Source of the DNA: an uncultured Halocynthiibacter sp.
GTDB taxonomy: Bacteria > Pseudomonadota > Alphaproteobacteria > Rhodobacterales > Rhodobacteraceae
Direction: 5' to 3'
Assembly (NCBI GenBank): GCA_947503035.1
Contig: CANNCD010000003.1
Location: 186,001-250,000 of the forward strand
DNA length: 64,000 nucleotides
Part shown: positions 1 to 64,000 of the stretch, piece by piece
Layout of the letters: each line of letters opens with the position of its first letter
Numbering within the stretch: the stretch's first letter is position 1
Made by a program: the position numbers and the translations under genes
The notes under the pieces: generated by a model
Told to the model about the DNA's origin: nothing
The model's database searches: none
Seen by the model: only the letters and a program-made list of their open reading frames with translations

Positions 1-43
1 GCCAAACATTCCGCTGACCGGCGAGCTTAAACTCTTGTCATAA
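1..43 (+). CDS. 3' end of an upstream gene (partial)
   Basis: Frame 2 is open from the window edge and ends at TAA 41-43, encoding only about 13 residues (PNIPLTGELKLLS). The other two plus-strand frames stop earlier. Being 59 bases upstream of a livG start, it could be the tail of the periplasmic substrate-binding protein that usually accompanies Liv-type transporters, since none is found elsewhere in this cluster. That is inference from position only; the fragment is too short to identify. Confidence 0.3.
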   Translation, partial: PNIPLTGELKLLS

Positions 44-102
44 CTGAAATCGGTGGTGCCGCGTTGTCGGCACCGCCAACAGCATCTCCAAGGCGAGGAT
101 AT

Positions 103-831
103 ATGGCTGCTTTTTTACAATTAGACCAAGTCTCAAAATCATTCGGCTCCGTCACTGTGGCGGATGGGCTGAGTTTTGAGGTTGGCAAAGGCGAAGCCTT
201 GGGGGTCATCGGCCCCAATGGCGCGGGCAAGACATCGATGTTCAATCTGATCACGGGCACGTTGTCTCCGAATTCGGGCGCGATCCACTTTGACGGATCA
301 AACATCACCGGCCATTCCGCCGCCAAACGGTGCCGCGCGGGAATGGCCCGCAGCTTTCAGGTGCCACAGCCGTTTTCGGGCATGACCGTCTTTGAAAACG
401 CCATGATCGCCGCGACCCAAGCTGGCGGTATGCAAGGCAGCGAAGCCGAGGAATATTGCATCGATGTGTTGGAGCAAACCGAGCTTTTGGACCGTGCGAA
501 CGTTCTGGCCGGTGGGCTCACTTTGCTGGGGCGCAAACGGTTGGAATTGACCCGTGCGCTCTGTGCCAAGCCCAAACTGTTGATGCTTGATGAAATCGCA
601 GGAGGCCTGACCGAAGCGGAATGTACCTCGCTTGTTCAGACCATCAAAGACATTCACGGCCGCGGCGTGACCATCATCTGGATCGAACATGTCGTGCACG
701 CCTTGTTGGCGGTGGTCGACAAACTCATGGTCATCGATTTTGGCAGCAAGATCGCCGAAGGCGACCCGCGCACGATAATGGAGAGCCCCGAAGTGCAGGA
801 AATTTATCTGGGGATCGAAGCTGATGCCTGA
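103..831 (+). CDS. livG: Branched-chain amino acid-type ABC transporter, ATP-binding protein LivG
   Basis: First of two cytoplasmic ATPases of a HAAT-family (Liv) importer. The 242-residue protein has a Walker A motif GPNGAGKT, the LivG-style FQ (Q-loop) region and a Walker B segment LLMLDEIAGGL. The signature region reads LTLLGRKRLELTRAL rather than a textbook LSGGQ, which is common in LivG, and Ile replaces the usual Pro after Walker B Asp-Glu. ATG 103 is preferred over an upstream in-frame TTG at 64 because a purine-rich site (AAGGCGAGG) lies just before it and the homologous part begins there. It overlaps livF by 8 bases and is followed by both permeases and a BKACE enzyme, so it is part of one transcript. 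The transported substrate cannot be read from the sequence. Confidence 0.92.
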   Translation: MAAFLQLDQVSKSFGSVTVADGLSFEVGKGEALGVIGPNGAGKTSMFNLITGTLSPNSGAIHFDGSNITGHSAAKRCRAGMARSFQVPQPFSGMTVFENAMIAATQAGGMQGSEAEEYCIDVLEQTELLDRANVLAGGLTLLGRKRLELTRALCAKPKLLMLDEIAGGLTEAECTSLVQTIKDIHGRGVTIIWIEHVVHALLAVVDKLMVIDFGSKIAEGDPRTIMESPEVQEIYLGIEADA

Positions 832-1531
832 TCCTATTCTTAAACTCAATTCACTCAACGCGTTTTACGGCGACTTTCAGGCGCTCTATGGCGTCAATCT
901 TGAGGTTTCTCAGGGCGAAGTTCTGGCCATCATCGGCGCCAATGGCGCGGGGAAAACAACCCTGATGCGCTCGATTTCTGGGTTGACCCAAAACCGCGCC
1001 GATATGGTGACCTATCGCGGGGATGCCATCGGTGCCCTGCGCGCCGATCAAGTGGCCGCCCAAGGGATCGCATTGGTTCCCGAGGGACGCCAATTGTTTC
1101 CGTCATTGTCCGTCGAAGAAAACCTGATGATCGGCGGCCAAGTCGGGCGCAAAGGTCCGTGGTCGCTTGACGCCGTCTATAGGCTGTTTCCGATCCTGAA
1201 GGAACGGCGCAACCAACAATCCACGTCATTGTCTGGCGGACAGCAACAGATGGTCGCCATCGGGCGCGCCTTGATGGCGAACCCAGATTTGATCTTGTTT
1301 GACGAGATCAGCCTCGGCCTTGCGCCGATCATTATCAAGGACATCTACGCCGCGCTTCCGGGCATCATCGGCGAAGGGATGAGCGCATTGATCGTCGAGC
1401 AAGACATCACCAAAGCCTTGTCCGTGTCATCACGGTTTTACTGCCTACAAGAGGGGCGCGTGTCCCTTGAGGGTGCATCCGCAACCGCAGCCCGCGAAGA
1501 CATTTCGCGCGCTTATTTCGGGGTCGAATAA
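824..1531 (+). CDS. livF: Branched-chain amino acid-type ABC transporter, ATP-binding protein LivF
   Basis: Second ATPase of the Liv importer, 235 residues, the normal LivF length. Walker A is GANGAGKTT, the signature is LSGGQQQMVAIGRAL, and the Walker B region is LILFDEISLGLAP, again with Ile where most family members have Pro. The LivF hallmark VPEGRQLFPSLSVEENL is present. Its start overlaps the end of livG by 8 bases, which indicates translational coupling, and its stop is one base short of the livH start. LivF and LivG are expected to form the nucleotide-binding heterodimer under LivH and LivM. Confidence 0.93.
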   Translation: MPDPILKLNSLNAFYGDFQALYGVNLEVSQGEVLAIIGANGAGKTTLMRSISGLTQNRADMVTYRGDAIGALRADQVAAQGIALVPEGRQLFPSLSVEENLMIGGQVGRKGPWSLDAVYRLFPILKERRNQQSTSLSGGQQQMVAIGRALMANPDLILFDEISLGLAPIIIKDIYAALPGIIGEGMSALIVEQDITKALSVSSRFYCLQEGRVSLEGASATAAREDISRAYFGVE

Positions 1532-1532
1532 T

Positions 1533-2396
1533 ATGGAATGGGTTAACGCAGTGGTCCAAGGAAGCCTGCTTGGGGGCTTGTATGCGCTCTTTGCGGCGGG
1601 GCTATCTTTGATTTTTGGTGTCATGCGGTTGGTCAATATCGCCCATGGGGACCTGATCGTTTTGGGGGCCTATTTGGGTCTGACTGTCACGACACTTTTG
1701 GGGCTGCATCCGCTTGTGGCGCTGATTTTGGTTGTGCCGACCATGGCGCTGATTGGCTATGTTCTTCAGCGCGGCATTCTGAACCAAACGTTGGGCAAGG
1801 ATATCTTGCCCCCGCTTTTGGTGACGTTCGGCCTGTCGGTCATCATTCAGAACGCGCTTTTGGAAACCTATTCGGCCGATCCGCAAAAAATGAATGCGGG
1901 CGCGTTGGAAACCGCCAGTGTGTCGGTTGGTGGCTTGTCCCTTGGGCTTTTGCCTCTTCTTACCTTTGGCATTGCGATTGTTGTGATCGCGTCCTTGCAG
2001 TGGATGTTCTACCGCACCGCACTTGGCCGTGCCTTCCGTGCGACATCCGACAATCAGGAAATCGCGCAACTTATGGGGCTTAATCGTCGTCACATCTTTG
2101 GCTTGGCCATGGCCTTGGCGCTTGGGGTGACGGCCATTGCGGGGATCATGCTTGGCATTCGCACCAGCTTTGACCCCTCTATTGGCGGCGGTCGTCTGAT
2201 CTTTGGCTTTGAGGCCGTGATCATCGGTGGCCTTGGGAACCTGTGGGGCACGCTAATTGGTGGTGTCATCCTTGGGGTTGCCCAAACCATCGGAGCCAAG
2301 ATTGACCCAGGTTGGCAACTGCTGGCAGGTCACATCGCATTCCTTGTCATTCTGGCTGTGCGCCCCAATGGACTATTTCCGAGGATCAACGAATGA
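1533..2396 (+). CDS. livH: Branched-chain amino acid-type ABC transporter, permease LivH
   Basis: Integral inner-membrane permease of 287 residues with about eight hydrophobic segments. Recognised by the LivH N-terminal pattern (GSLLGGLYALFAAGLSLIFG, then MRLVNIAHGDLIVLGAYLG) and the late GGLGNLWGTLIGG loop that contacts the ATPases. ATG 1533 follows the livF stop directly; the open frame extends further back inside livF, but the family start fits here. It overlaps livM through an ATGA junction (2393-2396). Confidence 0.93.
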   Translation: MEWVNAVVQGSLLGGLYALFAAGLSLIFGVMRLVNIAHGDLIVLGAYLGLTVTTLLGLHPLVALILVVPTMALIGYVLQRGILNQTLGKDILPPLLVTFGLSVIIQNALLETYSADPQKMNAGALETASVSVGGLSLGLLPLLTFGIAIVVIASLQWMFYRTALGRAFRATSDNQEIAQLMGLNRRHIFGLAMALALGVTAIAGIMLGIRTSFDPSIGGGRLIFGFEAVIIGGLGNLWGTLIGGVILGVAQTIGAKIDPGWQLLAGHIAFLVILAVRPNGLFPRINE

Positions 2397-3412
2397 GTAC
2401 GTCTAACTTACATGTCACCCGAACATCCGGGGCGACCAAAACCGCGGCCCTTCTTGGCCTTATTGTTCTGATCGTTTTGGTCGCTGCCCCCTATTGGGCC
2501 GGCCGCGCGGATATGCGTCTGATGGGCGAGATCTTCTTGTATCTCGCACTGGCAAGCCTTTGGAACTTGATGGCGGGATATGCGGGGCTCGTCTCTGTGG
2601 GGCAACAGGCCTATGTCGGCTTTGGCGGCTATATGTTGTTCGCCCTGACGATGTTTGGTGGCTTGCATCCGATCGCGGCCATCGTGCTGGCTGGTGCATT
2701 GGGCGCCGTCATCGCCGTGCCTGTTGCGCTTTTGATCTTTCGCTTGCGTGGCGCCTATTTCGCCATCGGCACATGGGTGATTGCCGAAGTGTTCCGTCTG
2801 TCCTTTGCCCAGGTCTCGGCGCTGGGTGGTGGATCGGGGTCGTCCCTTCCGGTTGGGATCGTGCGATCATTGGCATCGTCACGGGCTGGTCGCGAACACC
2901 TAAGCTATTGGCTCGCGCTTGCCTCGGCGGTCATCGTCATCGCAGCGGTCTATTTCTTCCTGCGGTCACGCAACGGGCTTGCTTTGACCGCGATCCGTGA
3001 CAATGAACTGGCGGCTGGCTCGCTTGGGATCGACATTTGGCGGACTAAGTTCATCGTCTATATCGTCACCGCATCCCTGACGGCGATGATTGGCGCGCTG
3101 ATCTTCCTCCAGAAATTGCGCATCTCACCGGACGCCGCATTTTCCGTCAACGATTGGACCGCCTTTGTGATCTTTATCGTCGTCATCGGCGGTATTGGCA
3201 CAATCGAAGGCCCGATCATCGGCACGCTGATCTTTTTCCTGCTGCGAGAAACACTTGCGGACCTTGGGACAATTTATCTGATGGTTCTGGGCGTGGTCGC
3301 GATTGTGATCATGTTGAAGGCGCCAAATGGGATTTGGGGTCTGCTGCGCAGCCGCTTTGACCTTGAACTGTTCCCTCTCTCTTACCGCGTAAAACCAAAC
3401 AAAAAGGGCTAA
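2393..3412 (+). CDS. livM: Branched-chain amino acid-type ABC transporter, permease LivM
   Basis: Second membrane permease, 339 residues, with a hydrophobic N-terminal segment and the LivM motifs NLMAGYAGLVSVGQQAYVG and, near the C-terminus, GGIGTIEGPIIGTLIFFLL. The start at 2393 shares an ATGA with the livH stop; an open frame reaching back to 2312 lies entirely inside livH and is ignored. The stop at 3412 is only three bases from the next start, so the BKACE gene is part of the same operon and is probably the enzyme acting on what this transporter brings in. Confidence 0.93.
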   Translation: MSTSNLHVTRTSGATKTAALLGLIVLIVLVAAPYWAGRADMRLMGEIFLYLALASLWNLMAGYAGLVSVGQQAYVGFGGYMLFALTMFGGLHPIAAIVLAGALGAVIAVPVALLIFRLRGAYFAIGTWVIAEVFRLSFAQVSALGGGSGSSLPVGIVRSLASSRAGREHLSYWLALASAVIVIAAVYFFLRSRNGLALTAIRDNELAAGSLGIDIWRTKFIVYIVTASLTAMIGALIFLQKLRISPDAAFSVNDWTAFVIFIVVIGGIGTIEGPIIGTLIFFLLRETLADLGTIYLMVLGVVAIVIMLKAPNGIWGLLRSRFDLELFPLSYRVKPNKKG

Positions 3413-3415
3413 CTG

Positions 3416-4354
3416 ATGGCCAAGAAGCAAAAGACTATTATCACCTGTGCGATCACGGGCGCGATCCATACGCCGACCATGTCGGATAGCCTGCCGTACA
3501 CCTATGACGACATCGCGCAACAAGCACTTGATGCGGCCGAAGCCGGCGCATCGATCCTGCACCTGCATGCCCGCGACAACGAAACCGGCGCGCCATCGGT
3601 CGACACCAAAGATTTCGCGCCATTCTTGCCGCGGATCAAACAGGCGACTGATGCGGTTGTGAACATCTCAACGGGTGGTTCGCTTACTCTGTCGATTCAG
3701 GATCGCATCAATCCGGCCAAGACCTTTTCGCCCGAGATGTGTTCCATGAACATGGGGTCGATGAATTTCTCGTTCCATCCTTTGGCCAATCGCTACAAGG
3801 ATGACGATTGGAAATTCGACTGGGAAAAGGACTATGTCGCCAATTCCGATGGCAACATTTTCCGCAATACGTTCCGTGATATCAAAGAAGCCGCAGACAC
3901 ATTGGCGCCGCATGACATCAAATTCGAACATGAATGTTATGACGTCGGGCATCTGTATAATCTGAAATTCTGTATGGATATCGGCCTGTTCAAGGCGCCG
4001 ATCTTTATCCAGTTCATTTTTGGTATTCTGGGTGGCGTTGGCCCCGAAATCGAAAACCTAGTCTTTATGAAGCAAACCGCGGACCGTCTGTTCGGCGATG
4101 ATTATCGTTGGTCTGTTTTGGGCGCGGGTGGATCACAAATGACGCTGGGCACAACCGCCAGCCAAATGGGCGGCAACGTGCGTGTGGGTCTTGAGGATAG
4201 TCTCTTTATTTCCCGCGGCAAGCTTGCCGAAAGCAATGCCCAACAGGTCGCCAAGATCCGCCGTATTGTCGAAGATCTGGGCTGCGAGGTCGCAACGCCA
4301 GACGAGGCCCGTGAGATCCTTGACCTGAAGGGCGGAGATCGCGTCGCCTTCTAG
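3416..4354 (+). CDS. Beta-keto acid cleavage enzyme (BKACE, DUF849 family)
   Basis: A 312-residue TIM-barrel-type protein of the BKACE family, whose members condense a beta-keto acid with acetyl-CoA to give acetoacetate and a new CoA ester, using a divalent metal. Seen in the sequence: the N-terminal IITCAITGAIHTP start, the metal-binding histidine pair in ILHLHARD (about H49 and H51), the downstream NISTGGS segment and FEHECYD. Length fits the family. It follows livM by three bases, so it is co-transcribed with the Liv importer. Characterised BKACEs act on 3-keto-5-aminohexanoate (lysine fermentation) or dehydrocarnitine, but neither carnitine dehydrogenase nor lysine-fermentation genes are in view, so the substrate is open. 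Confidence 0.88.
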   Translation: MAKKQKTIITCAITGAIHTPTMSDSLPYTYDDIAQQALDAAEAGASILHLHARDNETGAPSVDTKDFAPFLPRIKQATDAVVNISTGGSLTLSIQDRINPAKTFSPEMCSMNMGSMNFSFHPLANRYKDDDWKFDWEKDYVANSDGNIFRNTFRDIKEAADTLAPHDIKFEHECYDVGHLYNLKFCMDIGLFKAPIFIQFIFGILGGVGPEIENLVFMKQTADRLFGDDYRWSVLGAGGSQMTLGTTASQMGGNVRVGLEDSLFISRGKLAESNAQQVAKIRRIVEDLGCEVATPDEAREILDLKGGDRVAF

Positions 4355-4396
4355 ACCAATCAGATGCCCTGTGCGATGCGCGGGGCACCGACGCCG

Positions 4397-4410
4397 CACC
4401 ATCAATGGTG
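4397..4410. terminator. Small dyad between convergent genes
   Basis: CACCAT and ATGGTG form a perfect 6-base dyad with a 2-base centre, followed by TTTGGT, in the 88-base gap between the convergent BKACE and fghA genes. It is the best hairpin candidate in the gap but is short and lacks a T-run, so a terminator role is only a guess. Confidence 0.3.
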
Positions 4411-4442
4411 TTTGGTAAACGCAGCTTAAACCACGCCAAAAC

Positions 4443-5270
4443 CTAGGTGGTCAAAACCTCGGCGTGGAATTTGATGTGATCGCGCATGAAGGTCGAGATG
4501 AAAAAGTAGCTGTGGTCATAGCCGTCTTGCATGCGGAATGTTCCGGCCTGCCGTTTGGTCGCCATGGCCTGCGAAAGGGTTTCGGGTCGCAGCAGATCGA
4601 GGAAGTTGTCAGATGTGCCTTGGTCGATCAGAACTGGATTTGGGTGGCCTTTTTCAGCCATCAAAAGGGACGCGTCGTGGGGCGTCCATTGTGTCTCGTC
4701 CGCGCCAAGATAGGCCGTGAATTGTTTACGACCCCAATCTGACACCGTTGGATTGGCGATCGGGGCAAAGGCAGATACGGATTTGAACACATCAGGCATG
4801 GTCATCGCAATCGTCAGCGCGCCGTGCCCGCCCATCGAGTGTCCGGTGATGGCTTGGCGATCACGATCAAGCGGGAGCTGTTCAAAGACCAAATCGGGCA
4901 ATTCCGACGTGATGTAATCCCACATTTGGAAATGGGACCAAGGCGCCTGTGTGGCGTTCACATAGAAGCCAGCCCCCTGCCCCAGATCATACGCGTCGTC
5001 GTTGGCGACATCATCGCCCCGCGGCGAAGTGTCTGGGAAAATGACGGCAACACCGAATTCGGCGGCATGGGCCTGTGCGCCGGCCTTGGTCATTGCGTTT
5101 TCATGGGTGCAGGTCAGGCCCGACAGGAACCAAACCACCGGCACCTTGCCGTGTTGTGCCTGAGGCGGCAGGTACACGGCAAAGGTCATGTCGCATTTGG
5201 TGGTCTTGGCGGTGTGGGAATAGACCCCCTGCACACCGCCAAAGCATTTGTTTTCCGACAGAGTTTCCAT
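4443..5270 (-). CDS. fghA: S-formylglutathione hydrolase
   Basis: Cytoplasmic serine esterase of 275 residues that splits S-formylglutathione into formate and glutathione, the second step of glutathione-dependent formaldehyde oxidation. The nucleophile elbow GHSMGG places the catalytic Ser at about residue 145. The family features VVWFLSGLTCTHEN and FPDTSPRGDD are present, and the C-terminal part contains DGYDHSYFFI with the catalytic His. Its start is three bases after the stop of the formaldehyde-oxidising dehydrogenase gene, so the two consecutive enzymes are translated from one transcript. Confidence 0.95.
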   Translation of the reverse strand: METLSENKCFGGVQGVYSHTAKTTKCDMTFAVYLPPQAQHGKVPVVWFLSGLTCTHENAMTKAGAQAHAAEFGVAVIFPDTSPRGDDVANDDAYDLGQGAGFYVNATQAPWSHFQMWDYITSELPDLVFEQLPLDRDRQAITGHSMGGHGALTIAMTMPDVFKSVSAFAPIANPTVSDWGRKQFTAYLGADETQWTPHDASLLMAEKGHPNPVLIDQGTSDNFLDLLRPETLSQAMATKRQAGTFRMQDGYDHSYFFISTFMRDHIKFHAEVLTT

Positions 5271-5273
5271 CGA

Positions 5274-6386
5274 TTAGAATTCCACAACAGCGCGGATGGA
5301 TTTGCCTTCGTGCATCAAATCAAACCCTTCATTGATCTGATCCAAGGTAAGCTTATGGGTGATCATCGGGTCGATTTCGATCTTGCCGCCCATGTACCAG
5401 TCAACGATCTTGGGCACATCTGTGCGCCCCTTTGCGCCGCCAAAGGCCGTGCCGCGCCAAACGCGCCCTGTGACCAATTGGAACGGACGCGTGGAAATTT
5501 CCGCACCCGCTGGCGCCACGCCGATCACGATGCTTTCGCCCCACCCTTTGTGCGCGGCCTCAAGCGCCTGACGCATCACAGTTGTGTTGCCGGTCGCATC
5601 AAAGGTGTAGTCGGCACCGCCCCCCGTGAGTTCCACAAGGTGTTCAACCAGATCGCCTTCGACCTTGGTCGGGTTCACAAAATCGGTCATGCCGAAATAG
5701 CGGCTCATTTCTTCTTTGTTGTCATTGAGATCAACCCCAACGATCTGATCCGCACCCGCCATCCGAAGCCCTTGGATCACGTTAAGGCCGATGCCGCCAA
5801 GACCAAAGACCACACAACGCGCGCCGATCTCGACCTTGGCCGTATTGATCACCGCGCCGATACCTGTGGTGACGCCGCAGCCAATATAGCAGATCTTATC
5901 AAACGGCGCGTCTTTACGCACTTTCGCCAAGGCGATTTCCGGCACAACAGTGTGGTTCGCAAAGGTAGAACAGCCCATATAGTGATAGATCGGCGTGCCA
6001 TCGAGCATGGAGAATCGTGTCGTGCCATCCGGCATCAAACCCTTGCCCTGCGTGCCACGAATGGCCTGACACAGGTTGGTTTTCCCCGAAAGACAATACT
6101 CACACTCACGGCATTCCGGGGTGTAAAGCGGGATCACGTGGTCGCCAACCTCAAGGGTCGTTACACCTTCGCCCACTTCCAACACGACGCCCGCGCCTTC
6201 GTGGCCCAAAATGGTCGGGAAAATACCTTCGGGATCCGCACCAGAGCGCGTGAATTCGTCAGTGTGACACAGACCCGTCGCTTTGATTTCGATCAAAACC
6301 TCACCGGCACGAGGACCTTCAAGATTGACCTCCATAACCTCAAGGGGCTTTCCCGCCTCAAGGGCGACAGCAGCGCGTGTTCTCAT
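5274..6386 (-). CDS. frmA: S-(hydroxymethyl)glutathione dehydrogenase / class III alcohol dehydrogenase
   Basis: Zinc-dependent NAD dehydrogenase that oxidises S-hydroxymethylglutathione, the spontaneous formaldehyde adduct. The 370-residue protein shows the catalytic zinc ligands in GLCHTDEF (C40) and GHEG (H62), the structural-zinc cysteines of [16 protein letters not shown] (C92, C95, C98, C106), and the nucleotide fold [12 protein letters not shown]. In minus-strand order the start region reads TTAGGAG, eight bases, then ATGATG; translation may begin at the first ATG (6389) or the second (6386, giving [10 protein letters not shown], the usual family start). An in-frame extension to 6455 has no ribosome site and does not fit the family. 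It forms an operon with fghA. In roseobacters the formaldehyde typically comes from methylated compounds. Confidence 0.95.
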
Positions 6387-6739
6387 CATCAGAGCATCTC
6401 CTAACGTCTTGCGTTCATCTTGAGTGTCATCGGCTGATATCAAGACGTCAGCCAAGGTTGATCACATCAAGTAACCATGGATATCGGTCGTGACCACTCT
6501 CAAAAAGACCATCTGAGGATTATTCACGTCATTGTCGTGTTGACGGAACCTAAGACAGTGTCACGAACCGCGGCGAACACGTCGGCACTGTGTCTGTGTG
6601 CTTGTGTTGGCCCAACCCGACGATCTGCGATAATCGCATCAAAGGCAAGCGCCATGACAATGGCGGCGTGACGCCGAACGGGCGCGATACCTACATTGCA
6701 GCAGGACGGTCGGGGCACTCACGCCCGCATCTGCACGTG
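6387..6739. other. Gene-poor stretch upstream of frmA
   Basis: No open frame here has a ribosome site or credible protein. Near the frmA end are two dyads: GGCTGA / TCAGCC with a 10-base spacer at 6432-6453, and TTGAT-CAC-ATCAA at 6458-6470. They lie 45-85 bases upstream of the frmA start, where an operator would be expected. The rest (about 6475-6739) shows no structure I can name and may be decayed coding sequence. Confidence 0.4.
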
Positions 6740-6955
6740 TTATGCTTTGATGTGTAAAACGTGCTTGGCGATTTGATGTCTTTGAAGGTTTTGCTGGGCG
6801 AGATCGGCGTCGGACAGGTCCATAAGAGTCTGAAACAATGCATCTTTGCGGCAAGATTGGTGAAAAACCCCAACCCAGTTTTGCAGTCGCTGCAACAGCG
6901 CCAAGAGCGTGGTTCCGAAGTGAACAGTAGTAGAAGCAGTAGGTGCGTTTGCCAT
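6740..6955 (-). CDS. DUF1127-like small protein
   Basis: A 71-residue protein whose C-terminal half (LMDLSDADLAQQNLQRHQI) resembles the DUF1127 pattern, in which a basic helix is followed by L-(S/T)-D-x-(E/D)-L-x-x-(I/L)-G-(L/I)-x-R-x-x-I. The usual Gly-Leu-x-Arg is changed here to Asn-Leu-Gln-Arg, and the region before it is less arginine-rich than typical. A ribosome site AGGA sits seven bases before the ATG, supporting real translation. DUF1127 proteins are short and abundant in alphaproteobacteria, and some bind RNA or affect phosphate and carbon metabolism; nothing here shows a specific role. It stands alone, on the opposite strand to the following iclR gene. Confidence 0.55.
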   Translation of the reverse strand: MANAPTASTTVHFGTTLLALLQRLQNWVGVFHQSCRKDALFQTLMDLSDADLAQQNLQRHQIAKHVLHIKA

Positions 6956-7133
6956 AAGTATTCCTAAGGGTTGCGTTGTCCTCCGGACCCAGAGCGTAAG
7001 GCCTCGCGGCTGGTTTCACTATGCTTGATATTTCATATCGCCCTTGATCGGGGCGCATGGCTGTGGGGCCGACAATTCTGGCGCTCGATCACGATGCTTG
7101 ACACAACGTGGTAAATAAACGATTATCGATTCG

Positions 7134-7161
7134 AATTCCAATAATGGAATTTATGATTCCA
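7134..7161. promoter_or_regulatory. Three alternating half-sites before iclR (probable operator)
   Basis: Half-sites ATTCCA (7135-7140), TGGAAT (7145-7150) and ATTCCA (7156-7161) alternate in orientation with 4- and 5-base gaps, so adjacent pairs form perfect dyads. The array ends 14 bases before the iclR start. IclR-family proteins such as PcaU and PobR are known to bind three repeated half-sites near their own genes, so this is the probable autoregulatory operator and the control point of the whole sulfatase block. Confidence 0.6.
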
Positions 7162-7175
7162 AATATGAAATATCT

Positions 7176-7985
7176 ATGAACCCAACAGAACGCACACTCC
7201 AAGTCCTAGAATATGTTATGGCGGCCGGACCAGGGCCGATCAAGCAAACCGACATTGCGCGGCATTGCGGTCTTTCGCCCGCCACGTTGAACCGGATTGT
7301 GAAGACGCTGTCTGACATGGGGTATCTGTTTCGCACCAGCGAAAAATACTGCGTGCGCAACTTTCGTTTGGAGCGCAACGTTCCGATGTCGCAGGCCTAC
7401 TTGGCCAAACTTGATGAAACGATGCGCGATCTGTCCAAACAGCTGGGTGTGTCCACCGAGGTCATCGTCGTCGCGGGGCACGAATTGTTGTGGCATTCAA
7501 AAACCGACTACCCCGATCCGAATGTTGTCATCCGCGCCAACGTCGGATTTCGCCGCTCGCTTTATGAACTGGATGTTCTGTCGCAACTCTACCTGAGCCG
7601 CCTGGACTGGGCCGATGTTCAGGCGCAGTTCTTTACCGAGGGTTTCTTTGGCACGCTGCGCGAGGCGGGCCGCGACACGCCGTGGATGTCCGAGACAAAT
7701 GTGCGCGAAACACTGGACGGCATGCGCAACGACGTCTTTGCCGCCGACCCCGAAGGGAACCACGTGGGCATTCGCCGCTGTGCCACTGTGGTCGAGGACC
7801 CCGACGGAAAATTCCTGCACTTGTTGGCCTTGGCGGAACCCGCCGATCAGCCAAAGGGCAGCATAGAAGAGTACAAAGAGGCCCTGCTTGCGGTCCGCGC
7901 CGAACTTGCGGCGCTGACACATGAGGAAAACGCAGCAAACCGTCTTGTACCCAAATATCACACCGCGCCGCTGCAGGGGGGCTAG
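7176..7985 (+). CDS. IclR-family transcriptional regulator
   Basis: 269 residues. An N-terminal winged helix-turn-helix spans about residues 1-65 (TERTLQVLEYV, TDIARHCGLSPATLNRIVKTLSDMGYL), followed by an IclR effector-binding domain that is more diverged than usual. The ATG has no clear Shine-Dalgarno sequence. It lies directly downstream of a three-half-site operator and upstream, in the same direction, of the TTT transporter and sulfatase genes with no terminator in between, so it is probably the local regulator, with the imported organic anion or a breakdown product as effector. The N-terminal helix-turn-helix is clear; the effector is unknown. Confidence 0.88.
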   Translation: MNPTERTLQVLEYVMAAGPGPIKQTDIARHCGLSPATLNRIVKTLSDMGYLFRTSEKYCVRNFRLERNVPMSQAYLAKLDETMRDLSKQLGVSTEVIVVAGHELLWHSKTDYPDPNVVIRANVGFRRSLYELDVLSQLYLSRLDWADVQAQFFTEGFFGTLREAGRDTPWMSETNVRETLDGMRNDVFAADPEGNHVGIRRCATVVEDPDGKFLHLLALAEPADQPKGSIEEYKEALLAVRAELAALTHEENAANRLVPKYHTAPLQGG

Positions 7986-8019
7986 CAGAGCCGCGGGATC
8001 AAATAATCTGGGAGGATTT

Positions 8020-8067
8020 ATGAGAGATTATAGAGCGTTACACGCGCAAGGCTTGGGTAAACCATGA
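8020..8067 (+). CDS. Possible 15-residue leader peptide before tctB
   Basis: An ATG at 8020 preceded by a strong ribosome site (GGGAGG at 8010-8015) opens a 15-codon frame (MRDYRALHAQGLGKP) whose TGA overlaps the tctB ATG as ATGA. tctB itself has no good ribosome site of its own, so translation of the leader probably feeds ribosomes to tctB. Either it is a coupling leader or it is a chance frame next to the true ribosome site. Confidence 0.4.
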   Translation: MRDYRALHAQGLGKP

Positions 8068-8531
8068 CCTGGCGCAACATGAACAGCATCATGTCCATCG
8101 TATTGATCATGGGCGCGATCGGCTATGCGTTGAACCTGAATCATAGCGCATCTCAGGCGATTTTCTTTGCCTCATCCGGCGTGGGTCCGACCTATTTTCC
8201 CAACGTCCTTGCGGGGTTGGTGGTGATCCTAAGCATCGTGACCTTGGTGAAAAACCTGCGCGACACAAGCGATGGCAACACCGCCAAGATCACTACGCCG
8301 AACGCGGGCTATATCCTTGCGACCTTCGCCCTTGTGGTGGCGTTTTTGCTCAGCTGGCAGTTCCTCGGGTTCTTCTATGTGAACGTGTTCATCCTGCTGA
8401 CGGCCCTCATGACGCTTTATCGGATTGAATTTGGCTTCAAGAATAGCCTGACCGTCGCGCTGATCACCGCCGTCGCGACGACCGGCTTTCTCTATGTATT
8501 GTTCGGGCAAATCCTTGCCCTGTCGTTTTAA
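8064..8531 (+). CDS. tctB: Tripartite tricarboxylate transporter, small permease TctB
   Basis: 155 residues with four hydrophobic segments (about 8-25, 40-62, 80-105 and 125-150), the length and layout of the small TTT membrane subunit. The segment SSGVGPTYFPNVLAGLVVIL matches the P-x-x-(F/Y)-P motif after the first membrane span of TctB proteins. It lies between iclR and tctA in one direction. Function is support of TctA in secondary, ion-driven uptake of an organic anion delivered by TctC. Confidence 0.88.
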   Translation: MTWRNMNSIMSIVLIMGAIGYALNLNHSASQAIFFASSGVGPTYFPNVLAGLVVILSIVTLVKNLRDTSDGNTAKITTPNAGYILATFALVVAFLLSWQFLGFFYVNVFILLTALMTLYRIEFGFKNSLTVALITAVATTGFLYVLFGQILALSF

Positions 8532-8542
8532 GGGGAACGGAT

Positions 8543-10030
8543 ATGGATATTTTCATCAATGATCTCGGCAATCTGTTCACCCTGACCAACATCCTGTGCA
8601 TCCTTTTGGGCACGGTTGTGGGGATGGTTTTTGGCGCCCTGCCCGGTCTAGGCACCGTGATTGCGGTTGCTTTGCTCCTTCCTGTGACCTTCACGCTTCC
8701 ACCGCTTGCGGGCATTTTGATGTTGCTTGCGACCTATCAGGCGGGTGAATACGGCGGGTCCATTTCGGCGATTTTGCTGGGGGTCCCTGGTACACCACAG
8801 GCCGCCGCAACCGTGATCGATGGCCACCCAATGGCCGTCAATGACTCCCCCGGTAAGGCGCTGAGCTATTCGCTTTTGTCTTCATCCATCGGTGGGATTT
8901 TCGGCGGTTTTGTTCTGATCTTTATCTCTGTGCCCTTGGCCAAATTCGCGCTGAATTTCGGCAGCCCCGAATATTTCTTGCTGGGTGTGATTGGTCTGAT
9001 GGCTGTGGGATTGCTCAGCGGAACAGACAAGATCAAAAGCTCGATCTCGGTTCTGCTGGGTCTGATCGCCGGCACCGTTGGTGTCGATACGCTAACCGGT
9101 GTGAACCGCGCGACCTTTAACCAGCCCGAACTCATGGACGGCATCAACCTTGTGGCCTTCCTTGTGGGGATGTTCGCGATCTCTGAGCTGTTCATGATGA
9201 TCAGCAAAGGGTTGAACACCTCCTATTCTGGCGACGGGCAGAACCTGAAAACGGGCCTGACCGCAAAAGAGGTCAAAGGCATCGTCAAGCCAACCTTGAT
9301 CGGTTCTTTGATTGGGGCGGGCACCGGTATTCTTCCGGGGATCGGCGGCGGCGCATCCTGTTGGTTCGCCTATGCCGTGGTCAGCAAAACCTCCAAAAAT
9401 CCCGAGGCCTTTGGCAAAGGCAGCCCAGAAGGCATCGCCGCGCCAGAGTCGTCCAACAACGCCTCGGCGGGCGGTGCATTGGTGCCCTTCTTGGCGCTTG
9501 GCATCCCTGGTTCGGCCGCGATTGCGATCATCATGGGCGCCTTCATCATGCACGGCATTCAACCAGGCCCGAATGTGTTCACCGCGGAACGCGATCTGGT
9601 TTACGGCATCTTCTATGGCTTCATCCTGACCACCGTCGCGATGTATCTTGTGGGCCGCCTTCTGACCCCTGCGTTTTCACGGGTCCTTGTGGTGCCGAAT
9701 TCCTTCTTGGTGTCGATTGTTTTCGTGCTGTGCTTGATCGGCATCTACGCCTCCAAAAGCGCGTTTTTCGACCTCTGGTTGGCCCTTGGGATTGGCGTTG
9801 TGTTCTATGTGCTCAAACGGCTCAACTATTCGGTTTCATCTGTGATCATCGCCTATGTTCTGGCGCCGATCATCGAGGAAAACTTCCGCCGCTCGCTCAC
9901 GCTGGCGAACGGGAACTATGATGTGTTCTTTTCCAGCATCTATTCGATTGTGCTTGTGCTCATGATCGTTGCCGCACTTGGAGGCAGCATCTTTGCCGAC
10001 ATCAAAAAGAGGAGAACAACGACGGGATAA
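8543..10030 (+). CDS. tctA: Tripartite tricarboxylate transporter, large permease TctA
   Basis: Inner-membrane transport subunit of 495 residues with about 11-12 hydrophobic segments. It carries the TctA landmarks GMVFGALPGLGTVIAVALLL, YGGSISAILLGVPGTPQA with the following DGHPMA, and GAGTGILPGIGGG in the repeat half. Start ATG has AGGGGA six bases upstream. It sits between tctB and the binding-protein gene. TTT systems are known for citrate, tartrate, terephthalate and other carboxylates; the neighbouring sulfatases suggest a sulfated carboxylate or similar anion here, which is inference. Confidence 0.94.
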   Translation: MDIFINDLGNLFTLTNILCILLGTVVGMVFGALPGLGTVIAVALLLPVTFTLPPLAGILMLLATYQAGEYGGSISAILLGVPGTPQAAATVIDGHPMAVNDSPGKALSYSLLSSSIGGIFGGFVLIFISVPLAKFALNFGSPEYFLLGVIGLMAVGLLSGTDKIKSSISVLLGLIAGTVGVDTLTGVNRATFNQPELMDGINLVAFLVGMFAISELFMMISKGLNTSYSGDGQNLKTGLTAKEVKGIVKPTLIGSLIGAGTGILPGIGGGASCWFAYAVVSKTSKNPEAFGKGSPEGIAAPESSNNASAGGALVPFLALGIPGSAAIAIIMGAFIMHGIQPGPNVFTAERDLVYGIFYGFILTTVAMYLVGRLLTPAFSRVLVVPNSFLVSIVFVLCLIGIYASKSAFFDLWLALGIGVVFYVLKRLNYSVSSVIIAYVLAPIIEENFRRSLTLANGNYDVFFSSIYSIVLVLMIVAALGGSIFADIKKRRTTTG

Positions 10031-10141
10031 TGGCCACCGTTCACGGCGCGCCCACCCCGACAGAATTTGGATGTTCTGATGCAAGAGGAGACGCATACAG
10101 GTCGATACCCATCGGCCAGAAACAGACACATCCGAAAAAAC

Positions 10142-10161
10142 AGCATGTCGACACACATGCT
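10142..10161. repeat. Dyad between tctA and tctC
   Basis: AGCATGT and ACATGCT are perfect 7-base arms around a 6-base centre, 43 bases upstream of tctC within a 173-base non-coding gap. It could be a stabilising or processing hairpin that lets the binding protein be made at a different level from the permeases, or a protein-binding site. Confidence 0.4.
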
Positions 10162-10203
10162 TATGACTTTGCTTCGATGATTAATCTTAAGGGAGACTAA
10201 CCA

Positions 10204-11187
10204 ATGTTTACGTTTTTGAAAAAGACCGCGACGACCTCGCTGGCTGTTGCTGCGATGGTTATGGCCACTGCGCCGACCATGGTTGCGGCCGAGGGCTATC
10301 CGGAAAAACCAATCACATGGATCGTGCCGGATGGCGCGGGTGGTGGCTTGGATACCATTGTGCGTACGATCTATCCGTTCGTGGAAAAGAACCTGCCGAA
10401 TGACGCGACATTTGTGTTGAAGAACCTTCCGGGTGCGACACAAACCATCGCCGTATCTGCGGTGTATAACGCGGAGCCTGATGGCTATACCATTGGTCAA
10501 GCGTCCGTTGCGCCGCTGACAATCATGCCACACCTCGGCAAGACGTCGTACTCGGGCTACGAAGACTTTGAGCTTATCTCGAACGTGTTTGACGCGGCGC
10601 ATTATATCGTGGTTCCAGAGGGGTCTCCATTCGCGAATTTGGAAGAACTCTTGGCCCACGCCAAAGCAAACCCAGGTGAAGTGCGCGTTGGTGTGGATGG
10701 CGTGTTCAACGTTCAGCACCTTCCCTTGCTTAACCTCGAACTCTCTGCCGAAGTTGATCTGAACGAGATCACATACAAAAGCAGCGCCGAGACCAAAAAG
10801 GCCCTGTTGGGTGGTGAAATCGAAGCGGGTATCATGCCGTCTCACATCATCATTTCCGAATACGAAGCGGGCACTTTGAACCCAATCGTTGATGTGATGG
10901 AAGTTAAGCCAGACTACTTTGCCGACATCCCATCGCTGAAGGATCTGGGTTACACCCCAAGCCAGCTTTTCGTTGGCGTGATCGCACCAAAGGGCACACC
11001 ATCTGACATCCAAGCGACCCTTGCTGGCGCGATCGAAGCGGCCCTGCAAGAGCCAGAGCTGATCGAAGCCCTCGCCAAGCGCAAGATCATGATCAACTAC
11101 AACGATTCCGAAACATACCTTGGTCGTATGCAGGAATTGGACGTCGTGAACAAAGGCATCCTCGTTGATCTTGGCGTGCTGAAGTAA
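10204..11187 (+). CDS. tctC: TTT transporter periplasmic substrate-binding protein (TctC/Bug family)
   Basis: 327 residues with a Sec signal peptide (KK at positions 6-7, hydrophobic core to about residue 27, cleavage likely after VAA or AEG) followed by the Bug-family fold. It shows the family opening YPEKPITWIVPDGAGGGLD and the phosphate-loop-like region around NLPGATQTIAVSAVYNAEPDGY that binds the ligand carboxylate. The ribosome site AAGGGAG is strong and codon choice is markedly simpler than in its neighbours (frequent GGT, GTT, CCA), typical of a highly expressed binding protein. The hairpins before and after it would allow expression above that of the membrane subunits. Confidence 0.93.
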   Translation: MFTFLKKTATTSLAVAAMVMATAPTMVAAEGYPEKPITWIVPDGAGGGLDTIVRTIYPFVEKNLPNDATFVLKNLPGATQTIAVSAVYNAEPDGYTIGQASVAPLTIMPHLGKTSYSGYEDFELISNVFDAAHYIVVPEGSPFANLEELLAHAKANPGEVRVGVDGVFNVQHLPLLNLELSAEVDLNEITYKSSAETKKALLGGEIEAGIMPSHIIISEYEAGTLNPIVDVMEVKPDYFADIPSLKDLGYTPSQLFVGVIAPKGTPSDIQATLAGAIEAALQEPELIEALAKRKIMINYNDSETYLGRMQELDVVNKGILVDLGVLK

Positions 11188-11209
11188 GCGCCCGACCACA
11201 CAGATTTCA

Positions 11210-11234
11210 CGGGCCATGACCACCACATGGCCCG
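11210..11234. terminator. Strong hairpin between tctC and the first sulfatase gene
   Basis: CGGGCCATG and CATGGCCCG form a perfect 9-base G+C-rich stem with a 7-base loop, starting 22 bases after the tctC stop. There is no T-run after it, so it is more likely an mRNA 3' end protector or partial terminator than a full stop for the operon. Confidence 0.55.
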
Positions 11235-11273
11235 CGAATACCCCCATGAATTTACGTCAAGGTAATGCACGAC

Positions 11274-12692
11274 ATGAGCGACCCAAAGAAACCAAATATC
11301 CTGTGGATTTGCACCGACCAACAGCGTTTTGACACGCTGCGCAGTCTGGGCAATACGCATATCCACACGCCCAACTTGGACCGGTTGCTTGAACAGGGTG
11401 TTTCCTTTGAACGGACCTATTGTCAAAGCCCCGTTTGCACCCCAAGCCGCGCGAGCTTCCTGACGGGGCGCTATCCGCGCACGACCGGCATCACCCGCAA
11501 CGGCAATGACAAATGCCCCGACGACGAGGTCCTCGTGCCGCAAATCCTGTCTGATCATGGTTACACCTGTGGGCTGATCGGGAAACTGCACCTGTCCGCC
11601 GCCGATGGTCGCACCGAGGTTCTGCCGAAACAGCACGGCTATGACATGGTGAAATGGTGCCACGGGCCGCGCGATGGCTGGGGCGACGACAATGCCTATC
11701 AGAAATGGCTGCGCTCCCAAGGGGTGTCTTGGGACACCGATTACCACGGCAAGGACGGCGGTATCGATCCAGAATTCCACCAAACCACATGGTGCGCCAA
11801 TGAGGCGATCCGTTTCGCCGGTGACAATGCGGACAAGCCGTGGATGCTTAGCATTAACATCTTCGACCCGCATCACCCGTTTGACCCGCCCGCCGCGTAT
11901 AAGGCAAAATATCCCGCCGAGGATATGCCCCTTCCGAAATGGCGCGAGGGGGAGCTGGACAACAAACCTCTTATCCAACGGGATGACCACGAGAACGGCG
12001 GTCAAAGCGGCCTTGGCCCTGCCTGTAAATCCATGAGCGACCGCGACATCCAAGAATACATCTCGGACTACTACGCGATGGTGGATTTGATCGACGTGCA
12101 GATGGGCCGTTTGATCGACCATTTGGACGCCACCGGCCAACGCGACAACACCGTGATCATCTTCCATAGCGATCACGGCGAGATGTTGGGGGACCATGGG
12201 CTGATCCTTAAGGGTGGGCATTTTTACGAAGAACTCGTGCATGTGCCGTTGATCGTTTCCTGCCCTGCCAAGATGCAATCGAACCTTCGTAGCCACGGCT
12301 TGGTCGAATTGGTCGATCTTGCCCCGACGATCTTGGACCTTGCCGGTATCGATGTGCCGTTGGCCATGCAGGGCAAAAGCCTTGCAGCGATCCTTAATGG
12401 CACGGCCACGCCGGACCACCACAAAGACGCGGTGTATTGTGAATATTACAACGCCCTGCCCGCCGCCCACCACGGTGTCTTTGCCACGATGTATTTCGAC
12501 GGGCGATATAAATTAACCGTGTTCCACGGACAGGAGATCGGCGAATTATATGACCACCAAACCGACCCCGACGAATTCGACAACAAATGGGATGACCCGA
12601 CCTATCAGGCCATAAAAGCCGACTTGGTCTTGGCCAATTTCGCCCAAAGCGTCGCCACCGTCGAACCCGTCCATATCGTCGGAAATTTTTAG
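11274..12692 (+). CDS. S1-family sulfatase, cytoplasmic type
   Basis: A 472-residue arylsulfatase/choline-sulfatase-like hydrolase of sulfate esters. The formylglycine motif C-T-P-S-R is intact (Cys at about residue 55, followed by ASFLTGRYP), as are the metal-binding start NILWICTDQQRFD and the late FHSDHGEMLGDHG with the Asp-His pair, then a Lys-Gly-Gly segment. There is no signal peptide, so it should act in the cytoplasm. ATG 11274 is preferred over 11265 because AAGG lies only two bases from the latter and 11 from the former. It needs a formylglycine-generating enzyme or anSME, which is not in this window. It differs clearly from the second sulfatase, so the pair probably acts on different positions or substrates. 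Confidence 0.9.
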   Translation: MSDPKKPNILWICTDQQRFDTLRSLGNTHIHTPNLDRLLEQGVSFERTYCQSPVCTPSRASFLTGRYPRTTGITRNGNDKCPDDEVLVPQILSDHGYTCGLIGKLHLSAADGRTEVLPKQHGYDMVKWCHGPRDGWGDDNAYQKWLRSQGVSWDTDYHGKDGGIDPEFHQTTWCANEAIRFAGDNADKPWMLSINIFDPHHPFDPPAAYKAKYPAEDMPLPKWREGELDNKPLIQRDDHENGGQSGLGPACKSMSDRDIQEYISDYYAMVDLIDVQMGRLIDHLDATGQRDNTVIIFHSDHGEMLGDHGLILKGGHFYEELVHVPLIVSCPAKMQSNLRSHGLVELVDLAPTILDLAGIDVPLAMQGKSLAAILNGTATPDHHKDAVYCEYYNALPAAHHGVFATMYFDGRYKLTVFHGQEIGELYDHQTDPDEFDNKWDDPTYQAIKADLVLANFAQSVATVEPVHIVGNF

Positions 12693-12745
12693 GCCCACAA
12701 AATGATCTACACCTCTTTTACGGCGCCACAGGAGAATATAGAAAC

Positions 12746-14191
12746 ATGAGCTCTCGCCCCAATATCCTTTTCGTCCTTACGGATCAGCAACGCTATGACA
12801 CCATCGCCGCGCTTGGTTTTTCCCATGTGGACACGCCGAACCTTGACCGTCTGGTTGCCGAAGGCACGAGCTTTGATCGCACCTATGTGACCTCGCCATC
12901 CTGTAGCCCTTCGCGCGCGTCGTTGTTCACCGGCACCTATCCGCACACCAACGGCGTATTCCGCAATGATGAGCCTTGGAATTACAGCTGGGTGAGCGAT
13001 CTGAACCGCGCGGGATATCGCTGTGTGAATGTCGGGAAAATGCATACGTGGCCGGTCGAAGGGGCCTTTGGCTATCACGAACGTCATGTGACCGAAAACA
13101 AGGACCGCGCCCACGTCAACCTGCCGTTCTATTTGGACAACTGGGACAAGGCGATCTGGAGCCGCGGGTTCGAAAAACCCAGCCGTCAGACCTATAAACG
13201 TCGTGAGGATTATGACGCGCAACTCGGCGCATTTACGTGGGAACTCCCCGAGGATCTGCACCCCGATGTGTTTGTGCCGCAAACCGCCTGTATGTGGTTG
13301 GATAGGTACACGGGCGACGAACCCTTCTTCCTTCAGGTTGGGATTCCGGGGCCGCACCCACCCTATGATCCGGTCGCGCGGCATTTGGAAAAATACGATG
13401 ATCGCGAGATGCCCGAGCCGATCCGCGACTATGATCTCGATAGCCAGCCGGAACCGTTCAAGGCGCTGCGCCGCAATCACCTTGAGGACGACCACGACGC
13501 GGTTGTGCATCTTAAGGACCCGACCGACGAACAGATGCAACGCCAACGTCGTCACTATTACGCCAACGTATCGATGATCGACGAACAGGTCGGTTTGATG
13601 ATTGACGCCTTGGAACGACGCGGGGTTTTGGACAACACGATTATCATCTTCTCGTCCGACCACGGCGATAGCCTGAACGATCACGGTCATTCCCAAAAGT
13701 GGAACATGTATGAGCAATCCGTGCATGTCCCCGCGATCTTCTGGGGGCCTGGTATTCCCGCTGGCAAACGTGTCACCGATCTTGTGTCGTTGATGGACTT
13801 GGGCCCAACCATTTTGGAAAGCTGCGAGGTCACGCCGCCCGAATGGATGGAGGCGCAATCCCTGCGGCCCTATTTTGGCGACACCCCTCCGCCGACGCGA
13901 AACTGTGTCTTTGCCGAACACGCACGTGACGCAATCCTGACCGAGACGGAATTTGTCTCGATGGTCATGGTCGACAACTGGAAACTGGTGCATTTCGTCG
14001 ACACCGAACAGGGACAATTGTTCGATCTGACCACCGATCCAGGGGAGCGACGAAACCGTTGGGACGACCCTGACTGTGCCGCCAAAAAGACCGAACTGAT
14101 TGGGCGGTTGCTCAATTGGCGCATCCGAAGTGACCTTAAAACCCAAGGGTTTCAAAACACGATCTCACGGGCCGCCCCGCACCAAGTTTAG
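12746..14191 (+). CDS. S1-family sulfatase, cytoplasmic type (second)
   Basis: 481 residues with the motif C-S-P-S-R (Cys about residue 53), the opening NILFVLTDQQRYD, and FSSDHGDSLNDHGHSQKWNMYEQSVHVP near residues 305-335. The last segment gives metal-binding Asp-His and an active-site Lys. No signal peptide is seen. It begins 53 bases after the first sulfatase, with AGGAG upstream of the ATG, and is probably co-transcribed with it. The two proteins share the same N-terminal plan but diverge through the substrate-binding middle, suggesting separate specificities. A SulP transporter follows downstream. Confidence 0.9.
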   Translation: MSSRPNILFVLTDQQRYDTIAALGFSHVDTPNLDRLVAEGTSFDRTYVTSPSCSPSRASLFTGTYPHTNGVFRNDEPWNYSWVSDLNRAGYRCVNVGKMHTWPVEGAFGYHERHVTENKDRAHVNLPFYLDNWDKAIWSRGFEKPSRQTYKRREDYDAQLGAFTWELPEDLHPDVFVPQTACMWLDRYTGDEPFFLQVGIPGPHPPYDPVARHLEKYDDREMPEPIRDYDLDSQPEPFKALRRNHLEDDHDAVVHLKDPTDEQMQRQRRHYYANVSMIDEQVGLMIDALERRGVLDNTIIIFSSDHGDSLNDHGHSQKWNMYEQSVHVPAIFWGPGIPAGKRVTDLVSLMDLGPTILESCEVTPPEWMEAQSLRPYFGDTPPPTRNCVFAEHARDAILTETEFVSMVMVDNWKLVHFVDTEQGQLFDLTTDPGERRNRWDDPDCAAKKTELIGRLLNWRIRSDLKTQGFQNTISRAAPHQV

Positions 14192-14344
14192 GCGCGCGTC
14201 CACCCTATTCCCAGCTCCTCCCAGAGGTCTTCCTCCTCGTGGCTTTCATGCCGCGGGGGGAATGGCCCCTTTCTTCGATATCGTTTCACGCGGTCGCGCC
14301 AGAACAAGAGCCCCCTCGGACCAACATTTTCAGGGACCCACGTC

Positions 14345-16150
14345 ATGCCACACAAACGTCAACTGCGCGAAAACTTCGGCCTACCCCGACCGTGGTTTTC
14401 ACATGTGAACCGTGGCACGATCCCTGCGGATGTGATGGCGGGCCTGACCAATGCAGCGATTGTTTTGCCACAGGGCGTCGCCTTTGCGGTGATCGCAGGG
14501 CTGCCGCCGGAATATGGTCTTTATACCGCCATGATCACCCCCGTGATCGCGGCGATCTGGGGCACGTCAATGATTATGGTGTCGGGGCCAACGACGGCGA
14601 TTTCTGCGGTGATGTTCGCGGCGCTTTCGGAATTGGCGCCCGCTGGAACGTCGATCTACATCCAGTTCGCGCTGACCCTCACCATTATGGCGGGGTTATT
14701 TCAACTGCTTGCGGGGGTGTTCCGATTGGGCGGGATGATTTCGTTCATTTCGCATTCCGTTATGGTCGGTTTTACCGCCGCGGCCGCGATCCTTATTGGT
14801 GCGTCACAACTGGGCGGGGCCTTGGGTATCCCTACCGAAAGCGGCGGCGGTGTGATTGAACGGGTCATACGGGTCGCGGAAAACTGGGGCGCCTTTCAGC
14901 CGCTCGCGCTTTTGCTGGCCGCATCATCATTGGTCACCATCATCGCAATCCAAAAGCTCAGCGCCAAGCTCCCTGCCTATCTCATCGCGCTATTGGTTGG
15001 GGTCGCAATTGGGGAAATCACCGACGCCCGAAACGCTGGCATCGCGATGTTTGACAAAATCCCATCCGTAGTGCCCCAACTGGGGGTGCCGTCGGTGTCC
15101 TTAGCGGACATCCCCGCCCTTTTACCGGGTGCAATATCCGTCGGCTTTGTCGGGCTCCTTGAGGCGGTCAGCATCGGACGGGCATTCGCCATGCGCCGCC
15201 AAGAACGCTATGATGCCAATCAAGAAATCATCGGCCAGAGCCTGTCGAATATCGTTGCCGGATTTTTTCAGGCCTATGCAGGTTCGGGGTCATTTACACG
15301 TTCGGCGATGAATGCAGAATCCGGCGCCAAGACACCGCTTTCGGCCATTTTCGCCGCGGGGTGGTTGTTGGCCCTTCTTTGGGTGGTGGCCCCGTTTGTG
15401 GATCACATCCCGAAACCCGCCATGGCCGGTATCATCACTTTCGTGGCGTGGCGATTGATCAGCTTTGCCGAAATCAAACACATCACCAGAAGCAGCCGCA
15501 GCGAAACGACGATCCTGTTTTTGACGTTCATTGCCGGCATCACCACCGAGCTGGAAAACGCGATTTTGGTCGGGGTCATCGCATCGTTGGTGGCGTTTTT
15601 ATACCGAAGTTCCCACCCCCATATCGCCGCCCTGTCCCCGATCGAGCGCAACGGTAAACGCCAATTGCGCGGCGCAAAGTTTCATGACCTCGAACAGTGC
15701 CCCCAGCTCAACATTCTTCGACTTGATGGTCCGTTGTTTTTCGGCTCGGTCGATCACGTCGAAAGCGAATTGCGCCGCTTCGATGCCTTGGGCACGGGGC
15801 AAAACTTCAAAATTCTCGTGCTAAAGGGGCTTGGGAAAATTGATCTGTCGGGGGCGGGCCTCTTGATGGATGAATTGGCCAAGGCGCGCAGAACGGGTGG
15901 CGATTATCATCTGGTCCTACCGTTTAAGGACACGGTCGATGCGCTTGAGGGGATGGGAATTTTCAACAGTTTTGACAGGCGTAACATCCACCCAGACAAG
16001 AACCACGCGATCAAAGCAGTGGTTGATCAGGCCTCTGACGACGTGTGCCGAACCTGCACGATCCGTCTGTTCGCCGAATGCGAAGGTAAACCGGCCCCAC
16101 CGGGCGTCGCAGCCAGCAAACCCGCGCCCCATCGTTCAGGGTCTTGGTAA
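14345..16150 (+). CDS. SulP (SLC26) family sulfate/anion transporter with STAS domain
   Basis: 601 residues. A transmembrane domain of about 10-14 segments spans residues 20-420, with the SulP signature region IPADVMAGLTNAAIVLPQGVAFAVIAGLPPEYGLYTAMI. A cytoplasmic STAS domain follows from about 440 to 560, including the loop ILVLKGLGKIDLSGAGLLMDEL. The terminal 40 residues carry three Cys (VCRTCTIRLFAEC). Family members move sulfate, bicarbonate or dicarboxylates. Directly after two sulfatases in the same direction, export of liberated sulfate is the simplest role, though uptake of sulfate or of the sulfated substrate cannot be excluded. The 153-base gap before it has no obvious terminator. 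Confidence 0.9.
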   Translation: MPHKRQLRENFGLPRPWFSHVNRGTIPADVMAGLTNAAIVLPQGVAFAVIAGLPPEYGLYTAMITPVIAAIWGTSMIMVSGPTTAISAVMFAALSELAPAGTSIYIQFALTLTIMAGLFQLLAGVFRLGGMISFISHSVMVGFTAAAAILIGASQLGGALGIPTESGGGVIERVIRVAENWGAFQPLALLLAASSLVTIIAIQKLSAKLPAYLIALLVGVAIGEITDARNAGIAMFDKIPSVVPQLGVPSVSLADIPALLPGAISVGFVGLLEAVSIGRAFAMRRQERYDANQEIIGQSLSNIVAGFFQAYAGSGSFTRSAMNAESGAKTPLSAIFAAGWLLALLWVVAPFVDHIPKPAMAGIITFVAWRLISFAEIKHITRSSRSETTILFLTFIAGITTELENAILVGVIASLVAFLYRSSHPHIAALSPIERNGKRQLRGAKFHDLEQCPQLNILRLDGPLFFGSVDHVESELRRFDALGTGQNFKILVLKGLGKIDLSGAGLLMDELAKARRTGGDYHLVLPFKDTVDALEGMGIFNSFDRRNIHPDKNHAIKAVVDQASDDVCRTCTIRLFAECEGKPAPPGVAASKPAPHRSGSW

Positions 16151-16181
16151 GACCGTTCCGTCGTCGCGGCGGACATGGGGC

Positions 16182-17075
16182 TTATGATTGCTGGCTTGCG
16201 CCGACCTTTTCATCACACAGCCCGCACAGGCATTTTTGAGGTGATGGAAACACGTGTTGCAGCCAATCAATTGCCGATCTCACCCCAAGGTGATCTTTTT
16301 GTTTCTCGTGGAAAACCAACCATAACTCGCGGACAATTTGGGGGGCGCCTGCGCCGCCTTTGTCCTGCGAAAGGCCTTTGAAATTCGGGGCGATACACTT
16401 GGGTAGAACACAAGGAAATCCGGTCGCAAGGGATGCTTTTGCAATGGCTGGGAATGAATCGTACCGAAACGATGGCCCAGTGCCAAAGCGGTCTCGTGCA
16501 AATTTCATTTCTGGTAACGCATCAAGATCAGAAGGCAGGCCGATCCAACGGTTGTCCGTCGTCTCTTTTGGGGAAAAAATCGCAAGCGGGACATTCGCCA
16601 ATTTAAGCCGATGCAAGCCAACCTTGTCGGGGCGTCCCAGCCGCAACGCCACATCGGCCTGTCCCATCTCGATCAGAACATTACGGTTGGTGGAACCAAT
16701 ATTAAGGGCACCGGCGGGGTTTGAATCCGCCCATGTTTTGGTGTGCTGCGAGAGAAAGAAACTCTCAATGAATGACACCGTCGAAATGGACAGCGCCCCT
16801 GTGAATTCACTTTGATTTTCGAAACTCTTGGCAAAAAAGGTGAGCTGAGCCTGAAAACCTTCGGTCAATGACGATAGCTTTTGTCCGGCTTCTGTGGGTT
16901 CCCAGCGCCCATCGCTTTGCTCAAAAAGTTGGGCGCCTAACTCGGCCTCGAGTTTTTCTATGTGTCGTGACACAGTCGTATTTGTCAGTCCCAGCTCGTC
17001 TCCGGCCTTGCGGTACGAACCTTTCCGAGCAACGGCACAAACGGTTCTTAGATAGTCCCAATGTTCAATTGGCAT
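16182..17075 (-). CDS. LysR-family transcriptional regulator
   Basis: 297 residues with an N-terminal helix-turn-helix (HWDYLRTVCAVARKGSYRKAGDELGLTNTTVSRHIEKLEAELGAQLFEQ) and a periplasmic-binding-protein-like effector domain, of the short-motif subgroup with few charged residues at the domain hinge. In minus-strand order AAGGAG lies five bases before the ATG. It is convergent to the SulP gene (31 bases apart) and divergent from the GGDEF-EAL gene, so it may control either itself or the latter. The C-terminus is Cys-rich (CLCGLCDEK), which could be metal- or redox-sensitive. Target and effector are unknown. Confidence 0.9.
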   Translation of the reverse strand: MPIEHWDYLRTVCAVARKGSYRKAGDELGLTNTTVSRHIEKLEAELGAQLFEQSDGRWEPTEAGQKLSSLTEGFQAQLTFFAKSFENQSEFTGALSISTVSFIESFFLSQHTKTWADSNPAGALNIGSTNRNVLIEMGQADVALRLGRPDKVGLHRLKLANVPLAIFSPKETTDNRWIGLPSDLDALPEMKFARDRFGTGPSFRYDSFPAIAKASLATGFPCVLPKCIAPNFKGLSQDKGGAGAPQIVRELWLVFHEKQKDHLGVRSAIDWLQHVFPSPQKCLCGLCDEKVGASQQS

Positions 17076-17161
17076 CCAGTCTCCTTGGGTTTTTCAGAAC
17101 AGCTGGCGCATACTCGGGCAGACGAATGTCTAAACTGGCTCCAGAAAGATGCTCAACTATG

Positions 17162-17186
17162 TCTCAATTTAATAAACTCATTGAGA
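17162..17186. promoter_or_regulatory. LysR-type T-N11-A dyad
   Basis: TCTCAAT and ATTGAGA are perfect 7-base arms separated by 11 bases, so the innermost bases give the T-N11-A spacing typical of LysR operators. It lies 87-111 bases upstream of the lysR start at 17075, in the usual place for an autoregulatory recognition site. Confidence 0.5.
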
Positions 17187-17331
17187 GATCTAATCCTGTG
17201 GAAAACGCTTTCTTAATTGCTCCACACTAGAGCTAGACCCCTAGTGAATCAATGTGTTGAGACGAATTTCTCGCTGTCTCCGGCCACCCGCCCACATTGG
17301 TCCGTCGTAAGAATGCAACGGGGGGGGACAT

Positions 17332-17361
17332 AATTTTCTGTATCAATACGTGCAGAAAATT
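17332..17361. repeat. Inverted repeat upstream of the GGDEF-EAL gene
   Basis: AATTTTCTG and CAGAAAATT are perfect 9-base arms with a 12-base spacer, ending about 76 bases before the probable TTG start. It could be a regulator site or a 5' leader hairpin. Confidence 0.45.
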
Positions 17362-17437
17362 GCAGGCTTGAAGATGTGTTCACTAAAATTAATTTCCCAA
17401 CATGCGAGGATGGGCCAAATTATTAGGAGATAGTGCT

Positions 17438-19522
17438 TTGATAAAGCACCGCATAATAGGTTTTGCACTCTGCGCCGCGGCGGTCATCGCCTTGTGCGCG
17501 GGCGCCGCCATTAATATTACCAGAACATGGGCTCTTGAACGCACAGCCATGCAAAATGGCATGAACTGGGCACACTATCTTGATCAACATCTCTCCTATG
17601 ACTCCTCAAATTCGGCCCAAACCACATCAACCGATATTGGAATTTTGGCACAGGGCACCGCACTTGAGGAAATCGCAACCGATGTTTTCTCGGTCGGTAG
17701 CATCTATCAAATTGACTTCGTGAATAATGCTGGCGACATCGTAAAAACCTATGTCGCGCAGGCGACAACACATGATGAAGAAGAGCATGGCCACGGACAC
17801 GCCCATACCCACGTCGAGCCCACGCGCAGAGTTGCACCGGAACCTTTCGCGCTTGATACCGAGGTGATGCGCGCCGTTCTTGAGAATTTTGGCAGTATGA
17901 TCGTTGTGCATCCCACCTCGGAAGAAGGTCAAACTGGGGCATTTTCCGAAGTCTTCCATGTGGTTGAGGAACAGGGTCAGGTCCACTATGCCATCCGCAT
18001 CTTGGTTGATCTGCGGTCCGAATATCGGCTGTACTCACAAATGCTATATTGGAGTGTTGCGCTCATTTTGACGCTGCTCGTGGTTGCGTTCGGTTTGCCT
18101 GCGCGCAAACATCTTCGCGCGCTGCGTCTGCAGGATGACGCCTTGTCCCAGGCCCAGTATTTGGCCGAACATGATGTTTTAACCGGAATTGATAACCGCA
18201 GGTCGTTCTATGTAAAGGTCGACGTCCTGCTTAAGGAAAGCGCCAAGGCACATAAGTCCGTTTGTATCTATGTGTTTGATTTGGATTGCTTCAAAGAAGT
18301 GAACGACCTTCATGGTCACCATGCAGGGGACGCGACATTGGTTGAATTTGCGCGGCTGTTAGAGAGCCACGCACCACAAGAGGCAGTCGTCGCGCGTTTG
18401 GCGGGTGATGAATTTGTTGTCGCAATTGGTGGCCTCGACAGTGACGGGTTGCGCCCCAAAGACTTGCTTGGCTGCCCCCATAAATTCAAGGTACGGTTTT
18501 CCGAACAAACCACCGTATTGACGGTATCCTTGACGGGCGGCGCGACGGTCTTTCCAAAAGATGGCGTTGATATCACGACGTTGCTCCGAAATGCCGACCT
18601 TGCTCTCTATGACGCGAAAAACAACAATCCAGGCACACTGGTTGAATTCACCGAACAACACTATTTCGAATTTAAGGAACGCATCCAGCTCAAGGAGGAA
18701 TTCCAAGCGTGTCTCGAAAATTCAGAGATTGAACCTTATTATCAACCCCTTGTTGATATGAATGATGGACGCGTTGTCGGTTTTGAGGCCTTGGCAAGAT
18801 GGAACCACCCTGTGCGCGGGGTGCTTACGGCGTCTGCCTTTTCTGAACTTCTTGACGACGACGACATCTCCGCCGCCTTGGGTCAGGAAATGCTCAAAAA
18901 GGTCGTGGCCGATATGAAGGTGTGGCACGCCGCGAACCTTCCCTTTCAATGCGTCGGCATCAATGTGTCCAATGGCGATTTAAACGCCCCAGATTTCGCC
19001 ACGGGGGTGATTGAACATCTTTACAAGAACGGAATTCCACCATCGTGCCTTGCAATTGAAGTCACCGAAAACTGTGTTTTTGGCCAAAATAGAAACTGTG
19101 CCATGAGTCAACTTGAGACCCTCGGCGAGGCTGGCTGTGACATTGCTCTCGATGATTTTGGAACCGGCTATTCATCCATCACCCAATTGAAGGATCTTCC
19201 CATCACCGCCGTGAAGGTCGATAAGTCCTTCGTCTCAGAGGCCGAAACATCCGCGGCGGATCAGGCGATCCTTGATGCGTTGCTGGGTCTGGGGCGGGAC
19301 ATGGATTTTCTTCTAGTGCTTGAGGGTGTTGAAACCATTTCGCAAAAGAATTTCCTGAACGGTATGGGGTTCAGGGTCGCGCAGGGGTATTTCTATGCGC
19401 CCGCTGTTTCTGCTGCCGAGCTTCCTGATTTATTGAACAGGGATTTTTCCGATGCGCGGCTTTCGGGCAATGTCCAGTACCTAAAACGGACCAAATCAAA
19501 GGGTGTTCACAAGCATGAGTAA
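17438..19522 (+). CDS. Membrane GGDEF-EAL protein with His-rich periplasmic loop
   Basis: Cyclic-di-GMP turnover protein. The TTG at 17438 has AGGAG eight bases upstream, while the in-frame ATG at 17402 has none; residue numbers here count from that ATG. TM1 spans about 15-37, a periplasmic sensor region follows to about 213, TM2 spans 214-233, then GGDEF (about 250-420) and EAL (about 435-690). The active site reads A-G-D-E-F (334-338), a variant still found in active diguanylate cyclases. The EAL set looks complete: EAL at 462, INVSN, EVTEN, DDFGTG, KVDKSF, EGVET and AQGY. Residues 124-137 hold six His in 14, interleaved with acidic residues, a likely metal-binding segment. It faces lysR divergently. 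Whether synthesis or breakdown dominates cannot be read. Confidence 0.92.
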   Translation: MIKHRIIGFALCAAAVIALCAGAAINITRTWALERTAMQNGMNWAHYLDQHLSYDSSNSAQTTSTDIGILAQGTALEEIATDVFSVGSIYQIDFVNNAGDIVKTYVAQATTHDEEEHGHGHAHTHVEPTRRVAPEPFALDTEVMRAVLENFGSMIVVHPTSEEGQTGAFSEVFHVVEEQGQVHYAIRILVDLRSEYRLYSQMLYWSVALILTLLVVAFGLPARKHLRALRLQDDALSQAQYLAEHDVLTGIDNRRSFYVKVDVLLKESAKAHKSVCIYVFDLDCFKEVNDLHGHHAGDATLVEFARLLESHAPQEAVVARLAGDEFVVAIGGLDSDGLRPKDLLGCPHKFKVRFSEQTTVLTVSLTGGATVFPKDGVDITTLLRNADLALYDAKNNNPGTLVEFTEQHYFEFKERIQLKEEFQACLENSEIEPYYQPLVDMNDGRVVGFEALARWNHPVRGVLTASAFSELLDDDDISAALGQEMLKKVVADMKVWHAANLPFQCVGINVSNGDLNAPDFATGVIEHLYKNGIPPSCLAIEVTENCVFGQNRNCAMSQLETLGEAGCDIALDDFGTGYSSITQLKDLPITAVKVDKSFVSEAETSAADQAILDALLGLGRDMDFLLVLEGVETISQKNFLNGMGFRVAQGYFYAPAVSAAELPDLLNRDFSDARLSGNVQYLKRTKSKGVHKHE

Positions 19523-19557
19523 AGGCGGCGCAGCGTGCGTTACGCACATCCCGCCTT
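19522..19557 (+). terminator. Nested terminator hairpin after the GGDEF-EAL gene
   Basis: The outer stem AAGGCGG / CCGCCTT encloses an inner stem GTGCG-TTA-CGCAC, beginning at the stop codon. G+C-rich stem ending in TT fits an intrinsic terminator. Confidence 0.6.
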
Positions 19558-19631
19558 GCGTAACAATGCTGACCTTGATTTGATGCGACTGTTGAAGCCC
19601 CCTTCAAAATCCGTTCATCAAAGGAAATATC

Positions 19632-20147
19632 ATGCCAAACAAAGAATATACCCTGACAATGGCCAGATATAATCTCTGGCAAAACGAAAGCCTGCTGAAC
19701 GCTGCTGATGGCCTCTCAGCGTCTGAGCTTGAGAAAGACCGAGGGGCGTTTTTTGGATCTATTCAGAAAACTATGTCTCATATCTTTTGGGGCGACATGC
19801 TTTGGATGAATCGGTTCGCGGGGACGCCCGCACCACAGGGTGGAATTTCAGAATCTACGGACATCATAAAGAGTTGGGATCAATTTCGTATCGAGAGAAC
19901 GGCCTTTGATGCACGCATATTGGACTGGGCGCATGAGGTGTCTCCTGAGTGGTTCGAGGGAGACCTGAATTGGTTTTCGGGGGCGATAAATCGTGATGTC
20001 ACCAAGCCGAAAACGATGCTGGTAACGCACCTCTTCAACCATCAAACCCACCACCGTGGGCAGGTTCATGCCATGTTGACGTCGGCCGGCGCCAAGCCAG
20101 AGGATACCGACCTTCCGTTCATGCCAGACCGCTTTCTTAGCATGTAA
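19632..20147 (+). CDS. DinB-family protein
   Basis: 171 residues forming the four-helix DinB/YfiT-type metal-binding fold. The metal ligands are visible as an N-terminal-half His (MSHIFWGD) and the C-terminal pair in NHQTHHRGQVHAML, an arrangement shared by thiol-S-transferase-like DinB proteins. AAGGAAA precedes the ATG. It is a single-gene unit bounded by terminator-like hairpins on both sides. Roles in this family range from stress-induced proteins to glutathione, mycothiol or bacillithiol-dependent transferases, and nothing nearby narrows it. Confidence 0.88.
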   Translation: MPNKEYTLTMARYNLWQNESLLNAADGLSASELEKDRGAFFGSIQKTMSHIFWGDMLWMNRFAGTPAPQGGISESTDIIKSWDQFRIERTAFDARILDWAHEVSPEWFEGDLNWFSGAINRDVTKPKTMLVTHLFNHQTHHRGQVHAMLTSAGAKPEDTDLPFMPDRFLSM

Positions 20148-20159
20148 TCCGCCGCTTTG

Positions 20160-20176
20160 CCGGTCTCGAAAACCGG
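20160..20176. terminator. Hairpin between convergent dinB-like gene and ccoS
   Basis: CCGGT and ACCGG pair around a 7-base loop, 13 bases after the DinB-type stop codon and followed by ACATTTTG. A modest intrinsic terminator. The remaining 160 bases up to the ccoS stop show no gene. Confidence 0.45.
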
Positions 20177-20338
20177 ACATTTTGGGATCACACCAGATCA
20201 TCGAATGCCCCAATGAGCCGGGGTATCCCGCCGACGGCGAACGATGATCCGGTCCCTTACGGCCAGGCCAACATACGGGGCAAATCCACCGTCATTTGCG
20301 TTTATTCCTATCCCTCTCGACACTCGCCGAGATATCGA

Positions 20339-20488
20339 TCAAAGACATGTTTCATCTTCTGCCAGAATACGCGCAGCGTCCCCGCTCGGGTCATCATACT
20401 GATTGGATCGCAGGGTCCAGACAAAGGCGAAAATGCCCAATGCTCCGAGGCCAAGTGAGATTGGGATCAGAAAGACAAGTACGTTCAT
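20339..20488 (-). CDS. ccoS: cbb3 oxidase maturation protein CcoS
   Basis: A 49-residue single-span membrane protein (MNVLVFLIPISLGLGALGIF, then FVWTLRSNQYDDPSGDAARIL). It matches CcoS/FixS by its hydrophobic N-terminus and the conserved W-x-x-x-x-x-Q-(F/Y)-(D/E)-D segment, followed by an acidic tail. Its start overlaps the ccoI stop through ATGA, as in the standard ccoGHIS order. CcoS is needed to insert haem b and copper into the cbb3 oxidase. Confidence 0.92.
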   Translation of the reverse strand: MNVLVFLIPISLGLGALGIFAFVWTLRSNQYDDPSGDAARILAEDETCL

Positions 20489-22617
20489 TTTCCATATCCT
20501 ACGCGAGCGGCGTTTATCAGAACAGTGATCGACGAAAGTGACATCGCAAGGGCCGCCGCCAATGGTGTGGCATGGCCCAAAATGGCAATAGGAACGGCGA
20601 CCGCGTTATAGGCAATTGCGATGCCAAAGTTCTGACGCGACAAAGAAACGGCCTTGTGCGAGATGGCGAACACCTGTGGGATTTTCGCCATCGTGTCATC
20701 AATCACAATCACATCGGCCGCATTGCGCGCCGCATCCAACGCCGTCCCTGGTGCGATGGATGCATGTGCGCTGGCCAACGCGACCGAGTCATTGAGGCCG
20801 TCCCCGATCATGCAGGGCGCGTGGCCCTTGGCCGCAAGATCGGTGATGATCGCGTTTTTGCCCTCGGGCGACACCCCAGACCGGAACCGATCCAGACCAA
20901 GAGTATCCGCCAGCCTGCGTGTCTTGGGCAGTGTATCACCGGACAGAATGTCCAATTCAAAACCCGCGTCCTGCAACCCGTTCACCATGTCAAAGACACC
21001 GGTGCGAAGGGGTTCCTGAAACGGTAATGTCTGTACGTGGTCGCCAATTTTCAAACACAACCCGCTTTCACTCGGTGCGAGCCACTCGGCCTTGCCCAAG
21101 GCAACGAAGACCCCGTCACACTTTGCGCTTACCCCAGAGCCCGGTACCTCCTGAATGTCGGTTAACTCTGTGGCGGTTTGATCCTCCAAATGCTGATGTA
21201 ACGCCCGCGACAACGGATGCGCGCTTGACTGTGCAAGCGCCTTGGCAATGCAGAGATCGTCTGGCGCAAAGGCGCTGAGGTCAAAGTTGAAATCGGGGCT
21301 GGTGAGTGTGCCGGTTTTGTCCAACACGATGGTTTTGACCTCGGCCAGCCGTTCGAGCGCCGTGCCCGATTTCACCAAAAACCCCAACCGATAAAGCCGA
21401 CTGATCGCGGCGGTCGACACAGCGGGCACAGCCAAACCAAGGGCGCAGGGGCAAGTGATGATCAAAACGGCAATCGCGATGTTCAACGCATGGCGCACCT
21501 CCCCAGACCAGACATACCACCCGACAAAGGTCGCCAGCGCCAACAGATGCACCGCAGGGGCATAGATCTGGGCCGCCCGATCCGCGAGCGATGTATACCG
21601 GTTGCGCGCATTTTCGGCGACCTCAACCATTTGCGCAATTTGGTGCAGACGGGTGTCTTGGCCAATGGCGGAAACCTTGACCTCAATCGGTCCGGCCAGA
21701 TTGATTTCACCGGCATGAAGCAGATCAAACGCGGCATGGGAGACCGGCTCGCTTTCGCCCGTCAGCAATGACCGGTCGGTCACGCCGTTGGGCGTGATCA
21801 ATGTCCCATCGGCGGGCACGCGCATGCCGCTGGACACATGCACGATGTCCCCGACATTCAACGCGTCAATCGCCACGACCTCGGTGCCGGTTTCGGTTTT
21901 ACGCTCGGCTGTATGGGCCTCAAGTGCGGCAAGCTCTTTGGCTGCGGAATGTGCCGCTGATCGCGTGCGATGTTCAAGGTATCGACCGATCAACAGGAAA
22001 AAGGTCAGCGACAGCGCCGCGTCGAAATAGGCATGCGCGCCGCCCATCAAGGTTTCAAACAGCGACATGCCCCCCGCAAGGATGATCGCCAGTGAGATCG
22101 GAACATCCATATTGAGGCGACCAACTCGGAGGGCGGATATGGCGTTTTTGAAAAACGGTTGCGCCGCATAAAGCACCATCGGAAGCGCGATGGACGCCGA
22201 AATCAGGTGGAATAAATCCCGCGTGGCACCCGACGCCCCAGACCAGACCGCCACCGACAAGAGCATCACGTTCATCATCGCAAACCCCGCCACCCCCATC
22301 CGCAAAAGCAGGTCGCGCCCCTCGGCATCCACATCCCCAACCAAGGCCCGCGCATCAAGCGGATAGGCGTCAAATCCGACCTCTTTAAGGGCGGCGACCA
22401 TCTGCGTTGCAGGTTCATCCGTCACGATCTGCACCCGTTTCTGGGTCAGGTTCACGCGGGCGGACACCACCCCTTGGACCTGTGACAGATGGGTTTCGAT
22501 TGTGCTGATACAGGCTGCGCAGCGCACGGATGGCACCGAGAGCTGAACCGCCGTTTCAGCGGGCACAGGTTCAGCCGGCACAGGCGCCGCGACACAGGCG
22601 GGACAGGCGACGATCAT
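20485..22617 (-). CDS. ccoI: Cu(I)-exporting P1B-type ATPase for cbb3 oxidase assembly (CcoI/FixI)
   Basis: 710 residues: an N-terminal heavy-metal-associated domain (CAAC at about 34-37) preceded by a CPAC motif near the start, eight membrane spans, the metal-translocating CPC in ITCPCALGLAVP, the phosphorylation site DKTGT, HP in SSAHPLSRAL, and GDGLNDSVAL. In the inner membrane it supplies copper for assembly of the CcoN active site from the periplasmic side. It overlaps ccoH by four bases (22614-22617) and ccoS by four bases. Length and gene order are those of the family. Confidence 0.95.
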   Translation of the reverse strand: MIVACPACVAAPVPAEPVPAETAVQLSVPSVRCAACISTIETHLSQVQGVVSARVNLTQKRVQIVTDEPATQMVAALKEVGFDAYPLDARALVGDVDAEGRDLLLRMGVAGFAMMNVMLLSVAVWSGASGATRDLFHLISASIALPMVLYAAQPFFKNAISALRVGRLNMDVPISLAIILAGGMSLFETLMGGAHAYFDAALSLTFFLLIGRYLEHRTRSAAHSAAKELAALEAHTAERKTETGTEVVAIDALNVGDIVHVSSGMRVPADGTLITPNGVTDRSLLTGESEPVSHAAFDLLHAGEINLAGPIEVKVSAIGQDTRLHQIAQMVEVAENARNRYTSLADRAAQIYAPAVHLLALATFVGWYVWSGEVRHALNIAIAVLIITCPCALGLAVPAVSTAAISRLYRLGFLVKSGTALERLAEVKTIVLDKTGTLTSPDFNFDLSAFAPDDLCIAKALAQSSAHPLSRALHQHLEDQTATELTDIQEVPGSGVSAKCDGVFVALGKAEWLAPSESGLCLKIGDHVQTLPFQEPLRTGVFDMVNGLQDAGFELDILSGDTLPKTRRLADTLGLDRFRSGVSPEGKNAIITDLAAKGHAPCMIGDGLNDSVALASAHASIAPGTALDAARNAADVIVIDDTMAKIPQVFAISHKAVSLSRQNFGIAIAYNAVAVPIAILGHATPLAAALAMSLSSITVLINAARVGYGK

Positions 22618-23066
22618 TTCGCATCCGCCACAATGATGCGTTGGCGAAACAGGGTTCCATCGGCGGCGCGCGCCACAAGGCGCAGGTTCCAGTTGCCTGT
22701 CCCCGCGACGACAGGCGCCGTAAATGTGGTGCCGTCAAATGTGAACTCTGGCGTTTGATCCACACTGACCGAGGTCGCCCGACTAAAAATCGCGCTGACA
22801 ATTTCGGGCGAAACCGGTGCGCCGTCCTTTGCGATTTCAAGCACAAGCTGATCACCCCGAAGATAGGCCCGTACATCCCATCCCAAGGCCAATTGCGCGG
22901 TGCGATCCGCATCAAAGCTTTGACTGGCAACATAGGAATTCTTGACCTCAAGCCCTGGAAAGGTCTGGACCGCATTCCACGCAAGGGTCAGGTTCACCGA
23001 GATGATGATGGCAAAGCCCGACACGAACATCGCCGCCACATGTTTCCCCTTGAGTTCCGTCATCAT
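22614..23066 (-). CDS. ccoH: cbb3 oxidase assembly protein CcoH
   Basis: 150-residue FixH/CcoH protein with one N-terminal membrane span (about residues 10-30) and a periplasmic domain beginning ISVNLTLAWNAVQTFPGLEVKNSYVASQSFD, which carries the family hallmarks F-P-G-L and N-x-Y. It overlaps ccoG and ccoI by four bases each. It stabilises assembly intermediates and links CcoI to the oxidase. Confidence 0.93.
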   Translation of the reverse strand: MMTELKGKHVAAMFVSGFAIIISVNLTLAWNAVQTFPGLEVKNSYVASQSFDADRTAQLALGWDVRAYLRGDQLVLEIAKDGAPVSPEIVSAIFSRATSVSVDQTPEFTFDGTTFTAPVVAGTGNWNLRLVARAADGTLFRQRIIVADAK

Positions 23067-24475
23067 TGATCTCCCCTTCCGTTGAATACTGTGTTCACAG
23101 AGGCACGCTCACCGCTCTCAAGATCTTCGATCCAGAACCGGATGGGCGTTTCGTCTGTTGTTGAAATCTCGGCCCCTGCGGGTGTGACGGCATAGACCCG
23201 CAATTTATGTGTGGCGTCCGCTGGAACCTCGATCGTGGTGTTGGCGGTCCCTTCGATCAAAAGCCCAAGCACGGGGTTGCCCGACACATGGACACCGAAC
23301 TGGCGCGGCTCGCCGTGTTTGTTGCGCAGCCGCAGTTCATAGGTGTTCCGGATCGCGCCATCCGACAAAACAACAAAGGTCGGGTTGCGGATCGGCGCGA
23401 CGGTCATTTCGATCTCGGGGCGGATGAACAAGGCATAGATCATCGCAATCCCGAAACCGGTCCAGATAATTGAATAAAGGATCGTGCGCGGGCGCAGGAT
23501 ATGTTTCCAGATCGCGCGGGGCGGCGCGCCTGCCTCTTCTTTTGGGGCGTCGGACAGGGCGAGATAGTCGATCAACCCGCGTTCGCGGCCAAGTTTCCCC
23601 ATGATGTCGTCACAGGCATCAATACACAGCGCACAGGTGATGCACTCCATCTGTTGGCCATCGCGGATATCGATACCCATCGGACAGACCGCGACACAGG
23701 CGTTGCAATCCACGCAATCGCCGGCGGTTTCATCGCGGGCCTTGCCGCGCGGCTCACCGCGCCAATCGCGATAGGCCACGGTCAGGGTGCTGTCGTCCAT
23801 CATGGCGCCCTGAATGCGCGGCCACGGGCACATGTAAATGCACACCTGTTCGCGCATGAACCCACCCAAAACAACGGTTGTGGTCGTCAAAACGGCGACG
23901 GTGGCCCATGCGACGGTGGGGGCAGAGAGGGTCAGGAATTGGTTTGCCAAGGTCGGCGCATCGGCAAAGTAAAACACCCACGCCCCACCGGTCGCGACCC
24001 CGATCACGGCCCAAGCCGTCCATTTCAAAAGCCGAAGCCCCCCTTTGCGTAGGCTCCATTTCGCGCGGTGCAGACGAATGCGCGCGTTGCGGTCGCCCTC
24101 GATCCAGCGCTCCACAAGGATGAAAAGATCGGTCCAGACCGTCTGTGGGCAGGTATAGCCGCACCAAACCCGTCCCAAGGCCGAGGTGAACAGAAACAAC
24201 CCCAAGCCCGCCATGATCAACAGACCCGCGACGAAGTAAAACTCGTGCGGCCAAATTTCGATCCAAAGGAAATAGAACCGCCGATGGGCCAGATCGACCA
24301 GAACCGCCTGATCCGGCAGGTTCGGGCCCCGATCCCACCGCAGCCACGGCACCAAATAATAGATGCCAAGGGTGACGGCCATGATGGCCCATTTCAGGTT
24401 GCGAAATGTACCCTTGACCCGTTTGGGAAAGATCGGTTCACGCGCCGCGTAGAGGTTTTCGGGTTCTGGTGTCAT
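23063..24475 (-). CDS. ccoG: Polyferredoxin CcoG (RdxA/FixG)
   Basis: 470 residues: about five membrane spans with the cysteine pair in CGYTCPQTVWTDLF, then two [4Fe-4S] cluster motifs in CVDCNACVAVCPMGID and CITCALCIDACDDIMGK, and a C-terminal immunoglobulin-like periplasmic domain. It is now regarded as a cupric reductase providing Cu(I) for CcoI. It begins the ccoGHIS transcript, with an FNR box 53-66 bases upstream of its start, so it has its own oxygen-controlled promoter apart from ccoNOQP. Confidence 0.95.
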   Translation of the reverse strand: MTPEPENLYAAREPIFPKRVKGTFRNLKWAIMAVTLGIYYLVPWLRWDRGPNLPDQAVLVDLAHRRFYFLWIEIWPHEFYFVAGLLIMAGLGLFLFTSALGRVWCGYTCPQTVWTDLFILVERWIEGDRNARIRLHRAKWSLRKGGLRLLKWTAWAVIGVATGGAWVFYFADAPTLANQFLTLSAPTVAWATVAVLTTTTVVLGGFMREQVCIYMCPWPRIQGAMMDDSTLTVAYRDWRGEPRGKARDETAGDCVDCNACVAVCPMGIDIRDGQQMECITCALCIDACDDIMGKLGRERGLIDYLALSDAPKEEAGAPPRAIWKHILRPRTILYSIIWTGFGIAMIYALFIRPEIEMTVAPIRNPTFVVLSDGAIRNTYELRLRNKHGEPRQFGVHVSGNPVLGLLIEGTANTTIEVPADATHKLRVYAVTPAGAEISTTDETPIRFWIEDLESGERASVNTVFNGRGDQ

Positions 24476-24527
24476 GTTCGCCGCCTATGGTTCTTGGTCA
24501 CCATAGAAGGCGGGCGGGGGCGGAACC

Positions 24528-24541
24528 TTGACGCAGATCAA
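24528..24541 (-). promoter_or_regulatory. FNR box upstream of ccoG
   Basis: Reads TTGAC-GCAG-ATCAA on the plus strand, one mismatch from TTGAT-N4-ATCAA. Its centre is about 60 bases before the ccoG start, which leaves room for a promoter activated by FnrL under low oxygen. Confidence 0.75.
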
Positions 24542-24555
24542 GTTTCATCAATGTC

Positions 24556-25407
24556 CTATTCCCCGCCACCAAGGCTATGGACATAGGTGGCAACGGCGCG
24601 GATGTCTTCTTCACTCAGACGTTGGCCCCATGCGGGCATAACCCCAAAACGCGCCTCGGCAATGGAGGTGGTCAGGCTGTCAACATCACCACCATAAAGC
24701 CAAATGGCATCGGCAAGATTGGGCGCGCCAAGGCTTCGGTCGCCCTGTCCCGTGTCACCATGGCAAGAGGTACAATTGTCCGTAAACAACACGCCCCCCG
24801 CGCTGTCCCAGTCCGCATCGGCAAGGGTGGGCAGAAAACTGGCCAAGGTCGCGATTTCGCTTTCCTCAAGGATGTCACCAAAGGCGGGCATCTGCGAAAA
24901 TCGTGCGTCAAAGTCGGTCTCGTTGCGGATGCCGTGGCGCACGGAATAATCGATCTCGGCCAATGTGCCACCCCAAAGCCAATCGTTATCCAACAGGTTC
25001 GGATAGCCAACGGCCCCAGCCGCACCGGACCCGTGGCACTGGCTACACTGCGCACGAAACACGGATGAGCCGCGCGCGACTGCATAGCGGTGCAAGTCAG
25101 ATTGCGGATCAAACCCCGCAAGGTCCACAGCGTTCAAATCCGCAACCAGTTCTGCGTTGGCCGTCTCATGCGCCGCAATATCGGCGGTCACTTCGCCACG
25201 GGTCGAATAGCCCAAAAGCCCCTTGGTCGCCCCCGAAATCATCGGCCACGCGGGAAAGGCAATCGTATAGCCGACCCCCCAAATAATCGTCAGATAAAAG
25301 GTCCAGAGCCACCAGCGCGGCATCGGGGTATTGAGTTCTTCGATACCATCGAATTCGTGTCCCATGGTCTCGCGACCGGTCAGTTCGTCAACGCGCGGTT
25401 CATCCAT
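24556..25407 (-). CDS. ccoP: cbb3-type cytochrome c oxidase subunit III, di-haem CcoP
   Basis: 283 residues. One membrane span (about 33-52) follows a short N-terminus; two c-type haem motifs are C-S-Q-C-H (121-125) and C-T-S-C-H (212-216), with axial Met in MPAFGD and MPAWGQ. The start at 25407 overlaps ccoQ by eight bases, and the GGAG before it supports that choice over an open frame reaching to 25539. CcoP receives electrons from soluble or membrane cytochrome c and passes them to CcoO and CcoN. Confidence 0.95.
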   Translation of the reverse strand: MDEPRVDELTGRETMGHEFDGIEELNTPMPRWWLWTFYLTIIWGVGYTIAFPAWPMISGATKGLLGYSTRGEVTADIAAHETANAELVADLNAVDLAGFDPQSDLHRYAVARGSSVFRAQCSQCHGSGAAGAVGYPNLLDNDWLWGGTLAEIDYSVRHGIRNETDFDARFSQMPAFGDILEESEIATLASFLPTLADADWDSAGGVLFTDNCTSCHGDTGQGDRSLGAPNLADAIWLYGGDVDSLTTSIAEARFGVMPAWGQRLSEEDIRAVATYVHSLGGGE

Positions 25408-25624
25408 TGCGGCGCTCCAAATCAAAAACGGTTTTGCAGACACAGTCTGCGCATTTGTTGTCACAGGCTGCGGTTTCGTCCCGCAGCGGGATCGACGCCG
25501 CATCGTCCCGTGCGGATTTCTGCGATGGCCAAAAGGCAAAGATCAAAGCGCCAAGGAAAAACGCGAACATCGCGATCAAGAACCAGCTATCTGCGAATTC
25601 TCTGAGGATTGAATAGGTGTCCAT
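25400..25624 (-). CDS. ccoQ: cbb3 oxidase subunit CcoQ with Cys-rich tail
   Basis: 74 residues: N-terminal single membrane span (about 13-32, FLIAMFAFFLGALIFAFWP) typical of CcoQ/FixQ, followed by a cytoplasmic tail. The tail holds four cysteines in ten residues (C54, C58, C61, C63; pattern C-x3-C-x2-C-x-C) within ACDNKCADCVCK, which is absent from the CcoQ proteins I remember from Rhodobacter or Pseudomonas. The start at 25624 is ten bases after ccoO. CcoQ stabilises the complex and in Rhodobacter has a role in signalling oxidase activity; the tail could bind a metal or Fe-S cluster. Confidence 0.88.
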   Translation of the reverse strand: MDTYSILREFADSWFLIAMFAFFLGALIFAFWPSQKSARDDAASIPLRDETAACDNKCADCVCKTVFDLERRNG

Positions 25625-25634
25625 CGTCGTCTCC

Positions 25635-26360
25635 TTAACGGCTGTCGTCGGGCACAAAGGTCGAGAAATCAACCAGCGTTCCCATCATCTGAAGGTAGGC
25701 AATCAGCGCGTCCATCTCGGTCAGCTTTGACTGTCCGTCAAAGTTGCCAACCACCGCGCCGGGGTATCGCTCGACCATGTCATCCCAGTCGGCATCAGGG
25801 TCGGCCTGGGCGTAAAAATCGCCATAGGCATTGTCGATCTGATCGTCGCCATAGGGCACGCCGACAAAGCGATGGGTTTCCATCAAATCCCCGATGTGGT
25901 CGCCCTCAAGGGTGGCATCCATCAAGAAGGCATAGGATGGCATGATGCTTTCGGGGACGACGGATTGCGGATCGATCAGATGGACAAGATGCCAATCATC
26001 GGAGTAACGCCCACCGACCCGCGCCAAATCGGGCCCCGTGCGTTTGGACCCCCACTGGAACGGGTGGTCGTACATGGACTCGGCCGCCAGCGAATAATGC
26101 CCATACCGTTCGACCTCATCGCGCATCGGGCGGATCATCTGGCTGTGGCAGACATAACACCCCTCGCGGATGTAGATATCGCGCCCCGCCAATTCCAGCG
26201 GGCTATAGGGGCGCATGCCTTCGACCTCTTCGATTGTATTCTCGAGCCAAAACAGAGGCGCGATTTCCACGATGCCACCGATGGTAACAACAGTAAGAGA
26301 AAAGGCGAGCAGCAAGGTTGGGCTGCGTTCAAGGATGACGTGTTTGTCAATAAGTGCCAT
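25635..26360 (-). CDS. ccoO: cbb3-type cytochrome c oxidase subunit II, mono-haem CcoO
   Basis: 241 residues with an N-terminal membrane anchor (about 15-37), the haem c motif C-Y-V-C-H in [14 protein letters not shown] and axial Met in MPSYAF. The pattern [14 protein letters not shown] and [16 protein letters not shown] are strongly typical of FixO/CcoO. It lies between ccoN (12 bases) and ccoQ (10 bases). Confidence 0.96.
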
Positions 26361-26372
26361 GTGTCCTGCTCC

Positions 26373-27977
26373 TTATTCGGCCGGAACGGTCATTTGAGAA
26401 ACGGGCTGGGTGACGGGGGCGTGACCGCGAATGGTCATCCACATGTTCCAGACCATGATCGAGGCCCCGCCGAGGTACAGGACACCCCCCAATCCGCGCA
26501 CCACATACATGGGGAATTTTGCGCTGACGGTGTCGGCAAAGCTGTTGACGAGGAACCCTTGGTCGTCGACCTCGCGCCACATCAGACCCTCCATGATGCC
26601 GCTGACCCACATGGACGCCGCGTAGAGAACAATGCCAATCATCGCGAGCCAAAAGTGCCAGTTCATCGCCGCGGTGGAATACATCGCCCCGCGGTTCCAA
26701 AGGCGCGGTGTCAGGAAATAAATCATCGCAAAGATGATCATCCCGTTCCAACCAAGCGCGCCGGAATGCACGTGCCCCACGGTCCAATCGGTGTAATGCG
26801 ACAGGCTGTTAACGGCGCGGATCGACATCATTGGTCCCTCAAAGGTGGACATGCCGTAAAAGGCGAGGCTGGCAACAAGGAAGCGGATGATCGGATCGGT
26901 GCGGATCTTGTCCCACGCGCCATTCAGCGTCATCAAACCATTCATCATACCCGCCCAGCTGGGCATCCAAAGGATGATCGAAAACACCATACCAAGCGTC
27001 GACGCCCAATCAGGAAGCGCAGTGTAATGCAGGTGGTGCGGACCGGCCCAGATATAAAGGAAAATCAGGGCCCAAAAGTGCACGATAGACAGTTTGTAGG
27101 AGTAAACAGGACGGTTCGCCTGTTTCGGCACATAGTAGTACATCATGCCAAGGAAGCCGGCGGTCAGAAAGAACCCCACCGCATTATGCCCGTACCACCA
27201 CTGGGTCATGGCGTCTTGGACACCCGAGAACAGCTGTACGGATTTGCTTCCCCAGATGCTGACGGGCACGGCAAGGTTGTTCACCACATGGAGCATCGCC
27301 ACAGTCACGATAAAAGCCAAGAAGAACCAGTTCGCCACGTAAATATGACGTTCTTTGCGTTTGATGATCGTGCCCAGAAACACCACCAGATAGGTCACCC
27401 AAACGAGGGTCAGCCAAATGTCGACGTACCATTCGGGCTCGGCGTATTCTTTGGATTGGGTCGCGCCCAGAACATAGCCCGTGGCCGCCAAAACGATGAA
27501 AAGCTGATAGCCCCAGAAGACGAACCAAACGAGGTTGCCACCGAACAAACGGGTGCGGCTGGTGCGTTGGACAATATAGATCGATGACGCGATCAACGCA
27601 TTGCCCCCAAAGGCAAAAATGACGGCCGAAGTATGAAGCGGACGGAGGCGTCCAAAGTTCGCAAAAGGTTGCGCCCAGTCAAAATTCAATGCGGGGAAGG
27701 CCAGCTGAAACGCGATAAGAACACCGACGGCCAGACCGGCGATGCCCCAAAACGCGGTGGCGATAACCCCTGCGCGGACGGGGGCGTCGTTGTAATCGGT
27801 CGCGACAACGCTTGGCTTTGGCTCGCCGAAATGGCGCAGTCCGTGGATGAACAAACCCGCCGCAACCAGCAGGACAATGAAGCCATGCACCCGAAACGCA
27901 ATGTCCAGCCCCTGATCTGCTGCATAGGCCGCGATCAAGGTGATCAGGCCCAGTACCACTAGCTTAAGTATTTCCAT
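26373..27977 (-). CDS. ccoN: cbb3-type cytochrome c oxidase catalytic subunit CcoN
   Basis: 534-residue haem-copper oxidase core with about 12 membrane spans. Histidines for the low-spin haem and the binuclear centre are in [34 protein letters not shown] and [11 protein letters not shown]. It is the first gene of ccoNOQP and reduces O2 to water with high affinity while pumping protons. Upstream, an FNR box is centred 97 bases before the start, and GTTAAG lies about 21 bases downstream of the box, in a good position for a -10 element. Confidence 0.96.
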
Positions 27978-28067
27978 CGCGTGCGTCCTTCTTTCTGCGA
28001 ATTGCGGAAATCAGGAATCCCAAACCCGCATGCAAAAAGGACTTAACGCACGTTTTCAGATGTATCT

Positions 28068-28081
28068 TTGATCTAGGTCAA
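28068..28081 (-). promoter_or_regulatory. FNR box upstream of ccoN
   Basis: TTGAT-CTAG-GTCAA on the plus strand, one mismatch from consensus. Starting six bases after the fnrL stop codon, it is placed for class II activation of ccoNOQP with a start site near 28033 and a -10-like GTTAAG in between. Confidence 0.8.
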
Positions 28082-28086
28082 GTTCG

Positions 28087-28815
28087 TCAGACGATCACGC
28101 TTCCGTCTGCATCGTCACCTGTGGCGTCGCGCAATGCTGCAAGATCAAGAATGGTGAATTCCCGCCGCCCCACAAAGGCCAGAACCCCATCTTTTTTCAA
28201 CAACGACAGTTGCCGGCTGACCGTTTCGAGAGTCAAACCCAGAAAATTCGCGATCTCTTCGCGGGTGAATGGCAGGGTGTGATGTTGGTCTTGGTGAATG
28301 GGTGCGGTGTCGCGTCTGACCACCATTTCGATGAAGGTTGCAATCTTTTCACGGGCGGTTTTGCGGCCCAACAACACCATCCATTCACGCGCCGCGCTGA
28401 GCTCATCCAGCGCCATTTCCATCACGCGTTGCGAAATATGCGGCACATCAGACACAAGCCGTTCAAAGGCTTTGCGTTCGAACCGGCACAGGGTCACATC
28501 CGTGATGGCCGTCACGTCAAACTCGACCGCTTTGCGGCCTGGACTGCCGATAAAATCGGACGGCAACAGTAATCCGACAACCTGGGTGCGCCCGTCTTCC
28601 AATGTCCGAGAAAGGGATGCGCTTCCGGCGACCACAGACGAAATGTGATGCAGATCGTCACCGCGCCAAATGATCGTCTCGCCCTGTTCAAAGGTTCTGT
28701 ACGACTTCATCCCTTCGAGAATTGCAAGCTCATCCTCATCACAGCGCGCACAGACCGCGCGATGCCGGATCGGGCACTTTGAGCACCCATCTCGTTCGTT
28801 AAATACAAAATTCAT
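28087..28815 (-). CDS. fnrL: Oxygen-responsive Crp/Fnr-family regulator FnrL
   Basis: 242 residues. The N-terminus has four cysteines (C11, C14, C22, C25 in CSKCPIRHRAVCARC), which with a central Cys (in DVTLCRFERK) can hold the [4Fe-4S] oxygen sensor. A cyclic-nucleotide-type beta-barrel, a dimerisation helix and a C-terminal helix-turn-helix follow (FTREEIANFLGLTLETVSRQLSLLKK; E, S and R of ETVSRQ read the TTGAT half-site). Its gene sits between ccoN and hemN, both with FNR boxes, and has a box six bases before its own start, so it probably controls itself, hemN and the cbb3 genes. Confidence 0.95.
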   Translation of the reverse strand: MNFVFNERDGCSKCPIRHRAVCARCDEDELAILEGMKSYRTFEQGETIIWRGDDLHHISSVVAGSASLSRTLEDGRTQVVGLLLPSDFIGSPGRKAVEFDVTAITDVTLCRFERKAFERLVSDVPHISQRVMEMALDELSAAREWMVLLGRKTAREKIATFIEMVVRRDTAPIHQDQHHTLPFTREEIANFLGLTLETVSRQLSLLKKDGVLAFVGRREFTILDLAALRDATGDDADGSVIV

Positions 28816-28820
28816 AGAGT

Positions 28821-28834
28821 TTGATCTGGGTCAA
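28821..28834. promoter_or_regulatory. FNR box between divergent fnrL and hemN
   Basis: TTGAT-CTGG-GTCAA. Six bases before the fnrL start codon, it would block fnrL transcription or initiation when occupied; its centre lies 42 bases before the hemN start. Confidence 0.78.
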
Positions 28835-28869
28835 GGTTGTTGGCGTCGGACGACCTTATCGTGCAGCGC

Positions 28870-30225
28870 ATGGATCATACAAGCATTCTTCGAAATCACG
28901 GACTTTTTGACGCAAAGGTGCCGCGCTATACGAGTTACCCTCCGGCGAATAGATTTGCCCCCGAGGTCGGCGCCGCGTTTCAACGTGACTGGCTGGCGTT
29001 GGTTGGCGCGGATGAGGGTATTTCCCTCTATGTTCACATTCCTTTCTGTCGCCGCCTGTGTTGGTTCTGCGCCTGTCGCACCCAAGGCACGTCAACCCTT
29101 AGCCCAGTTCAGTCCTATGTCGAGGTTCTCCTGCATGAGATCGACGCCTATCGCGCCGCCCTCCCCCATGGGGTCAAAATGCGGCGTCTTCATCTTGGCG
29201 GCGGCACCCCCACGCTTCTGAGTGCAGCGCTTATGCGGCGCCTGTTGAGCCGGATTTTCGACCGTTTCGCCCACACGAATGATTTCGAATTCTCGGTTGA
29301 AATTGACCCAACCGAAGCAAGCGACGACGTTTTGGCGGTGCTGGCCGCGTATAAAATGACACGCGCCAGCGTCGGGGTGCAGGATTTTGACAAGCGCGTC
29401 CAAGTCGCCATCGGGCGCGAGCAAAGTTTTGAGCAGACGCGGGATGTTGTCGAGACCCTACGACGGAATGGCGTCCAAAGTTTGAATATCGATGTTCTGT
29501 ACGGCCTGCCATTTCAGACCCCAAAGAGCATCATGGACAGCCTTGATCGCGTCGTTTCCTTGCGGCCCGACCGGCTTGCGCTCTATGGCTATGCCCATGT
29601 GCCGCATGTTGCAAAACGACAGGTGATGATCCCCGAAGACGCGTTACCAGACCCCGAAAAACGGTATCTCTTGGCTACGCTGGCCAAGGACCGATTGACC
29701 GGTGCGGGCTATGCGGCCCTTGGCATTGATCACTTTGCCTTGCCATCGGATAGCCTGACCAAAGCCGCAAAAGCGGGCACCATGGTACGAAATTTCCAAG
29801 GCTATACGGATGACCCCTGCGAAACGCTTATTGGCATTGGCGCCTCTGCGATCTCAAGGTTTTCGACAGGCTATGTGCAGAATGCGGTTGCCACATCGGC
29901 CTATGTCGAGAGGATAAAAAAGAGCGGGCTTGCCGGTCACAAGGGTGTTGCCCTGACCGCAGAAGACCAATTTATCTCGTCGTTGATCAATGACATCATG
30001 TGCAAAGGCGCGATCGATAAGGGCGCGATGATACGGGCGTTTCCCGCATTCGCCGATCTCCTAGAGCAACTGATCGAACATTTGAACTCGCGCTTTTCTG
30101 GTTTGATTATTGATATGCCGAAACGTTTGACGGTGCGTGCCGAATTCCTGCCTGCGACACGGCTCATCGCGGCCCAGCTTGATCAGGCGCGATCGAAAAA
30201 TCACATGCACAGCCTTGCCGTCTAG
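28870..30225 (+). CDS. hemN: Oxygen-independent coproporphyrinogen III oxidase
   Basis: 451-residue radical SAM enzyme that converts coproporphyrinogen III to protoporphyrinogen IX without O2, supplying haem for cbb3 oxidase when oxygen is low. The cluster motif C-x3-C-x2-C is seen in HIPFCRRLCWFCACRT, followed by the glycine-rich HLGGGTPTLLS and SVEIDPTE. The start at 28870 gives the family opening (GLFDAKVPRYTSYPPANRF); an open frame from 28837 has no support. No ribosome site precedes the ATG, which together with the FNR box position suggests a leaderless message. Confidence 0.93.
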   Translation: MDHTSILRNHGLFDAKVPRYTSYPPANRFAPEVGAAFQRDWLALVGADEGISLYVHIPFCRRLCWFCACRTQGTSTLSPVQSYVEVLLHEIDAYRAALPHGVKMRRLHLGGGTPTLLSAALMRRLLSRIFDRFAHTNDFEFSVEIDPTEASDDVLAVLAAYKMTRASVGVQDFDKRVQVAIGREQSFEQTRDVVETLRRNGVQSLNIDVLYGLPFQTPKSIMDSLDRVVSLRPDRLALYGYAHVPHVAKRQVMIPEDALPDPEKRYLLATLAKDRLTGAGYAALGIDHFALPSDSLTKAAKAGTMVRNFQGYTDDPCETLIGIGASAISRFSTGYVQNAVATSAYVERIKKSGLAGHKGVALTAEDQFISSLINDIMCKGAIDKGAMIRAFPAFADLLEQLIEHLNSRFSGLIIDMPKRLTVRAEFLPATRLIAAQLDQARSKNHMHSLAV

Positions 30226-30236
30226 CGACCATGAAC

Positions 30237-30250
30237 CCGCGACACCGCGG
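30237..30250 (+). terminator. Short hairpin after hemN
   Basis: CCGCG-ACAC-CGCGG, 12 bases after the hemN stop, followed by ATTATGCTTTG. Compact G+C-rich stem without a long T-run. Confidence 0.45.
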
Positions 30251-30330
30251 ATTATGCTTTGCAAACACGTTGGAACTTTGGGGGAGATGTGATTTATAGG
30301 GTCAAACCCAAAAGGATCCATGGCATCAAC

Positions 30331-30921
30331 ATGTTTGACCTCAATGCACTCTCGGTGGCGCATCAAGACGTGGTGAAAACCACCCGTCGATGGCTGGATG
30401 ACATGGTTGTCGGATTGAACCTGTGCCCCTTTGCCGCGAGCGTCATTACCCGTGACCAAGTGCATTACGCCATCTGTGATGCCACCGATGACGCCGATCT
30501 ACAGACGTTTTTTCTAACAGAGCTCGAACGTTTGCTTGGGGCCAACGAACATGACGTGGCCACAAGTTTGCTTTTGTTCACTCATGGTCTTACCGCGTTC
30601 GACGACTACCTCGATATACTCGATTGGTTTCAACAGCTTTTGGAACATGCGGACCTGACAGAGCATCTTCAACTGGCGTCTTTCCATCCCCAGTATCAAT
30701 TTGACGGCGTCGACGCGCATGATCTGAGCCACTTTACCAATCGCGCGCCTTATCCAATCATCCACCTCCTGCGCCAAGATCAGATGACCAAGGTTCTTGC
30801 GCATGTGTCGGACCCCGACAAGATTTACCTCGATAACATTAATACACTGAACGACCTTGGCCGCCAAAAGGTCGAAGCCCTCTGCCCGTGGGGGAAAGAG
30901 ATCAAATCCGGGACGCCGTGA
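30331..30921 (+). CDS. DUF1415 family protein
   Basis: 196 residues. The DUF1415 landmarks are present: NLCPFA near residue 34, a central F-H-P-x-Y-x-F segment (SFHPQYQFDG) and NRAPYPIIHLLRQDQM. Start at 30331 is chosen for the usual family beginning; open frame continues back to 30259 but nothing there resembles the family. No function is established for this family; the conserved Cys, His and Arg hint at an enzyme. It follows hemN by about 105 bases with a hairpin between, so it is probably a separate unit. Confidence 0.85.
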   Translation: MFDLNALSVAHQDVVKTTRRWLDDMVVGLNLCPFAASVITRDQVHYAICDATDDADLQTFFLTELERLLGANEHDVATSLLLFTHGLTAFDDYLDILDWFQQLLEHADLTEHLQLASFHPQYQFDGVDAHDLSHFTNRAPYPIIHLLRQDQMTKVLAHVSDPDKIYLDNINTLNDLGRQKVEALCPWGKEIKSGTP

Positions 30922-30966
30922 CCAAAGGGACAGGTTGGCGCAGGGTCTTTTACTTCGTCGCACCTG

Positions 30967-31800
30967 TTAAGCCAAAAAAAGCAGCTTCTTCGAGAAGCGT
31001 GCCGTCTTGCCTCCGCCTGGGATCGAGCGCAAACATGCAATGGCCGCAGGGTCGGTGAGCGTCGTATTTTGTGCAACGTGAAGCTCATAACACAGCTCTA
31101 ACATTCCCCCAATATCGCGCGGCGTTTCATCAGGTGCAAAATCCAAGAGGCCCACAATCACGTCTCGAGCAAAGGCACCCGCACCCAGTTCGGCCATGCC
31201 CTTGAGCGCCTTTGTCCATCGTCGGGTCGGCAGCGTGTGGACCATCAGGAACTTGCGCAAGGCCTTGGTGAATGTGTTTTCTGACAGGCGCCCTTCGCTC
31301 GCAACTGCGGCGGCCGCCTCAATCGCGAGCGACGTCACCGAATTGTCCTCGCTGGCCATGTAAAACGCCAACAAACCCGCGCCAAGCGGCCCAACCGATG
31401 GGCCCGAGCGAAAAAACGGCTCAAGAAACGCGCGCGTGTGGTTATCGGCAAGTTTCTAATAGGCATACTGGCCAAGCAGGCCGCACCGAAAGAACGGTTC
31501 GGGATCTGCGGGGCGTGTCAATGACGCCCACGCGATATCCGAAAAGGTCACACCACAACAGGTTGTGTCGTAATGTCGTGTATGAGGACGGCAAAACAGG
31601 GCGGGCAACGCGTGGGATGGTGTCTGGTTCACCGGCGTCACCGGTACTTTGACGTCGATCCAATGATAGTCGCCTTCGCGCGAACTTTTTCGCCCCACCT
31701 GCAGGTCCATCGCAGCAGGCACACCGCAATCTGGGACCGGTGAATGTGACGGCTCGAACACAGCGACAATCGCGGGGTCCGTCACCTCTGGATCACGCGC
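30967..31800 (-). pseudogene. Degenerate gene with in-frame stop (C-terminal part of a repeat-rich protein)
   Basis: One minus-strand frame encodes protein-like sequence from about 31800 down to 31456 (for example VTPVNQTPSHALPALF, CGVTFSDIAWASL, FFRCGLLGQYAY). It meets a TAG at 31456-31458 and continues in the same frame with equally protein-like sequence (KLADNHTRAFLEPFF, then RKFLMVHTLPTRRWTKALKG, ending GGGKTARFSKKLLFLA) to 30967. Smooth continuation across the stop indicates a nonsense mutation in a former gene. It resembles the C-terminal region of DUF6493-like proteins that accompany SWIM-domain and MoxR genes, but that match is from memory and uncertain. The upstream part continues in another frame. 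Confidence 0.5.
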
Positions 31801-32209
31801 CCGCCACCGCCGACAATGCACCACGCAACTCGGGGCCAAAATCGACATTTGTCGTACCGTTGCGACGTTGTTGTGTTTCCAGCGCATCATTGTCGAGATC
31901 AAGCCGAATATATGCGCTGCAACAGGCCGAGAACCCTTCAAATCGTACCGCGTTCGCACCGACCGTTGCCACGGGGTCGGCTTCGCGCAAGATCCGAGCC
32001 AACATGGACGGCGGGACATAAAAACGCGCACCGACAATTTCGGACACCGCCCGAAGAGATTTGGCGGTCACATCAGGAAAGCGCGCACGCGCCTCTAAAA
32101 ACGGTGGGGTCGCGGCGACACGTCGGTCGCTTGCCAGTTTCAACGAACTGCCGTTTGCGGCGGTGCTGAGCTCGGACGCGAAATCATATATGTAAGTTTG
32201 TTCAATCAT
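31793..32209 (-). pseudogene. N-terminal fragment of a conserved protein, frameshifted into the downstream remnant
   Basis: A 138-residue frame starting MIEQTYIYDFASELS that includes SLRAVSEIVGARFYVPPSML and VRFEGFSACCSAYIRLDL, ending at 31793. The coding-like signal then passes, shifted by one base, into the neighbouring minus-strand frame. This looks like the first part of a larger gene (possibly the SWIM-type zinc-finger protein of the same cluster) joined by deletion or frameshift to the remains of another. No ribosome site is visible before the ATG. It could still be expressed as a short protein. Confidence 0.45.
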
Positions 32210-32557
32210 TGTGACACTCGAAAAACACTCGTGTAAACCATAGGTCCGAAGTCACATTGATAACAGCATTTAATCCGCAGTCTTGACGTTCCGACATTTA
32301 TCCAATGGACGCGATGCCACCCAACGCAAGGCCGGCCGCTGTGATGTTTTTCGTGCGCTGGGTTTTCGACAATAGAAATCCACTGGATGCGCCACAGGCT
32401 TGCGACCCTGCGCATTGGGTTGTCCCGTTCCCGTTCTTTTTGGAATGAACCTCTATTGCCTAAAGCAGTTCACAGACCTGCGGAACGGGTCGCGACGCTT
32501 TGACGCAATGCAGAAAATTGAGCCGTTAACATTTTTTGCTTTCGGCCAAACAATAAA

Positions 32558-32578
32558 GGGAAATTTGCAAATTTTCCC
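32558..32578. promoter_or_regulatory. Palindrome with TTTGCAAA core upstream of acs
   Basis: GGGAAATTTG and CAAATTT(T)CCC form a near-perfect palindrome with a single extra T; its core TTTGCAAA is at 32564-32571. The core equals the box I remember for short-chain fatty acyl-CoA regulators (PccR/RamB group) that control acetate and propionate genes. Confidence 0.45.
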
Positions 32579-32616
32579 ATGATGTATAACCCCACGTAAA
32601 CGCTGGGAAGTTCTTG

Positions 32617-32671
32617 CTTTGTAAATAAATTAACATCTGTAATACCTTGGAATTCACAATAATTTACAAAG
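32617..32671. promoter_or_regulatory. Inverted pair of CTTTGTAAAT boxes upstream of acs
   Basis: CTTTGTAAAT (32617-32626) and its exact complement ATTTACAAAG (32662-32671) face each other with centres 45 bases apart. Read on the minus strand the second is AACTTTGTAAA, one base from the RamB-type box AACTTTGCAAA as I remember it. Confidence 0.45.
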
Positions 32672-32790
32672 TTGTTAAAAAATTCGCCCTGCGACCTTCT
32701 TTTATTCAAAAGCGGTTTCTAAGATGAAACCCGCAGTATTTGGAGAACGGCCGACGATCGTTTTCACTTGCAGCATAAGGGAGAAAACAA

Positions 32791-34758
32791 GTGACGCTTG
32801 ACGACAATCAATTTGCAACAGGGCCAGCTGAAAAGCGGACCAAGGCCCCCAAGATAACCGCTGACGCCTATGCGTCGATGTATGCCCAGTCCGTTTCAAA
32901 TCCGGACAAGTTCTGGGAGGAACATGGACAGCGCATCGATTGGATGAAGCCGTTTACCAAGGTGAAAAACACATCCTTTGAGCCCGGCAACATTGACATT
33001 CGTTGGTTCGAAGACGGCACATTGAACGCCTCTGCAAACTGCATTGATCGTCATCTTGAGACCCGCGGCGACCAGACCGCGATCATCTGGGAACCTGACG
33101 ATACAAGCAAGCAAGCCCCGCTGCATATTACCTATAATGACCTGCACCGGTCCGTCAGCAAAATGGCAAACATCCTTAAGGACCTTGGTGTGCGCAAAGG
33201 CGACCGCGTTGTCATTTATCTTCCTATGATCCCCGAGGCCGCCTATGCGATGCTGGCCTGCGCGCGGATCGGCGCGATCCACTCCATCGTTTTCGCTGGA
33301 TTTTCCCCCGATGCCTTGGGCGCGCGGATCAACGGCTGTGACGCGAAGCTTGTGATCACGGCGGACTTTGCCCCACGTGGCGGCCGCGAAACCCCTTTGA
33401 AATCCAACACCGACACCGCGCTCACGCAGTGCAAAGACGAGGTGCAGTGCCTTGTGGTGAAACGCACCGGCGGTGCGACCGCATGGTCAGACCGCGACCA
33501 CGATTACAACGCGCTGGCGATCACCGCCTCTGCCGATTGCCCACCCGAAGAGATGAACGCCGAGGACCCGCTGTTTGTTCTCTATACCTCTGGTTCCACC
33601 GGCCAGCCCAAAGGCGTTGTGCACACGACCGGCGGCTACATGGTTTATGCCTCTATGACGCATGAATACGTGTTCGATTACAATGATGGCGATGTGTTCT
33701 GGTGTACCGCCGACGTGGGTTGGGTCACAGGCCACAGCTATATCGTCTATGGCCCACTGGCCAATGGCGCGACGACCATCATGTTCGAAGGCGTACCAAC
33801 ATATCCAGACGCAGGCCGTTTCTGGGAAGTCTGCGAAAAGCACAAGGTCAATCAATTCTACACCGCCCCAACCGCGATCCGCGCCTTGATGGGGGCCGGC
33901 AACGAATGGGTCGAGAAATACGATCTGTCTGATCTGCGTATCTTGGGCTCCGTTGGCGAACCGATCAATCCAGAGGCATGGAATTGGTACAATGACGTTG
34001 TCGGCAAGGGCCGCTGCCCCATCGTCGACACCTTCTGGCAGACCGAAACCGGCGGGCACATGTTGACCCCTCTTCCGGGGGCAACCGACCTTAAACCGGG
34101 GTCCGCACAGCAGCCCTTCTTTGGCGTGCAGCCTGTCGTTCTTGAACCCACCAGCGGTGAGATCATCGAAGGCAATGGCGTCGATGGCGTTCTCTGTATG
34201 AAAGACAGCTGGCCCGGTCAGATGCGCACGGTTTGGGGCGATCATGAACGCTTTGAGAAGACCTATTTCAGCGACTACAAGGGCTACTACTTCTCTGGTG
34301 ATGGCTGTCGCCGCGACGAAGATGGTGATTACTGGATCACGGGCCGCGTCGATGACGTGATCAACGTTTCCGGTCACCGCATGGGCACCGCCGAGGTCGA
34401 AAGCGCGCTTGTCGCCCATGCCAAAGTGGCCGAAAGCGCCGTGGTCGGGTATCCGCATGACGTTAAGGGGCAAGGGATCTATGCCTATGTGACCTTGATG
34501 AACGGCCAAGAGCCAACCGACGCCCTGCGCAAAGAGCTCGAGACGTGGGTGCGGACCGAGATTGGCCCGATTGCCAAACCGGACCTCATTCAATGGGCAC
34601 CCGGCCTGCCCAAGACCCGTTCGGGCAAGATCATGCGCCGCATTCTGCGCAAGATCGCCGAGGATGATTTTGGTGCGCTTGGGGATACCTCTACGCTTGC
34701 TGATCCATCGGTGGTCGATGATCTGATTGCCAACCGCATGAACAAGGCGGACGCGTAA
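32791..34758 (+). CDS. acs: Acetyl-CoA synthetase (AMP-forming)
   Basis: 655 residues, the normal Acs length. Activates acetate to acetyl-CoA through acetyl-AMP. Seen: the phosphate-binding loop [19 protein letters not shown], the [14 protein letters not shown] and [13 protein letters not shown] signatures, and the C-terminal [16 protein letters not shown] containing the catalytic Lys subject to acetylation. The start is a GTG at 32791 with GGGAG seven bases upstream. It overlaps adk by one base. With the sodium-solute symporter downstream it forms an acetate or short-chain acid uptake and activation locus. Confidence 0.96.
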
Positions 34759-35441
34759 TGGACGGCGCAACAACAACCGCTGCACCCGTCCTGATTTTGC
34801 TTGGCCCCCCTGGGGCAGGCAAAGGGACACAGGCGCGAATGCTCGAAGAGGAATTCGGGCTTGTGCAATTGTCGACCGGTGATCTGCTGCGCCAAGCGGT
34901 GGCGGCAGGGACCGACGCAGGCAAAGCCGCCAAGGCGGTGATGGAGGCCGGCGGTCTGGTAAGCGATGACATCGTGATCGCCATTCTTCGCGACCGTTTG
35001 GCGGAACCAGATTGCGCCAAGGGTGTGATCTTGGACGGTTTTCCACGCACCACTGTGCAGGCAGACGCCCTTGGCGCGCTGCTCCAAGACCGTGGTCAAT
35101 CCGTCAACACCGCCATCAGCATGGATGTCGACGATGCGGCGATGGTCGAACGGATTTCCGGTCGTTTCACCTGTGGCACCTGCGGCGAAGGCTATCACGA
35201 CACATTCAAACCCACGGCGACGGCGGGCACCTGTGACAAATGCGGGTCCAGCGACATGAAACGCCGTGCGGATGACAATGCGGCAACGGTTGGTCAGCGG
35301 CTCGAGGCGTATCACGCCCAGACCGCGCCGCTCATTGCCTATTACGAACGCTCCGGTGCGCTGTCGCGCATCGATGCAATGGGAGCGATTGAGGAGATCG
35401 CTTCTAATCTGAGCCACTTGGTGACCAAGGTCACCGCATAA
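34758..35441 (+). CDS. adk: Adenylate kinase with zinc-binding LID
   Basis: 227 residues. P-loop GPPGAGKGTQ near the N-terminus, the AMP-binding LSTGDLLRQAV and ILDGFPRT motifs, and a long-form LID in which four cysteines (C-x2-C-x16-C-x2-C, CGTCGEGYHD to CDKC) bind structural zinc. It converts AMP plus ATP to two ADP. Overlapping the acs stop (TAATG), it would recycle the AMP made by Acs. Roseobacters usually have another adk in the ribosomal protein operon, so this may be a second copy; that cannot be seen here. Confidence 0.94.
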   Translation: MDGATTTAAPVLILLGPPGAGKGTQARMLEEEFGLVQLSTGDLLRQAVAAGTDAGKAAKAVMEAGGLVSDDIVIAILRDRLAEPDCAKGVILDGFPRTTVQADALGALLQDRGQSVNTAISMDVDDAAMVERISGRFTCGTCGEGYHDTFKPTATAGTCDKCGSSDMKRRADDNAATVGQRLEAYHAQTAPLIAYYERSGALSRIDAMGAIEEIASNLSHLVTKVTA

Positions 35442-35498
35442 CGCTCACAATAACAGACCCCAAAAGGGTCGGTTGGAAAAGGAAGGAGGGGCCTATCC

Positions 35499-35759
35499 AT
35501 GTCCCAAAATGATGACAACAACGCGTATTGGTCCGCCAATATGCGTCTTATCAAGATCAGCCTCGTAATCTGGGCGCTGGTCTCTTTCGGGTTCGGGATC
35601 ATCCTGCGCCCGATGCTGGCCGGTATTAAGGTTGGCGGTACTGATCTTGGCTTTTGGTTCGCCCAGCAAGGGTCGATCCTGTGTTTCCTCGCGCTGATTT
35701 TCTTCTACGCGTGGCGCATGAACACCTTGGATCGTGAACACGGCGTAGACGAGGAATAA
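35499..35759 (+). CDS. DUF4212 small membrane subunit of a sodium-solute symporter
   Basis: 86 residues with two membrane spans (about 20-42 and 52-72), the standard small partner of VC_2705-type acetate symporters. Family pattern: N-A-Y-W near the N-terminus, then SFGFGIILRPML and a GFWFAQQGSI loop. A very strong ribosome site (GGAAGGAGGGG) lies seven bases before the ATG. It ends four bases before the large symporter. Confidence 0.92.
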   Translation: MSQNDDNNAYWSANMRLIKISLVIWALVSFGFGIILRPMLAGIKVGGTDLGFWFAQQGSILCFLALIFFYAWRMNTLDREHGVDEE

Positions 35760-35763
35760 AACG

Positions 35764-37551
35764 ATGGATCAATTTACACTCAACCTGCTGTTTGTAGGCG
35801 CGTCCTTTGCGCTCTATATCGGCATCGCGATCTGGGCCCGTGCGGGTTCGACCGCTGAATTCTACGCTGCGGGTCGCGGCGTTCACCCCATCACCAACGG
35901 TATGGCAACGGCGGCGGACTGGATGTCTGCGGCGTCCTTCATCTCGATGGCGGGCTTGATTGCCTTTACCGGCTATGACAACTCTTCGTTCTTGATGGGT
36001 TGGACCGGCGGTTATGTTCTTCTGGCTCTTTTGCTTGCGCCTTACCTTCGTAAGTTCGGCAAGTTCACTGTGTCCGAGTTCATCGGCGATCGCTTCTATT
36101 CACCGACTGCACGTCTGGTGGCTGTGATCTGTCTTTTGGTGGCGTCCATTACCTATGTTATCGGTCAGATGCAGGGTGTTGGTATCGCCTTTGGTCGCTT
36201 CCTTGAAATCGACGCCTTCTGGGGTCTTCTTCTTGGCTCTTGTGTGGTGTTCGCCTACGCCGTTTTCGGTGGTATGAAAGGTGTGACATACACCCAAGTT
36301 GCGCAGTACTGCGTGTTGATCACCGCTTACACCATCCCTGCGGTCTTCATCTCGTTGCAGCTAACAGGCAACCCGATCCCAGCGCTTGGTCTCTTTGGTG
36401 AGCACACAGCATCTGGTGAATCTCTGCTTGTAAAGCTTGACCAAATCGTAACCGATCTTGGCTTTAAAGAGTACACAGCCGCGCACGGTTCCACCATCAA
36501 CATGGTTCTGTTCACACTGTCCCTCATGATTGGTACAGCTGGCCTGCCCCACGTCATCATGCGCTTCTTTACTGTTCCAAAAGTATCTGACGCACGTTGG
36601 TCTGCGGGTTGGACACTTGTTTTCATCGCGCTTCTTTACCTAACAGCCCCTGCGGTTGGTGCGATGGCGCGTCTGAACATCTCTGATCTGATGTGGCCAA
36701 ACGGCACGAATGCCGAAGCGGTAAGCGTTGAGCAAATCGAAAACGAGCCTGAGTACGCTTGGATGCAAACGTGGCAGAAAACCGGTCTTCTTGACTGGGA
36801 AGACAAGAACGGCGACGGCAAGATCCAGTACTACAACGACCAAAATGCTGATCTACAAGCCAAAGCCGAAGCAAACGGCTGGGAAGGTAACGAACTGACA
36901 AAGTTCAACCGTGACATCTTGGTTCTTGCGAACCCTGAAATCGCGAACCTTCCAGGTTGGGTGATCGGTCTGGTTGCTGCGGGCGGTCTTGCGGCTGCTC
37001 TATCGACTGCCGCTGGTCTTTTGCTTGCGATTTCGTCTGCTGTGTCTCACGATCTTCTAAAAGGTCAACTGACACCAAACATGTCTGAAAAGAACGAGTT
37101 GCTCGCAGCGCGTCTTTCCATGGCAGCAGCGATTGTCGTGGCGGTTCTGTTGGGTCTGAACCCACCAGGCTTTGCGGCGCAAACCGTGGCCTTGGCCTTT
37201 GGTCTTGCGGCGGCTTCGATCTTCCCAGCGCTGATGATGGGTATCTTCTCGACACGCATCAACAACTCGGGCGCGGTTGCAGGTATGTTGGCAGGTCTAA
37301 CAGTGACATTGCTCTACATCTTCTTGCACAAGGGTTGGTTCTTCATTCCAGACACGAACAGCTTCACAGATGCTGATCCTCTGCTTGGTCCGATTAAATC
37401 CACATCCTTTGGCGCAATCGGTGCAATGGTGAACTTTATCGTGGCCTATGTTGTGTCCAACATGACAAAGGAAACACCGCAAGAGATCAAAGACTTGGTC
37501 CAAAGCGTTCGTATCCCACGTGGCGCCGGCGCAGCCGTCGACGATCACTAA
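35764..37551 (+). CDS. Sodium-solute symporter, acetate/short-chain acid type (VC_2705 subfamily)
   Basis: 595 residues with about 13 membrane spans of the SSS (LeuT-like) fold. N-terminal TAEFYAAGRGVHPITNGMATAADWMSAASF is the signature of ActP-like carriers, and GLAAALSTAAGLLLAISSAVSHDL is the family's sodium-site region. A soluble insertion of about 90 residues lies near residues 315-400, also typical of this subfamily. The codon choice is strikingly different from flanking genes (GGT, CTT, ACA, CCA), consistent with strong expression. With DUF4212, acs and adk it suggests import plus activation of acetate or a related acid. Confidence 0.94.
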   Translation: MDQFTLNLLFVGASFALYIGIAIWARAGSTAEFYAAGRGVHPITNGMATAADWMSAASFISMAGLIAFTGYDNSSFLMGWTGGYVLLALLLAPYLRKFGKFTVSEFIGDRFYSPTARLVAVICLLVASITYVIGQMQGVGIAFGRFLEIDAFWGLLLGSCVVFAYAVFGGMKGVTYTQVAQYCVLITAYTIPAVFISLQLTGNPIPALGLFGEHTASGESLLVKLDQIVTDLGFKEYTAAHGSTINMVLFTLSLMIGTAGLPHVIMRFFTVPKVSDARWSAGWTLVFIALLYLTAPAVGAMARLNISDLMWPNGTNAEAVSVEQIENEPEYAWMQTWQKTGLLDWEDKNGDGKIQYYNDQNADLQAKAEANGWEGNELTKFNRDILVLANPEIANLPGWVIGLVAAGGLAAALSTAAGLLLAISSAVSHDLLKGQLTPNMSEKNELLAARLSMAAAIVVAVLLGLNPPGFAAQTVALAFGLAAASIFPALMMGIFSTRINNSGAVAGMLAGLTVTLLYIFLHKGWFFIPDTNSFTDADPLLGPIKSTSFGAIGAMVNFIVAYVVSNMTKETPQEIKDLVQSVRIPRGAGAAVDDH

Positions 37552-37559
37552 ATAATCCG

Positions 37560-37591
37560 GAACACCGCTGTCATTCTTGATGGCGGTGTTC
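37560..37591 (+). terminator. Hairpin after the symporter gene
   Basis: GAACACCGC and GCGGTGTTC are perfect 9-base arms with a 14-base loop (which can pair further as CAT/ATG), starting eight bases after the stop codon. No T-run follows, so read-through into the DUF294 gene is possible. Confidence 0.6.
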
Positions 37592-37659
37592 TACCCTAGA
37601 CTTACGAAATTTCATCCTGTTTTGCCCATAAACAGGACATGTGCCAAAGGGGCCAAGTG

Positions 37660-39480
37660 ATGTCTCTTCCTCTTAATCTGACCCAGTTCATCGCATCTGT
37701 GCATCCCTACGACAGTTTGCCGGAACATGATTTGACGGCACTGGCACAGGCCTGTCAGGCGCTCGAATTCCCTGCCGAGGATGTTGTTTATTCCGTTGGG
37801 GACACGGCAACCCATCTTTATATCATCGCCGCTGGCGAGGTTGAGATCACCGACGAGATCGGCGTTCAGCTCTCGCTTCTTGGTCCGCGCAATTCCTTTG
37901 GCGAACGCGCCTTGCTGCGCGACGAAACAACAACCCGCACCGCCAAAGCCGTGTCCAAAGTGACCTTGATCGCGGTTCCCAGAATTCAGTTCTACGCGCT
38001 GATTAAGGCGCATAGCTCGGTCGCGAAATTCTTTGATCGCCGCCGCCCGACCGCACCGGCGCAAACGGATCCGACAACCACCCCCGTTGAACGTTGGATG
38101 ACCACGCCCGCCGTCACTTGCACCTCAGATACGTCAATCCGCGACGCCGCGCGTCTTATGCATGATCGCCGGATCTCAACGATTTGCATCACAGATGGCG
38201 CGGACTTCAAAGGTCTCGTGACCCTGCGTGATATGAACAGCCGCGTGATTGTCGATGGCAAAGACACCGCGGACCAGATCGCGGATATCATGACCACCGA
38301 CGTCCTGACGCTCTCGCCGAGTGAGCTTATCACCGACGCCTTGCATTTGATGGTCGAACAGGCCGTGGGCAGCATTCCGATTTTGGACAACGGCGCACTT
38401 GTTGGCATCATCACCAAGACCGATCTGACGCGGGCGCTTGATGTGACCTCGGCCGATCTGGTGGGACGTATTGCCAAGGCCGACAGCGCCGAACAGATGT
38501 CCCATGTCACCGACGAAATCCCGCAACTACTGGTTCAGCTGGTGGATGCGGGCAACCGGCACGAGGTCGTCACGCGGCTGATCACCGATATCGCCGACAC
38601 CGCGACACGTCGTTTGCTGGCGTTGGCCGAGGAAACGCTGGGCAAACCGCCCGTGCCCTATGTCTGGCTGGCCTGCGGCAGTCAGGGTCGGCAGGAACAA
38701 ACCGGCGTCTCGGATCAAGACAATTGCCTGATCCTGTCGGACGCGGCGAAACCGACCGATATGCCTTACTTTGCTTCCCTCGCCGCATTTGTCTGCGATG
38801 GGCTTGCCACCTGTGGTTATGTCTATTGCCCCGGCAATATGATGGCGACCAACCCGCGTTGGTGTCAGCCCCTGTCCGTGTGGCGGGATTATTTCCGTGA
38901 CTGGATCGCAACCCCCGACCACGAGGCCCAGATGCTTGCCTCGGTTATGTTTGACCTGCGGGCCATCGGTGGCGACGAGACCCTGTTCGAAGGGCTGCAC
39001 CAAGACACCCTCGCCGCCGCGTCAAAGAACTCGATTTTTGTGGCGCATATGATTTCGAATTCCCTGAAACATCACCCGCCTCTTGGGATGCTGCGCGGTT
39101 TGGCGACGATCCGTTCGGGGGATCACCGCAACCAGCTGGACCTTAAACACAACGGGGTTGTGCCCGTTGTTGATCTGGGCCGCATCTATGCGCTTGAGGG
39201 GAAATTGACACAGGTGTCGACTCGAGCGCGCCTTGAGGGCGCCGTAAAACGTCGGTTGCTGTCAAAATCCGGCGGAGGCGATCTGTTGAATGCCTATGAC
39301 CTTATCGCGATGACGCGACTGGAACATCAGGCCGCACGGATAAAGCGTGGCCAGCTTCCGGACAACTACCTTGATCCATCCGATCTCTCAGACTTTGAGC
39401 GCAGCCATCTGCGCGACGCATTTGTGGTTGTCAAAACCATGCAATCATCCGCCGGTTCCGGCAAAGGCACGTTAGGATAG
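37660..39480 (+). CDS. Cyclic-nucleotide-binding / CBS / DUF294 nucleotidyltransferase-like protein
   Basis: 606 residues. Order: a cyclic-nucleotide-binding-like domain (about 1-130), two CBS domains (about 145-265), a DUF294 nucleotidyltransferase-like domain with GSQGRQEQTGVSDQDN (about 325-345), and a DUF294_C domain to the end. The motif matches the GlnD-like G-S-x-G-R-x-E-Q-x-x-x-x-D-x-D. Start 37660 has AAAGGGG seven bases upstream and is preferred over 37639. It follows the symporter and precedes a small membrane protein and an exonuclease. DUF294 proteins next to acetate or SSS transporters are common; a role in adenine-nucleotide or second-messenger sensing of uptake is plausible, not shown. 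Confidence 0.9.
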   Translation: MSLPLNLTQFIASVHPYDSLPEHDLTALAQACQALEFPAEDVVYSVGDTATHLYIIAAGEVEITDEIGVQLSLLGPRNSFGERALLRDETTTRTAKAVSKVTLIAVPRIQFYALIKAHSSVAKFFDRRRPTAPAQTDPTTTPVERWMTTPAVTCTSDTSIRDAARLMHDRRISTICITDGADFKGLVTLRDMNSRVIVDGKDTADQIADIMTTDVLTLSPSELITDALHLMVEQAVGSIPILDNGALVGIITKTDLTRALDVTSADLVGRIAKADSAEQMSHVTDEIPQLLVQLVDAGNRHEVVTRLITDIADTATRRLLALAEETLGKPPVPYVWLACGSQGRQEQTGVSDQDNCLILSDAAKPTDMPYFASLAAFVCDGLATCGYVYCPGNMMATNPRWCQPLSVWRDYFRDWIATPDHEAQMLASVMFDLRAIGGDETLFEGLHQDTLAAASKNSIFVAHMISNSLKHHPPLGMLRGLATIRSGDHRNQLDLKHNGVVPVVDLGRIYALEGKLTQVSTRARLEGAVKRRLLSKSGGGDLLNAYDLIAMTRLEHQAARIKRGQLPDNYLDPSDLSDFERSHLRDAFVVVKTMQSSAGSGKGTLG

Positions 39481-39483
39481 CCC

Positions 39484-40002
39484 ATGTTTATTGAACTTAT
39501 CGCAACCGTTTTTGCAGGGATCGCCTGTGCCGGCGTGGTCATGGTGCTTAACATCACGTTTGGCCGCCGGTTGCCCAAATGGATCACGCCCATTGCCGCG
39601 GGTGCAGGCATGATCGCCATGACCATTTCCAACGAATACACATGGTTTAATCGCACCGCCGAGAGCCTGCCCGAAGGTGTCGAAATCGCATCCACCGTCG
39701 AAGAGCAAAGCTGGGGCCGTCCATGGACTCAGATCGCGCCCTATACCAAACGGTTTGTGGCGGTCGACGTCGCAACCATGCGCAAAAACGCGAACATCCC
39801 GTCCCAGCGCATTACCGATCTCTATTTCTTTGGCCGCTGGTCCCCCGTGAGCCAAGCGCCGATGCTTTTTGATTGTGATGCGGCGCGTTCGGCGATCCTG
39901 ATCGATGGTGCGGTGTTTGGTGCGGACGGGACCGTATCCAATGCCGATTGGCAACAAATGCCCACAGAAGATCCCATTCTTGCAATGGTTTGTAAGGCCT
40001 AG
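39484..40002 (+). CDS. Conserved hypothetical membrane-anchored protein
   Basis: 172 residues starting three bases after the DUF294 gene stop. One or two N-terminal hydrophobic segments (about 3-23 and 34-50, FIELIATVFAGIACAGVVMV and ITPIAAGAGMIAMTI) anchor a mainly hydrophilic C-terminal domain rich in aromatic residues (RITDLYFFGRWSP), with two cysteines (C131 and C170). I do not recognise the family. Tight spacing with both neighbours says it belongs to the symporter-DUF294-exonuclease set, perhaps as an envelope-facing partner. Confidence 0.82.
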   Translation: MFIELIATVFAGIACAGVVMVLNITFGRRLPKWITPIAAGAGMIAMTISNEYTWFNRTAESLPEGVEIASTVEEQSWGRPWTQIAPYTKRFVAVDVATMRKNANIPSQRITDLYFFGRWSPVSQAPMLFDCDAARSAILIDGAVFGADGTVSNADWQQMPTEDPILAMVCKA

Positions 40003-40004
40003 CC

Positions 40005-41432
40005 ATGCTCGCGCGCCTGTCCCTTCGGCTTCGGATATTTCTGTTCTTTGGCTTTATGGCTGCGGGGGCGGTTGCCCTTGCGGGGGTGGCTTTGGCCTTT
40101 GGGTGGTCGCGGGCCGAACCCGCGATTTCGTCGGCGCCATTCACGACGGCATTCTTGATATTCGCCTTTCTCAACGTCGGGTTTCTGACGGCGATCTGGT
40201 TTCTGTTCGACGAACATGTCGCCAAGCCCATCGACGCACTTTCGACCAATCTGCTGCTACGTGCCCAAGCAGGGGTCGACGCGGAAATCACCGACGACAC
40301 CGCGCGGTATCTGGGCGATTTGGCCCCCGCAGCGCGTGCCGTTTCGCAGGCCATGAATGCATCATCAGAGGCCATTCTGTCGAACGCTTCGCCGGAAACC
40401 GAGCGGCTGCGCGCGGAACGGCATCGCCTCACGTCCCTGCTAAGTGAAATTCCCATTGCCACCCTTCTGGTCAATGCGATGGGCGAGGTCGTTCTTTATG
40501 ATGCGCAGGCGGCGGATATCCTTGCCCAAATCGCCCCGCCGCGCCTTAAGGCGCCCTTGTCGGAATACTTTGATCCGGCCAGTTTTGAAGAGGCTAAATC
40601 CAAACCTCAGAACAGCACCGATGATTCAGTGTTCGCGCTTATGGATATTCACCACCGCACAACCTTCACAGCGCATTTGAAACCGCTGGGCGACGATGGG
40701 GACATGATCTTTATCGATTTGGAACACCACGAGATCGACGCAGACAATTCCCGCCCACTCGTTTTCGATTTTGATCTGCTTGAAAACCGAGACGAGGCCG
40801 ACATTCACGACACTCCTCTTTCGGAGCTGTCATTGGTGGTCTTTGACACGGAAACCACGGGGCTGTCGGTCGAACATGACGCGATTGTACAGCTTGCCGC
40901 GCTGCGCATCCTGAACGGACGTATCATCGAGGGCGAACACATGGATGCATTCGTCAATCCAAACCGCCCCATTTCAGCGGCCTCGACGCGCATTCATGGG
41001 GTGACGGATGCGCATGTCGCGAATGCACCGCAGATCGCCGAGGTCGGGTTAGAGTTCCATAAGTTCGCCGCCAACGCAGTTTTGGTTGCGCATAATGCGC
41101 CGTTTGATATTGGTTTTTTGCGGCAGCAAGAACAAAAGATCGGAGTGAAATGGGATCATCCTGTGCTTGATACGGTGCTTCTGTCCGCCGTCGTTTTTGG
41201 CACAACGGCCGATCACACGCTTGATGCGCTCTGCGAACGGTTGACCATCGAAATTCCGTCCGAACTCCGCCACACGGCGCTTGGGGACGCAAGGGCAACC
41301 GCCGAAGCCGTCCTGAAACTGCTCCCTCTGTTGCAGGGTAAAGGCATTGCAACCTTTGGGGAACTTCTTCTGGAAACGCGTAAGCATCGACGACTTCTGA
41401 ATGATCTCAACGGTGATCAAGTGCGTGCTTAA
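40005..41432 (+). CDS. Membrane-anchored DnaQ-type 3'-5' exonuclease with sensor-like N-terminus
   Basis: 475 residues. TM1 about 10-31 and TM2 about 46-67, then a HAMP-like linker (DEHVAKPIDALSTNLLLRAQAG), a PAS-like region (about 145-235, IPIATLLVNAMGEVVLYDAQA), and a DEDDh exonuclease from about 278. The exonuclease motifs are intact: FDTETTG, HNAPFDIGF and HTALGDARATAEA. It starts two bases after the previous stop. Exonuclease domains on a histidine-kinase-like frame recur next to DUF294 and SSS genes in proteobacteria; the natural nucleic acid or nucleotide substrate is unknown. It ends the operon, convergent to an araC-type gene. Confidence 0.88.
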   Translation: MLARLSLRLRIFLFFGFMAAGAVALAGVALAFGWSRAEPAISSAPFTTAFLIFAFLNVGFLTAIWFLFDEHVAKPIDALSTNLLLRAQAGVDAEITDDTARYLGDLAPAARAVSQAMNASSEAILSNASPETERLRAERHRLTSLLSEIPIATLLVNAMGEVVLYDAQAADILAQIAPPRLKAPLSEYFDPASFEEAKSKPQNSTDDSVFALMDIHHRTTFTAHLKPLGDDGDMIFIDLEHHEIDADNSRPLVFDFDLLENRDEADIHDTPLSELSLVVFDTETTGLSVEHDAIVQLAALRILNGRIIEGEHMDAFVNPNRPISAASTRIHGVTDAHVANAPQIAEVGLEFHKFAANAVLVAHNAPFDIGFLRQQEQKIGVKWDHPVLDTVLLSAVVFGTTADHTLDALCERLTIEIPSELRHTALGDARATAEAVLKLLPLLQGKGIATFGELLLETRKHRRLLNDLNGDQVRA

Positions 41433-41479
41433 CCCGTCGATGCAACCCCGACCAGCCGCGGAACTCCGGGCCATTTACC

Positions 41480-42379
41480 CTAGCCCACGCTCAACGATAC
41501 ATGTTGCTGCTCGCTCCATTGACGGGGCGAATGCCCATACATGCGTTTGAATTCTCTGCTGAATTGGGACACGCTGATATAGCCCACATCGCGTGCGGCT
41601 TCGCTGATGCTCATGCCTCCTGAGATCTTCATCGCGGCATTGTTCAATCGCATCGATTTGACGAATTGGATAGGTGCCATCGTGGTTGCCTGCTTGAACT
41701 TGCGATGGAACACGGAACGGCTCATGCCGGCGCGGGTTGCCATGTCATCGATCGAAATTGGTTCATCGAGCTGGGATGAAATATATGCGATTGAGGCCGC
41801 GATTGAATGATTTGCACCAAAAGCACGCCGCGCAAACACGCCCGCCTCGCCTTTCAAAATGGCATAGTAAACCTCGCGTAATCGTGCCGCGCCAAGAACC
41901 GCCATATCGACGGGGGACGAGCCTAGGGTGAGCAATCTCAACACTGCATCTGCAAAGTCTTCGTCCCAGCTGGCCAACCTTATCCCGCTCGCGCGCGGGC
42001 TGTCGTTGCCCAGTGAAGGGCGACCGCCGGCATTCTCCATCTCCATCGCCAGCGCGGACATCACATGCAGGTCAAGCGAAATGAAAACACCATAAAGCGG
42101 GTTGTCCGGCGATGCCTCTGACGTGCCCGCCTTGACCGGAATCGACATGGGGCAGCACAGATACTGGCTGTCGTCATAGACATACCGCTGGCCATCAAAA
42201 ATGGCTTCCTTGCGACCGCTCACGATGACAACAACACAGGGTTCATAGACCGCCGGCACACAGGGAATAGATTGGGTCGCGCGGAATAAACGCACGCCCT
42301 TCACGCCGGTTTCTGTCAGGCCGTCTTCAAAAGTAGACGAGGCAATAAGCGTCTTGATCTGTTGTTTTTTCATATCCAA
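41480..42379 (-). CDS. AraC-family transcriptional regulator
   Basis: 299 residues: an AraC N-terminal cupin-like domain (about 15-180, VYEPCVVVIVSGRKEAIFDGQ) and two C-terminal helix-turn-helix motifs (PISIDDMATRAGMSRSVFHRKFKQ and SISEAARDVGYISVSQFSREFKRMYGHSPRQW). It is transcribed divergently from the SDR gene, with 159 bases between starts, the common arrangement in which AraC regulators of this group control a neighbouring SDR or aldo-keto reductase gene, often in response to aldehydes or oxidants. Alternative start at the second Met two codons in. Confidence 0.93.
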   Translation of the reverse strand: MDMKKQQIKTLIASSTFEDGLTETGVKGVRLFRATQSIPCVPAVYEPCVVVIVSGRKEAIFDGQRYVYDDSQYLCCPMSIPVKAGTSEASPDNPLYGVFISLDLHVMSALAMEMENAGGRPSLGNDSPRASGIRLASWDEDFADAVLRLLTLGSSPVDMAVLGAARLREVYYAILKGEAGVFARRAFGANHSIAASIAYISSQLDEPISIDDMATRAGMSRSVFHRKFKQATTMAPIQFVKSMRLNNAAMKISGGMSISEAARDVGYISVSQFSREFKRMYGHSPRQWSEQQHVSLSVG

Positions 42380-42503
42380 AACCTAGCGCCCCGCAATGGG
42401 ATGCCGCAACCCATGCGGTACAATCAGGCAAGTAAACGCGAGGATTTGGGCTATTTTACGACCGTATCGAGAGTTATCTACACCTCAGAACACAACGATC
42501 ATG

Positions 42504-42519
42504 CGGGCGACGTCGCCCG
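42504..42519. promoter_or_regulatory. Perfect 16-base palindrome before the SDR gene
   Basis: CGGGCGACGTCGCCCG lies 19 bases before the SDR start, inside the divergent region with araC. G+C-rich, uninterrupted dyad symmetry fits an operator, or a hairpin that covers the ribosome site; alternatively it is a short chance palindrome. Confidence 0.35.
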
Positions 42520-42538
42520 AAGCGCAAGGGAAACAACA

Positions 42539-43480
42539 ATGGCGGATACAACTTTTGGGCCAAACGGATGGACCCCAGAACGGCTTGGGTCGCTTAGGGG
42601 GAAAACATTCGTCATCACCGGCGCGAACGCGGGCGCGGGCTTCCAAGCGTCCCGCATTTTCCTGTCCAAGGGGGCAAAGGTTGTCATGCTTAATCGCAGC
42701 AGCGAGAAATCTGTTGCGGCAGTCGCGGCGCTGAAGAATGAGTTCGGCCAAAACGCAGATATCAGCTTTGTTCGCATGGATCTGTCCGACCTTTCGAGCG
42801 TGCGCACTGCTGCGGCCGAGGTTCTGGCCACCGTCCCACGTATTGATGCGCTGATCTGTAACGCCGCGATTGCACAAGTGCCGTCGCAGACCCTCACCGT
42901 TGATGGTTTTGAAAGCCAACTTGGCACCAACCACTATGGTCACTTCGTTTTGAGCGGAATGCTTTTTGATCGTATCGAAGAGGTTGCGGGCCGGATCGTG
43001 GTTGTGGCGAGCCTTGGCTATAACATGGGCATCAAGACCATTCAGTTCGATGATATGAATTGGGACAAAAATTACAGCGCCAATCCAGTTTACAGTCAAT
43101 CCAAGCTGGCACAGATGATGTTTGCCTATGAGTTGCAGGATCGCATTCAGTCCGAAAGCCGGAATGTAGAGGTCTATGTGTGCCATCCAGGTTCGTCCGC
43201 GACGTCGTTGATCAGCACAAGCGGAGGCCTAATGACACGGTTGGCATGGTGGCTGATGAGCAAATCGCCAATGGTGCAAACCGCGCAAAAAGGTGCCTAT
43301 CCCGAAGTGATGTCCGCAACCGAAAGCAATCTAAAACAACGCGCGCTTTATGGCCCGACCGGACGCATGGAATTTGTCGGCCCTGTCGGCCAAGGGACGT
43401 TGCATCCGCATGCCTATGACAAAAAGGTTATGCAAAAACTGTGGGACCTATCCGAAGAAGCCACGGGGTTCCGCTGGTAA
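42539..43480 (+). CDS. Short-chain dehydrogenase/reductase
   Basis: 313 residues. NAD(P)-binding TGANAGAGF (the usual TGxxxGIG with Ala-Gly instead), the acidic segment MDLSDLSSV, the NAA motif (CNAAIA), and catalytic Tyr-x3-Lys in YSQSKLA; a Ser sits in VVASLGY. A long C-terminal extension after residue 220 resembles the retinol/protochlorophyllide-reductase-like classical SDRs. AAGGG lies eight bases before the ATG; an open frame reaching back to 42362 runs into the regulator and is not used. The divergent AraC regulator probably controls it. Substrate unknown. Confidence 0.92.
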   Translation: MADTTFGPNGWTPERLGSLRGKTFVITGANAGAGFQASRIFLSKGAKVVMLNRSSEKSVAAVAALKNEFGQNADISFVRMDLSDLSSVRTAAAEVLATVPRIDALICNAAIAQVPSQTLTVDGFESQLGTNHYGHFVLSGMLFDRIEEVAGRIVVVASLGYNMGIKTIQFDDMNWDKNYSANPVYSQSKLAQMMFAYELQDRIQSESRNVEVYVCHPGSSATSLISTSGGLMTRLAWWLMSKSPMVQTAQKGAYPEVMSATESNLKQRALYGPTGRMEFVGPVGQGTLHPHAYDKKVMQKLWDLSEEATGFRW

Positions 43481-43568
43481 GGGGTGGCCACCAATCCGGC
43501 CAGTGGAAATGAGTGGCCCGCGCCTTGGCGCAAGATGGCAGCCCACAAATCAGATGCGGAGACGAGCG

Positions 43569-44066
43569 ATGGATATATTAAAAACAGCAACTGACTGGAC
43601 AAAAGCCGAGATGTATTCATCGGTTTTCTTTATCGTGTTTGGCGTTTTATTCGTGGCTGCCGGCGTTGGCTTTTGGCAACTGGGCAAAACCGAAATCGCC
43701 CGCGCCTATGCGATCCCTACGTGCATTGCTGGCACTTTGCTGTTGATCATCGGGCTGGGAATTTTCTTTCCAAGCATGGCACGGATCACCCATTTTCCTG
43801 CCCTTTACGACGCGGATCCATCGGTGTTCATCGCGGACCAGATTGAGCGCGCAGGTATGATCCTCGGTCAGTATCATATTGCGATTTTCAGGGTGATCCC
43901 CATCGTCGTCGCCCTCTGTGCAATCCTGATGCCAATCATGGCAACGCCGGTTTGGCGTGCGGGAACGATTGTTACTATTGCTATGATGGCCGTCATTTTG
44001 ATGATAGACACCAATGCCAACGCACGCCTTGAAATCTATCGCGCAGAATTATGGCGCGCTCGATAG
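43569..44066 (+). CDS. Hypothetical membrane protein, four spans
   Basis: 165 residues with about four hydrophobic segments (20-42, 48-70, 105-125 and 130-150) separated by short loops; no signature I recognise. GGAG lies seven bases before ATG 43569. It stands 88 bases after the SDR gene and about 50 before the oxidoreductase gene, in the same direction, so all three could form one AraC-controlled operon. Confidence 0.75.
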   Translation: MDILKTATDWTKAEMYSSVFFIVFGVLFVAAGVGFWQLGKTEIARAYAIPTCIAGTLLLIIGLGIFFPSMARITHFPALYDADPSVFIADQIERAGMILGQYHIAIFRVIPIVVALCAILMPIMATPVWRAGTIVTIAMMAVILMIDTNANARLEIYRAELWRAR

Positions 44067-44117
44067 TTTCCCCGCGTTAATAGGCGCGCCACCCACGCCA
44101 AAGTGAGACAATGCCCC

Positions 44118-45239
44118 ATGGTTGACCAAGACAATTTTGAAGTCGGCAAAACAATGATGGCCGTCGTGACCACGGGCAACGGGGGCTATGAAATGTTGCA
44201 GTATTGCAAGGTGCCAATCCCGACCCCCACCAAGAACGAGGTCCTGATCCGCGTCCTTGCGGCGGGGGTGAACAATACCGAAATCAACACACGTCTGGGA
44301 TGGTATTCTTCGGCCGTCACAAGCGCCACCGAGACAGCAGCAAAGGATCAATCCGACGCGCCAGCGGACAAGCCCGACGGGGGATGGAGTGCGCCCACGC
44401 CGTTCCCATTGATCCAAGGGACCGACTGCTGCGGCGAGGTTGTAAAGACCGGCGCCGGTGTTGGAACGGCGCTGATTGGCAAGCGCGTTCTCGTTCGGCC
44501 TTGCATGCGTACAAACGGTTTTGATGATCTTAACACCGTCTGGATGGCTTCGGACTTTGATGGTGCTTTTGCGCAATTCGTGACGGTTCCCGCCTCCGAA
44601 GTTTTCGCCGTCGATTGTGATTGGTCAGACGCCGAACTGGCGACCATTCCATGTGCATATGGCACTGCGGAAAACATGCTTCATCGGTCCGGCGTCACGT
44701 CCGGCAGTCGCGTTCTTGTTGCGGGGGCATCTGGCGGTGTTGGATCGGCGGCGGTGCAACTCGCCAACAGGCGCGGCGCAGATGTTGTCGCGATCACAAG
44801 CCATGATAAGGCCGATCTGGTGCGCGACCTTGGGGCCAGCGTCGTCGTCGCACGGGGTGCTGATCTTGTCCGTGAGATCGGAGAAAACTCTATCGATATC
44901 GTGGTGGATAATGTCGCGGGGGATGGGTTTGGCCAGATGTTGAAGGTCCTAAAACGAGGGGGACGCTTTGTGTCATCTGGGGCAATCGCAGGTCCAATCG
45001 TCACCCTCGATATGCGGGATATGTATCTCAAAGATATCACTTTAATTGGATGTACGGCGTGGGACGCCCCAATTTTCCCCAACCTTATTTCATACATTGA
45101 GCGCGGTGAAATCTGCCCGTTGGTCGCACGGACATTTCCCTTGGCGCACATTGAGAATGCGCAAAGGGAATTTTTAAGAAAGCGTCACGTGGGGAACTTT
45201 GTTTTGTTGCCGCCGCCCCCGAATGCCGCGGACACCTAG
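44118..45239 (+). CDS. Zinc-less medium-chain dehydrogenase/quinone oxidoreductase-like protein
   Basis: 373 residues of the MDR superfamily: N-terminal GroES-like half (EVLIRVLAAGVNNTEINTR and GTDCCGEVVKTGAG), the nucleotide-binding AGASGGVGSAAVQLA at mid-protein, and a C-terminal half ending in PLAHIENAQREF. The typical alcohol-dehydrogenase zinc ligands are missing, so it should be a NADPH quinone reductase or enoyl reductase-like enzyme. An insertion (about 60-95, Ala/Asp/Thr-rich) lengthens the N-terminal domain. Start 44118 is chosen over a GTG at 44103. It ends 13 bases before the convergent mdeB stop, with no terminator seen. Confidence 0.88.
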   Translation: MVDQDNFEVGKTMMAVVTTGNGGYEMLQYCKVPIPTPTKNEVLIRVLAAGVNNTEINTRLGWYSSAVTSATETAAKDQSDAPADKPDGGWSAPTPFPLIQGTDCCGEVVKTGAGVGTALIGKRVLVRPCMRTNGFDDLNTVWMASDFDGAFAQFVTVPASEVFAVDCDWSDAELATIPCAYGTAENMLHRSGVTSGSRVLVAGASGGVGSAAVQLANRRGADVVAITSHDKADLVRDLGASVVVARGADLVREIGENSIDIVVDNVAGDGFGQMLKVLKRGGRFVSSGAIAGPIVTLDMRDMYLKDITLIGCTAWDAPIFPNLISYIERGEICPLVARTFPLAHIENAQREFLRKRHVGNFVLLPPPPNAADT

Positions 45240-45252
45240 GGTATTCGACCGC

Positions 45253-47616
45253 TCAAGCCGCCCCGATCTTTCGGCCCCGCGACAACTCACTTGCGGACTG
45301 GATCAAGCTCTTGGCATCAATGCGGAAATGGCGATACAGATCTTGGATCGTGCCAGTTTGACCGAAATGTTCCACGCCATGCGCGATGGTTTGATGCCCC
45401 AAAACACCCCCAAGCCATGACAACGTCGCGGGATGGCCATCGATCACGGTGATAACAACGCAATCACGCGGCACATCCTGCAGAAGTGTCTCGATATGGG
45501 CCTGCGCCCCCGTGATGCCATTTGCACGCGCGCGCTGTGCCGCGGTCCACACCGCATTCAGCCGATCTGCTGAGGTCACCGCAAGAACACCCACATCACG
45601 GCGCCCTTGGCCGATCACGCCCGCGGCTTTGATCGCTTCTGGGGCGACCGCGCCCTGATATGCGATCACAACTTCGCAATTCGGGCCTGGTTTACGCAGC
45701 CAATAGGCGCCATCGATGGCCCCTTGGCGGAACTCATCATCAACGCGCTTGCCTGGCTGCTCAATCGGGTTCGTCGTCAGGCGCAGATAGACCGAGCCGC
45801 CTGTTTCGTCGCGCAACCACGTGCGTTCGTCGGGGTCTCCTTCTCCATCTTTTTGCATATACCCAAAGGCCCATTCCATGATCACGGCCAATTCATCGGC
45901 AAATGCAGGTTCAAATGCCGCCAGCCCGTCCTGTGACATCCCAATCAACGGCGAGGCAATGGATTGATGCGCGCCGCCCTCTGGGGCCAGCGTCACACCC
46001 GATGGGGTACCGACAATCATGAACCGCGCATCCTGATAACAGGCGTAATTCAGTGCATCGAGACCACGCGAGACAAACGGATCATACACCGTCCCAATTG
46101 GGATCAGCCGTTTGCCAAAAACAGAATGAGACAGCCCCGCCGCCGCCAGCAACAAGAACAGGTTCATTTCAGCAATGCCCAGTTCAATATGCTGCCCCGA
46201 CGGGGTGAATTCCCATTTTGCCGTAGAGGGAATATTTTCGGTCTTGAAGGTGTCCTCTTGCGGGGCGCGGGCAAACAATTTGCGCCGGTTCACCCACGGG
46301 CCAAGATTGGTTGTCCCCGTCACATCCGGCGAGGTGGTGACGATACGCTCGGCCAGTTGACTGTCGCCCTTGGAGAGGTCATCCAGAATTTTACCAAAGG
46401 CCATTTGCGTCGAAATCTCGCGATCTGTCGTCAGCGTGATGTCGGGGACAGAGATTACATCGTCGGCGTACCGGCGCGGACTCTTTGCAAAGAACGGTAT
46501 TTCATACAGCGTCTTTTGAAAGGCATCGGGGTCTGCGATGGTCGCAAATTTGTCCCACTCTTCCCCCTCGCGAACACCCATATAGTCTTGCCAAGCGGCC
46601 ATCTGCGTTTTGTTCATCAACCCGCCATGGTTGTCTTTGTGGCCTGCGATGGGCGTCCCCCAACCTTTGATCGTATAGGCCAGAAAACACACAGGGCGGT
46701 CATGATCGATCGCGGCGAACGTCGCGGCCATGGTTTCAACGCAGTTGCCGCCAAGGTTCTCCATCAACGCCGCCAATTCCGCATCGGTGCGCGCCTCGAT
46801 AAGGCGCGTCACATCCCCTTGATCCCCCAAGGCCTCAAGGAGACGTTCACGCCATACGGCACCCCCCATAAAGGTCAGCGCAGAGTAGAGCTGATTTGGG
46901 CATTCATCGATCCAACGGCGCAGTTTATCCCCCCCAGGTTCAAGGAAGGCGGCCCGTTGCAGCACGCCGTATTTGACGCGCACAACATCCCAGCCGAACG
47001 CATCAAAAATCTGTTCAACACGTTGAAACAGACCCTCACGCACAACGCCATCAAGAGATTGGCGATTGTAATCGATAACCCACCAACAATTGCGTAGGTC
47101 GTTTTTCCATCCCTCTTGCAGCGCTTCATAGATATTGCCCTCATCCAGCTCTGCGTCGCCAACCAATGCGATCATACGCCCCATGTTTTGGTCTGCGCCC
47201 CACGTCTTGGCCTGTATGTAATCTTGTACAATCGACGCAAAGGACGTGATCGCCACACCAAGGCCAACCGAGCCCGTGGAAAAGTCCACATCGTCAATGT
47301 CCTTGGTGCGCGATGGGTAACTTTGCACGCCACCAAACCCGCGAAAATTCTCCATCTTTTCACGCGTCATGTTGCCCATCAGATATTGCATGGCGTGGAA
47401 AATCGGCGAGGCATGCGGTTTGACGGCCACCCGATCTTGGGGGCGCAATGTCTGGAAATACAGCGCGGTCATTATCGATACCATAGAGGCAGATGACGCC
47501 TGATGCCCCCCGACCTTGATGCCGTCCACCTTGGGGCGAATATGGTTGGCATGGTGAATCATCCAATGGGACAGCCATAGAAGACGTTGTTCAATCGCTT
47601 TGAGATGGTGCGGCAT
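45253..47616 (-). CDS. mdeB: Thiamine-diphosphate-dependent E1 component, MdeB type (2-oxobutyrate/pyruvate dehydrogenase)
   Basis: 787 residues, homologous to homodimeric pyruvate dehydrogenase E1 (AceE) but shorter. The ThDP site is GDAELDEGNIYEALQ; GGHQASSASMVSIM and GVTLAPEGGAHQSI are typical of the AceE/transketolase group. It begins 12 bases after the stop of the methionine gamma-lyase gene. In Pseudomonas putida the same pair, mdeA-mdeB, couples methionine cleavage to oxidation of the resulting 2-oxobutyrate; the E2 and E3 partners would come from elsewhere in the genome. Confidence 0.9.
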   Translation of the reverse strand: MPHHLKAIEQRLLWLSHWMIHHANHIRPKVDGIKVGGHQASSASMVSIMTALYFQTLRPQDRVAVKPHASPIFHAMQYLMGNMTREKMENFRGFGGVQSYPSRTKDIDDVDFSTGSVGLGVAITSFASIVQDYIQAKTWGADQNMGRMIALVGDAELDEGNIYEALQEGWKNDLRNCWWVIDYNRQSLDGVVREGLFQRVEQIFDAFGWDVVRVKYGVLQRAAFLEPGGDKLRRWIDECPNQLYSALTFMGGAVWRERLLEALGDQGDVTRLIEARTDAELAALMENLGGNCVETMAATFAAIDHDRPVCFLAYTIKGWGTPIAGHKDNHGGLMNKTQMAAWQDYMGVREGEEWDKFATIADPDAFQKTLYEIPFFAKSPRRYADDVISVPDITLTTDREISTQMAFGKILDDLSKGDSQLAERIVTTSPDVTGTTNLGPWVNRRKLFARAPQEDTFKTENIPSTAKWEFTPSGQHIELGIAEMNLFLLLAAAGLSHSVFGKRLIPIGTVYDPFVSRGLDALNYACYQDARFMIVGTPSGVTLAPEGGAHQSIASPLIGMSQDGLAAFEPAFADELAVIMEWAFGYMQKDGEGDPDERTWLRDETGGSVYLRLTTNPIEQPGKRVDDEFRQGAIDGAYWLRKPGPNCEVVIAYQGAVAPEAIKAAGVIGQGRRDVGVLAVTSADRLNAVWTAAQRARANGITGAQAHIETLLQDVPRDCVVITVIDGHPATLSWLGGVLGHQTIAHGVEHFGQTGTIQDLYRHFRIDAKSLIQSASELSRGRKIGAA

Positions 47617-47628
47617 GATAGGACGTCC

Positions 47629-48834
47629 CTATGCTGCGCTATAGATCGAAGGACGTGGCAAGGCCTGTTCGAGATCATAGATCACGTCATCAATCCCTTC
47701 GAGCCCGATGGACAGGCGCACAAGGCCTTCGCTGATGCCATGGCGCGCACGTTCTTCGGGGGAATAGGTCGAATGGGTCATGCTTGCTGGATGTTGAACC
47801 AACGTTTCCGCATCCCCAAGCGACACGGCCCGCGTGATAAGTTGGAGTTGGTTCATCATAGCGCGTCCCGCATCCAAACCGCCATTCAGTTCAAACGCGA
47901 TCATGCCGCCGAATTGTGACATCTGACGGGTGGCAATGTCATGTTGGGCAAAGCCGGCCAAACCTGGATACCATACGTTTTGTATGCCGTGGGCCTGTTC
48001 CAACATCTCGGCGACGATCATGGCGCTGCTACAATGGCGATCCATGCGCAGCTCTAGGGTCTTCAATCCGCGCAGGATCAGCATCGCATTGAATGGCGCC
48101 ATAACGGCCCCCGTCATATCCTTCATGCCATACAGACGAATGTCGGAAACAAGATCCTCTGAACCCGCCAGCAACCCCGCAACGACGTCCCCATGCCCGC
48201 CAAGATATTTTGTCGCCGAGTGCAGTACAATGTCCGCCCCAAGCGTTATCGGCTGGGTCAGATATGGGGTAGAATAGGTGTTATCAACCACAACATACGC
48301 ATCATGAGCATGCGCAATGTCCGAGATCGCCTGTATATCCACGAGACGCATGTTTGGATTTGCAGGCGTTTCAAAATACACCACCTTGGTTTTGTCACCG
48401 ATGGAGGCGGACAAATTCTCGGGCACAGACAGATCAACATGGGTCACTGTGATCCCGAACTTGGCCAGCCCGTGCTGCATGAACGAAAACGTACAGCCAT
48501 AAAGTGTCTTATCCAGAATGACTTCGTCGCCGGGCGAAAGAAGCGTCCACATCGTCGCGGTGATCGCCCCCATCCCAGATGCCAGCGCCAATCCGGCCTC
48601 GGCGCCCTCAAGTACAGCGATGCGTTTTTCAAGCAAATCACATGTGGGATTGGAGATGCGCGAATAAATATGCCCTGCCCGCTCTCCTGCAAACATTTCG
48701 CCGCCCGCTTCTGCGCTCTCAAATGCAAAGGTTGATGTCAGGTGCAAAGGCGGAGCGAGTGCGCCTTCGTTTTCCATCGGATCATATCCGTGATGAATGG
48801 CGCGTGTAGAAAAGCTGTTTGGACGATTTCGCAT
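47629..48834 (-). CDS. mdeA: Methionine gamma-lyase
   Basis: 401-residue PLP enzyme of the Cys/Met metabolism family that splits methionine to methanethiol, ammonia and 2-oxobutyrate. The PLP lysine is in SATKYLGGHGDVV (about K209), the phosphate and ring contacts are in YSRISNPT and ASGMGAI, and LYGCTFSFMQHG carries the Cys (about C114) that distinguishes methionine gamma-lyases from cystathionine synthases and lyases, which usually have Gly or Pro there. GGAG precedes the ATG by eight bases. It is divergent from mdeR and directly upstream of mdeB. The methanethiol product connects to organosulfur cycling in marine roseobacters. Confidence 0.93.
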   Translation of the reverse strand: MRNRPNSFSTRAIHHGYDPMENEGALAPPLHLTSTFAFESAEAGGEMFAGERAGHIYSRISNPTCDLLEKRIAVLEGAEAGLALASGMGAITATMWTLLSPGDEVILDKTLYGCTFSFMQHGLAKFGITVTHVDLSVPENLSASIGDKTKVVYFETPANPNMRLVDIQAISDIAHAHDAYVVVDNTYSTPYLTQPITLGADIVLHSATKYLGGHGDVVAGLLAGSEDLVSDIRLYGMKDMTGAVMAPFNAMLILRGLKTLELRMDRHCSSAMIVAEMLEQAHGIQNVWYPGLAGFAQHDIATRQMSQFGGMIAFELNGGLDAGRAMMNQLQLITRAVSLGDAETLVQHPASMTHSTYSPEERARHGISEGLVRLSIGLEGIDDVIYDLEQALPRPSIYSAA

Positions 48835-48871
48835 TTAATGGCTCCCATGTTTGAGAGCATCATATTTCAAC

Positions 48872-48890
48872 GAAACCCCCAAAAGGTTTC
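48872..48890. promoter_or_regulatory. Dyad upstream of mdeA
   Basis: GAAACC and GGTTTC around a 7-base centre, 38-56 bases before the mdeA start and within the 102-base region shared with mdeR. Possible regulator site for the mdeAB promoter. Confidence 0.35.
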
Positions 48891-48917
48891 AAAATCTGCG
48901 TTGATGTAGGTCCTATT

Positions 48918-48932
48918 TGGCATTATATGCCA
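48918..48932. promoter_or_regulatory. Palindrome just upstream of mdeR
   Basis: TGGCAT-TAT-ATGCCA, a perfect 6-base-arm dyad ending four bases before the mdeR ATG. Its A+T-rich centre and 15-base size fit an Lrp/AsnC-type operator for autoregulation. Confidence 0.5.
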
Positions 48933-48936
48933 CTAC

Positions 48937-49404
48937 ATGAGGAAAATAGATGAAAAAGACCAACAGATAATTCGCGCATTGCAGCGAAACGGTCGCATGA
49001 CCAACCAAGACTTGGCGACGGCCGTGAACCTGTCGCCGTCCCCTTGCCTGCGGCGGCTCAAACTGTTGGAGCAAGACGGCGTCATCACGGGCTATAGCGC
49101 CAATATCAATGAACAGGCCTATGGGCTGCCGGTGACTGTGTTTGTGCACATCACTCTCCAAAGTCACACCGAAGCGGCCGTCCGCCAATTTGAAGCCGAC
49201 ATCGCGCGCGTCGATCAGGTTCTGGAGTGTTTCGTCACGACCGGCACCTCGGATTATCTGTTGCGCGTTGTCGTGGCGGACCTTGCCGGCTATGAAGATT
49301 TTGTCCGCAGAAAGCTTCATTCCATTGGCAGTATTGCGTCAATCGACAGCAGCTTTGTCTATGGTGTCGTCAAAAAAACGAATGTGTTTCCGGTCGTCGT
49401 ATAA
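48937..49404 (+). CDS. mdeR: Lrp/AsnC-family regulator MdeR
   Basis: 155 residues: N-terminal helix-turn-helix (DQQIIRALQRNGRMTNQDLATAVNLSPSPCLRRLKLLEQDGVI) and a C-terminal RAM ligand-binding domain (VTVFVHITLQ, then FVTTGTSDYLLRVVVADLAGYEDFV). Divergent from mdeA exactly as mdeR in P. putida, where it activates methionine-catabolic genes in response to methionine. No ribosome site is evident before the ATG and a palindrome almost touches it, suggesting a short or absent leader and autorepression. Confidence 0.92.
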   Translation: MRKIDEKDQQIIRALQRNGRMTNQDLATAVNLSPSPCLRRLKLLEQDGVITGYSANINEQAYGLPVTVFVHITLQSHTEAAVRQFEADIARVDQVLECFVTTGTSDYLLRVVVADLAGYEDFVRRKLHSIGSIASIDSSFVYGVVKKTNVFPVVV

Positions 49405-49438
49405 TCCGTTCTGGGGCGCCTTCGTTTCGGCAAAAGTG

Positions 49439-49473
49439 TGACGGCGCCGTGCAAACATTCCACGGCGCCGTCA
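49439..49473. terminator. Bidirectional terminator between mdeR and amino acid dehydrogenase
   Basis: TGACGGCGCCGTG and CACGGCGCCGTCA are perfect 13-base arms with a 9-base loop, in the 82-base gap of two convergent genes. It is the most stable hairpin in the window by eye. Confidence 0.8.
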
Positions 49474-49486
49474 AAGTCTCGCGCTT

Positions 49487-50569
49487 CTAGCGCGTGTTGA
49501 CGTGTTGTTGGGTGTCACGCTCGATTGCGCTTTCGATCACTTGGACCGCCATCTCATGAGCAACACGTGACGGCGTTTTACCGGTTGTGCCGCATAGATT
49601 CAGGAGGGTCTCGGCTCTCGTGGAAATACGATCCAGACGCTCTTGTTGATATTCGCGACCAAAGTTGTGGATCTCAGCAGCCAGACTAATGATGCCGCCC
49701 GCGTTGACCATATAGTCGGGCAGGTAACAGATATTCTGTTGCTGCAATTGCGCGGCAACTTCTGGCACAGCCAGCTGATTGTTCGCCGCGCCGCAAACAA
49801 GTTTGGCCGACAGCTTTGCCACGGTTTGTTCGGTCAGGATCCCCCCCAAAGCACAGGGTGCGAAGATATCCATCTCTTGGTCAAACACGCGATCAACAGC
49901 ACAGACAGACGCGTCGAATTTTGTGACGGCCAGCTCAACTGCTTCGACATTGATGTCCGACACAATCAAGTCCGCACCTGCATCAAACAATTTCGACGCA
50001 AGAGACATTCCAACATGGCCAAGTCCCTGCACCAACACTTTGCGGCCCGTAAGGTCGTCACTGCCAAAGACATCAGCAGCGCCCAGTTTTAGGCATTGAA
50101 AGACGCCTTCTGCGGTATACGGTGACGGATCGCCAACCGATGTTTCGCAGTTGTCCAAGCCAACCGCATAGGGCGTCTCTTGCGCGACAATTTCCATGTC
50201 TGCGGTCGAAATCCCTACGTCTTCGGCGGTGTAATATGCGCCTTGCAGGCGATCTACTGCGCGGCCGAAGGCACGGAATAACGCCTCGGACTTGTCGGTT
50301 TTGGGGTTGCCAATAATAACCGCCTTGCCTCCGCCTAAGCCCAATTCGGCAAGTGCATTTTTATATGTCATGCCTTCCGCAAGCCGCAACGCATCATAGC
50401 GCGCCTCTTCGAGCGTATCATAATTCCACATGCGACATCCCCCCGCCGCAGGGCCACATGCGGTTGAGTGGATACAAATGAAGGCGCGAAGTTTGCTTTC
50501 GCTTTCTTCAACAAAAATCAGACGTTCATAGCCTTGGGGCGCGATTTCTTCGGTGATGCAGAGTTGCAT
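49487..50569 (-). CDS. Leu/Glu/Phe/Val-type amino acid dehydrogenase
   Basis: 360 residues. An NAD-dependent oxidative deaminase of the Glu/Leu/Phe/Val superfamily, short form typical of Leu/Phe/Val enzymes. The catalytic Lys lies in GLGGGKAVIIGNP, substrate-binding GPAAGGCRMW is present, and the NAD fold is VLVQGLGHVGMSLASKL. AGGA six bases before the ATG at 50569 sets the start. It is divergent from its own Lrp-type regulator (122 bases between starts). Together with mde genes it makes this stretch an amino acid degradation region. Exact amino acid specificity cannot be read. Confidence 0.9.
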   Translation of the reverse strand: MQLCITEEIAPQGYERLIFVEESESKLRAFICIHSTACGPAAGGCRMWNYDTLEEARYDALRLAEGMTYKNALAELGLGGGKAVIIGNPKTDKSEALFRAFGRAVDRLQGAYYTAEDVGISTADMEIVAQETPYAVGLDNCETSVGDPSPYTAEGVFQCLKLGAADVFGSDDLTGRKVLVQGLGHVGMSLASKLFDAGADLIVSDINVEAVELAVTKFDASVCAVDRVFDQEMDIFAPCALGGILTEQTVAKLSAKLVCGAANNQLAVPEVAAQLQQQNICYLPDYMVNAGGIISLAAEIHNFGREYQQERLDRISTRAETLLNLCGTTGKTPSRVAHEMAVQVIESAIERDTQQHVNTR

Positions 50570-50691
50570 AAAATTTCCTATCTCTCTCGTTTGCAAGCAC
50601 TAGAGAAAATCCCACGATTTCGCAGGTTGAACTACATCATAATTCTACCTATATTTTGATATATGAGTGGAAATATCACGAGAGACCCAAA

Positions 50692-51159
50692 ATGGTAGCG
50701 AAATTCACTACTGATGACGTAGATAGGCGAATCGTACGAGCCCTCACTAAGGACGGCCGCATGTCCTTGTCCGAGCTGGCCGATTTGGTTGGCCTGTCGG
50801 CCACGCCATGCAAAAGACGCCTCACCAAATTAGAAGAAGCAGGCATCATTTCGGGCTATTCTGCGGTCATCGATCACAAAGCATCGGGTTTTGGGATCAC
50901 CGTCTTTGTCTCGGTTGAATTGGAGCGTCAAAAAGGCGAAGAGCTTGTTCTGTTCGAGAAGAAAGTGATGCAATTTGAAGAGGTCGTGACGGGGTCTCTT
51001 ATGACCGGTTCTCAGGATTTTTTGCTAGAAGTTGTCGTCGAAAGTCTCGAAGAATATGAGAGCTTCTTGCAGAATAAACTCCTTAAGTTTGAGGGGGTCC
51101 GTTCTGTTCGATCAATGTTTGCCCTGAGAAAATTCGTCGACCGATCGCGTGTGCCTTAA
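50692..51159 (+). CDS. Lrp/AsnC-family regulator
   Basis: 155 residues: helix-turn-helix (DVDRRIVRALTKDGRMSLSELADLVGLSATPCKRRLTKLEEAGII) and RAM domain (ITVFVSVELER, then LMTGSQDFLLEVVVESLEEYESFL). It shares the domain plan with MdeR but differs clearly in sequence. ATG 50692 is preferred over an open frame from 50656. Divergent from the amino acid dehydrogenase gene, it is probably its activator or repressor, responding to a branched-chain or aromatic amino acid. Confidence 0.92.
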   Translation: MVAKFTTDDVDRRIVRALTKDGRMSLSELADLVGLSATPCKRRLTKLEEAGIISGYSAVIDHKASGFGITVFVSVELERQKGEELVLFEKKVMQFEEVVTGSLMTGSQDFLLEVVVESLEEYESFLQNKLLKFEGVRSVRSMFALRKFVDRSRVP

Positions 51160-51215
51160 GGCGCGCGCCCTGTGGTGTTCGGAACACGAGCGTCAACATT
51201 CTGTCCCAACTGATC

Positions 51216-51243
51216 AGATGTTGCGCCCGAAAACGCAACATCT
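51216..51243. terminator. Bidirectional terminator between lrp-type gene and dppC
   Basis: AGATGTTGCG and CGCAACATCT are perfect 10-base arms with an 8-base loop, in the gap of two convergent genes. No T-run on either side. Confidence 0.65.
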
Positions 51244-51273
51244 CAATTCATATGTTCGCACTGGCATAAACGT

Positions 51274-52152
51274 CTATGCGCGGGTTTTTCCAAGCGGGTC
51301 GAGCTCATCACGAAGCCAATCGCCCAACAGGTTCAATCCAAGAACTGTAAGCATGATCGCGATACCAGGGAAAACCGTGACCCACCACGCGGTTTGGATA
51401 TAGCTGCGCCCCTCGGACAACATCCCGCCCCACGTCGGCGTTTGCGGATCCGCGCCAAGACCAAGGAAGGTCAGGCTGCTTTCCAGAAGGATGTTGTTGG
51501 CCACGTTCAGGGTCAAAAGGATGATCAAGGGACCCAAGGCGTTCGGCAAGATATGGCGGAAGATGATTTTAACATCCGACAGACCATAGCTGCGCGCCGC
51601 CTGTACGAATTCACGTTCACGCAGGCTCAGAACCGAACCACGCACCAGCCGCGCATATTGCACCCATTGCGACACAATCATCAGGACAATGATCCGGTCG
51701 ATCCCCGGTCCAACGATGGCAATCACCGTGATCGCCAGCAAAATGAACGGCAACGCCAACTGAATATCGGCAAATCGCATGATAAAGGCATCAAGGAACC
51801 CGCGGTAATAGCCCGCAAAAAGCCCGATCACGGTCCCCAAGACGACCGCGCCAAGCGCGGACAGCAGGCCAACGACCAAAGAAACGCGGCCGCCATGTAC
51901 GATACGTTCAAGGATGTCGCGGCCCAATGGATCGGTGCCCAAGAAGAACTCGGCCGACTGAAACGGCTCGGTAAGGCGCGCAACCAAATTTACCTTGCCT
52001 CCACCGTCAGGAAAAAGAACGCCGGACAAAAGCACCACAAGAACCAAAGTTCCCGTCAGCAGGCTGCCCGCGATGAATTCAAAGCAAAAATAACGACTTG
52101 CCATGACCTTATGCGTCCAAGTTTGATTGGAAGTGTTGTTCATATCGCTCAT
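51274..52152 (-). CDS. dppC: Peptide ABC transporter, permease (DppC/OppC type)
   Basis: 292 residues with about six membrane spans and an N-terminal OppC extension. The ATPase-contact (EAA) loop reads REREFVQAARSYGLSDVKIIFRHILPNALGPLIILLTLNVANNIL. It starts directly at the end of dppB (TAA then ATG). It forms the inner-membrane channel with DppB and is last of the five-gene pcp-ATPase-SBP-dppB-dppC transcript. Confidence 0.94.
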   Translation of the reverse strand: MSDMNNTSNQTWTHKVMASRYFCFEFIAGSLLTGTLVLVVLLSGVLFPDGGGKVNLVARLTEPFQSAEFFLGTDPLGRDILERIVHGGRVSLVVGLLSALGAVVLGTVIGLFAGYYRGFLDAFIMRFADIQLALPFILLAITVIAIVGPGIDRIIVLMIVSQWVQYARLVRGSVLSLREREFVQAARSYGLSDVKIIFRHILPNALGPLIILLTLNVANNILLESSLTFLGLGADPQTPTWGGMLSEGRSYIQTAWWVTVFPGIAIMLTVLGLNLLGDWLRDELDPLGKTRA

Positions 52153-53079
52153 TTATGCCACCCGAATTCTAGGGTCGATCAATCCATAGACAAGGTCCAC
52201 GGCCAAGTTAACCGCAACGATCATGATCGCCAGAATGGAAACCGTTGCTTGCAAAAGAGGATAGTCACGCTGGGCAATGGCCTCGATTGAGAGCGTGCCC
52301 ATACCCGGCCAGTTGAAGACCAGCTCGATGATGACCAGCCCGCCAATGAGGTTACCAAATTGGAGCCCAAGGAATGTCACGATAGAGATCGCCGCGTTGC
52401 GCAACGCGTGTTTATAGATCACCGTCTTTTCGCTCAGACCCTTGGCGCGCGCCACCATGACGTATTGCGACGATAGCGTTTCCAACATTTGCGTGCGCAC
52501 AAGCCGCACGTTGGTCGCCGTCAGAATGATCCCAATCGTTGTCGCGGGCAATAAAATCGACTGCCAAGAGCTAAATCCCGATGCGGGTAAGATGGGGAAA
52601 GTGATCGAGAACATAAGCACCAACATGATGCCAAGCCAAAAGTTCGGAAACGACAGACCGACCAGCGACAAAACACGGATAATTTGGTCCGCCGCCCCGC
52701 CCTTGTGGACAGCCGCGTAAATACCAAGCGGAATGGACAGGGCAATCGACACAACCATCGATGCAACAGCCAAAAGCAAGGTCGAAGGCAGCGCAAGCGC
52801 AATAAGATCACGTACAGACCCGCGGAAGAAGGACTCTCCGAGATCCCCCGACAAGATATTTCTGACAAAGTCGAAATACTGTTTGATAAACGACTGATTG
52901 AGACCAAGCGCTTCGCGAATGCGATCAAGATCAGCCTCCGTCACGCTACTTGACTGTGCTGTCATCATGATCGCTGGATCCCCCGTCAAGCGGATCGCAA
53001 ACGCCACAAAAAGCGTCACCGCGATGGTAACAAGCACAGCCTGCAGCAGCCGTTGAATGAGAAACCTGAGAATAGGCAT
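52153..53079 (-). CDS. dppB: Peptide ABC transporter, permease (DppB/OppB type)
   Basis: 308 residues with about six spans. N-terminal FLIQRLLQAVLVTIAVTLFVAFAIRLTGDP is typical for OppB, and the contact loop is MLETLSSQYVMVARAKGLSEKTVIYKHALRNAAISIVTFLGLQFGNLIGG. The start at 53079 has AGGAG eight bases upstream; an open frame extending to 53121 is not used. It lies 63 bases after the binding-protein gene. Confidence 0.94.
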   Translation of the reverse strand: MPILRFLIQRLLQAVLVTIAVTLFVAFAIRLTGDPAIMMTAQSSSVTEADLDRIREALGLNQSFIKQYFDFVRNILSGDLGESFFRGSVRDLIALALPSTLLLAVASMVVSIALSIPLGIYAAVHKGGAADQIIRVLSLVGLSFPNFWLGIMLVLMFSITFPILPASGFSSWQSILLPATTIGIILTATNVRLVRTQMLETLSSQYVMVARAKGLSEKTVIYKHALRNAAISIVTFLGLQFGNLIGGLVIIELVFNWPGMGTLSIEAIAQRDYPLLQATVSILAIMIVAVNLAVDLVYGLIDPRIRVA

Positions 53080-53142
53080 GTTCAGAACTCCTAGCTGATT
53101 GAATTGGGATATGGCCCCCACATATCTGGGGGCCGCACCCTG

Positions 53143-54687
53143 TTACTCTTCGACGGTGACGCTCATATAGCGGGCACGATCATCTGGCGCAGGAACAAAC
53201 CCCTTCACAGATGTGCTTACCCCGTACAGGGTCGAAAGGTTGTACAACGGCAGATCAAGAGCCGTGTCATAGGCATAGCCCGCAACATCCTGAAGCGCTT
53301 GGCGGCGCACATCCGTGTCATAGGTCGCACGCTGTTTATCAAGGAGCGCATCAAGTTCGCTGTCTTCGATGTAGGGGTTAAAACGCTCACCACTGCGGTA
53401 CAAAAGATAGGCGGTGTTATCGAAGTCAAAGGTCCAGCCGCCCCACCCAAAGTGATACATCTCGCCGGTTTTACCGTTGGCAATGATGTCGTTGGTGTAA
53501 ACGCTGCGCTCATGCGGTGTCACATTCAGTTTCAAGCCAACCATATCAAGATAGGCTGCGATGACTTGTGCAACTTCGCGGAAGGTGTCGTCATTACCAG
53601 AGAAATCGAGTGAGATTTCCGTCCCTGGTGCAATTCCTGCTTCCTTAAGCAAGGCTTTCGCGCCCTCTGGGTCATAGGCATAAGGCGTCAACGTGGCGTC
53701 ATTGCCAAAGGACTTGGTGCCTTGCGCACTGGAAATCGGGCTGGCCAAGCCGCCCAAAATTGCCTCGATAATGGCGTTGGTATCAATGGCCATGGTGATC
53801 GCTTTGCGCACACGCGGGTCGGCGGTGATCCCTTTTGCGGTGTTAAAGCGCGTGATCACAACAGTCGGGCCATCCACAGCCACAAGATCGACGCGGTCGC
53901 TTTCGCGGACGGTGTCAACAGAGGGCGTTGGGATATTCAGCGCAATATCGACACCACCAGACAACAATTCGGCCATGCGCGTCGCATCCTCGGCAATAAA
54001 GCGAATGTTGACCCCGTCGACCTGCGCATCGCCATTCCAGTAGGCGTCGTTCTTGGTCAACTCAACATTGACAGTTGGCGTATAGGCGTCGACCATGAAC
54101 GGGCCCGTTCCCACCGGCTTCATGTCAAACGCCTCTTCGCCCACTTCTTCGATGTATTTGGGCGGCACGATCATGGCACCGTAACCGGCCAGTTTGGTGA
54201 TCAACACGGGGTCGGGGCGTTCCATCAAGAAGTCGACAGTGAATGGATCAACCACGACCACCTCTTTGATAGAGGTATAGTTGCTTCTCTGTGGCCCCTG
54301 CTCGCCTTGTTCGCCAAGAAGACGGTCAAAGGTGTATTTTACAGCATCCGCGTTGAAGGGCTCACCATTGTGAAATGTCACACCTTCGCGCAGGGTAAAG
54401 CGAATGCGCGTTTCATCGTCGAGGAACTCCCAACCTGTCGCCAAACCCGGCGCGAGTTCAAGATCCTCACCCCGAAAGACCAGCCCTTCGAAAACATTGC
54501 TGCCAATCGAACCCCAAGACAGGCGGAACGTATCGATCGGATCGAGGTTTTGCGGATCGTCACGCTGGGCCACGTTCAAAATCGTTTCGGCAAATGACAC
54601 CGCTGGCGTCACAGCACAAAGCGCGGTTGCAAGAAGAAGAGAGCGCGTAAGGCCCTTTTTGAGGGAGAGTTTAGAAGTGAATGACAT
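53143..54687 (-). CDS. Peptide ABC transporter, periplasmic substrate-binding protein
   Basis: 514 residues of the SBP_bac_5 family: Sec signal peptide (about 1-33, ending VSFA), the opening ETILNVAQRDDPQNLDPID, FTLREGVTFHNGEPFNADAVKYTFDRLL and a late GGWTFDFDNTAYLLY. AGGAGG precedes the ATG. It sits in one operon with pcp and both ATPase domains, so the ligand is expected to be a peptide with an N-terminal pyroglutamate, or another peptide recognised by the same system. Confidence 0.93.
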   Translation of the reverse strand: MSFTSKLSLKKGLTRSLLLATALCAVTPAVSFAETILNVAQRDDPQNLDPIDTFRLSWGSIGSNVFEGLVFRGEDLELAPGLATGWEFLDDETRIRFTLREGVTFHNGEPFNADAVKYTFDRLLGEQGEQGPQRSNYTSIKEVVVVDPFTVDFLMERPDPVLITKLAGYGAMIVPPKYIEEVGEEAFDMKPVGTGPFMVDAYTPTVNVELTKNDAYWNGDAQVDGVNIRFIAEDATRMAELLSGGVDIALNIPTPSVDTVRESDRVDLVAVDGPTVVITRFNTAKGITADPRVRKAITMAIDTNAIIEAILGGLASPISSAQGTKSFGNDATLTPYAYDPEGAKALLKEAGIAPGTEISLDFSGNDDTFREVAQVIAAYLDMVGLKLNVTPHERSVYTNDIIANGKTGEMYHFGWGGWTFDFDNTAYLLYRSGERFNPYIEDSELDALLDKQRATYDTDVRRQALQDVAGYAYDTALDLPLYNLSTLYGVSTSVKGFVPAPDDRARYMSVTVEE

Positions 54688-54745
54688 ATCGTCCTCCTGT
54701 TGGATTGAAATGGGCTTAGGCCCTTATTGTTCGTGAATGAGAGAG

Positions 54746-56578
54746 TTAGAGCGCGGCGAAATGCCCGTCGCTTACCTGTTGCAGGTCAACAAGGCGCGGC
54801 GGATCGTCGACCGCACGCATTGCACTTGGGATTTCACCGTCCAGCAACACGCGGGTCGGTCTGTGGCCAGGCATGAGCTTTGGCACAGCCGCCAAAAGTC
54901 TTTTGGTGTAGGGGTGCTGAGGGTTTTCAAAGATTTGCTGACGGGTACCGATCTCAACGATCTGGCCCAGATACATCACGGCCACGCGGTGGCTGATGCG
55001 TTCCACCACGGCCATATCATGGGTGATAAACAGATATGACAGACCTTGGCTTTCTTGCAGCCCCATCAACAAATTGACCACCTGCGCCTGTACGGACACA
55101 TCAAGTGCCGAGACGGATTCATCGGCGATGATCAGGCTTGGATCACAGGCCAATGCACGTGCGATACACAGACGTTGGCGTTGCCCCCCCGAGAATTGAT
55201 GCGGATACCGGTTGGCATATTCCGCCGGCAGCTCAACCTTTTCCAAGAGCTCGGCGGCCTTGTCCAGCGCTTCGGCCTTGGTGGAAATCAACCCGTGCAC
55301 CTTGGCCGGCTCCACAAGGCTTTCGCCAACGGTCATACGCGGATTGAGCGAGCCATAAGGGTCTTGGAACACATATTGCGTTTGTTTTTGAAACGCCTTT
55401 CGGTCTTCTCGTGGCAACGAAAAAATATCCTTGCCGCGATAGCGCATGGCGCCAGAAGCGGGCTCAATCAGCTGTTGGATGGTTTTGCCAACGGTGGATT
55501 TTCCGCTGCCAGATTCCCCGACCAAGGCCAATGTCTCGCCTGGATAGATTTCAAAGGAAACCTTTTCCGCCGCATGCACACGGTGGGTCACTCGGTTCAT
55601 CAATCCACCGCGAATGTCATAGCGCGTCGTGAGGTTCTCGACCTCAAGCACGGGTTCGCGGGCCGTATCGGTTGTTTTTACCTGTGCGGGTTTGGTCGCC
55701 TGCGCCATCCCTGGGATGTCGAAAAGCTTGGGCGCGGTGGTCCCTGTCATGCTTCCGATCTTAGGCACAGCCGCCAGCAAGGCCTTGGTATAATCCTGTT
55801 GCGGATGACCGAGCACTTGATGAACTGTCCCCGTTTCAACGAATTTACTGGCCTTCATGACCAATACGTCATCGGCCATTTCGGACACCACACCCATGTC
55901 ATGGCTGATAAAGATCACCGAGGTCCCAAGCTCTGCCTGAAGATCACGGATGATGTGCAAGATTTGCGCCTGAATGGTCACATCAAGGGCCGTTGTTGGC
56001 TCATCCGCAATCAGAACCTTTGGCTCACAACACAAAGCCATCGCGATCATCACACGTTGGCGCATTCCGCCCGAAAGTTGGTGTGGATAATTGGTCAAAA
56101 GACGTTTGGCATTTGGCAAACGGACCAGCTCTAGGAACTCTAAGGCCCGCGTTTGCGCCTCGGATTTTGACAGACCTTGGTGCAAGGAAATCGTTTCGCT
56201 CATCTGCGAACCGATGGTGAAAACAGGGTTCAACGACGTCATGGGTTCCTGAAAAATCATCGAGATTTCATTGCCACGAATTTTGCGCAGGACCTGTTCT
56301 GGCGCTTGGGCCAGATCGACTGTTTCGCCCAGAACGCTGCTTTGGAATTCCAACTGGCCCGACGACACACGTCCGCCGATGAATTTCAAAAGCCCCAACA
56401 TGGCAAGGGACGAGATGGATTTGCCCGACCCAGATTCACCAACGATGGCCAGCGTTTTTTTCTCGTGTAGGTCAAAAGAGATCCCATCAACGGCGCAAAC
56501 CTCCCTTGGGCCCTCACCAAATTTAACCGTCAGGTCTTTCACGCTTAGAAGAGGTGAAATTGTATCGTTCTGGCTCAT
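54746..56578 (-). CDS. Peptide ABC transporter, fused ATP-binding protein (DppD-DppF)
   Basis: 610 residues containing two complete ABC ATPase domains. The first (about 8-265) has [23 protein letters not shown] and [11 protein letters not shown]; the second (about 325-570) has [23 protein letters not shown] and [10 protein letters not shown]. Each is followed by an oligopeptide-transporter C-terminal stretch (for example [19 protein letters not shown]). AGAGG lies before ATG 56578, 13 bases after pcp. The fusion replaces separate DppD and DppF; such double ATPases are common in GsiA-type glutathione/peptide importers. Confidence 0.94.
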
Positions 56579-56591
56579 ATCTTTTCCTCTC

Positions 56592-57239
56592 TTAACCGGT
56601 TGTCCGTTGATGTTGACCAAGGGCGTGTACCGACGCTTCAATTGTCAATGAAACCGCCTCGCACGACATCTCTAAACCCATGGAGGCGCGGTTGGCATTG
56701 CTCTGTACGATATTGCGCGGCGTTTGCGGGATATGGACGAACCCTGAAATCGTGTTCAGGCCCAATTCCTGAATCATATGCTCGGTTGTGTAGAGCATTT
56801 GATTGCAAAGATGTGTGCCCGCATGAAATGAAACGGCGGATGGAATGCCTTGGGCACGCATCATCTCGACCATGCGCGTATTGGGCAGGCTGGATTGATA
56901 CGCGGCAGGTCCACCAGAAATGATCGGCTGTTGGTGGATGTTCTTACCCGAGGCGTCTTCGACGTCGAAATCGCGGCAGTTAATGCCAAAGACTTCTGGT
57001 TGCACGATGGCCGCGGATGACACGCCGAGTCCTATCCAAATATCGGGTTTATGTTGGGTCAGAAGATGGGCAATCGTATCGGCAATTTTGTCCGTCTCAA
57101 CGGGGACCACAACGCCGACAACTTCGCGGTCTTGCCACGTGCGCGCTCCCAGTGTCTGCGCCACCGACTGTGCCGGATTGTTGCGTGCCTTGGCCCAAGT
57201 GCCATAGCCAGCGACTAGGATTTTCGGAATTTTGGTCAT
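56592..57239 (-). CDS. pcp: Pyroglutamyl-peptidase I
   Basis: 215-residue cytoplasmic cysteine peptidase (C15) that removes N-terminal pyroglutamate. The triad is present at family positions: Glu at about 82 in VQPEVFGIN, Cys 145 in HAGTHLCNQMLY and His 169 in GFVHIP (reference enzymes: E81, C144, H168). The protein is diverged elsewhere, notably around VSSAAIVQ where most Pcps have AGGR-like residues. First gene of the peptide transporter operon and divergent from a LysR regulator. The released pyroglutamate is the substrate of the large oxoprolinase encoded nearby. Confidence 0.88.
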   Translation of the reverse strand: MTKIPKILVAGYGTWAKARNNPAQSVAQTLGARTWQDREVVGVVVPVETDKIADTIAHLLTQHKPDIWIGLGVSSAAIVQPEVFGINCRDFDVEDASGKNIHQQPIISGGPAAYQSSLPNTRMVEMMRAQGIPSAVSFHAGTHLCNQMLYTTEHMIQELGLNTISGFVHIPQTPRNIVQSNANRASMGLEMSCEAVSLTIEASVHALGQHQRTTG

Positions 57240-57311
57240 GTTTTCTCCATCTGCCTTAACACGTAAGTGACGGATCAGATTGCATTACATCAAGTTATTT
57301 AATATCATAGA

Positions 57312-57332
57312 TGTATGCGAAAAACTCATACA
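57312..57332. promoter_or_regulatory. LysR-type operator between pcp and lysR
   Basis: TGTATG and CATACA are perfect 6-base arms around 9 bases, so the inner T and A are 11 apart (T-N11-A). It lies 15-35 bases before the lysR start and 73-93 bases before pcp, the usual position for a divergent LysR control site. Confidence 0.6.
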
Positions 57333-57346
57333 CCAGAAAGTCAAAC

Positions 57347-58246
57347 ATGAAGCACAGACAGCTCGAAGCCTTTCGCTGTGTCATGAGAACAGGGACGACC
57401 TCGCAAGCGGCCAAGCTCATGTTCATCACGCAACCAGCCGTTAGTCGCTTGATTTCAGAGCTAGAAATCCATTTGGGGTTCAAACTCTTTGATCGCGAAA
57501 AGGGCCGTCTCGCCGCAACACCAGAGGCGCGAACGTTTTACAAAGGCGTCGATCGATTTTTCATTGGCATTGAAGAGTTGGAGAACTCGGCGCAACAAAT
57601 TCGTGACGAAGGATCGGGCTCGCTTAAGATTTGTGCAACTCCGGCCTTGTCGACGGGCATCCTTCCGCGTGCGATCGCCAAGTTTCAGCGCCTCAACAGC
57701 AAGGTTGATATCGAAATTGAGACCGCGTCGTTCTCGCGGATCGCGCTGCGGCTTCAGACCTTTCAGACCGACATTGGCATTTCACATGGATTTCCGGATT
57801 TGCCAGGCATTGAACAATTCCCGATGGCCCATATCGCGCATATCTGCGCCATGCACAAAGACCATCCTCTGGCACAAAAAGACGTCATCTGTCCCGACGA
57901 CCTCGCCAATGAAAACGTTCTGCGCATCCTTCCCGAGCGGAGCGTCAATTGGGACGGCGTTCAAAGTGTTTTGGAGGACGCCAATATCCGGTTCCGCTCA
58001 AACTATGGCACGCAAAGCTCGCACACCGGCTATGCGATCATCGCCGAGAACCTTGCCATCGGCATCATTGAACCCTTTGCGGCCAAGCCGTGGCTGCGCG
58101 AAAACGTGGTTGTGCGCAGGTTTGAGCCTGAGATCCTGTACCCTTACGTCGTCGCGCTCCCTGAGGGGCACCCGATGCCGTCAAAGTTGAAGGATTTCAT
58201 CGAAGTGCTGCGCGACGTAATGGAAGATTTCACGTTGGACATGTGA
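57347..58246 (+). CDS. LysR-family transcriptional regulator
   Basis: 299 residues. The start MKHRQLEAFR at 57347 is the usual LysR beginning; open frame back to 57311 is ignored. Helix-turn-helix (QLEAFRCVMRTGTTSQAAKLMFITQPAVSRLISELEIHLGFKLFDREKGRL) and an effector-binding domain follow. It is divergent from pcp and the peptide importer and is convergent with the oxoprolinase gene, so it probably controls pyroglutamyl-peptide use; the effector may be 5-oxoproline or a peptide. Confidence 0.93.
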   Translation: MKHRQLEAFRCVMRTGTTSQAAKLMFITQPAVSRLISELEIHLGFKLFDREKGRLAATPEARTFYKGVDRFFIGIEELENSAQQIRDEGSGSLKICATPALSTGILPRAIAKFQRLNSKVDIEIETASFSRIALRLQTFQTDIGISHGFPDLPGIEQFPMAHIAHICAMHKDHPLAQKDVICPDDLANENVLRILPERSVNWDGVQSVLEDANIRFRSNYGTQSSHTGYAIIAENLAIGIIEPFAAKPWLRENVVVRRFEPEILYPYVVALPEGHPMPSKLKDFIEVLRDVMEDFTLDM

Positions 58247-58253
58247 AACGAAA

Positions 58254-58282
58254 AACATCCCCCGCGCGTGGCAGGGGATGTT
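58254..58282. terminator. Bidirectional terminator between lysR and oxoprolinase gene
   Basis: AACATCCCC and GGGGATGTT are perfect 9-base arms with an 11-base loop; A-runs precede and T/A-rich sequence follows. It lies between convergent genes. Confidence 0.7.
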
Positions 58283-58325
58283 GAACGATTGCTTGAAAAG
58301 GTGCAGACGCGCCGCGGCGATTTAC

Positions 58326-61300
58326 CTATTCTGTTTTCATCCCAAAGCCGCCGCCACCGGGGGTTTTCATAATGAAGACATCGCCAACCTCTAGGTCGCG
58401 CCGATCATTGCCTTGCAAGGTCTCAATGGTGCCATCGGCGCGACACACCGCGTTTTCTCCTGTGGCCCCCGCCCCGCCGCCGTTCACGCCGAATGCCTGC
58501 GTTTCACGATGCGACGACAGCACAGTCGCCGTCATTGGCGTGAGGAACTTCATCTCTCGGATGATACCGTCTCCCCCGCTATGCGCGCCTGCGCCCCCCG
58601 AACCGTGACGAATGGCAAAGCGCTCCACACGGATGGGAAAGCGCACTTCGAGGACCTCTGGGTCGGTCATGCGCGTGTTGGTCATGTGGCTGTGCACCGC
58701 CGAGCAGCCATGGAAATCCGGCCCTGCGCCGGTGCCGCCACAGATGGTTTCATAGTTTTGGATGTCTTCGTTGCCATAGACAAAATTATTCATCGTCCCT
58801 TGGCTGCCCGCAATCACGCCCAGTGCGCCATAGAGCGTATCTGCGATGGCTTGGCTCACCTCGGTATTGCCGGAAATCACGGCGGCAGGATAATCTGGAT
58901 TGATAAAGCTGCCTTTGGGGGCGATGATTTCGATGGGCTTCAAACACCCCTCATTCATTGGGATGTCACTGCCCACGAGCGTGCGAAACACATAGAGCAC
59001 CACCGCGTGACAAATCGCCATGGGCGCATTGTAGTTGTACTTGTCTTGCGGCGATGTTCCCGTGAAATCCACGGTGGCCCGACGTCCGGCCTTGTCCACG
59101 GAAATTTGCACCTCAACCTTGGCCCCGCTATCAAGCGGATAGGAAAAGCTGCAATCCTCAAGCACGTCCAAGACACGGCGCACGGATTCCTCTGCGTTGT
59201 CTTGTACATGCCCCATATAGGCCTGCACCACGTCGGCGCCGAACTGTGAAATTGCCTTCTGTAGCTCGGCCGCACCGGTGGCGTTGGCGGCGATCTGTGC
59301 GGCCAAATCCGCCATATTGTGATCGATATTGCGGCAAGGAAACGGACCAGAGCGGAGCAGCGCGCGCGCTTGGGCTTCTTGCAGTTGCCCGCCTGAGACC
59401 AGTTTAAAGTTGCGGATAAGAATGCCTTCTTCATCGATATGCGTTGAATCGGGCGGCGCAGAACCAGGGGTTTTGCCGCCGATATCCGCATGATGCCCGC
59501 GGGAGGCCACAAAGAAATCAATGTTGGAGTTGTCGACGTTGAAGACCGGCGTGACCACGGTGACATCGGGCAAATGGGTGCCCCCATTGAACGGGTCATT
59601 CATCATAAAGACATCACCCGGTTCAATCGTCCCCGCATTCTCATGCATAATCGACTTCACACTGGCGCTCATTGATCCCAAATGCACGGGCACATGCGGG
59701 GCATTGGCCACCAGATCACCCTTGGCATCAAACAAAGCGCAAGAGAAATCGAGGCGCTCGCGGATATTCACCGACGCCGCCGTTTTGGCCAGCGTTGCGC
59801 CCATTTGCTCGGCGATGGACATAAAGAGATTGTTGAACACCTCCAACATAATTGGATCAACCGTCGTGCCAATCGCCTCTTCGCGTTGCAGCGCGGCTTC
59901 TCGCTTCAACACCAATGCGCCACCCGCGATGCACACGGCACTCCATCCAAGTTCGACAACCGTTGTCCCCGTGGCCTCATTGATCACGGCGGGCCCCACG
60001 ACTTGGGTGCCATTGCCCATCTTTGCACGGTCATAGGTCGGCACGGTTTGCGCTTTGCCTTGAACCCACATCTGCGCGGATCCCGTGAGACAGTCTTGGT
60101 CCGGTGCGTCGTCCAAACGCGCACTTGCCCCAGAGGCGCCGATGGCCTCAACGGAAATCATCTCGGCAATGATATCGGTGCCATTTGGACGAAACCCGAA
60201 CTCACTTTCATGGGCCACCAAGAAGTCTTCGATCATCTGATCCGTAGAGCCCAAGGAAACAGGCAGGCTGGTTTGGGATGTCTGCATACGCAGATAAAGT
60301 TTCGATTGAATGCGGATTTGGGCCGGCGCGACGCCTTGTGCGCTGACCTCTGCCCGTACAGCTTTGGACAGGGCCGCCGCGGCCGTTTCGATCATCTGTG
60401 TATCGCCCACAGGTGCAATCAGTTGTTGTTCACGCATCGCGACAATATCCGCAAGGCCCATGCCCAAGGCCGAGAGAACACCGGCAAACGGGTGCAGATA
60501 AACGGAACGCATTCCAAGGGCATCCGCCACAAGGCACGCATGTTGCCCACCTGCCCCGCCAAAGCAATTCATCGTGTAATCCGTCACATCATATCCGCGC
60601 GCGACACTGATTTCTTTGATCGCATTTGCCATGCTATCAACGGCAATACGCAAGAACCCTTCTGCCAGCGTTTCAACGGACAAGGGCGCATCGCCCGTCT
60701 GTGCGGCGATATCCTGCGCCATGGCTTCGAGCAACCGGCGCGGCGCATCCGCGTCTAGGCTCTCATCACTGTTTGGACCAAAGACCTTAGGAAAGGTGCT
60801 CGGCTGCAATTTGCCAAGAACAACGTTACAGTCTGTGACCGTCAATGGGCCGCCACGTCTGTAGCAAGACGGGCCGGGGTCTGCGCCCGCGCTCTCTGGG
60901 CCGACCTGCAAACGGCCATCACGGTAGGACAGGATCGAACCGCCGCCCGCCGCGACCGTGTGAATATTCATCATCGGCGCGCGCATCCGCACCCCTGCAA
61001 CCTCGGTTTCAAAGCTGCGTTCATATTCGCCGGCATAGTGGCACACATCCGTAGACGTGCCGCCCATGTCAAAACCAATCAGTTTCCCAAACCCGTCTTG
61101 AACAGCAGAGCCAACCATGCCCACGACGCCACCGGCCGGCCCAGAAAGGATTGCGTCACGGCCGTGAAATAAGTCGGCATCCGTGAGGCCGCCATTGGAT
61201 TGCATAAACATCAACCGCTCGACCGCGCCTTGCCCCAAGGCATCGCGCACCTGGTTCACGTACCGCTTTAGAATAGGCGTGAGATAGGCGTCGGCCACGG

Positions 61301-61937
61301 TTGTATCGCCACGCGACACCAGTTTGATCAATGGGCTGGAGATGTGGCTCAGTGAAACTTGTGCAAAGCCAATCTCAGAAGCGAGCGCGCCAATTGCGGT
61401 TTCATGTTCTGCATTTCGATAGCTGTGAAGCAACGCGACGGCAACAGAACGCAAACCGCGATCATACGCGCCCTGTAACGCCTCGCGCATCTGCGCAACG
61501 TCAAGCGCGTCGATAATGCCGCCATCCGCAGAGAGGCGTTCATCGGCCTCAACAACATCGCTATAAAGCAAATCTGGCAGTTGAATATCGAGTGCAAAAA
61601 GATCAGGACGATTCTGATATCCAATGCGAAGAAGGTCCGCAAAGCCCTTCGTTATCACCAAAAGCGTGTCTTCGCCTTTACGTTCCAACAATGCATTTGT
61701 GGCGACCGTCGTGCCCATTTTCACGGACCCAATAAGGTTTTCTGGCACCGGTTCTTGCGCCCCAAGGCCAAGAAATTCGCGAATGCCGTGCACAGCGGCA
61801 TCCTTATAAGACTCTGGTTTTTCTGACAAAATCTTCTTCGCCTGAAGGTTCCCTTGGGGTGAGCGCGCAACGATGTCAGTAAAGGTGCCCCCACGATCAA
61901 TCCAAAAATCCCATTTCGTATCCACGGTCCGAGTCAT
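58326..61937 (-). CDS. 5-oxoprolinase (fused hydantoinase A/B type)
   Basis: 1203 residues, the single-chain form of ATP-dependent 5-oxoprolinase (5-oxo-L-proline plus ATP to L-glutamate). N-terminal HyuA-type ATPase half (about 1-690) with [42 protein letters not shown] and [12 protein letters not shown], and a C-terminal HyuB half (about 700-1200) with [37 protein letters not shown] and a final [21 protein letters not shown] lies six bases before ATG 61937. Hydantoinase/N-methylhydantoinase activity is the main alternative, but adjacency to pcp and size favour oxoprolinase. Confidence 0.9.
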
Positions 61938-61979
61938 GCTGGCCTCCTAATTAAAACTGTTGCTTTGTTTGCAAAACGC

Positions 61980-61992
61980 TGACATTTTGTCA
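61980..61992. promoter_or_regulatory. Dyad between divergent oxoprolinase and TRAP genes
   Basis: TGACA-TTT-TGTCA, 43-55 bases before the oxoprolinase start and 49-61 before dctP. On the minus strand TTGACA also resembles a -35 element. It could be a shared operator. Confidence 0.4.
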
Positions 61993-62040
61993 ACGTAAGA
62001 TAAATAAAAACAAACAGCGACCAACAGACGAGGACAAACA

Positions 62041-63003
62041 ATGAAACATATTCTCTTTTCGACAGCGATGGCCCTTGCAGTAGCGAACGCAGCCCACGCT
62101 GATACATGGGACATGCCGACACCCTATGGCGACACCACGTTCCACACCCAGAACATCGCCGAGTTTGCCAAAGACGTTACATCCGCAACAGACGGCGCGT
62201 TGGAGATCACGCTGCACTCTGCCGGCTCCCTATTTCCGCATGCAGAGATTAAGAACGCCATCAGATCAGGGCAGGTTCCAATCGGCGAATTCTTTCTGTC
62301 GCGCCTCGTAAACGAAGATGCCGCCTTTGGCGTCGATAGCCAACCTTTCCTCGCCACAAGCTATGAGGATGCGCAAAAGCTCTGGGCGGCGCAAAAGCCG
62401 GTCGTCACCGCGCTTTTGGCCGAGCAAGGTCTCGTGCCGCTGTTCTCTGTTCCGTGGCCTGCGCAAGGGCTCTATACGAACGGTGAAATCGCGACGGCCG
62501 ACGACCTGTCTGGCTTGCGTTTCCGCGCGTATAACGCAGCGCTCGAAGAATTTGCGGCCCTCGCCGGCGCCGCCCCTGTTCAGGTCGAAGCGCCAAACAT
62601 TCCCCAAGCCTTTGCAACAGGCCAAGTCGAGGCCATGATCACCTCGCCGTCCACCGGCGCGAACTCAACCGCATGGGATTTCGTCAGCCATTACACGCCG
62701 ATTGACGCTTGGGTTCCAAAGAACATTGTCGTGGTAAACCAACGCGCCTTCCGTCGTTTGCCGCAAGAGGTCCAAGCAAGCGTTTTGGCCGCCGCACAAG
62801 CCGCAGAAACACGCGGCTGGGAAATGTCCGCAGCAGAGGCAGACGCCAAGATCGCCATCCTAAAAGAAAACGGCATGGAGATCGTCACACCAAGCGCCGA
62901 ACTTCAGAGCGGGTTGCAAGCCATCGGTGCGCAGATGCTTGAGGCATGGTCTGCGGATGCATCCGAAGCAGCGGCGTCAATTCTGACCACATATCAAGAA
63001 TAG
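62041..63003 (+). CDS. dctP: TRAP transporter periplasmic substrate-binding protein DctP
   Basis: 320 residues: Sec signal peptide (about 1-20, ending AHA), then TRAP DctP fold with TFHTQNIAEFAKDVTSATDGAL, IRSGQVPIGEFFLS and PWPAQGLYTNGEI. The family ligand-binding Arg is likely in SGLRFRAYNA. AGGA lies before the ATG. It is divergent from the oxoprolinase gene and followed by both TRAP membrane genes, so a role in 5-oxoproline or related amino-acid derivative uptake is likely by context. Confidence 0.93.
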   Translation: MKHILFSTAMALAVANAAHADTWDMPTPYGDTTFHTQNIAEFAKDVTSATDGALEITLHSAGSLFPHAEIKNAIRSGQVPIGEFFLSRLVNEDAAFGVDSQPFLATSYEDAQKLWAAQKPVVTALLAEQGLVPLFSVPWPAQGLYTNGEIATADDLSGLRFRAYNAALEEFAALAGAAPVQVEAPNIPQAFATGQVEAMITSPSTGANSTAWDFVSHYTPIDAWVPKNIVVVNQRAFRRLPQEVQASVLAAAQAAETRGWEMSAAEADAKIAILKENGMEIVTPSAELQSGLQAIGAQMLEAWSADASEAAASILTTYQE

Positions 63004-63048
63004 GGTCGATATGGCCCTGTGTTCGGGGCGTTTCATTTGCTCTATATT

Positions 63049-63086
63049 GCCCAGCTTCCTGCGCTCTCTTCCCGCGGAAGCTGGGC
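63049..63086 (+). terminator. Hairpin between dctP and dctQ
   Basis: GCCCAGCTTCC and GGAAGCTGGGC are perfect 11-base arms with a 16-base loop, 46 bases after the dctP stop. Such hairpins keep binding-protein message above the permease message while allowing partial read-through. Confidence 0.65.
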
Positions 63087-63106
63087 TTCTGAATTGAAGG
63101 ACCGTT

Positions 63107-63631
63107 ATGCGACACCTGTTAGATAAAACCTACCGCGGATCGGCGTGGATTGCAGCCTTTGCGATCCTTGCAATCGCGCTTTTGGTTTCCAGCCAAGTTT
63201 TGTTGAACATTGCCACCCGCGTGTTCAATCTCCCCCTGCCCTCAAGCATCCCATCCTATGCGGATTTTGCGGGTTTCATGTTGGCCGCGGCAACATTTTT
63301 GGCCATGCCTTATACCTTTCGCTCTGGCGGGCACATCAAGGTTTCATTGATCACCGCGCGCCTGCCTGCCCCTGTCCAGCTTACCGCCGAGATCATTGCC
63401 CTTGGTCTTGCGGCGTTTTTGACGGGGTTCACCTGCGTTTATGTTGTTATGCTCGTCCATGAGAGCTGGCATTTCAATGATCTCTCGAATGGAACCATTG
63501 CCGTCCCCCTCTGGATCCCGCAATGCACCATGGCCGTTGGCATGATTTTGCTTTTCGTTTCCATTCTTGACGCATTGGCGCAAACGATCACCACCCGCAC
63601 GGCTGTCATTCCCAATTCGGAGGACGTGTAA
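63107..63631 (+). CDS. dctQ: TRAP transporter small permease DctQ
   Basis: 174 residues with four hydrophobic segments (about 15-35, 48-68, 88-108 and 130-152). The DctQ landmark E-(F/L)-x-G-Y/F-A-x-A-x-x-F-L is represented by SYADFAGFMLAAATFLAMPYTF, followed by RSGGHIKVSLI. AAGGA lies six bases before the ATG. Ends one base before the dctM start. Confidence 0.92.
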   Translation: MRHLLDKTYRGSAWIAAFAILAIALLVSSQVLLNIATRVFNLPLPSSIPSYADFAGFMLAAATFLAMPYTFRSGGHIKVSLITARLPAPVQLTAEIIALGLAAFLTGFTCVYVVMLVHESWHFNDLSNGTIAVPLWIPQCTMAVGMILLFVSILDALAQTITTRTAVIPNSEDV

Positions 63632-63632
63632 G

Positions 63633-64000
63633 ATGTCTGATCCTCTTATTGGCCTTCTCTTACTTGCTGTGCTTTTTGTCCTTCTTGCGGGGGGGCTGTG
63701 GATTGCACTCTCGCTCACCGGATTGGCCATCATTGCGCTCACGTTCTTTTCAAATGCGCCTGTTGGCTTGGTTCTTGCGACGACATTTTGGGGCCACAGT
63801 CATTCGTGGTCTCTTACGGCGCTGCCGTTGTTTATCCTTATGGGGGAAATCCTGATACGCTCTCGGCTTAGCCGCGATATGTTCAACGGGCTTGCCCCTT
63901 GGCTTGGGGGTGTGCCGGGCCGGTTGCTTCATGTGAATATCTTGGGCTGTGCGATTTTCGCCGCCGTCTCTGGTTCATCGGCGGCCACGGCTGCGACAAT
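63633..64000 (+). CDS. dctM: TRAP transporter large permease DctM (truncated by window end)
   Basis: First 122 residues in one open frame from ATG 63633 with GGAGGA eight bases upstream. Hydrophobic N-terminus (MSDPLIGLLLLAVLFVLLAG), then FWGHSHSWSLTALPLFILMGEIL and ILGCAIFAAVSGSSAATAAT, the last being the very conserved DctM GS-S-A-A region. The rest lies beyond the window. Confidence 0.93.
   Translation, partial: MSDPLIGLLLLAVLFVLLAGGLWIALSLTGLAIIALTFFSNAPVGLVLATTFWGHSHSWSLTALPLFILMGEILIRSRLSRDMFNGLAPWLGGVPGRLLHVNILGCAIFAAVSGSSAATAAT

Follow-up and report, generated by a model that had tools for sequence, protein, structure and literature searches.

A membrane sensor with an exonuclease output and a DUF294 nucleotidyltransferase beside acetate import genes suggest an unrecognised control of carbon uptake

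In an uncultured Halocynthiibacter species (Rhodobacteraceae), a membrane sensor with an exonuclease output and a nucleotidyltransferase of the DUF294 type are encoded beside genes for acetate import and activation, an arrangement that suggests an unrecognised form of carbon-uptake control. The analysed window comprises 64,000 nucleotides of contig CANNCD010000003.1 (assembly GCA_947503035.1, positions 186,001 to 250,000). Our leading explanation, to which we give a probability of roughly 0.4 as a whole, is that the unit is a signal-controlled pair of a nucleotide writer and a nucleotide eraser tied to a monocarboxylate (acetate/pyruvate) uptake cluster.

Organization of the locus

The original prediction grouped the DUF294 gene and the two genes after it as one unit with gaps of 2–3 bases, and this unit is real: all three open reading frames lie on the + strand (Table 1), 3 bases separate the DUF294 gene from that of the 172-aa protein, 2 bases separate the latter from the exonuclease gene, and the order is retained in relatives. 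The order DUF294, small membrane protein, receiver in some, then exonuclease was kept in 11 of 15 annotated relatives' loci and was also seen in many of the 80 related loci, so the gene order is no chance arrangement. The ATG taken as the start of the DUF294 gene is preceded by AAAGGGG, and another in-frame ATG is found at 37639. Upstream, the acetyl-CoA synthetase (acs) and adenylate kinase-like genes overlap by one base, with their homologues side by side in 11 of 15 relatives' loci, and the TIGR03647 and TIGR03648 genes of the VC_2705-type symporter cluster are 4 bases apart.

Table 1. Features of the locus, in window coordinates
Feature	Position	Strand	Basis or remark
Acetyl-CoA synthetase (TIGR02188)	32791..34758	+	Profile match; upstream gene of the conserved cluster
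Adenylate kinase-like protein	34758..35441	+	Name given from sequence
DUF4212 / TIGR03647 small symporter subunit	35499..35759	+	Profile match, 110.3 bits, over cut-off
VC_2705 family (TIGR03648) sodium/solute symporter	35764..37551	+	815.6 bits, over cut-off
Predicted 15-bp hairpin	37559..37592	+	Just past the symporter stop, before the DUF294 gene
DUF294 protein gene, 606 aa	37660..39480	+	ORF and Pfam
172-aa membrane protein ('mid')	39484..40002	+	ORF and predicted structure
Membrane sensor-exonuclease, 475 aa	40005..41432	+	ORF, Pfam and hydrophobic segments
PAS-like region, about residues 142–238	40428..40718	+	Alignment to homologues, some with Pfam PAS
DEDDh exonuclease domain, residues 278–435	40836..41309	+	RNase_T (PF00929), 5.8e-38

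Linkage of DUF294 and the exonuclease across genomes

Co-occurrence of the three genes with SSS symporters had been named as a check on the unit, and the survey of relatives bore it out. A strong DUF294 match (E <1e-30) was present in 18 of 41 relatives' genomes; all 18 had an exonuclease match at most 10 kb away on the same contig, and in 14 of them a TIGR03648 symporter over the cut-off lay in the same cluster. Among 299 genomes sampled from the window's phylum, a kinase-type exonuclease was defined by a score of 260 bits or more (the next match scored 199.8). DUF294 was found in all 41 genomes with such an exonuclease and in 68 of the 258 others (Fisher p 3e-21, computed without correction for relatedness); weaker exonucleases could escape this count because scoring covered just the top 9 first-look candidates of each genome. 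In 37 of the 41 the two genes shared a contig and were at most 15 kb apart, and in another, G308, the DUF294 gene was 850 kb off. For 61 further DUF294 genomes, 62 of the 90 DUF294 copies listed had an exonuclease match 1005–1366 bp downstream on the same strand, and 28 had no exonuclease within 2.5 kb among the matches listed. The two enzymes are also fused in a single protein in one genome (G014, Pfam-verified) and, judged by a shared open frame, in five more (G282, G052, G255, G238 and G335). We consider it probable that DUF294 and the exonuclease form a signal-controlled pair.

The pairing itself is already known from Pseudomonas putida. Passages of PMC9927547 describe PP_0354 (a CBS-domain protein) and PP_0353 (an RNase_T exonuclease) as one operon with a promoter, that of PP_0354, bound by the response regulator ErdR, and place their P. 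aeruginosa PAO1 homologues next to actP-yjcH; the same two enzyme types thus share an operon and a link to acetate/pyruvate symporters. The same passages report that the exonuclease mutant, and not the CBS-protein mutant, was impaired on pyruvate, and that neither mutant had a defect in 20 mM acetate. The window contains the same module, a DUF294/CBS gene followed by an RNase_T gene near an SSS symporter, and differs in its added 172-aa membrane protein and in the membrane sensor chassis of its exonuclease, PP_0353 being compared by its published description only. The literature search found no publication joining DUF294, exonuclease and acetate, and among the matches listed for DUF294 none was about a DUF294-exonuclease pair. 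The original prediction is borne out in part. Lying beyond its scope were the published PP_0354/PP_0353 pair, the exonuclease-DUF294 fusions, the degenerate kinase, the receiver and the SLC5-type kinase.

The DUF294 protein

The first gene had been read as encoding a cyclic-nucleotide/CBS/nucleotidyltransferase-like protein, which the Pfam domains and catalytic motif confirm. A cNMP_binding domain, two CBS stretches, DUF294 (1.1e-49, 168.3 bits) and DUF294_C (2.3e-43, 147.9 bits) were all over the cut-off, so that both domains of DUF294 nucleotidyltransferases (PF03445/PF10335) are present together with a GSxxR...DxD catalytic motif, GSQGRQEQTGVSDQD. The form GSxxR...DQD was present in 65 of 67 DUF294 proteins. 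DUF294_C belongs to the same Pfam clan as GlnD_UR_UTase and is grouped with GlnD/GlnE-type C-terminal domains in passages of PMC3710099. Unlike GlnD/GlnE, the window protein has no HD domain match in Pfam and has cNMP and CBS input domains, and the removing activity would sit in the separate exonuclease. A P. fluorescens DUF294-type protein is predicted to work by nucleotidylation in the part of PMC5715377 concerned with it; among the literature matches listed, none reported a substrate for any DUF294 protein.

The membrane sensor-exonuclease

The third gene had been predicted to encode a DnaQ-type exonuclease built on two membrane spans with HAMP-like and PAS-like parts. The spans appear as two hydrophobic segments at about residues 7–35 and 43–69. 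The HAMP-like part was not confirmed, there being no HAMP match in any exonuclease protein scanned, from the window or relatives. The PAS-like part fared in between, with no Pfam detection in the window protein and PAS_4 over the cut-off in some longer homologues (L036 1.3e-5, L120 5.1e-6, L106 1.8e-6). The exonuclease assignment held: RNase_T scored 131.5 bits against a curated cut-off of 24, and the catalytic residues D281, E283, D368, H423 and D428 are all present, conserved without exception in the 15 homologues first aligned and again in 32 of 32. From the domain and these residues, 3'-5' exonuclease function is predicted. The protein has the DEDDh fold and all five residues in common with DnaQ, PolC, ExoX and RNase T, and differs from them in its fusion to TM and PAS parts, in the conserved YDFDL linker before the exonuclease domain and, in relatives, in a further fusion to a pseudokinase.

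One alternative to a writer and eraser pair is that the protein is a signal-controlled membrane 3'-5' exoribonuclease that trims carbon-metabolism or transport mRNAs, with the DUF294 protein tagging RNA 3' ends or regulating the nuclease. The VIA matches of the DEDDh fold include a DNA polymerase exonuclease (9qpc, Z 24.9), DnaQ epsilon (2gui, Z 23.2) and RNase T (3ngy, Z 19.9), and mRNA decay is what the P. putida authors speculate on for their exonuclease, in passages of PMC9927547. We nevertheless regard this alternative as somewhat unlikely: Pfam found no RNA-binding domain in the window protein or the relatives scanned, and the pairing with a GlnD-like transferase, whose DUF294_C is grouped with GlnD/GlnE-type C-terminal domains (passages of PMC3710099), would be less direct.

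In a second alternative, the product of the DUF294 protein would be a messenger, either a dinucleotide or a short oligonucleotide, and the exonuclease would degrade it, as oligoribonuclease does with linear dinucleotides. DEDD enzymes act on short oligonucleotides, according to passages of PMC6390093. A transferase and a 3'-5' exonuclease sharing an operon and one-chain fusions would suit this scheme, as would the presence of the exonuclease Cap18 among the VIA matches (Z 19.1). However, the DUF294 motif and DUF294_C fall on the GlnD/GlnE side rather than with messenger synthases, and a receptor gene was not found in the cluster, which makes a messenger quite doubtful. An ordinary repair or housekeeping exonuclease, membrane-bound by chance in an incidental neighbourhood, is strongly disfavoured: replication proofreading enzymes are the best matches of the catalytic domain, but another DnaQ-like gene exists elsewhere in the genome (G000:C2:155571, a 234-aa frame), the exonuclease gene is strongly linked to those for DUF294 and the symporter, and in relatives the neighbours include sensor, receiver and kinase genes. 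A reading as anti-phage defence was also rejected; the PADLOC matches (to DEDDh and PDC-S48 in the exonuclease domain, and weak ones in the cNMP domain) were generic and the neighbourhood is metabolic.

Pseudokinase, receiver and SLC5-type kinase in relatives

An exonuclease domain in place of a kinase domain on a sensor chassis had been proposed, and the relatives substantiate it with an apparently inactive, histidine-kinase-like region ahead of the exonuclease domain. Such an extra region was present in 58 of 80 loci; Rhodobacter capsulatus (L065) has one of these long forms. The one long member that was modelled (L064, Frigidibacter albus) matched WalK (E 6.2e-16), VicK (1.8e-13) and DivL (8.9e-8) in Foldseek, as well as ThkA (within E 6e-16 to 9e-8), which indicates a DHp/CA fold from one model with low whole-chain TM-scores (0.14–0.25 by query length, with large rmsd over several domains). 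The VIA matches listed were exonucleases only, with no kinase among them. The kept fold, and the adjacent receiver gene in 40 of the 58, would suit an active kinase misjudged by sequence tests, with the exonuclease regulated by autophosphorylation. This is highly improbable: the phospho-acceptor His, three positions before an invariant Arg, was absent from all 35 aligned long relatives, 28 of which have E or D there; HATPase_c was over the cut-off in none of five long relatives (best E 0.15, in one) and gave nothing at E 0.001 in two more; and the N and G boxes were unrecognisable by eye in the long-form alignment. The window exonuclease lacks the region, as judged from the alignment, has no HATPase_c match and has no linked receiver in its neighbourhood. 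Among the matches listed, by titles and abstract openings, the literature held no description of a sensor-pseudokinase-exonuclease.

A receiver gene lay directly upstream in 40 of the 58 loci with the pseudokinase region, the other 18 having none in that position, and in 0 of 14 loci without the region; eight further loci (L070, L131, L100, L127, L108, L110, L089 and L090) were set aside because they were truncated, carried a frame shift or belonged to a different class. This contrast looks strong, yet on the tree the receiver state shifts 13 times and the pseudokinase region 3 times, and correlated loss of the two was rejected, as only 3 matched pairs, or independent events, are represented (not significant), one of them (L063) on a long branch of unsure placement. 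The clade of the window protein has apparently lost both the pseudokinase region and the linked receiver.

In 17 of the 80 loci, a sensor kinase of 874–1000 aa, apparently of the symporter type (SLC5), was encoded close to the receiver and exonuclease. These kinases resemble the SLC5/STAC sensor kinases CrbS, CbrA and RpuS described in the literature, a likeness that rests on length, a hydrophobic N-terminal half and SSF over the Pfam cut-off in one of six scanned. CrbS and RpuS are presented there as controllers of acs and mctP transcription; in the relatives' loci the kinase's neighbour is instead a single-domain receiver. The window genome encodes one such kinase elsewhere, with 41–43% identity to four of them.

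Proposed mechanism

We infer the substrates and the direction of the reaction as follows. The writer would be the GlnD-like DUF294 nucleotidyltransferase. With its cyclic-nucleotide and CBS domains as the gate, it would place a nucleotide on a target, most likely a protein, that takes part in uptake or activation. The eraser would be the membrane-anchored DEDDh exonuclease, taking the nucleotide off as 5'-NMP. Such protein chemistry is a tentative proposal. A DEDD enzyme cleaves the aryl ester pNP-TMP (passages of PMC6390093), which on our own reading may serve as an analogue of Tyr-O-NMP. Impairment on pyruvate of the PP_0353 mutant only would be expected if the modified state becomes trapped only when the eraser is missing.

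The sensor chassis, with its TM and PAS-like parts, would decide when the eraser works; in relatives it also includes a DHp/ATPase module, apparently inactive, with a receiver gene alongside. In the putative ancestral form, the SLC5-type kinase would phosphorylate the receiver, which would then dock on the pseudokinase in the way that DivK~P binds DivL, thereby switching the exonuclease. Caulobacter DivL/DivK likewise combine a degenerate histidine kinase, with a fold among the Foldseek matches above, and a stand-alone receiver (passages of PMC4211667); in the long relatives, by contrast, the output is an exonuclease, and receiver docking is proposed from gene adjacency in 40 of 58. In the window form, the PAS and membrane parts would probably act as the switch, and the 172-aa protein would serve as a periplasmic partner. 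The full scheme is more speculative, and we hold it to be unlikely as a whole: a two-component pathway ending in nucleotide removal rather than in transcription, from symporter-type kinase to receiver to pseudokinase-exonuclease, set against a cyclic-nucleotide/adenylate-gated DUF294 protein and acting on monocarboxylate uptake, of which the window would be a derived form with the kinase input deleted and its own membrane sensor.

DUF294 and the P. putida exonuclease each gain a testable partner from the pseudokinase chassis and from their pairing and fusions; the P. putida exonuclease has so far had a growth phenotype without a mechanism. If the writer and eraser explanation is true, two-component-type sensors have an exonuclease beside the outputs already known for them, and GlnD-type transferases gain a separate eraser.

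The 172-aa membrane protein

The 172-aa protein had no Pfam match up to E 1, no NCBIfam match and no Foldseek return at E ≤0.001. Its best VIA match was Haemophilus protein E (rmsd 3.7, 93 aligned) at Z 8.2; according to the tool, scores of about this size are typical when no genuine relative is present. Two helices, at residues 2–25 and 34–60, are joined by a basic loop, GRRLPKW, which suggests a periplasmic location for the C-terminal domain that follows them, predicted to be of beta structure. A homologue was present in 30 of the 80 related loci, and Cys131 and Cys170 were invariant in the alignments, from which the L033 copy was left out.

Gene organization

The three-gene unit was located downstream of acs, an adenylate-kinase-like gene, a DUF4212 gene and a VC_2705-type sodium symporter in the window. 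As originally predicted, the three genes adjoin closely, with gaps of 3 bases between the first and second and 2 bases between the second and third. The domain matches and hydrophobic spans also bore out the description of gene 1 as a cyclic-nucleotide/CBS/nucleotidyltransferase-like protein and of gene 3 as an exonuclease with two membrane spans.

Coordinates of features in the window and in related loci
Feature	Location	Description
Gene 1, DUF294 protein	37660-39480	cNMP-binding, two CBS, DUF294 and DUF294_C domains (profile search)
Gene 2, 172-aa membrane protein	39484-40002	no family match
Gene 3, sensor-exonuclease	40005-41432	RNase_T at residues 278-435; two hydrophobic spans; five DEDDh residues
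acs/adenylate-kinase-like gene overlap	34758	1 base
Predicted hairpin	37559-37592	directly 3' of symporter stop codon
172-aa homologue, Wenzhouxiangella	L096 3516-4034	directly 3' of symporter
Single-protein fusion	L048 4506-6770	754 aa; exonuclease, CBS and DUF294 domains
SLC5-type sensor kinase with upstream receiver, window's genome	L133 5508-8924	kinase 913 aa; contig C1

Homologues of acs and the overlapping adenylate-kinase-like gene adjoin in 11 of 15 relatives' loci. AMP is the product of Acs and is recycled by adenylate kinase, so the DUF294 protein may use its CBS domains to sense AMP made here. The hairpin following the symporter is predicted to be strong, and a similarly placed strong stem-loop of different sequence was predicted in most of 13 loci around exonuclease homologues (L053-L057, L059-L062, L064, L066, L067 and L075). 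It is probably a partial terminator or an mRNA end dividing the transporter from the regulatory genes.

Long and short forms of the exonuclease

In a first sample of 41 genomes (the window's own and relatives), same-length full homologues of gene 3 were found in two genomes, at 49 and 52% identity. In nine loci (L006-L008 and L010-L015) the matches to gene 3 fell into two terminal stretches separated by a gap, as those proteins reach roughly 610-730 aa; shorter variants had 550 aa (L017) and 319 aa (L018). In the alignment, the extra block of the long forms follows the PAS-like region and precedes the exonuclease. Public genomes were then scanned, and the 80 best of 327 relatives, all named loci, formed a second sample, which was annotated by our own profiles and spans other Proteobacteria, Desulfuromonadales, Nitrospirota, Acidobacteriota and Flavobacteriales; the closest, from an uncultured Rhodobacteraceae bacterium (L053), had 79% exonuclease identity. 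The block was scored as present, at least in part, where at least 110 residues separated the N-terminal profile from the exonuclease. By this measure it was present in 58 and absent in 14 of these best 80 loci, with 8 left out of the count because they were truncated, carried a frameshift or belonged to another class.

The sequences and a structure model suggest that the block represents a degenerate histidine kinase, and the aligned long forms look like pseudokinases throughout, with a C-terminal exonuclease. This reading is based on the missing acceptor histidine, a weak or no HATPase_c match, and structural matches to kinases. At the phospho-acceptor position, which we assigned three residues before an invariant Arg (R269 in the Frigidibacter albus protein, L064), His was absent from 35 of 35 aligned long forms, the residues being E (17), D (11), P (2) and I, Q, K, R and M (one each). 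Of five long proteins scanned with Pfam, one had a weak HATPase_c match (E 0.15); two more had none at E 0.001. The AlphaFold model of the whole L064 chain (35 sequences, mean pLDDT 85.3) contained a helical hairpin (248-322) and an ATPase-like sheet (329-463). It was matched by Foldseek to WalK (E 6.2e-16, 472 columns), VicK (1.8e-13, 403 columns), ThkA complexed with a receiver (1.6e-9) and DivL (8.9e-8), with low whole-chain TM-scores and large rmsd because several domains were superposed at once. A VIA comparison of the whole model gave exonuclease rows alone among the matches listed, and no kinase row. The proposal that an exonuclease replaces the kinase on a sensor chassis is thus supported by the long relatives, in which a kinase-like block lacking the acceptor His precedes the exonuclease. 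Glu or Asp replaces the lost phospho-acceptor in 28 of the 35 long forms, and could possibly imitate a permanently phosphorylated state.

Sensor transmitters with swapped outputs are an established principle; an exonuclease output and its partnership are not previously known for them. Among titles and abstract openings, no account was found of an exonuclease on a pseudokinase chassis, or of the receiver and SLC5-kinase neighbours, fusions or 172-aa partner described below.

Mapped on an unrooted tree built from 81 exonuclease domains, presence of the pseudokinase showed three changes (in the window's clade, L063 and L084) and presence of the receiver 13. Absence of the pseudokinase in the window's clade is likely a loss, given how widely the long form is distributed on this unrooted tree. 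Across three independent contrasts receiver absence mostly paralleled pseudokinase absence; three pairs cannot reach significance, and L063 is on a long branch.

Receiver and sensor-kinase neighbours

A stand-alone receiver gene, commonly overlapping the exonuclease gene by a few bases, was directly upstream of it in 40 of 58 long forms and 0 of 14 short forms among the best 80 of 327 relatives. Pfam Response_reg was matched in both receivers scanned (6.7e-26 and 1.1e-31). A strict receiver motif was satisfied by 30 of the 40, and the acceptor Asp and KPF lysine were recognisable by eye in the other 10. DivL is an inactive histidine kinase described as able to read a phosphorylated stand-alone receiver (PMC4211667); many of the long forms likewise combine an apparently degenerate histidine kinase with an adjacent stand-alone receiver gene.

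Near the exonuclease gene, 17 of the best 80 loci encode a protein of 874-1000 aa whose N-terminal half is hydrophobic and which has an intact H-box and motifs resembling the N and G boxes. HisKA and HATPase_c were present in all six scanned and SSF exceeded the cut-off in one of six, so that by sequence these proteins look like SLC5-type sensor kinases of the CrbS/CbrA class. The window's genome also encodes such a kinase, with a single-domain receiver just upstream, both on a different contig from the exonuclease cluster; it is 41-43% identical to the four locus kinases compared. Frames of ~900 aa with weak TIGR03648 matches occur also in relatives without the exonuclease.

Pairing with DUF294 and possible mechanism

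The predicted co-occurrence of the DUF294 and exonuclease genes was confirmed in two samples. Strong DUF294 matches occurred in 18 of the 41 genomes, each of which also had an exonuclease match on that contig, no more than 10 kb away. The remaining 23 had no exonuclease match above 87.2 bits, which is in the DnaQ-like range, and three of them had none at all; one genome of this sample (G033) has the symporter and is missing both genes. Among 299 genomes of the window's phylum, taken to be Pseudomonadota from the L053 match, 41 had a kinase-type exonuclease (at least 260 bits; next match 199.8), and DUF294 was present in 41 of 41 versus 68 of the 258 others. The pair lay on one contig, at most 15 kb apart, in 37 of 41; the other four were 850 kb apart (G308), on separate contigs (G136 and G188) or not placed among the matches listed (G116). 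When 61 of the 68 other DUF294 genomes were re-searched, an exonuclease match started 1005-1366 bp downstream on the same strand for at least 62 of 90 listed DUF294 copies, in at least 46 of 61 genomes. DUF294 and exonuclease form one protein in a Pfam-verified case (G014) and share an open frame in five further genomes. Of the best 80 of 327 loci, 63 had a DUF294 match above 190 bits. The GSxxR...DQD motif was conserved in 65 of 67 DUF294 copies. At L048 one protein combines the exonuclease with CBS and DUF294 domains.

The targets of GlnD and GlnE are tyrosine residues in proteins. DUF294_C has been grouped with GlnD/GlnE-type C-terminal domains (PMC3710099), and the CBS/nucleotidyltransferase protein Pflu5625 was earlier predicted to act by nucleotidylation (PMC5715377). 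DEDD enzymes are reported to hydrolyse the nucleotide aryl ester pNP-TMP (PMC6390093), which would chemically resemble Tyr-O-NMP.

The DUF294/exonuclease operon, its acetate/pyruvate symporter link and MxtR/ErdR control are already in print for Pseudomonas. In the P. putida results as described in PMC9927547, growth on pyruvate is poor in the exonuclease and actP-I mutants but not in the CBS-protein mutant, and neither the exonuclease nor the CBS-protein mutant is impaired on acetate. Impairment of the exonuclease mutant but not of the CBS-protein mutant is the asymmetry that a writer/eraser pair would yield, with DUF294 adding a nucleotide to a target and the exonuclease removing it. mRNA decay, suggested by that study's authors (PMC9927547), would also fit this asymmetry. 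The P. aeruginosa PA3232-PA3235 cluster is reported to be ~16-fold up during propionate growth, and PA3233-PA3235 to drop 2-fold after propionate addition (PMC9765439).

The 172-aa middle protein

Thirty of the best 80 of 327 loci encode a homologue of the 172-aa protein, among them 13 of the 14 short-form loci. Its confident model (pLDDT 94.4) consisted of two helices and a beta domain, and Cys131 and Cys170 were invariant (31/31). A basic loop joins the two helices, so by the positive-inside rule the beta domain would lie outside. Since the loop between the exonuclease spans is short, the protein is a candidate periplasmic input subunit for the exonuclease. Alternatively it may serve the symporter: in Wenzhouxiangella (L096) its homologue comes directly after the symporter gene, and the exonuclease gene lies over 3 kb further downstream.
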